Of a stretch of DNA of 21,630 bases, positions 1 to 21,630 are shown one piece after another (positions within the stretch are counted from its first letter, which is position 1; each line of letters opens with the position of its first letter). The notes beneath the pieces were generated by a model. It was not told the DNA's origin. It made no database searches and saw nothing but the letters and a program-made list of their open reading frames with translations. The translations under genes and the position numbers were made by a program. The DNA lies in the IMG/VR virus record IMGVR_UViG_3300025300_000113, positions 1-21,630 of that record; one strand, written 5' to 3'. The DNA comes from a virus.

Positions 1-1150
1 GGTCACGGCTTGTTGGCGTGGGGAGCATCCTCGCCGCCAATGCCAGCGGTGGCGTGGCGACCTTGCCGGCGGCGTGTCTCGCCAGCCATGACTCCTCGTC
101 CTCGTCGGTGGTCTTGCCAGCCCTCGGAGTTGGGAACATCTTGGCCGCATGGTGTAGGTGTATCTGCTGCTTCGAACCTTGCCAACTCGGTTGATGCGGC
201 GATGAACCGCCACTCTTTGGGTCATTGTAGGCATCCGGCGTAGGCCACATCTTGACCGTCTTGGACAAGCCTTCTCCCTTCCCGGTGTTCGGGTTGGTGC
301 CAGGCCTCTCGGTGCTAGTGGGCGTGGGCCACATAGCGGCGGCGGCACCTAGACCGATCTGATGACCCTTGGCTAATTCGCTTAGTGCTGTTTCCGCACT
401 GATGCCGCTATGGGTGCCACCACTGGACGCATTGGGCGTGGGCCAACGATTCACGAAGTCGGGCAGGCTCACCGAGTGCATGGAGTCATCAGATTGCTGC
501 GAGGACTCCAGATTCCCCGTGTAAACATCCGCCGAGGTCGGCGTTGGGATATGCCATTTATCCACTTCGGTTGCCAACTGACGCTGGTTGCACCCTCGCC
601 TCGTATCCCTCGTATTGGGGGTAGGCCACAAGCCACCACCGTTTGCGGAGGTGCGGTGCGCCTGCGTTGGAAGCGGAAACAACTCGCCAGACCGCGTCAT
701 ACCCTGCGTCGGCCAACTCTCCGACCACGGTGCCCCCATATGGTGGCCGTCCATCAGATCCCACAAGGATGCCTGGGACGTTCTCCAGGATGACGATTCC
801 TGGTCCCACTTCCCCAATGATTCGGAGCGTGTCGGGCCAGAGATCTCGATCATCGGAAAGCCCTCTGGCAATCTTTCGTAGCCCCGCGTTTGAGTGAGGT
901 TGGCAGGGGAAGCCAGCTGACAAAATATCCACTCGTCCACGCCAGGGTCGCCCGTCGAATGACTTGATGTCATCCCAGATGGGAGCGTCATCGAGAAATC
1001 CATCGACTTGACGCTGGCGGATGACTTGCTGGCAGTACTTGTCCCACTCGACGTAGCAGACTGTCCTGGTTTGGATACCGGCGAGTCGGAGCCCGAGGCT
1101 GAATCCACCATATCCACTGAACAGATTGAGTTCGGTATATGTATCCACAT
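1..1150 (-). CDS. Overprinted ORF covering the methyltransferase and continuing as a WPTP-repeat protein (partial, 3' end off the window)
   Basis: This minus-strand frame is open from an ATG at 1150 to the left edge (383 codons, no stop). It is shifted by one base from the methyltransferase ORF and contains all of it. Residues 1-~100 are rich in Ser, Thr, Gly and Pro and look like a frame shadow. From about 853 downward it becomes distinctive: SSSWRTSQ, then SWPTQGMTRSGELFPLPT. Below position 631 there is a series of W/F/L-P-T-P motifs (about 628, 556, 445, 331, 247, 137 and 25, plus a weaker ATPP near 58). As I recall, phage-encoded proteins near cytosine methylases, or the C-terminal parts of such methylases, carry repeated (L/W)PTP(T/N)xxD motifs of unknown role. 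The part below 558 has no competing minus-strand gene and is probably truly coding. The start is unsure: ATG 1150 lies 4 nt after AGGAG, and ATG 1003 or 853 are alternatives. A frameshifted single methyltransferase is the main rival reading. Confidence 0.6.
   Translation of the reverse strand, partial: MWIHIPNSICSVDMVDSASGSDSPVSKPGQSATSSGTSTASKSSASVKSMDFSMTLPSGMTSSHSTGDPGVDEWIFCQLASPANLTQTRGYERLPEGFPMIEISGPTRSESLGKWDQESSSWRTSQASLWDLMDGHHMGAPWSESWPTQGMTRSGELFPLPTQAHRTSANGGGLWPTPNTRDTRRGCNQRQLATEVDKWHIPTPTSADVYTGNLESSQQSDDSMHSVSLPDFVNRWPTPNASSGGTHSGISAETALSELAKGHQIGLGAAAAMWPTPTSTERPGTNPNTGKGEGLSKTVKMWPTPDAYNDPKSGGSSPHQPSWQGSKQQIHLHHAAKMFPTPRAGKTTDEDEESWLARHAAGKVATPPLALAARMLPTPTSRD
558..1148 (-). 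CDS. C5-cytosine DNA methyltransferase, catalytic domain only
   Basis: This 196-residue protein would transfer a methyl group from S-adenosylmethionine to carbon 5 of cytosine in DNA. Motif I (LNLFSGYGGFSLGL, residues 7-20) binds the cofactor. Motif IV, GFPCQPHSNAG, carries the nucleophile Cys82. Motif VI is ENV (122-124), and the motif VIII region, GAPHLRKRWWLVA, is at 163-175. The frame stops soon after motif VIII, so the target-recognition domain and motifs IX-X are missing. Full C5 methylases are usually over 300 residues. The start is a GTG placed 6 nt after AGGAG, which overlaps the stop of the upstream zinc-ribbon gene; the next gene upstream ends 9 nt away. A second frame is open through the entire gene and continues beyond it, so the missing part may be supplied from that frame, or the enzyme may be a short or inactive form. 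Phages use such enzymes to evade restriction or mark their DNA. Confidence 0.85.
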   Translation of the reverse strand: MDTYTELNLFSGYGGFSLGLRLAGIQTRTVCYVEWDKYCQQVIRQRQVDGFLDDAPIWDDIKSFDGRPWRGRVDILSAGFPCQPHSNAGLRKIARGLSDDRDLWPDTLRIIGEVGPGIVILENVPGILVGSDGRPPYGGTVVGELADAGYDAVWRVVSASNAGAPHLRKRWWLVAYPQYEGYEARVQPASVGNRSG

Positions 1151-1157
1151 AGTTCTC

Positions 1158-1322
1158 CTAGAACCCCGGTAGCCGGGGCCGATCTTCCAGGCTGGCAACA
1201 ACATCCATGGGGGCTGGCTCTGAATGCCCACATGGGCAGAGCAGGGTGAAGACCGGTGGTTCATGTGGGTCAGGGCGCAGCATCTCCGCTGCCATCGGTT
1301 CATCACAATCAGGACATCTCAT
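1158..1322 (-). CDS. Small zinc-ribbon protein
   Basis: This 54-residue protein has two cysteine pairs, CPDC near the N terminus and CPCGH about 24 residues later, the layout of a zinc ribbon. The second of two tandem ATGs is chosen because GGGGAG lies 6 nt upstream of it; the first ATG (1325) would be only 3 nt away. A longer in-frame extension to 1424 crosses a hairpin and a repeat cluster and looks untranslated. The gene's TAG stop lies in the Shine-Dalgarno region of the methyltransferase, so the two are probably co-transcribed and coupled. Function unknown; small zinc ribbons in phages often bind nucleic acid or proteins. Confidence 0.6.
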   Translation of the reverse strand: MRCPDCDEPMAAEMLRPDPHEPPVFTLLCPCGHSEPAPMDVVASLEDRPRLPGF

Positions 1323-1346
1323 CATTATCTCCCCGGCATTACAGGC

Positions 1347-1376
1347 TGGTTCTCTCCCCCCGTAGGGGGGAGAACC
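1347..1376. other. GC-rich hairpin upstream of the zinc-ribbon gene
   Basis: Six C and six G flank a 3-nt loop (GTA). The stem extends through CT/AG and, past a 2-nt bulge, through GGTT/AACC. It lies between the ATPase stop and the start of the zinc-ribbon gene. No T-run follows on either strand, so a classical intrinsic terminator is unlikely. It may protect or pause the transcript. Confidence 0.5.
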
Positions 1377-1383
1377 TGTAATG

Positions 1384-1426
1384 GTACAAGTAATAGTACA
1401 AGTTTTTGTTGTAACGCAGTACAAGT
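1384..1426. repeat. Three copies of an 8-bp GTACAAGT repeat
   Basis: GTACAAGT occurs at 1384-1391, 1396-1403 and 1419-1426 in the gap between the ATPase gene and the zinc-ribbon gene. Exact repeats this close together in a short intergenic gap suggest a protein-binding site controlling the methyltransferase end of the cluster. GTAACGCA also occurs in the spacer and again just inside the ATPase gene. No clear promoter hexamers were identified beside them. Confidence 0.45.
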
Positions 1427-1430
1427 GCTA

Positions 1431-2654
1431 TTACACATCTTGCTTGTAACGCAATCCCCATCCGTGCCCATCCACCAGGGCAACAGACCGGAACAGATCC
1501 TTCTTCCGGTTGATGGTTCCCCGGACACTGTTCTCACTCACCTGGAGCATCTCAGCTATGTCCTTGACGTTCTTGGCTCCGTCTTTCAGGGAAGCTGTTA
1601 TGCGCTCCAGCAGTGGCAGGGTTCCCGATAGGTCAGGGTGGTCGGCAAGGTCAACCCGCCTGAATGTGACGTTGCCGTCAGCGAACTCCATTTCCAGGCC
1701 TATGTCCTTGAGTCTAGCGGCGTTGTTCGATTTGGTATGCTTGATCCCGAGGACGAAGCGGGGGTCGCCAGGGTCACGGGCACTGGCGATCCTGAAATTC
1801 GCACGGGGCATATTCCGCCAGAATATGGACCCGAATGGCTCGTTGTCCTTACCGAACTTCGCCACATGAGCGATGGTGAGCGTTGTCACTCTGAGAGATC
1901 TCAATGCCCGGAAGTACGCCGAGGTCATGTCGGAAGATTCCACCTCGGATACCGCCGGGGCGGCTGAGTCTACGATAACGAACTGTATGCCCTTGTCCAA
2001 ACAGTGGCGGTGGATGGTCTCGATGTCCGAGGCTAAAGTCCCGGAGCAATAGCGGTAATAGATATTCTCCGGGATGGGTATCCCCATGCCGCCGGTTATC
2101 ATGTTGAGTCTTTCCCATGCCGTGTCTTCATCGGTTTCCCAGTCCAGTAGCAGGACGGGTCCGGGCTCTGGCGTGAAGCCGTTGTGGTTGGTGCCGGTGG
2201 CAACCAGCACCGCCAGGTACTGACTAAGTAAACTCTTACCACTGTCGCCCTCACCGAAGAACAGGCTGGCCTGCTTCTCTTGGATGAGGTTCCCCACCCG
2301 GTACTGTAACGATTCAGGAGCCGGGTGATTGGCGAGGTGTACCAGAGGTTCCCCTTCGCGATAACCCTCCAGCACCCTGACGCAGGCTTGCTCTACTATC
2401 CCGTCCCAATCACCCCCTTGGGCTCGGCTGTTGAGGTAGGTTGCAAGGGTGCGCCTCGCGCTGGTCGAGGTGAGGTTCAGCCTCGCCTGGTGGAGGTGCC
2501 CTCGGTGCCCCGGCACACTACTGCTGATCGTGATCTCGCCAGTCACGGTATGTTTGGAGTCCTCGGTGAGGCGGTCAAGCCTCACCGAGATCTGCTCCTC
2601 TTCCCATTCGAGCTTGAATACCCCGCCGGTATGGGCCATAGTTGGGATGCTCAT
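1431..2654 (-). CDS. RepA/RecA-fold AAA ATPase with C-terminal winged helix (replication helicase-like)
   Basis: This 407-residue ATPase shows a Walker A motif GEGDSGKS (residues 134-141), the acidic strand LLLDWETDED (168-177) and a Walker B-like FVIVDS (225-230). A sensor-like segment, AHVAKFGKDNEPFGSIFWRN (262-281), follows. These are features of the AAA_25/RepA group of hexameric helicase-like ATPases. Residues ~360-390 (KNVKDIAEMLQVSENSVRGT) fit a helix-turn-helix, followed by a short C-terminal strand, as in a winged-helix tail that could bind DNA. The ~110 residues before Walker A are unassigned. The ATG overlaps the upstream gene's stop (ATGA, 2651-2654), so translation is probably coupled. 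An ATG at residue 6 is an alternative start. The likely role is loading or unwinding at the phage origin, inferred from fold and neighbours. Confidence 0.75.
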   Translation of the reverse strand: MSIPTMAHTGGVFKLEWEEEQISVRLDRLTEDSKHTVTGEITISSSVPGHRGHLHQARLNLTSTSARRTLATYLNSRAQGGDWDGIVEQACVRVLEGYREGEPLVHLANHPAPESLQYRVGNLIQEKQASLFFGEGDSGKSLLSQYLAVLVATGTNHNGFTPEPGPVLLLDWETDEDTAWERLNMITGGMGIPIPENIYYRYCSGTLASDIETIHRHCLDKGIQFVIVDSAAPAVSEVESSDMTSAYFRALRSLRVTTLTIAHVAKFGKDNEPFGSIFWRNMPRANFRIASARDPGDPRFVLGIKHTKSNNAARLKDIGLEMEFADGNVTFRRVDLADHPDLSGTLPLLERITASLKDGAKNVKDIAEMLQVSENSVRGTINRKKDLFRSVALVDGHGWGLRYKQDV

Positions 2655-2905
2655 ATGTCTATGACCCTACGGACCGGCCTTGCAGGTTGTGCCGGTGGCG
2701 GAGTCCGTTCAGGGGGAGCAGGGAAGGGGGAACCACCCTGCCCCACCTGAAGGTCTTGAAGGGCCGAAACGATAGCGTGCATGGCATCGATGAACGCCTG
2801 GTCTCGGCCTGATACATAGCCTGGACTCGGGTATCTTGTTAATCCCTGTTCGTAGTAAGCGTCACGGTAGGTGTCGCTTACCGGAAAATCGATCATGTCC
2901 TCCAC
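2651..2905 (-). CDS. Short hypothetical protein with proline-rich tail
   Basis: This protein of about 84 residues has an acidic N-terminal part and a C-terminal third rich in proline and ending in basic residues (RPVRRVIDI). I do not recognise a family. The start is uncertain. A GTG at 2905 has GGGAGG about 7 nt upstream and is preferred. A GTG at 2911 lies too close to that site, and the first ATG (2896) has GGAGG only 2 nt away. It lies 16 nt after the annealase-like gene and overlaps the ATPase start by four bases. The tight packing makes it a likely real member of the replication operon. Confidence 0.6.
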   Translation of the reverse strand: MEDMIDFPVSDTYRDAYYEQGLTRYPSPGYVSGRDQAFIDAMHAIVSALQDLQVGQGGSPFPAPPERTPPPAQPARPVRRVIDI

Positions 2906-2921
2906 AATCACCCCTCCCTCT

Positions 2922-3821
2922 TTACGTTGTCAGCAATTCCATCGCTGCAACTATGTCTTTCGGAGTCAGTTTCGACCAGGTACGTCCCTCAAAGTTGCCT
3001 TTCAGCCATTCGTTAGCTCCCTCACTACCGATGACTTGCTGGTAGGTGGTCGCGAACAGGTCTTTATGGGCCGGTGCGAAATAGCACCCACCCCCTTCCT
3101 CGATGGGGTGCCATGCCTGGACTACGCCGTACTTACTCATGTTCAGTGTCCACTCCACCTCGTCGTGCAGCGGGCACCCACCCAGTTCACCTTGGTCTGG
3201 TATCTCGCGGGGCTCATCGTCCTTGGGTGCTGGCGGTGCCGGTGGAGGACCGGCTGGCCTCGGCAGGGTGGTTACCGCTTCTACCGGGGCTTCGATCAAC
3301 TCGCCGGTCAATATGTCTACACCACCGGTTTGTACGTTGGGTATGCTATCGGTCTCCGATTCATCGATCCAGCCCAAGCCGCAGAAAGAAAGGGTTGCCC
3401 GCCGTTTGGCCTTGGTCTCGGCCTTCATCGTGGCGTTGGCCTTGGCTTCGCCCTTGAGTCCTGCCAGTGGGACGGCCCCGGTGGATTCCTCGGTGCGACC
3501 GCCCTTGCTGGCGACCGCCCTTACCACATAGACATCATCGATCAACTGTACATCGGTGATGGTTCTGCTGATGCCCCGCTTCTCACTGAGTTGGTCGGTG
3601 CATTCCTTCTTCGCATAGAGGGTTAACTTCCCACTTAGCGTGATGTAATCGAATGGTTTGGTCAGGTAGTTCAGCCCAAGGCTTTCGCAAGTCTTCATGT
3701 AATATGCCAGCCGGTCGGTGGCACTCAGTTTGGATAGATCCCCTTGAACGAGGATGGTCTCCAGGGTTTCCGCTGTGATCTCGGATATGTCTTGTTCGTG
3801 CGTTTGTACTATCGATGTCAT
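2922..3821 (-). CDS. Redbeta/RecT-like single-strand annealing protein (tentative)
   Basis: This 299-residue protein contains the segment ESLGLNYLTKPFDYI followed by KLTLYAKKECTDQL. That resembles the N-terminal core of Redbeta/RecT annealases, where a GLNPxTK-type stretch precedes the ligand-binding strands. A later basic helix, MKAETKAKRRATLSFCGLGW, also fits. A proline-rich linker (about residues 187-205) leads to a C-terminal region with CPLHDEVEW and GGGCYF that may bind zinc. Such proteins pair complementary single strands during phage recombination. The next gene downstream in coordinate terms but upstream in transcription is a PD-(D/E)XK nuclease, the usual exonuclease partner. Start: the ATG at 3821 has GAGGAG 5 nt upstream, better than the ATG at 3836, which overlaps that site. 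The family call is by eye and could be a related but uncharacterised phage family. Confidence 0.5.
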   Translation of the reverse strand: MTSIVQTHEQDISEITAETLETILVQGDLSKLSATDRLAYYMKTCESLGLNYLTKPFDYITLSGKLTLYAKKECTDQLSEKRGISRTITDVQLIDDVYVVRAVASKGGRTEESTGAVPLAGLKGEAKANATMKAETKAKRRATLSFCGLGWIDESETDSIPNVQTGGVDILTGELIEAPVEAVTTLPRPAGPPPAPPAPKDDEPREIPDQGELGGCPLHDEVEWTLNMSKYGVVQAWHPIEEGGGCYFAPAHKDLFATTYQQVIGSEGANEWLKGNFEGRTWSKLTPKDIVAAMELLTT

Positions 3822-3860
3822 TCCATCTCCTCTCAATGTGTGCCTGGATTTTATCTTGGG

Positions 3861-4736
3861 TTACTCGCCTGTAGTCAAGGCCTCTACGCCACCAGTTGTT
3901 GCGTCTTTGAGTTCTCGCATCCCTTTGCCCAGGTGGTAAGCGTGGAGGAACGTACTCCAAACAACGTCTATGTCAGGCATCACCCCGACATGGTAAGGCG
4001 GCCCATCGAACACCTCTTCCTGGGGAAGCTGGACGATGTAAGCTAGGTCTGGCTTCAAGCCGGTGACCATGCGTAGCAACTGGCAGTAGGCTGCGAGTTG
4101 AAGATACATCTCTGGGTAGATCCCCTTCGACCTCTTCCAATCCCACAAAATTAACTGGCCCTTTTCGTTATAGCCGATGCCATCGATGGTCCCGGCGATG
4201 GCGAGATGCGGATGCCACACGGTGTACTCGGTAGCCACCGGCGTGATGCCGTAGTCCCGTAGCCACTGGGATGCGCCCTCGATGGCTGGCTGAAGGTCTG
4301 GGTTGATCTCCACCAGTGGCACCATAGCCCCTTCCTCAAGGATCTGATGCAGCAACGCATGGCCCTCGGTGCCCAGGTCGGCGGGGATGGACGAGGTAGC
4401 TGCGACTAATCCTTCGACCTCTTTGCGGAGGCCAAGCAAGGCATCTTCGTTGACCGCTAATTCTTGAAGGTAGTCGGCTTGGTCGATGTAGGTCTTGAGC
4501 CAGCCTCCGGGCTTGACGGCTGATTTCTTCTTGTCGGTGTACTCGCCGAATATCACATCGTTGTTGATGCGTTTGGCCCAGTTGATGAGTGCTGGCTTCG
4601 GCACCCCTTCGCCGAGGACCGTGGTCACTCGCCTGTACAGTTCGCCATCGATGGTGTAAGAGTACCGGTCTCCACCGGGCGCACCCGGCGGGATGACGAT
4701 AGCCTCGGCGTACTCTGGCAATCGTTGTATGTCCAT
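3861..4736 (-). CDS. PD-(D/E)XK nuclease, RecB/Cas4-like exonuclease
   Basis: This 291-residue protein has the core of the PD-(D/E)XK superfamily. GTEGHALLHQ (about residues 122-131) fits the first helix, and a Glu in TEYTVWHP lies near 170. AGTIDGIGY carries the metal-binding Asp (about 185), and ILWDWKRSKG holds the D-x-K pair (about 199 and 201). YLQLAAYCQLL (about 211-221) is the Q-Y helix typical of RecB/Cas4-type exonucleases. It probably resects DNA ends to give single strands for the neighbouring annealase-like protein. The chosen ATG (4736) shares its A with the TGA stop of the upstream gene and follows AGGAG by 3 nt; the ATG at 4739 is an alternative. All catalytic residues expected for the fold are present. 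Confidence 0.8.
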   Translation of the reverse strand: MDIQRLPEYAEAIVIPPGAPGGDRYSYTIDGELYRRVTTVLGEGVPKPALINWAKRINNDVIFGEYTDKKKSAVKPGGWLKTYIDQADYLQELAVNEDALLGLRKEVEGLVAATSSIPADLGTEGHALLHQILEEGAMVPLVEINPDLQPAIEGASQWLRDYGITPVATEYTVWHPHLAIAGTIDGIGYNEKGQLILWDWKRSKGIYPEMYLQLAAYCQLLRMVTGLKPDLAYIVQLPQEEVFDGPPYHVGVMPDIDVVWSTFLHAYHLGKGMRELKDATTGGVEALTTGE

Positions 4737-4960
4737 CATCTCCTCTCTAGTTGTGGTTCCTCGCCGGTGCCGCAGCACCTGGGGCAAGGAACCTCGACGT
4801 TATATATATAGTGGTTGATCGAATCGGCTATCATCTGTACCTTGCCACCGGCATCGTGGATGGAAGCCACGCTCACGGCCCCGCATCCATCGCACCAATC
4901 ACATAGGACCGGCTCCGATGGCTGATAGTGGTTGGATTCACCTCCTAGTGCATAGCTCAT
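4736..4960 (-). CDS. Small zinc-binding protein (DnaJ-type CxxCxG motifs)
   Basis: This 74-residue protein has two cysteine-glycine motifs, CDWCDGCG near residue 20 and CPRCCGTG near residue 59, like the CxxCxGxG zinc-binding repeats of DnaJ and of many phage mini-proteins. The C terminus (EEPQLERR) overlaps the Shine-Dalgarno and start of the nuclease gene, and its ATG overlaps the upstream gene's stop region by four bases. GGGAG lies 5 nt before the start. The tight coupling to the nuclease suggests a role with it, but function is unknown. Confidence 0.65.
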   Translation of the reverse strand: MSYALGGESNHYQPSEPVLCDWCDGCGAVSVASIHDAGGKVQMIADSINHYIYNVEVPCPRCCGTGEEPQLERR

Positions 4961-5268
4961 GCAGTCTCCCTATCTGGCATACGCTGGACCGCCACCTCTC
5001 CCCTGGTGGTATGGCGGCACCGGAACACCTTGCATCGGTCATCGAGGTACTGGAACCGCTTGACCAGGGAGGTCAGGGTGCAGATCCGTTTCTTGGTTTT
5101 CCCCGGCTTGGGATCGCGGTAGCACTCGAAGCCCTCATGCTCCAGCACGATAGCCTGCCCCACCTCCATCGTCTTTATAGCCTCCGCTTGAGGCGTTGTG
5201 TTGTAGGGCATACTGGGGTGTGCATGGGTGATCCGGTCAAACTCCGCTATCGTGATTTCACGCATCAT
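4957..5268 (-). CDS. Hypothetical protein, 103 residues
   Basis: I do not recognise a family. The protein is mixed alpha/beta in appearance, with a basic central segment (PKPGKTKKRICTLTSLVKRF) and a Cys pair (KVFRCRH). The region after residue 35 (GQAIVLEHEGFECYR) looks like a small beta domain. The start has AAGGAG about 9 nt upstream; a second ATG follows directly at 5265. The gene overlaps its upstream neighbour by 11 nt and its downstream neighbour by 4 nt, as expected for genes within one operon. Confidence 0.6.
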   Translation of the reverse strand: MMREITIAEFDRITHAHPSMPYNTTPQAEAIKTMEVGQAIVLEHEGFECYRDPKPGKTKKRICTLTSLVKRFQYLDDRCKVFRCRHTTRGEVAVQRMPDRETA

Positions 5269-5548
5269 TGGTATGTTCTCCTTCGGGCAGCATCTGCCTC
5301 GCCATGTCTGGCATCGACAGCCTTATGTACTCCTTAAATTCTTCCTCGTCCCTGGCTATACTCTTGACAACCACGACTTTAGTGGTCTGAATCGCAGACT
5401 GGGTGGACTCATGCCTGGTTACCGCTGACAGGACCGATTGAGCGATCCTTGCTCGACTGACAGATGCAGGATCATCAGCACCGCCCTTGAAATAATCTAG
5501 CAACACTCCGCGACTCCGGGTAAATAGTTCTTCCCACTCGGTATCCAT
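5258..5548 (-). CDS. Hypothetical protein, 96 residues, first gene after the repeat array
   Basis: This is an acidic, apparently helical protein without a family I recognise. GGAGGGAG lies just upstream of the ATG. It is the first gene leftward of the repeat array at 5562-5969, so transcripts for the replication and recombination genes may begin within or beyond that array. I found no convincing -35/-10 pair immediately upstream. Its role is unknown. Confidence 0.6.
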   Translation of the reverse strand: MDTEWEELFTRSRGVLLDYFKGGADDPASVSRARIAQSVLSAVTRHESTQSAIQTTKVVVVKSIARDEEEFKEYIRLSMPDMARQMLPEGEHTNDA

Positions 5549-5561
5549 GTTCTCCCTCCGA

Positions 5562-5969
5562 TTCTTTTTCTAAGGTGTTCACTTAAGATCAACTTACCGG
5601 ACGCAACCATACAGGACGGCATAAAACATTACGCTATCGATTCTCTGGACGTTCACTTCAAATCAACTTACCGGACGCCACCACAGAGTACTGTACAACA
5701 CAGTACGCTATCAATTCTCTGGACGTTTACTTAAAATCAAATGGCACCAAAACACATGACAAAACGTAACCCCACGACACCCCACGGGACTGGACGGTAT
5801 CAATTCTCTGGGTGTTCACTTCAAATCAACGTACCGAACGCAACGCCTACTTAACCGAACTAAACAAAATCAATTCTCTGGATGATTACTTCAAATCAAC
5901 TAACAATACTGGACCGGGCAGAACTATACCAGACACAATCAATTCTCTGGACGTTCACTTCAAATCATT
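5562..5969. repeat. Array of degenerate ~32-bp repeats at 69-89 bp spacing (iteron-like)
   Basis: Five clear copies begin at 5636, 5710, 5799, 5869 and 5938, with a decayed copy at about 5562. The plus-strand consensus starts ATCAATTCTCTGG and continues ACGTTCACTTCAAATCAAC. Copies differ by one to about five substitutions. Periods are 74, 74, 89, 70 and 69 bp, not multiples of three overall, so the array does not encode a repeated peptide. The gaps are partly related to each other: ACCGGACGC and ACGCTATC recur. The plus strand is rich in A and C and poor in G. There is also a 7-bp inverted repeat (GTACTGT/ACAGTAC) at 5688-5706. The array fills the gene-free gap 5549-6010. It may be an iteron-type origin, a multi-copy binding site or a structured RNA; no function is shown. 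Confidence 0.8.
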
Positions 5970-6010
5970 CAACGCCACAGGACGGCACAAAACACAACTG
6001 TACGGATCAA

Positions 6011-6553
6011 CTAACTAGTCTCGACCTCTTCCAGGGTGAACCGCCCGAAGTCTGGCCGGTGACTCCCGATACCGCAGTACATTCCCGCGGTCTGGATGGC
6101 GATCTCGAGGTCGGCCCAGGAGATGGCATCGTCCACCACGGTAATCTCAGCGTGGGCCGTCCATCCCTCGGTGAATGCTGGCCGGACCTGTATGTCAGCC
6201 CCATTTTTGGTGGGTATGATGCGCTCGTCGAGGTAGTCGCAGTCATCCTTGCCGAGGGAAGCGTCCTCGATAAAGATGGCACCCTTGAGGTAGGTCGCCA
6301 GGCTGCGACGGTTGGACTTTAGGTTAGCCATCTTTGCCCCATTGATGATGCAGCTTTTGAGCATGGTGCCAGGGATTATGTAGTCTCCTGCTTTGTTCCG
6401 ATAGGCCTTCTCTCTGGCCTCCAGACGCTTGTCTGCCAGTGTGGTGCGTCCACCCCTGCCACTGGGCCCTTCAAGGGCTTCTCGCGCCCGTTCAGTCCAG
6501 CCGTTGAATAGTACCGGGGCTATTCCCTCGATCATTATGCTAACTTTATACAT
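6011..6553 (-). CDS. Conserved phage-type protein with a possible RAMP-like (Cas7-type) fold
   Basis: This 180-residue protein opens with a strand, YKVSIMIEGIAPVLFNG, and has a central AGDYIIPGTMLKSCIINGAK. It ends with GMYCGIGSHRPDFGRFTLEEVE. The combination of an N-terminal beta strand, a gxxIPGTxLKg-type segment and a C-terminal GIG-x-x-RP-x-x-GRF recalls proteins of unknown function in phages and mobile elements whose fold resembles RAMP/Cas7 RNA-binding proteins. That resemblance is from memory and weak. GAGGAG lies about 10 nt before the ATG. The stop codon directly abuts the repeat array, making this the nearest gene on its upstream side. It could equally be a replication or recombination accessory protein. 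Confidence 0.55.
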   Translation of the reverse strand: MYKVSIMIEGIAPVLFNGWTERAREALEGPSGRGGRTTLADKRLEAREKAYRNKAGDYIIPGTMLKSCIINGAKMANLKSNRRSLATYLKGAIFIEDASLGKDDCDYLDERIIPTKNGADIQVRPAFTEGWTAHAEITVVDDAISWADLEIAIQTAGMYCGIGSHRPDFGRFTLEEVETS

Positions 6554-6627
6554 GGTTATCCATCTCCTCTCTATCTCTCTATTTTATTCGTCCGTATATA
6601 CAGGCGGAGTACCGGATGAATCGATTC

Positions 6628-6951
6628 TTACGCCTCTTGGATCTGGTCTGCGAAATAAGTTTCCAGGGCTTCGATCTTGCCGTGCCTCTCTAGATTCTCC
6701 ATGGCCTCTTGGTTAGTGAGTGGGGATAGTCCACACCCACCGGTCCAACTGTTGTTGCCAGCAGATTCGGCATAGTGGGTCATTGCGCCTCCGTGTCCAG
6801 CTAGGAACCAACGGCCTTTCTTCGTCAGGTAAAGGCCTTCATCGAAATAACGGAAGTCATTATTGGAGCCTCCGCCTCCCCACCGTGCCACCTCAGTGGC
6901 TGTTTCGGTGTTATACGTTAGTCCATCAACGATTCGTTTGATCCCTCTCAT
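6628..6951 (-). CDS. Conserved hypothetical protein (IVDGLTYNTETATEVA family)
   Basis: This 107-residue protein begins IKRIVDGLTYNTETATEVA and continues with FDEGLYLTKKGRWFLAGHGG and a Gly/Ser/Asn-rich turn before a helical C terminus (EEs and aromatic residues in LETYFADQI). I recognise the pattern of a short protein that is widespread in phages, prophages and Gram-positive mobile elements, with no known function. Its ATG overlaps the stop of the small upstream gene by ATGA, so it is translated with it. The 74-bp gap to the next gene (6554-6627) carries a good GAGGAG site but no clear promoter. Confidence 0.65.
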   Translation of the reverse strand: MRGIKRIVDGLTYNTETATEVARWGGGGSNNDFRYFDEGLYLTKKGRWFLAGHGGAMTHYAESAGNNSWTGGCGLSPLTNQEAMENLERHGKIEALETYFADQIQEA

Positions 6952-7070
6952 TCCGTCTCACCTCTCAATTCTTTGATAACTATCTTGGGTGGTGGCAGTT
7001 TCCCTCCCTGCCACGCCCTGACCATGGCCTCCCACACTCTGTCATTATATTTCTGCGTTAGATCAGTCAT
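6948..7070 (-). CDS. Very small protein, 40 residues
   Basis: This short gene runs from an ATG with AAGGAGGAG directly upstream to a TGA that overlaps the ATG of the next gene. The product is MTDLTQKYNDRVWEAMVRAW followed by a short basic, proline-containing tail (QGGKLPPPKIVIKEL). A tandem ATG at 7073 is the alternative start. It has no recognised family. The strong ribosome-binding site and the stop-start overlap support it despite its size. It may simply serve translational coupling, or be a small regulator. Confidence 0.6.
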   Translation of the reverse strand: MTDLTQKYNDRVWEAMVRAWQGGKLPPPKIVIKELRGETE

Positions 7071-7092
7071 CATCTCCTCCTTGGCTTATCGC

Positions 7093-7371
7093 CTACTCCC
7101 CGGAGGGAGTTTCGGCCCCGGAGCCACCGGGCCTCATCAGTTTCAGAATAGTCTCGGCCTCTTCGATGGACATGGCGTCAAATTCTTTCTCCCCTTCCCC
7201 CTCGCAACACTCTACTTCCCACATATATGTCATCGCAGCGACCCTCTCTTCGATGGACATGGCATCGAATTCTTCCTCGGCCATGTTGGCATCTGGGTCA
7301 ACATATGTCTTCCATAGATCCCAGTCATAGGCTATCTGGGAGTAGGTTAATACATCATCGGGTCCGATCAT
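7093..7371 (-). CDS. Acidic hypothetical protein with an internal duplication
   Basis: This 92-residue acidic protein contains two copies of a helix-like unit, EEFDAMSIEERVAAM and KEFDAMSIEEAETIL, about 30 residues apart. The DNA is also near-identical there, so the duplication is recent or selected. The ATG at 7371 overlaps the upstream gene's stop (TAATG); a longer start at 7398 would lie inside that gene. The family is unknown. An acidic repeat protein of this size could act as a protein-binding partner or DNA mimic, but that is speculation. Confidence 0.6.
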   Translation of the reverse strand: MIGPDDVLTYSQIAYDWDLWKTYVDPDANMAEEEFDAMSIEERVAAMTYMWEVECCEGEGEKEFDAMSIEEAETILKLMRPGGSGAETPSGE

Positions 7372-8033
7372 TATTCTCCCTCGGGATCGTTCAGCCATGC
7401 TTCGATCCCATCTTCAACTGACTCTACGTCTGCCCAGGTTGCGCTTGCTCCCCAGGCGATTCCCAACCGGCCATCCTCCGGGGAGTACAGTGCCTCGGCG
7501 GTCTCGGCTTCCGGGTTCATGTCCTGGTTATCGTAGACGGTGATGCGGTACGCCCTGGCATCGGTGATCGCGACTCCCGCGAGTCGAAGGTCTATGGTTC
7601 CCAGGTCTGCGACCTCGATCTCCTGGCAGGTAAATGTACGAGCGGTGCGTTTGACTGCCTCATCCCAGATGCGCCGGACTACCTCCCGCTGGGCGGCTGG
7701 CCCAACGTAGTACGCATCCCATGAGTAGCTACGGTCATTGCATAGGTTGCGGATGTTCTGAGTCAGTTGCTCCCTGCCATCAGCAATGATCTCTTGCGGC
7801 GATAAGTACTTCGTATCGGGGGCTACCCACTCGGCAAATAGGTCCGAAATGATCTCTTGCTGTTCCATCGGCACGAAGGACATCTCATCTTCCTCGATCA
7901 CCTCGATGCAGCCTTCGCATATCATCATCCCACTGCTACCGTACTCCTCGCCCCGGCATATCTCCCCCCCGCAGCCTCCGCAGTGGAAATCACCTTCCGC
8001 TAAACGTATATCGTAACCGGCTCTTTTCATCAT
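7371..8033 (-). CDS. Hypothetical protein with an N-terminal zinc-binding motif
   Basis: This protein of about 220 residues has CGGCGGEICRGEEYG and then MICEGC within its first 45 residues, a likely zinc finger. A mixed helical and beta C-terminal part follows, ending acidic (EDGIEAWLNDPEGE). The start is one of two tandem ATGs (8033 or 8030), just after the upstream gene's TAA. An in-frame extension to 8225 lies wholly inside that upstream gene and has no clear ribosome site. I do not know the family. The segment ADLGTIDLRLAGVAITDARAYR looks like a beta domain. Confidence 0.6.
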   Translation of the reverse strand: MMKRAGYDIRLAEGDFHCGGCGGEICRGEEYGSSGMMICEGCIEVIEEDEMSFVPMEQQEIISDLFAEWVAPDTKYLSPQEIIADGREQLTQNIRNLCNDRSYSWDAYYVGPAAQREVVRRIWDEAVKRTARTFTCQEIEVADLGTIDLRLAGVAITDARAYRITVYDNQDMNPEAETAEALYSPEDGRLGIAWGASATWADVESVEDGIEAWLNDPEGE

Positions 8034-8034
8034 T

Positions 8035-8358
8035 TTAGGCTGCCCTATTGTTGACGGTCTGAAGGCTACCTCGGCCATGGGACCGGCTTGCGTCGGCCCT
8101 ATCCACTCTGATCTGTCCTTCCGGGCTTCGCTCGGCATAGGTGATGTAGCTCCTGTAGTTGTACGAGTTTGCCACGAAGCCCTCATGGGCATATACCCGC
8201 ACCTGCTTGCCGGGGTTCTCCTCACATAGATTCAAGAAGGTCTCGGCGTCGCTTTGGCTGAAGCATCGCCGCCTTGACCGGCCCTCTAGGGCTTTCGCCC
8301 GCTGGAGGATATCGTCTATGGTTTCCTGGCGTCGGTCTGCTGACATTTTCCTTGGCAT
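8035..8358 (-). CDS. Basic hypothetical protein, 107 residues
   Basis: The protein is rich in Arg and Ser, with an N-terminal helix (RRQETIDDILQRAKAL) followed by a segment that looks like an alpha/beta fold (KQVRVYAHEGFVANSYNYRS). GGGGGAG lies 5 nt upstream of the ATG. The family is not recognised. The basic charge could suit nucleic-acid binding. It is the last gene before the hairpin at 8402-8439. Confidence 0.6.
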   Translation of the reverse strand: MPRKMSADRRQETIDDILQRAKALEGRSRRRCFSQSDAETFLNLCEENPGKQVRVYAHEGFVANSYNYRSYITYAERSPEGQIRVDRADASRSHGRGSLQTVNNRAA

Positions 8359-8401
8359 AGGTTCTCCCCCTTTTATCTTGCAACGGTCTAAGTCTGGCCG
8401 C

Positions 8402-8439
8402 TGCCAGGGGGAGCCGTCACACCCGGCTCCCCTATGGCA
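8402..8439. other. Strong hairpin in the spacer between two minus-strand genes
   Basis: TGCCA pairs with TGGCA, and GGGGAGCCG with CGGCTCCCC around a 7-nt loop. The stem is about 14 bp with a small interruption. It lies between the gene at 8450-8758 and the one at 8035-8358. No T-run follows on the minus strand, so it may be a transcript-stabilising or processing structure rather than an intrinsic terminator. Confidence 0.6.
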
Positions 8440-8449
8440 AGGGTCAAGG

Positions 8450-8758
8450 CTAGATGAATGGGAACTTGACCTCGCCTTCGCGGCTGATATAAAGACCTTC
8501 GTAGTCTTGGAGCCACTCTTGGAAACGTACTAGGAACGCACATGATGCGGCATCCCGATCATCTGGGAAATGGGTGGTATCCAGGAGATTCAGCAACGTG
8601 GCCATCTGGGCCACCATTTGTTGCCGTAGCGTAGGATGCTCCCGGTCCATCGCTTTGGCGATATGGGGAGTCATCCCTTCTGAGCCGAAGCGGTTAGTCA
8701 ATCGCTCCCATGTAGAGTAGTATTCCTGGGCGGTGGTTTCGTTCAGATCACTAGTCAT
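8450..8758 (-). CDS. Hypothetical protein, 102 residues
   Basis: This is an alpha-helical looking acidic protein with no family I recognise. The chosen ATG (8758) has GAGGGGG about 7 nt upstream; an ATG at 8764 lies almost on top of that site and is unlikely. It is the first gene after the near-consensus promoter at 8792-8821, so it is a promoter-proximal gene of the leftward operon. Its role is unknown. Confidence 0.6.
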   Translation of the reverse strand: MTSDLNETTAQEYYSTWERLTNRFGSEGMTPHIAKAMDREHPTLRQQMVAQMATLLNLLDTTHFPDDRDAASCAFLVRFQEWLQDYEGLYISREGEVKFPFI

Positions 8759-8791
8759 GGTCATTCCCCCTCTTAAATAGTTACTGATTAG

Positions 8792-8821
8792 ATTATAGTG
8801 GGCTTACAGTTGGGTTGTCAA
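8792..8821 (-). promoter_or_regulatory. Near-consensus sigma70 promoter reading leftward
   Basis: The minus strand reads TTGACA (8821-8816) and TATAAT (8797-8792), both perfect hexamers, with an 18-bp spacer. The expected transcription start is near 8785. It sits in the 68-bp gap between two minus-strand genes and would drive 8450-8758 and the genes further left. Confidence 0.85.
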
Positions 8822-8826
8822 GTGGT

Positions 8827-9519
8827 CTAGTCCAGTTCGGCCTTGGCTATGGCTGCTCTGGCTGCATCGGGTGAGATGGGGCATGAATCAGGTCCATGCA
8901 GCCGGTCATATGCCTCGATTTGCTCGATCAGGTCCACCAGTGCGGCATACATCTCCGGTGCCGCCGCTATCAACTGGGCGTTGGCGGCTTGCTCATCGGG
9001 GTCCGGTTCGGCATCGGCGAAGGGCTTCTCTTGTACGAATAGCAGAGCGCGAGTCTCGCCTTGCCGTATGTTGGGGCCGGTGACTTCCCACGGTCCTGGG
9101 GTATGTCCTGTCATGTTTTTCATCTCCTCGCCGTCGATACTATCGAGATCGATGCCGTAGTAGTCCAGCCAGCCCTGGACGATCTCCCCTATCACGCCGT
9201 CCCGGTCCAGTTCGAAGGCCGCTAAGTCTTGGACGTATGCCACGCCATCGGGAGTAAGGTGGCGGCCCAGGAATCGGTGACACTGGGCGCAATGGTCGGG
9301 CGAGTCAGACTCCCCTTCCCATTTGGGATATGCTTGCGGCCATGAGTCGGAGTCCTCATATAGGTCTGGGCTATTCGACCAGTCCAGGGTGCCGTGGATA
9401 TCCTTGTCTAGAGCTTCGTTGAGTTGCTCTATCGTCGCGTCACCGCACGGCTTGCAGTACAGATCGGCCTGATAGATATACAGGGTTGCCGGTGGGTTCC
9501 AGTTGATCGCGTTTTCCAT
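8827..9519 (-). CDS. Two-domain protein: zinc-motif N-terminal part fused to an HTPGPW-type C-terminal domain
   Basis: Residues 1-130 contain CKPC and CAQC, a probable zinc-binding pair. Residues 136-230 begin TGHTPGPWEV and carry ANAQLIAAAPEMYAAL, which matches a short, very common phage protein of unknown role that normally starts with HTPGPW. Upstream of the second part the coding sequence reads GAGGAG, then ATG AAA AAC ATG. An internal start at 9114 with its own ribosome site is therefore likely, so the domain could also be made alone. I infer a fusion of two once-separate genes. The gene starts with ATG after a purine-rich site and ends 5 nt before the TTGACA of the promoter at 8792-8821. 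Confidence 0.65.
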   Translation of the reverse strand: MENAINWNPPATLYIYQADLYCKPCGDATIEQLNEALDKDIHGTLDWSNSPDLYEDSDSWPQAYPKWEGESDSPDHCAQCHRFLGRHLTPDGVAYVQDLAAFELDRDGVIGEIVQGWLDYYGIDLDSIDGEEMKNMTGHTPGPWEVTGPNIRQGETRALLFVQEKPFADAEPDPDEQAANAQLIAAAPEMYAALVDLIEQIEAYDRLHGPDSCPISPDAARAAIAKAELD

Positions 9520-9545
9520 GTTTCCCCCTTCGGTTTCAGGTTGGT

Positions 9546-10064
9546 CTAGTCGTAGTCTTCTGGGAATTCCTCGGCCAGTTCGTCGATCCGTTCTACCGCC
9601 AGCCTTAATTCGGCCTCGCTGAACACGCCGTACTCTACGGCCACCTCTTCGGGTGGGAATATCTCCGGGTGCATCGGTATGCGGATCTGTTCGCCTCGGT
9701 ACGAATAGCAGGCCGTTTCATATTCGACGGCCATCCCGCCGTAGCCCTGGAATATGGCCGTATGGTTGGCCGTGCTTGTCAGTCCCAGATCCGTGTCATT
9801 GGTGTACTGGCTCCAGCGTGGGAGGTCGCGCACCCAACAATCGCCGGGCACATATACATCGGTGAAGCCCTGGTCAGGGTTGGAACTCGCGTCCAGCCAG
9901 CGGCCAACGTCGCAGTCTTCCTCCAGATAGGTCATCCCGTTGCTAGGATCATAGTAACTGTACGAGCTCGGTCGGATGCCAGCGGCGAGGACCGCCGTGG
10001 TCGGGATCTCCGCCCAGCCGTGTCCACCGTCAGATATGAACCGGTATGTGGTGCCTTGTGCCAT
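9546..10064 (-). CDS. Conserved phage hypothetical protein (ISDGGHGWAEIP family)
   Basis: This 172-residue protein has the N-terminal pattern FISDGGHGWAEIPTTAVLAAG followed by SSYSYYDPSNG and YLEEDCDVGRWLDA. I recognise this as a widely distributed phage and plasmid protein with no assigned function, usually about 100 residues long; the present copy carries extra C-terminal sequence. AAGGGGGAAAC lies just before the ATG. The extension contains GDCWVRDLPRWSQ, a Tyr/Gly-rich stretch and an acidic helix. No membrane segment is seen. Confidence 0.6.
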   Translation of the reverse strand: MAQGTTYRFISDGGHGWAEIPTTAVLAAGIRPSSYSYYDPSNGMTYLEEDCDVGRWLDASSNPDQGFTDVYVPGDCWVRDLPRWSQYTNDTDLGLTSTANHTAIFQGYGGMAVEYETACYSYRGEQIRIPMHPEIFPPEEVAVEYGVFSEAELRLAVERIDELAEEFPEDYD

Positions 10065-10097
10065 GGTAGTTTCCCCCTTCTTGTGTTTGAGTCCACC

Positions 10098-10127
10098 CCT
10101 AGGCGCACCCGGTGGATGCGCCGTAGG
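10098..10127. other. Intergenic hairpin
   Basis: CCTAGGCGCA pairs with TGCGCCGTAGG (one bulged G) around a loop of about 9 nt. It lies between the genes ending at 10138 and starting at 10064. As with the other spacer hairpins, no T-run follows on the minus strand. Confidence 0.55.
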
Positions 10128-10137
10128 CTAGGCTCAA

Positions 10138-10341
10138 TCAGATCCCGTACCCCATAATGATCAACTCGGGTGCGCCGTAGACCTTGCGCTTTCCGCAGGC
10201 TTCGCAGGGGTAGTTCCTGGCGTCTGGCTCCACCCCATCGGCTTCCTCCCCGCAGGCGATGCAGAATCCGGCGTTGCCCATCCCGAACATGGATTCCTCG
10301 GCTGCTACCATCAGTTCATCCGGATCGATTATGTATGACAT
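10138..10341 (-). CDS. Conserved phage zinc-ribbon protein (EADGVEPDARNYPCEACG family)
   Basis: This 67-residue protein has CIACGEEADGVEPDARNYPCEACG in its middle and ends VYGAPELIIMG. I recognise this as a common phage mini-protein with one zinc ribbon (CxxC...CxxC) and unknown function. The start is an ATG with a purine-rich (GGGGGAAT) site just upstream. It sits in the row of single small genes, each separated by a 70-100 nt spacer that contains a hairpin. Confidence 0.7.
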   Translation of the reverse strand: MSYIIDPDELMVAAEESMFGMGNAGFCIACGEEADGVEPDARNYPCEACGKRKVYGAPELIIMGYGI

Positions 10342-10390
10342 GATTCCCCCTGTTTTGTGTTTAGATTCCGGGCTTGGCCTGCCCTAGCTA

Positions 10391-10414
10391 CCGCCGATCG
10401 GCTGGGATCGGCGG
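10391..10414. other. Intergenic hairpin with perfect 9-bp stem
   Basis: CCGCCGATC pairs with GATCGGCGG around a 6-nt loop. It is in the 94-nt gap between the gene ending at 10436 and the one starting at 10341. No poly-T tract follows. Confidence 0.65.
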
Positions 10415-10435
10415 CAGGTATGCCGCCAAGCTGGC

Positions 10436-10621
10436 CTAGTACAGGCGCGTCAATCCATTATGTGGGATGAATTCATAGCGTCGCGTACCGTCTATGGATT
10501 CCAGGGTATATATGTCTGGCAAACCGTCGTATTCCGCGCGGTAGGATAGTACCCGAAGCCGAAGGAATCCCACCTTCACGATGCATCCCGGCCCCCAATT
10601 CTGGCGCGTGTTGATTATCAT
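10436..10621 (-). CDS. Conserved small phage protein (VGFLRLRVLSY family)
   Basis: This 61-residue protein has the pattern GCIVKVGFLRLRVLSYRAEYDG followed by PDIYTLESIDGTRRYEFIPHNGLTRL. It looks like a small beta-barrel and is a type I recognise from other phages, function unknown. The ATG has GAGGGGG upstream. It is not part of an overlap chain; spacers of 38 and 94 nt separate it from its neighbours. Confidence 0.6.
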   Translation of the reverse strand: MIINTRQNWGPGCIVKVGFLRLRVLSYRAEYDGLPDIYTLESIDGTRRYEFIPHNGLTRLY

Positions 10622-10659
10622 CTGATTTCCCCCTCTTTATGTTTTGGCTATGGTTTGGT

Positions 10660-11355
10660 TTAACCTTGTGAAGCGAGGACAGCCTTCTTACGTTTCGAGC
10701 CGTGCGGGTTGATCCATATCGGTAGTTGCTTGGCTTTGGTCGTACCCTGGCATAGTAGACATTCTTGGCATTCTAGATCCATGGTATCGGCTAGGCATTC
10801 TCTTGTGCCCTCAGGTTGGATCTCGGAGACGTGAAAGTACCTCAATCCTTTTTCCTCGGCTTCGCACCTGGACGTTTCGGTATCCGTTGACGCCATGAAG
10901 TATTGGCCGTACATCTTGGCCGTTTCGGGTGCCATATCTGCCCAGTCGTGAAAGTAGCCGGTCCACCCATTACTCGCCTCGGCTATAGCTTTGACCATGC
11001 TTATCGGCAAGATGCTAGGATTGCCATACGCGCCGAACCGAACTTTTCTCCCGCCGAATATCTCGGCATAGTCGATCGGGTGCAACTTAGGGTATCGTCC
11101 ATTGTGGTAGGTTTTCCAGATCTTAACCGGCGCCTGTCCGACGTTGACGTAGCATCCATTCCCGCTGGCAAATGGGCATCCGGTGCATATGGTCTCAGCA
11201 TCGAGGCCAGAGCTCACAACGTCCAATGGGTGGCTGTCTTTCATCAGGAACCATATTTGGATCATGTTGCCCGTTTTCTCGTTGCTGGATTCCATGGTGG
11301 CTATGGAAACCATGGTGGGTGATTCCCAAATCACGTATCCGGTTGGCTTGGTCAT
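10660..11355 (-). CDS. Conserved phage protein with cysteine motifs, first gene of the leftward operon
   Basis: This 231-residue protein has CTGCPFASGNGCYVNVGQAPVKIW near residue 60, a FGAYGNPSILP segment near residue 110, and a C-terminal ECQECLLCQGT. I recognise it as a widespread phage protein of unknown function (DUF7227-like by memory). The cysteine spacing suggests a bound metal or Fe-S cluster. The ATG follows AAGGGGGAT. The promoter at 11397-11425 lies about 40 nt upstream, making this the first gene of the leftward unit. Confidence 0.6.
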   Translation of the reverse strand: MTKPTGYVIWESPTMVSIATMESSNEKTGNMIQIWFLMKDSHPLDVVSSGLDAETICTGCPFASGNGCYVNVGQAPVKIWKTYHNGRYPKLHPIDYAEIFGGRKVRFGAYGNPSILPISMVKAIAEASNGWTGYFHDWADMAPETAKMYGQYFMASTDTETSRCEAEEKGLRYFHVSEIQPEGTRECLADTMDLECQECLLCQGTTKAKQLPIWINPHGSKRKKAVLASQG

Positions 11356-11396
11356 GGTGATCCCCCTTGTTCGTTCGGTTTGGTTCGACTGAGGAC

Positions 11397-11425
11397 AATA
11401 TAAGGGGTGGTCAAGGGCTTGTCAA
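11397..11425 (-). promoter_or_regulatory. Sigma70-type promoter reading leftward
   Basis: The minus strand reads TTGACA (11425-11420) and TATATT (11402-11397), spacer 17 bp. This is one mismatch from consensus. It drives the gene at 10660-11355. A TTGACC a few bases further in could compete as a -35. Confidence 0.8.
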
Positions 11426-11493
11426 GGGGTATGTTAGGCATGAATATTAGGCAATCTTAACCAATATCAGGGAAAATGATAGAAATGGTAGGG

Positions 11494-11753
11494 ATCATGG
11501 ATGGAGATGCCCACCCTAGGAAACAAACGGAATCATGGTAGTTAACAATCGGATTCCTGGGGATCGTGGTCAGTCTCGAAGGGGTTTGGTAGATGGTAGG
11601 ATGGGAAGGTTGGTAGGAGTGGGTTGGCCTATAGCCAGCTAGAGCGTGACTAAAACGCCAAAACGCGCCGAGGATCGTGGTTAATGGTAGGGTTTGAGCC
11701 TACAACGTCGCACAACTACTGTTATGTAAACCCGTACAGGCGTGGCATCGTGG
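11494..11753. repeat. Short dispersed repeats ATCRTGG (five copies)
   Basis: ATCATGG occurs at 11494 and 11532, and ATCGTGG at 11563, 11674 and 11747. Other words recur in the same stretch: ATGGTAGG three times (11485, 11593, 11684), and TGGTCAGT followed by YTCKAAGGG twice (11567 and 11757). This looks like a partly decayed duplication about 190-200 bp long, or a set of protein-binding sites. Confidence 0.45.
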
Positions 11754-11863
11754 ATTTGGTCAGTTTCTAAGGGAAGTTTAAGGGTAAGATTGGAACTTTT
11801 GTTCTGAGGTCGGCCCTAAAAATAGAATGTACCCGTTCCTTTTAATGGGGGCCACCTCGGGAC

Positions 11864-11882
11864 CGTACCCGGGGTGGGTACG
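11864..11882. other. Small perfect hairpin
   Basis: CGTACCC pairs with GGGTACG around a 5-nt loop. It lies alone in the divergent region with no T-run on either side. It may be a regulator site or part of a leader RNA. Confidence 0.45.
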
Positions 11883-11977
11883 CAGAGTATATATGGACAC
11901 TTAACCACAGAATTCAAAATTTTTGTAACCTGATTCTCAGAATTTTTGGACCCATTTTCAGAACCTGGTTCCACCCG

Positions 11978-12021
11978 GGTGTAACCGTTGTGATGTGACA
12001 GCATTACAACAGCGTTACACC
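11978..12021. promoter_or_regulatory. Operator-like inverted repeat GGTGTAAC ... GTTACACC
   Basis: Perfect 8-bp arms lie 28 bp apart, with further partial symmetry inside (CGTTGT and ACAACAGC). The TGTAAC word also occurs at the edge of the next palindrome (12053). This is a likely binding site for a dimeric regulator of the rightward promoter. Confidence 0.5.
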
Positions 12022-12025
12022 GGTA

Positions 12026-12056
12026 TTACATATATATATTATATATATATATGTAA
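12026..12056. other. Near-perfect AT-rich palindrome
   Basis: TTACAT and ATGTAA flank about 19 bp of alternating A and T. The 31-bp element would melt easily or extrude as a cruciform. It lies directly before the putative rightward promoter, so it may act as a DNA-unwinding element or upstream binding site. Confidence 0.55.
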
Positions 12057-12076
12057 CGGAATCTTAATATTAATAT

Positions 12077-12082
12077 TATAAT
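12077..12082 (+). promoter_or_regulatory. Putative -10 box of the rightward promoter
   Basis: TATAAT lies 22 bp before the ATG of the gene at 12105. No TTGACA-like -35 is present 17 bp upstream; that position falls at the edge of the AT-rich palindrome. An activator-dependent promoter is plausible. Confidence 0.4.
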
Positions 12083-12104
12083 ACAGGAACTGAGGATTTA
12101 TTGG

Positions 12105-12218
12105 ATGATCTGTGACATATGCGGGGCGGTGATGCTGGAGAAGCAGTGTAAGATACGGTGCCCCAACTGCGGGTATACCAGGGACTGTTCAGATCCATAC
12201 GACCACCGGGGAACATGA
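12105..12218 (+). CDS. Zinc-ribbon mini-protein, 37 residues
   Basis: The product MICDICGAVMLEKQCKIRCP continues NCGYTRDCSDP. CxxC pairs at residues 3-6 and 19-22 form a zinc ribbon. I recognise the GAVMxxKQCKIxCPNCGYxRDCSDP pattern as a small conserved protein of bacteria, where it is often a lone ORF of unknown role. GAGG lies about 9 nt upstream of the ATG. It is the first gene of the rightward block and is followed after 16 nt by another cysteine-rich gene. Confidence 0.7.
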   Translation: MICDICGAVMLEKQCKIRCPNCGYTRDCSDPYDHRGT

Positions 12219-12234
12219 GAGAGGAGGAGATGGG

Positions 12235-12459
12235 ATGGAACTCGATATCATCCATGTCGGAGAGGTGTGCCGGTTCTGCGCCGAGCAGTGGCTGAACACC
12301 TACCAGGACCAGATGCGGGAGGACGGGCGAGTGGTGGTGACCTGCTACGAGACCACCCCGGAGGATTGCGAGGACTGTGAGGGTGATGCCGCTCCCATCC
12401 ATAGGGAATTCTGTCCCTGTGGTTGTTCCCGGGCTTTCGGGGCATTCGATGAGTCGTGA
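12235..12459 (+). CDS. Cysteine-rich hypothetical protein, 74 residues
   Basis: Cysteines occur as CRFC near residue 12, CEDC near residue 45 and CPCGC near residue 60, so one or two zinc sites are likely. A strong GAGGAGGAG site precedes the ATG. The family is unknown. It is acidic overall. With the zinc-ribbon gene it makes a two-gene unit between the divergent region and the packaging genes. Confidence 0.65.
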   Translation: MELDIIHVGEVCRFCAEQWLNTYQDQMREDGRVVVTCYETTPEDCEDCEGDAAPIHREFCPCGCSRAFGAFDES

Positions 12460-12503
12460 ACGCCACAGCCGCAACACATATGGCCCTTCCCACGCCTGTT
12501 GTG

Positions 12504-12536
12504 GCGGATGTTGCGGATGTTGCGGATGTTGCGGAT
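12504..12536. repeat. Tandem 9-bp repeat GCGGATGTT
   Basis: Three perfect copies and a 6-bp partial copy occur in the 255-bp gap between the cysteine-rich gene and the small terminase gene. A 7-bp inverted repeat (CGCCACA/TGTGGCG, 12461-12506) encloses its left edge. The rest of the gap 12460-12714 shows only a weak promoter-like stretch near 12680-12710. Confidence 0.7.
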
Positions 12537-12714
12537 AGATCGGGTATGAGCGGGTTCTAGGGTTCTAGTCGTTTCCGGGGTATATGACACACACATACAT
12601 CGATCTAAACATCACCATTGTGCAGGCCTCCGGGAACACGGGGAGGTAACGACCTTAGACCTGTTTCCGAACACAAGTTTTGATTTTAGAGCAGGTTTAT
12701 GGTAATTTCTCTGT

Positions 12715-13116
12715 ATGCAGAAGCGGGTGAATAACCCTAAAGGCCATGTCGCTAACCTGAAGCCCCGTTGGAAGAAGGGTGAGAGCGGGAATCCTGCCGG
12801 TCGCCCCAAACGCAACCGCGAGATAACCCTCTACATATCCGAGCAGACCGACGAGGGACGGGCACTCATCGACCAGTTGTGCGAGATGGCCCTCTCATCC
12901 AAGGTCGCTGCCCGTGACCGCATCCGCGCCATCGAGATGCTCCTGGAACGGGGATTCGGCAAGGCCGTCCAGCCCATCGAGGTCGGCGGCGAGGTCAGTG
13001 TCCACCGCGATATCAGTGGCTTCTCCGATGGGGAACTCATGGAACTGGTGGATCTCAGACGGCGGGTCAGAGAGGGCGACGGCGTGGTGGTCGATGGACA
13101 GGCGACCGTACTCTGA
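12715..13116 (+). CDS. Small terminase-like protein with NPAGRPKR motif (DUF5681-type)
   Basis: This 133-residue protein has PRWKKGESGNPAGRPKRNRE near the N terminus, the DUF5681 pattern commonly encoded just before large terminases. An alpha-helical region follows (ALIDQLCEMALSSKVAARDR, then IRAIEMLLERGFGKAVQPI). It probably binds packaging-start DNA and activates the large terminase, inferred from family and position. No strong Shine-Dalgarno site precedes the ATG. Its stop overlaps the next ATG (TGATG, 13114-13118). Confidence 0.75.
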   Translation: MQKRVNNPKGHVANLKPRWKKGESGNPAGRPKRNREITLYISEQTDEGRALIDQLCEMALSSKVAARDRIRAIEMLLERGFGKAVQPIEVGGEVSVHRDISGFSDGELMELVDLRRRVREGDGVVVDGQATVL

Positions 13117-13406
13117 TGACCGATCTCCGGGACGCAGCCCTTGAGAAGCTGCTCCATGAACCGGTGGAGACCCCTGTCTCGGAAGATGTCGGCACCCTTG
13201 GCGAGTGGTTCTCAGCCGGATTCATAAGCGAACTGCTCACGGCCTCTATGGCCGCGCTCGGTGAACACATGGACCGCCCTGCGGCGGAAGACCTGGCCCT
13301 GGTACTTGTGCGGATGTTCTGTTCCGGGTATGTGTCGGGCTACTACGAAGCCTCCAGCCCGGACCAAGCGGGGGTGTGTATCATTGGCAACAGAGATACG
13401 GGGTGA
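13116..13406 (+). CDS. Hypothetical protein between the terminase subunits
   Basis: This 96-residue protein is mostly helical in appearance, with no motif I recognise. It shares its first base with the small-terminase stop, and its end overlaps the large terminase start by about 23 nt. This places it firmly in the packaging operon. It could be a terminase accessory protein. Confidence 0.6.
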   Translation: MTDLRDAALEKLLHEPVETPVSEDVGTLGEWFSAGFISELLTASMAALGEHMDRPAAEDLALVLVRMFCSGYVSGYYEASSPDQAGVCIIGNRDTG

Positions 13407-14892
13407 CGAACAGGTTCTCCTCGATGAGGTGGCCGATGCCGCCGAACTCTTCCTCGCCCAGAGATACTTCAACCGGTTCCTGCCCTTCGTAAAGGTCATG
13501 GAGCCGCCCCCCGGACGCGGCCAGATACCCTTCGAGCCCTGGCCTCACCTCATGGAGGTCTGCGACAAGCTCGAAGAAGAGAAACTCCTCGTCTGGCTCA
13601 AGTCCCGGCAGACCGGCGCATCATGGCTCCTCGGAGCTTACGCCCTCTGGATGGCCCAGTACCATCCCGGCGCACTGGTGCTGCTCCTCTCTCAGGGTGA
13701 GGAGGAATCCAAGGCACTCCTCTGGAAATGCAAGTACATCTACGAAGCCCTGCCCGATGGACTGAAGGTAGCCATCGGCACCGACTCCCGGCAGGAACTC
13801 ACCTTCCCCAGCGTGTCGGCAGCCATCCGCGCCCTGCCCTCCACCGAGAAGGCCGGTAGATCCGCTACCGCTTCCCTGGTGGTCATGGACGAGGCCGACT
13901 TCCACGAGTACGCCGAGCAGTCCTTCGCCGCCGTCAAACCAACCATCGATGACTCGGGCGGTCAACTCATCATGGTGTCCACCGCCAACGCCACTTCCTC
14001 CCAGTCCCTCTTCAAACGGGTGTACCGGGAGTCGCCCAAGAACGGATTCGCCAAGGTCTTCTACGGCTGGAACGTCCGGCCCGGTCGGGACAACGCCTGG
14101 TTCGATGCCCGGAAGTCCGAGTACCTGGACGCCGCCCTCTTCGAGAAGGAATATCCCTCCACCGAGGACGAAGCATTATCCCCGCCCAGATCCATCACGG
14201 CCTTCGCCGTGGAGAAACTCAACGCCATGCGGGAGGATATCCGGGAACCCAGAGAGACCATGCAGTGCGCTACCGTCACCGCCAACATCTATCAGGACTA
14301 TGCCCCCGGCAAGAAGTACGTCGCCGGGACCGATACCTCCCACGGCACCGGCGGCGATAACGCCGTGACCGTGGTCATGGACGCCCAGACCGGCTACATC
14401 GTGGCCGACCTGGTGAGCAACGTAGTACCGGCAGACCAGCTTGCCGTATCTTCGGCCATGCTGCTCCAACGATACAAAGATCCCCTCTGGGCCATCGAGG
14501 ACAACGACTGGGGTGCCACCACCATCGTCACCGCGCAGGGACTCAGATACCCCAGGATATTCTACCGGGCCGAGAACAAACCCGGCTGGCACACCGACGA
14601 GCATTCCCGGGTCCGTCTGTACGGCGGCCTCATGGAAGCCGTCCACTCCCGGCTCATAGTCATACCCAACGAACAGGGACTGTCCGAGTTCTATTCGCTC
14701 ATACAGAACCCGAAGAAGAACGGCAGGGTCGAGGCCCAGTTGGGCAGCAAGGACGATTACCCCATCGCCGTTGGCATCGCGTGGCAGATACACCAGAAGG
14801 CCCACGGCGGTGGCCGCCTGAGAGACACCTTCATGAACCCGATAACGGGCCTCATCGGCGGCAACACCAAACGCGGCATAAGGCCTTGGTAA
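13384..14892 (+). CDS. Large terminase (packaging ATPase and nuclease)
   Basis: This protein of about 502 residues would pump phage DNA into the capsid and cut it. An atypical Walker A-like segment, LKSRQTGASW (about residues 72-81), and a Walker B, SLVVMDEADF (about 164-173), define the ATPase. The later strand VAGTDTSHGTGGDNAVTVVMD and the segment AIEDNDWGA fit the RNase H-like nuclease with acidic metal ligands. The start is a TTG at 13384 preceded by a G-rich site. The longer open frame to 13261 lies inside the upstream gene and is unlikely. It is followed after 3 nt by a membrane-protein gene. Confidence 0.85.
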   Translation: MATEIRGDEQVLLDEVADAAELFLAQRYFNRFLPFVKVMEPPPGRGQIPFEPWPHLMEVCDKLEEEKLLVWLKSRQTGASWLLGAYALWMAQYHPGALVLLLSQGEEESKALLWKCKYIYEALPDGLKVAIGTDSRQELTFPSVSAAIRALPSTEKAGRSATASLVVMDEADFHEYAEQSFAAVKPTIDDSGGQLIMVSTANATSSQSLFKRVYRESPKNGFAKVFYGWNVRPGRDNAWFDARKSEYLDAALFEKEYPSTEDEALSPPRSITAFAVEKLNAMREDIREPRETMQCATVTANIYQDYAPGKKYVAGTDTSHGTGGDNAVTVVMDAQTGYIVADLVSNVVPADQLAVSSAMLLQRYKDPLWAIEDNDWGATTIVTAQGLRYPRIFYRAENKPGWHTDEHSRVRLYGGLMEAVHSRLIVIPNEQGLSEFYSLIQNPKKNGRVEAQLGSKDDYPIAVGIAWQIHQKAHGGGRLRDTFMNPITGLIGGNTKRGIRPW

Positions 14893-14895
14893 CCC

Positions 14896-15213
14896 GTGGC
14901 GGAACAACCGGACATGAGAGACCAGCTTCTGGAGGCGCGGGTCGAGATAGAACGCCTCCGGGCTAAGTCCTCGACCACCCTGTCGGGCACCGAGTTCCTG
15001 ACACTTCTCTTCGTATTACCGGTGATATTGTCCTTTGTATGTCTGGGAATCATCATAATCTGGAAAACTACGTCGAATCCCGCAGAGGTTGCGCCGCATC
15101 TCGATATCGTGCTGGTGGCCATGGGCCTGTTCTCAGGTCCGGTGACCGCGTTCATAGCCACCATCAGTCAGAGATTGGTAGCGGAAGGTAAGCAGAAAGG
15201 TACGGAGGATTAG
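14896..15213 (+). CDS. Small membrane protein with two transmembrane segments (holin-like candidate)
   Basis: This 105-residue protein starts with GTG. An N-terminal helix (EQPDMRDQLLEARVEIERLRAK) is followed by one strongly hydrophobic segment (about residues 34-56) and a second (about 71-91), then a basic-acidic tail. The topology fits a holin or other small phage membrane protein, but no specific family is recognised. It lies 3 nt after the large terminase gene. Confidence 0.6.
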   Translation: MAEQPDMRDQLLEARVEIERLRAKSSTTLSGTEFLTLLFVLPVILSFVCLGIIIIWKTTSNPAEVAPHLDIVLVAMGLFSGPVTAFIATISQRLVAEGKQKGTED

Positions 15214-15216
15214 GCA

Positions 15217-16263
15217 TTGTTAGCGATAGGCGGAGGTATCCAGACAGTAGTTGACTGGATGGCGGTCTTCGGCATAACCGGGACATTCGGCCTACTGGTG
15301 ACCGCTCTGCTCACGGTGGGCATAGCTTCGGTTGTGACCACTGGCCTGGTCTGCTTGCTCTGGAAGTACCGGAGTAAGGTGGTCAGAGATCACGACCTGC
15401 AACTGTCCAGGTTCGCGGCACCGGGATTCCCTGGCATGTCGTTCCTGAATGCCCTACGCATACCCCACCCCAAGTTCAGGATAGAACTCAGTGGTATGCG
15501 GGGAGTCGGACTCACTCTAGGCGTGGTGGCTCTGGGCTTCGGACTAGCATTCGCTTTCGTAGTGGTCGCGACCGATGACACGCCTGTCTGGCCTGAGTCA
15601 GGTGCCGAGTACGCGCTACCGGACATATTCGGTGACAAGCTGGAGCCTGACCCTGATACACCAAGTCAGGCATCCCAGACCCTACGGGTAGGCTTCAAGG
15701 ACAAGTCCCGGCTGGATAAAGTGGTCTTCAAGAATATGGATCTTGGCAAAGCCGACCTGACCAATTCCTTCCAGGTGATGAGGAACGCGACCACCGGGGT
15801 TACCGGGTCTGCTGCTTATCTCTGGATAGGGGAGATAATCATTAAGAACAGCAGTGCGCCAACCCTGGCATGGGATAACATGGATGTTGGCACTATCGTA
15901 TTGGGCGCAAAAGTCGATGGCCACACCCAGGAGATACAGTTCGACCAAACCGTTCCAGAGATTATCATAGACAGCGACCGGGGGTCAGGGACGTATGAGG
16001 CCAGTGGCGACGTTGACCGTATCATCCTCCAAATCAACGGCAATAACGGGGCCAGTATAGGTGTACTGGAGATAGACAATGTAGATGCTTCTGTGGGAGC
16101 CTGGGACTGGGATTATATCAAGGCTGGAAGTATCACGATGGACAACACCAACGAGTTCGGTAACGGCACAGGCATCGACACGGCCAGTGCTACATTCGGC
16201 ACCGGCATATCCAGTAGGCAGGTAACCGACACGATGACCGACACACCGATAAGCGTCCGATGA
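15217..16263 (+). CDS. Membrane-anchored protein with a large beta-rich domain
   Basis: This 348-residue protein has a hydrophobic N terminus with one or two segments (about residues 10-48) and another at about 96-120. A long polar region follows, rich in Asp, Asn, Gly, Thr and Ile, resembling a repetitive beta structure (strands such as VVFKNMDLGKADL, GTIVLGAKVDGH and IILQINGNNGASIGVLEID). It starts with TTG 3 nt after the preceding stop. The family is unknown. With its neighbour it may form a membrane complex used during infection or lysis. This insertion between terminase and portal genes is unusual for tailed phages. Confidence 0.65.
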   Translation: MLAIGGGIQTVVDWMAVFGITGTFGLLVTALLTVGIASVVTTGLVCLLWKYRSKVVRDHDLQLSRFAAPGFPGMSFLNALRIPHPKFRIELSGMRGVGLTLGVVALGFGLAFAFVVVATDDTPVWPESGAEYALPDIFGDKLEPDPDTPSQASQTLRVGFKDKSRLDKVVFKNMDLGKADLTNSFQVMRNATTGVTGSAAYLWIGEIIIKNSSAPTLAWDNMDVGTIVLGAKVDGHTQEIQFDQTVPEIIIDSDRGSGTYEASGDVDRIILQINGNNGASIGVLEIDNVDASVGAWDWDYIKAGSITMDNTNEFGNGTGIDTASATFGTGISSRQVTDTMTDTPISVR

Positions 16264-16391
16264 CGAGGATAGTACTGATAGGATTTACCAGTGTCATCCT
16301 GGCGGCCTGGATCACAGCGGGGATGTCTTTATGGCTGGTGGTAGGCCCATGGAGATTAGCAACCCGTGTCTTGAAGCCGGTCAACCCGTGA
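16260..16391 (+). CDS. Tiny membrane protein, 43 residues
   Basis: MTRIVLIGFTSVILAAWITA and MSLWLVVGPWRL form a single hydrophobic segment followed by a basic tail. The ATG overlaps the previous stop (ATGA), and its own stop overlaps the next start (GTGA). This double coupling supports a real gene. Function unknown; small lysis or accessory membrane protein is possible. Confidence 0.55.
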   Translation: MTRIVLIGFTSVILAAWITAGMSLWLVVGPWRLATRVLKPVNP

Positions 16392-16513
16392 CGAGAGTAC
16401 TCCACTGGCTGTGTTCAAGGGGGCTGCACTGGTACGTCGAACTCGATGACAGGAAACGCACCTGCGCCGTCTGCCGTATAGTTGCGGTGAACGGACGCTC
16501 ATTAGGTCTTTGA
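16388..16513 (+). CDS. Small Cys-containing protein, 41 residues
   Basis: It starts at a GTG overlapping the previous TGA. The product has two tryptophans (VLHWLCSRGLHWYVELDDRK) and CAVC near residue 28, possibly a partial zinc-binding site. The family is unknown. It ends 10 nt before the portal gene. Confidence 0.45.
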   Translation: MTRVLHWLCSRGLHWYVELDDRKRTCAVCRIVAVNGRSLGL

Positions 16514-16523
16514 CGAGGTAGTT

Positions 16524-18410
16524 TTGAATTTCGATGAGAAACCAACGGTAGAATCGATACGCCAGATGGTGAGACATCTGGAAGGCGTATGGAGCCGTAC
16601 CCATGCCAAATGGCAGGTGGTGGACAGTTACTACCAGCAGGAGTACCGGCTGTGGCCCGAGGGACTCGACCGCCCCGAATGGCTCAAACCGGCACGTTCA
16701 CGTTCCATCGTAGACCACGCTACCGACCACCAGTTGGCTCACGATCCCATCGTTTCCCGTCCTGCCGCAGGTGACGAGGAGGAAGACCGGGCCAAGGCTG
16801 ACCGGGTGGAACCGGCCCTCAAGTCCATCCTGGACGAGGCCGCACTGCTGGAGCCCACGCTCACCTGGAAGCAGGCCGGTAAGCATATGCTCCTCTACGG
16901 TTACGCCGTCATCGAAGATGCCCTCGACACCGGTGTCATGCAGGCCAGGCGCAACAAGATACGGCGAGGCAAGGGCGAATCCGATGAGGAGTTCAACCAG
17001 CGTCAACGGGTGCAGACCAATAAGTCCCGAACCATGATGCCCTTCCGGGTGAGAGCCCCACATCCGTCCCGGGTGCTGCTTGACCCTTCCGAGAAGGAAC
17101 CAAGGATAGCCGTCAAACACGGACGGCGGCGTTCCATCGACCTGGAAGAGATAACAAAGAGCCGTATGTCGGCAGCCAAAGGCTACCGTCGCGGCGAGGT
17201 CACCCCGTGGGAATGCGGAGAAGATCCTTTCGCCTGGGTGAAGACCGAGGAGTACTGGACCGATTGCTGGCACGCCCTTGTGGCAGACAGTGAACTCCTG
17301 TTCGTCGAGAAGAATACCTGGGGTTTCGTTCCCTTCAGCCATGCCTTCGCCGGTTTCGGCCAGCAGGTGACGGCTGTAGATGAGGACGATCCCAGTTACC
17401 TGGCCGTGGGGATACTGGAGCCGGTCATGCCGAGCTTGCGTGCCCAGGCCCAGGCGGTGGCCGGTAGGCACAACGCCCTGCTGGACGCCACCTTCAACCC
17501 CGTCGGCACGACCATGGACGCGGCGGAACTCCAGGAGCAACTGGCCCGCGGCGACATCGTGGAGATGGGAACGAGAGGTGATGTCTGGAGGATGGATATA
17601 CCCCAGCTTCCCCGGTGGCTCTTCGCCTCCGAGGAATGGCTGGACAGAGATATCGAGCAGGGTACATTCACCCGGGCTCTGGCCGGCATCCGGGAACAGG
17701 GTGTCTCCACCGTGGGACAGCAGGCCATACTCAGTACGGCGGCAGGACGTAAGTTCGTTTCGCCCTCCCGGCAACTGGAACACCTGGCTACCACCACGGC
17801 GTCCCACATACTCCAGTGGATAGATGTCATCGGCATGACCCTGCACGTTCAGGGCAACTCGATATCGCCTTCGGACATCCAGCATGATTACAGTTGCAAG
17901 GTCAGTTTCGAGTTGATAGACCCGGTACTCCAGATGCAGAGCCGGGAACTTGGTATGCGCGAGGTGCAGCAGGGACTCAAGTCCAAGGAGACCTACTGGT
18001 CTGCCGATGCCAGACTGGAAGACGCTACCGGGGAACGCCGCAGGTTGCTCCAAGACCTGATACGGACGGACCCCGAGGTGCAGCGCGTACTGGCGGCAGA
18101 GGTTATGAAGGAATCAGGCATCCTCGATCTGGTGGAGAGGCAGCGTGCCTCTCAAGAAGAAGCGGCGGCTGGACCGATGGGCGGTGGTGGCCCTCCGGGT
18201 GGTATGCCAGGTGGTATGCCGGGTGGCCCTCCCGGAGGCATGATGGGCGGCAACGGCCAGCCGCCGCCTGTTCTTGGCCCGGACGGTATGCCTATGGATC
18301 AGACGATGGGCACCCCACCGGGACCGGCAGGTGGATTAAGAGAGATAAGACAGGGACTCACTCCATCCGTCCCACGCCCTAGCAGGGTGGGACAGAATCT
18401 GGCGGGTTAG
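16524..18410 (+). CDS. Portal protein
   Basis: This 628-residue protein starts at TTG after a GAGG site. Its size, position after the terminase genes and helical, Gln/Arg/Asp-rich composition fit the dodecameric portal through which DNA enters the capsid. Consistent features include MLLYGYAVIEDA (about residue 130), a VRAPHPSRVLLDPSE segment resembling portal wing sequences, and RAQAQAVAGRHNALLDATFNP. The C terminus (about residues 552-628) is Gly/Pro/Met-rich with GGMPGG repeats and is probably unstructured. The family call rests mostly on context and length, since no signature motif is decisive. Confidence 0.7.
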   Translation: MNFDEKPTVESIRQMVRHLEGVWSRTHAKWQVVDSYYQQEYRLWPEGLDRPEWLKPARSRSIVDHATDHQLAHDPIVSRPAAGDEEEDRAKADRVEPALKSILDEAALLEPTLTWKQAGKHMLLYGYAVIEDALDTGVMQARRNKIRRGKGESDEEFNQRQRVQTNKSRTMMPFRVRAPHPSRVLLDPSEKEPRIAVKHGRRRSIDLEEITKSRMSAAKGYRRGEVTPWECGEDPFAWVKTEEYWTDCWHALVADSELLFVEKNTWGFVPFSHAFAGFGQQVTAVDEDDPSYLAVGILEPVMPSLRAQAQAVAGRHNALLDATFNPVGTTMDAAELQEQLARGDIVEMGTRGDVWRMDIPQLPRWLFASEEWLDRDIEQGTFTRALAGIREQGVSTVGQQAILSTAAGRKFVSPSRQLEHLATTTASHILQWIDVIGMTLHVQGNSISPSDIQHDYSCKVSFELIDPVLQMQSRELGMREVQQGLKSKETYWSADARLEDATGERRRLLQDLIRTDPEVQRVLAAEVMKESGILDLVERQRASQEEAAAGPMGGGGPPGGMPGGMPGGPPGGMMGGNGQPPPVLGPDGMPMDQTMGTPPGPAGGLREIRQGLTPSVPRPSRVGQNLAG

Positions 18411-18653
18411 ATGGCGAGAAAGATAAGCGAGTTCACGGAAGCGATACTGGCGGTGGTTGCCGAGGTCTCCCAGGCCAAGGATAAGGCCAACGAGGCCGAC
18501 CCCATACCACCCATGGTAGAGCGCATGAGCATGAGTCAGGGCCGTAAGGAATTCCAGGACATGTCCGAGTTCCAGAGGCAGATGTTCCTGGATAACAATG
18601 GTCAGGCCAAACTGCTAGAGATGGCCCGGGGCAGGAGTGGATTCGATGGCTGA
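18411..18653 (+). CDS. Short helical protein after the portal gene
   Basis: This 80-residue, mostly helical protein starts with ATG right after the portal stop. The segment ILAVVAEVSQAKDKANEADP could form a helix, and SQGRKEFQDMSEFQRQMFLD another. No family is recognised. It overlaps the start of the next gene by 8 nt. It could be a scaffold-like or head-tail accessory protein. Confidence 0.6.
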   Translation: MARKISEFTEAILAVVAEVSQAKDKANEADPIPPMVERMSMSQGRKEFQDMSEFQRQMFLDNNGQAKLLEMARGRSGFDG

Positions 18654-21630
18654 AGTTGCAGAGAGGGTAGAGAGGGTTGGGTCGGGTTTGAAGAAGGGGA
18701 ATATCGTTAAACACTCCGCTTCTGGGGTGTGGTTGGTTTGGAACGGCACTAGAGGTGTTACCTTCCAGGAATACCTGGCGATAAACCCGGATGGGAACCA
18801 GAGCGTGATGGCGCAACAACAAGCCTTGAGCGACCTCCAGGGTGCGCTGTACACGATGGACGTTAAGAAGGTTGTTGGCACTGGCCCTTATAGTTGGGCC
18901 TTCATGGTGCAACCCACGTTGCAGCCCTCTGTTCCTGCCTATGGCAGATTGGATGTCCCGCGACCCGGGACGGCTACTTGGTATAGTGCTGAGGAGTTGA
19001 TGGTCAAAGCGTCCGATCAGTATGCCAAGGGCACCGCCCGTAAGGCCGATTTCAGTGGAGACCTTGACCAATATAAGGAGATATTAGGCTGGAAGGACGA
19101 GGACTTCTTAACCTTCGACCCGATGGGGGGCGAATGGGATGAAACCTCCCGCAAAATGACTGGTGAGCTTAAATTCGACCCCCAGAAGCACGCCATCTTC
19201 CTGAACGAGGTGAAGACTTACCTGGGGATGCTGGGCGACACCATGGCCGTCCATACCCTTGGTGATGGTACGAAGATCACCTCTTTCGAGGGGAAGCATT
19301 ATGTGGAACGCGGCGGCCCTCAAGAGGGCTGGAACGTAAACACCCTGAAAGATGCTGGAGGAGTAGCCAGGTTCATCGGGGTGACCGACCCTTCGGGCAA
19401 ACACAGTGTAGAAGCGATAGGTTCCCAGAATGCAGCCAACTATACCATGCTGGCCGAGTCTGAAGGCGGCAGGGTTGAACCTGATGTGAAACGGGCGCAG
19501 AGGAACTACGCCGCCGGGGAACAGCCACTGGCAGAAGGCGCGGTCATCAAGAACGTGGTGCCTGGATACGACGCCGTGCAGACGAGTGCCGGTAAGTATC
19601 AGTTGATATCCCAGCAGGAAGATGCCGATGTGGCTATCGGTGCCACCATCCCACTGCCTGATGGGCGGTACTCGGTCAAGGTCGCACCCGATAAGTACGA
19701 GACAGTCACGCCAGCATCCGGTGCCTGGTTCGTGGATGACTGGGGTAACGGCTGGATGCGGGACGATGATGGCTCGTTACAGCGAGTCCCGTCCCCATCC
19801 ATAGACGAGCAGATCAACCAGGCTTTGATACAGGGTAACAGTGACCGAGCATTGGCTCTCAGTGACTTCCGGGACCGTCCCAGCGCACAGGAACGCTTCC
19901 AGTTGGCTCTGGAATTCGCCCGTTCCCCCGGCGATATCATGGCTATCTCGGCCATCCTGGGTGGACTGGTGACCCCGCCGACGCCAGTGCCTGGGCAGGT
20001 GGCGCGAATCGCTGACCCGCCCACATGGGTAACCGAAGCATGGGAGCAGTTGCAGTCTTCCTGGGGAGTCCCGGACGTATTGAAGAACCCGGCACCGGGC
20101 GTCAGTAAGGATATCGATCCGCAGACGTTGCAGGATGCGTTGTCCACCGGAGATTTCCTGGGGGCTCAGACGCAATCAGCGGCGATGACCGCCGACCGGT
20201 CTCAAGGCATGGTTGAGGCTGAACGTGCAGACGAATTCGGAGACCTGGAGCCTCCGCCAGATTCGGGTATGCCTGGGGCTGGGGCTGCGCTGCTTCGGCG
20301 TGAACGCCAAGCAGTGCAGCGGCCTCCTCCCGCTCCTACCAGTCTCGACCTGGATGTGGAGCCGGGGCTAGTGGAAGACCCCATGGCCGGGGCGCGGATG
20401 CTTGCGACAGAAAGAGAGGATGCTGCTGGTGAATTCGCCCGCAGTATGGGCGAGGAAGGGGCATTACCTCCAGGCGAGTCGGGCCAGGGTCTTACCGCCG
20501 AGCAGCAGTTCAATCTTGCTGGCGGCGAGGAAGCTGCCCTGGAAGATTTTCGTCTTGAACTGGGCAGCCCCCATCAGGGCTATGAGCCGTATTATCAGAA
20601 CTATTCTAAACAATCCAGTACGCATAAAGGACGGTTCATCCCATCTGACTATGATCGGGCTAAAACTCAGGATGATGCATGGCACGCAGCACGGGATATG
20701 TTCGATGAGGCAGGCTTGAACATATTCTTCGTTGGCAACAACGCTCCGCAACAGGCCATCAACTATGTAGCTCGGGCATTCGGCCTGTTCCCTGGCGACG
20801 AGGGGTTCGTTCAGGCTGTTCAGGACCGGGCCGCAGTTCTGGTGAATAGCGCAGACCCGCAAGCGGCGTTGAATCATGCGAATCAGATAGACCGGTCGTC
20901 TGCCAAGGTGCATCCTAGCGCGAACCTTGTGGGAGCCTCTGGCGAAGCATTTGCAGACCCTTCTGCTGCATCCGTGCAGCAACAACAGGATGCAGCAGAA
21001 GGGCTTATCGGTGTTGACGCTGCCGACCCCGATGTCAATCAGGTAGATGATTTTGGTGAGTCATTAGCCGATGAGTTTGGCGATTTAGAGCCACCGACAA
21101 CTACGGTTAAAGATCCAGACGCTTTCGTCAAGGCGATGCTTGCTGAGGAACAAGCAACAAAAGCAGCGTTTATAAGACAACAGGATGACTTTGATGCCAG
21201 ATATGGCGAAGATTTAGAAGGTGTTCCCGTATCTGATCCAACCTCCCCGTCTATATCAGTGCCATCGGTTCCTGACTGGTTTGAAGAAGCGGGATCTAAG
21301 CCGACTGTCCAGACGGTCCCTGACTGGTTTGAAGAGGACACTTATTACGAGCCAACGCCGCCAGCAGTTACGAGATATGAGGAATACGAGAATATGGCAG
21401 GCGGCGGCACGACGTTCAGGGACACGATGGCCCTCGTTGGTGAGGAAGGCCCGGAGTTGGTGCATCTACCTGCTGGAACCGAGGTCATTCCCGCCGATTT
21501 CACCGAGGCTATGCTCCATGGCAGGAAGGCCAAAAGGATGGCTAATGGTGGGACAATGCCTTCTAATCTAACCTGGGGTGATATGGCGCAGGTAGGAGGG
21601 ACAGGCGGTGAAGTGATCAGAAGGTCGGAC
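18646..21630 (+). CDS. Long virion protein, tape-measure-like (partial, 3' end off the window)
   Basis: This frame is open for 995 codons from ATG 18646 to the right edge. The ATG has AGGAG about 8 nt upstream and overlaps the previous gene by 8 nt. The segment ALVGEEGPELVHLPAGTEVI near residues 941-960 matches the VGExGPExxxLPxGxxVIP motif typical of tape measure and related tail proteins. There are internal repeats: DEFGDLEPP occurs twice (about residues 527 and 807) and VPDWFEE twice. No clear transmembrane helices or long coiled coil were seen, which is unlike most tape measures. Much of the middle is low in structure and rich in Pro, Asp, Glu and Ala. It may be an internal or tail-associated virion protein. 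No capsid gene is visible before the edge. Confidence 0.65.
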   Translation, partial: MAEVAERVERVGSGLKKGNIVKHSASGVWLVWNGTRGVTFQEYLAINPDGNQSVMAQQQALSDLQGALYTMDVKKVVGTGPYSWAFMVQPTLQPSVPAYGRLDVPRPGTATWYSAEELMVKASDQYAKGTARKADFSGDLDQYKEILGWKDEDFLTFDPMGGEWDETSRKMTGELKFDPQKHAIFLNEVKTYLGMLGDTMAVHTLGDGTKITSFEGKHYVERGGPQEGWNVNTLKDAGGVARFIGVTDPSGKHSVEAIGSQNAANYTMLAESEGGRVEPDVKRAQRNYAAGEQPLAEGAVIKNVVPGYDAVQTSAGKYQLISQQEDADVAIGATIPLPDGRYSVKVAPDKYETVTPASGAWFVDDWGNGWMRDDDGSLQRVPSPSIDEQINQALIQGNSDRALALSDFRDRPSAQERFQLALEFARSPGDIMAISAILGGLVTPPTPVPGQVARIADPPTWVTEAWEQLQSSWGVPDVLKNPAPGVSKDIDPQTLQDALSTGDFLGAQTQSAAMTADRSQGMVEAERADEFGDLEPPPDSGMPGAGAALLRRERQAVQRPPPAPTSLDLDVEPGLVEDPMAGARMLATEREDAAGEFARSMGEEGALPPGESGQGLTAEQQFNLAGGEEAALEDFRLELGSPHQGYEPYYQNYSKQSSTHKGRFIPSDYDRAKTQDDAWHAARDMFDEAGLNIFFVGNNAPQQAINYVARAFGLFPGDEGFVQAVQDRAAVLVNSADPQAALNHANQIDRSSAKVHPSANLVGASGEAFADPSAASVQQQQDAAEGLIGVDAADPDVNQVDDFGESLADEFGDLEPPTTTVKDPDAFVKAMLAEEQATKAAFIRQQDDFDARYGEDLEGVPVSDPTSPSISVPSVPDWFEEAGSKPTVQTVPDWFEEDTYYEPTPPAVTRYEEYENMAGGGTTFRDTMALVGEEGPELVHLPAGTEVIPADFTEAMLHGRKAKRMANGGTMPSNLTWGDMAQVGGTGGEVIRRSD

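Follow-up and report, generated by a model that had tools for sequence, protein, structure and literature searches.

Does a reading frame that stays open across an entire viral methyltransferase gene, one base out of register, encode a protein of its own, and what would such a protein contribute? The question is raised by an IMG/VR virus fragment of 21,630 bases (the window, i.e., the whole stretch of DNA analyzed), which carries phage genes such as those for a terminase and an exonuclease. Elsewhere in the window, a 74-bp unit is repeated 2.2 times between minus-strand genes (positions 5577 to 5740), and three long plus-strand open reading frames past the terminase (348, 628, and at least 998 amino acids; positions 15217 to 21630) had no PHROG match, suggesting that this phage has divergent structural genes.

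Two same-strand frames at one methyltransferase locus

The first frame, alpha (minus strand, positions 558 to 1148; 196 amino acids), starts with GTG at 1148, stops at 558 just past motif VIII, and represents the catalytic half of a C5 cytosine methyltransferase. It matched PF00145 only over positions 4 to 165 of 324, that is, motifs I to VIII (E value, 6.2e-34), and phrog_363 with an E value of 6.3e-55. The catalytic motifs I to VIII, with PCQ and ENV, are all present; the small domain, the target recognition region, and motif IX followed by motif X were not found in alpha's own chain, and in relatives the recognition region and motifs IX and X were found in the second frame. That frame, beta, lies in the +1 frame of alpha, opens at ATG 1150, and is visible for 383 codons before it leaves the window edge (minus strand, positions 2 to 1150). 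Beta is a member of phrog_1008 (E value, 6.1e-23; 1e-16 to 1e-105 for its relatives), had tblastn matches in 161 phage records, and is 59% identical to the complete beta of loci L021/L001, with no match in Pfam and PDB sequence searches. Its single-coded part (minus strand, positions 2 to 557) displays repeated (W/F/L)PTP motifs and is presumed to be the start of the target-recognition region; the window edge cuts beta upstream of its motifs IX and X.

The ATG of beta (1150 to 1148) and the GTG of alpha (1148 to 1146) overlap as ATGTG, 2 nt apart, behind an AGGAG at minus-strand positions 1155 to 1159 (TAGGAGAACTATGTGG) that is likely a ribosome-binding site common to both starts. Within the overlap, conserved alpha motifs reappear in beta one base on: VILENVPG of motif VI as SSWRTSQ (774 to 795), an image that recurs across double-coded loci and is seen in the three-frame display of L001; GYDAVW as GMTRSGE (684 to 704), also seen in three-frame displays of relatives; and VAYP, at the end of the motif VIII region, as WPTPNTRD (604 to 627), all on the minus strand. 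A preliminary description made from sequence alone had claimed a minus-strand frame open from ATG 1150 to the window edge for 383 codons, a methyltransferase frame ending at 558, and motifs shared by a one-base shift; all three claims held, the last at the nucleotide level (ILENVPG/SWRTSQ, AGYDAVW/GMTRSGE, and VAYP/WPTP), and the database search that it had asked for placed the two frames in the families given above.

Architecture and frequency in relatives

Among the related loci searched, 229 were double coded, with beta in the +1 frame of alpha, a median overlap of 894 bp, and an overlap covering most or all of the gene. An alpha-led scan, which involves no selection for beta, found 68 of 80 loci to be double coded and six to be split, with beta again in the +1 frame of alpha, and beta-led scans of viral and genome contigs returned hundreds of stretches. 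The record titles of the genome loci included Pseudomonadota, Planctomycetota, Nitrospirota, Bacillota, Bacteroidota, Spirochaetota (Treponema), Gemmatimonadota, and others. In one Roseovarius MAG (OX638333.1), the double-coded locus occurs at five chromosomal sites (L168 to L172) with the same match, identity, and score, which suggests repeated related prophages. A near relative of the version in Salmonella phage S9-5 was present in only 4 of 5,426 Escherichia coli genomes, and these genomes therefore gave no restriction-modification reference.

In L008 and Acinetobacter phage ABMM1, both frames span the whole gene. Frame A holds motifs I to VIII, the variable region, and TEPDVGRVAHGVxxRVDRLKALGNGQVP, and frame B holds SWRTSQ, GMTRNG, repeated WPTP, and LNPxWVEWLMGWPxGWTDLKPLE, each B motif resulting when an A motif is read one base on. 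Over the set of loci, WVEW falls on VGRVA, W(R/K)T on ENS/ENV, and PTP on VA(D/Y/N/H); for the 459 PTP motifs in double-coded betas, the commonest alpha counterpart was VA(D/Y/N/H)(S/T/A/P). In the complete close relatives of the window locus (L001 and L004 to L006), beta runs via several PTP repeats to LSPDWVSWLMGLPIGW and then RVNRLKCLGNGIVPASLALFL, its frame carrying both LSPDWVSWLMGLPIGW and RVNRLKCLGNGIVP. The C terminus of the L001 beta matched phrog_363 positions 261 to 309, which correspond to motif X, and in the close relatives LSPDWVSWLMG directly precedes motif X, at the expected place of motif IX. Since the beta of these relatives carries the motif IX position and motif X, alpha and beta jointly amount to one full set of C5 methyltransferase parts. 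In two other split forms (L013 and L108), motif X stands in the beta frame after a different tail, and motif X might thus have moved into this frame more than once.

The start arrangement varies among 172 distinct loci. In 71, the distance from the alpha start to a downstream beta ATG is exactly 4 nt (NTGAATGAG), and a further 19 were scored at −5, some of which look like the 4-nt arrangement with the alpha start called late; the ATGTG overlap of the window is found in four. A beta ATG 2 to 5 nt before the alpha start also recurs in relatives, and 63 loci lack a beta start in the vicinity of the alpha start, the beta frame of the inspected cases opening ∼90 to 190 nt inside alpha. One ribosome-binding site could serve both subunits in equal amounts, which is an inference.

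Double-coded relatives show purifying selection in both frames

An obvious objection is that the codon composition of the methyltransferase yields the second frame as a side effect, or that the split reflects a sequencing error or a decayed gene. In its favor, the second frame stays open over the window overlap in 6.6% of synonymous-codon shuffles, so the openness of this single sequence proves little, and the N-terminal text of beta is partly forced by alpha: a model of the beta N-terminal part gave a median of 79 bits for alpha codon shuffles versus 131 for real sequences. The C-terminal part is not mechanical, with 6 bits for shuffles versus 77 for real sequences.

Against this objection, the beta span in 158 double-coded loci (mean, 303 codons) contained no stops versus 4.8 expected when alpha codons were shuffled among synonyms. 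Beta identity exceeded a null in which only alpha is held (mean z, 5.8), with z values of >3 in 36 of 42 independent pairs. The controls, 31 monomeric C5 methyltransferases (L020 and 30 enzymes sampled from the genus Pseudomonas), showed 16.6 stops in the same frame (16.7 expected) and no excess conservation (mean z, 0.07 over ten pairs). Moreover, at ≥80% identity, differences at alpha codon positions 1, 2, and 3 were distributed as 44, 18, and 38% in double-coded loci versus 15, 8, and 78% in controls. Beta was constrained in every region of the double-coded loci, most strongly in the variable region and at the C terminus, and alpha, too, showed constraint in all regions in excess of that imposed by beta. 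Dual purifying selection on an overprinted gene pair is thus shown for the double-coded relatives. A codon-composition artifact was rejected on the basis of the shuffles and the controls, the same architecture occurs in close relatives on several contigs, and this rival, already refuted for the double-coded group, is virtually ruled out. For the sub-family of the window, the overlap gave a weaker signal (z of 1.9 to 2.6 versus nearest kin; 46 to 52% of differences at alpha third positions); constraint on beta in the window's own overlap is detectable and mostly positive, and it is weak to modest.

Beta resembles the missing half of the enzyme

For one double-coded alpha, AlphaFold gave a confident catalytic domain (residues 1 to 175), a disordered stretch (189 to 256), and a confident motif X helix, and Foldseek aligned the model with M.HhaI and M.HaeIII over about 170 residues, covering the large domain only. 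Alpha lacks the small domain, and the recognition domain must therefore come from elsewhere. The main reason for regarding beta as the other half of the enzyme is the order of parts in a single chain, gp70 of Mycobacterium phage ShiLan (L029), in which a single frame encodes the alpha motifs followed by PTP repeats, RLAPAFSEWMMGWPAGW, and motif X. Residues 196 to 388 of gp70 matched phrog_1008 (2e-61), and residues 1 to 385 matched the methyltransferase profiles phrog_363/116. For the C-terminal part of beta, the homologous region of single-chain enzymes is their C-terminal half (ShiLan gp70; phrog_116 positions 409 to 492). In profile alignment with the control methyltransferases, the sole alignment of the beta C-terminal part was at motif IX and was weak (E value, 0.02); the assignment of motif IX to beta rests on this alignment and on position. 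Beta alone was poorly modeled by AlphaFold (pLDDT, 58; pTM, 0.27), too weakly for a fold search.

A second rival holds that beta is a separate protein with a job of its own, e.g., in anti-restriction or regulation, and that the overlap is incidental. The N-terminal half of beta indeed has no homologue outside the overlap, and the family is annotated only by association. Against this stand the C-terminal homology just described, the lack of a small domain in alpha, and the fact that no beta locus was found without an alpha frame, contig ends excepted. We consider this rival highly improbable.

A third possibility is that beta has no product of its own and that a +1 ribosomal shift near the end of alpha yields a single chain in which motifs I to VIII are followed by the recognition region and motifs IX and X. 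For the split sub-family, a complete enzyme would indeed result from joining alpha to the downstream part of beta, and a one-chain relative exists in ShiLan. However, beta has its own start beside that of alpha, the constraint on double-coded beta reaches upstream of any late shift site, both frames reach the gene end in double-coded loci, and the alpha ends of split relatives differ without a common sequence (no systematic search for shift motifs was made). A frameshift is improbable, less strongly so than an unrelated function for beta.

The reading that we prefer (probability of about 0.8) is that the two same-strand frames of this locus specify the two subunits of a single C5 cytosine DNA methyltransferase. 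The presence of both frames and their fixed +1 relation are established, as are the dual selection in double-coded relatives and the C-terminal homology of beta to single-chain enzymes; expression of both chains, complex formation, and activity are inferred. Under this reading, alpha would provide the cofactor site and the catalytic cysteine (motifs I to VIII), and beta, translated from its own start adjoining that of alpha, would provide the target-recognition region and motif IX, plus motif X in the sub-family of the window, and would bind alpha to complete the enzyme. In the parental double-coded form (L008 and ABMM1), alpha would retain motif X and beta would give motif IX from the same DNA. 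Beta would accordingly be a specificity subunit by inference, and the putative enzyme may methylate phage DNA, probably against host restriction.

Origin of the overlap

In the phylogenetic tree, a single branch separated the monomeric controls from the overlapping forms, and ShiLan was nested among the split forms of mycobacteriophages. Several branches are long and L018 to L020 are poorly placed. Such a tree allows the inference that the overlap originated once and that the two frames were later partly separated, as they are in the window. In the 5′ half, alpha was conserved above beta (about 0.92 versus 0.77 at the N terminus), and in the variable region, beta was conserved above alpha (0.49 versus 0.42); each protein was predicted to be disordered or was poorly modeled where it is less conserved. 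The pattern of conservation and disorder fits reciprocal overprinting without proving it.

We infer that the N-terminal part of beta and the variable part of alpha each arose by overprinting the other frame. A bolder reading, for which we see as much reason to doubt as to accept, is that reciprocal overprinting built a two-subunit enzyme on one DNA stretch, probably once, that this enzyme spread through phages of many bacterial phyla, and that the arrangement was later partly undone in the lineages of the window and ShiLan. In the 5′ half, an old alpha catalytic frame would have been overprinted by a new beta N terminus; in the 3′ half, an old recognition and motif IX frame (beta) would have been overprinted by a new alpha variable region.

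The preliminary description had inferred overprinting, and this is supported: the second gene is real, its overlap with the methyltransferase has been conserved, and over its 5′ part it overprints methyltransferase motifs with a shift of one base. Overprinting is needed to account for only the N-terminal part of beta, because the C-terminal part has a homologous counterpart in the C-terminal half of single-chain C5 methyltransferases. The idea of a separate methylase-linked family is amended, since beta is more likely the missing target-recognition and motif IX half of the same enzyme, and the caution expressed over the family-like N-terminal text was justified, much of that text being mechanical. 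Two outcomes had been named as refuting the idea, and neither was borne out: purifying selection was not absent from the second frame but strong in double-coded relatives, and the sole relative with a single continuous frame (ShiLan) nests inside the overlapping group.

Annotation and comparison with known systems

For bacteria and phages, dual-coded pairs of this length and spread are unusual, and standard annotation discards them. Hundreds of phages and bacteria show the double coding, and annotators often list one protein only. The annotated records examined name alpha alone, beta alone, or both, in the last case as "methylases". In Acinetobacter phage ABMM1, Pseudomonas phage phPA-G, and Gordonia phage Geodirt (L028, L310, and L312), only beta is annotated ("DNA methyltransferase" or "hypothetical protein") and the catalytic alpha is unannotated. 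Two candidates for a free-standing beta, ABMM1 gp60 and Geodirt gp4, were rejected, as each has an unannotated alpha frame beside or across it. The nested frame has been noticed in places, beta being listed as "g50 internal gene" in the record of Paenibacillus larvae phage Redbud. If our reading is correct, methylome studies of such phages will require expression of both chains, a large protein family called "DNA methyltransferase" gains a concrete role, and hundreds of natural replicates become available for measuring the evolution of two proteins on one sequence.

By profile, beta is a member of phrog_1008 ("DNA methyltransferase"); for this family and for the gene pairs in mycobacteriophages and P. 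larvae phages, public records treat the parts as separate or duplicate methylases. In the literature searched, no paper described this family as a dual-coded second subunit, and papers on overlapping genes and frame transitions did not cover the case. M.EcoHK31I and M.AquI are C5 enzymes made of two polypeptides (PMC3404938, PMC3439449). In M.EcoHK31I, beta is encoded in an alternative frame inside alpha. In the M.EcoHK31I (and M.EaeI) type, alpha has motifs I to VIII and X, beta has motif IX only, both polypeptides are needed, and the target is YGGCCR. The window shares the alternative overlapping frame, and the 229 double-coded loci meet this motif division as judged by alpha motif X and beta C-terminal models, without sequence comparison. 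Unlike in M.EcoHK31I, the alpha of the window lacks motif X and the beta of L001 has both IX and X, and the overlap described here can span from start codon to stop codon. The sub-family of the window resembles M.AquI, in which alpha has motifs I to VIII and beta the rest of the variable region and motifs IX and X (PMC3404938); this division is met in L001 and L004 to L006, the beta of the window being cut before IX and X. In the window, beta begins at the alpha start, and all 591 bp that encode alpha are also read in the +1 frame; the comparison with M.AquI covers the motif division and not the length of the overlap. Two-subunit precedents are known in M.EcoHK31I and M.AquI, and the new elements are the extent and breadth of the overlap, the images of motifs across frames, and the demonstration that both frames are constrained in double-coded relatives.
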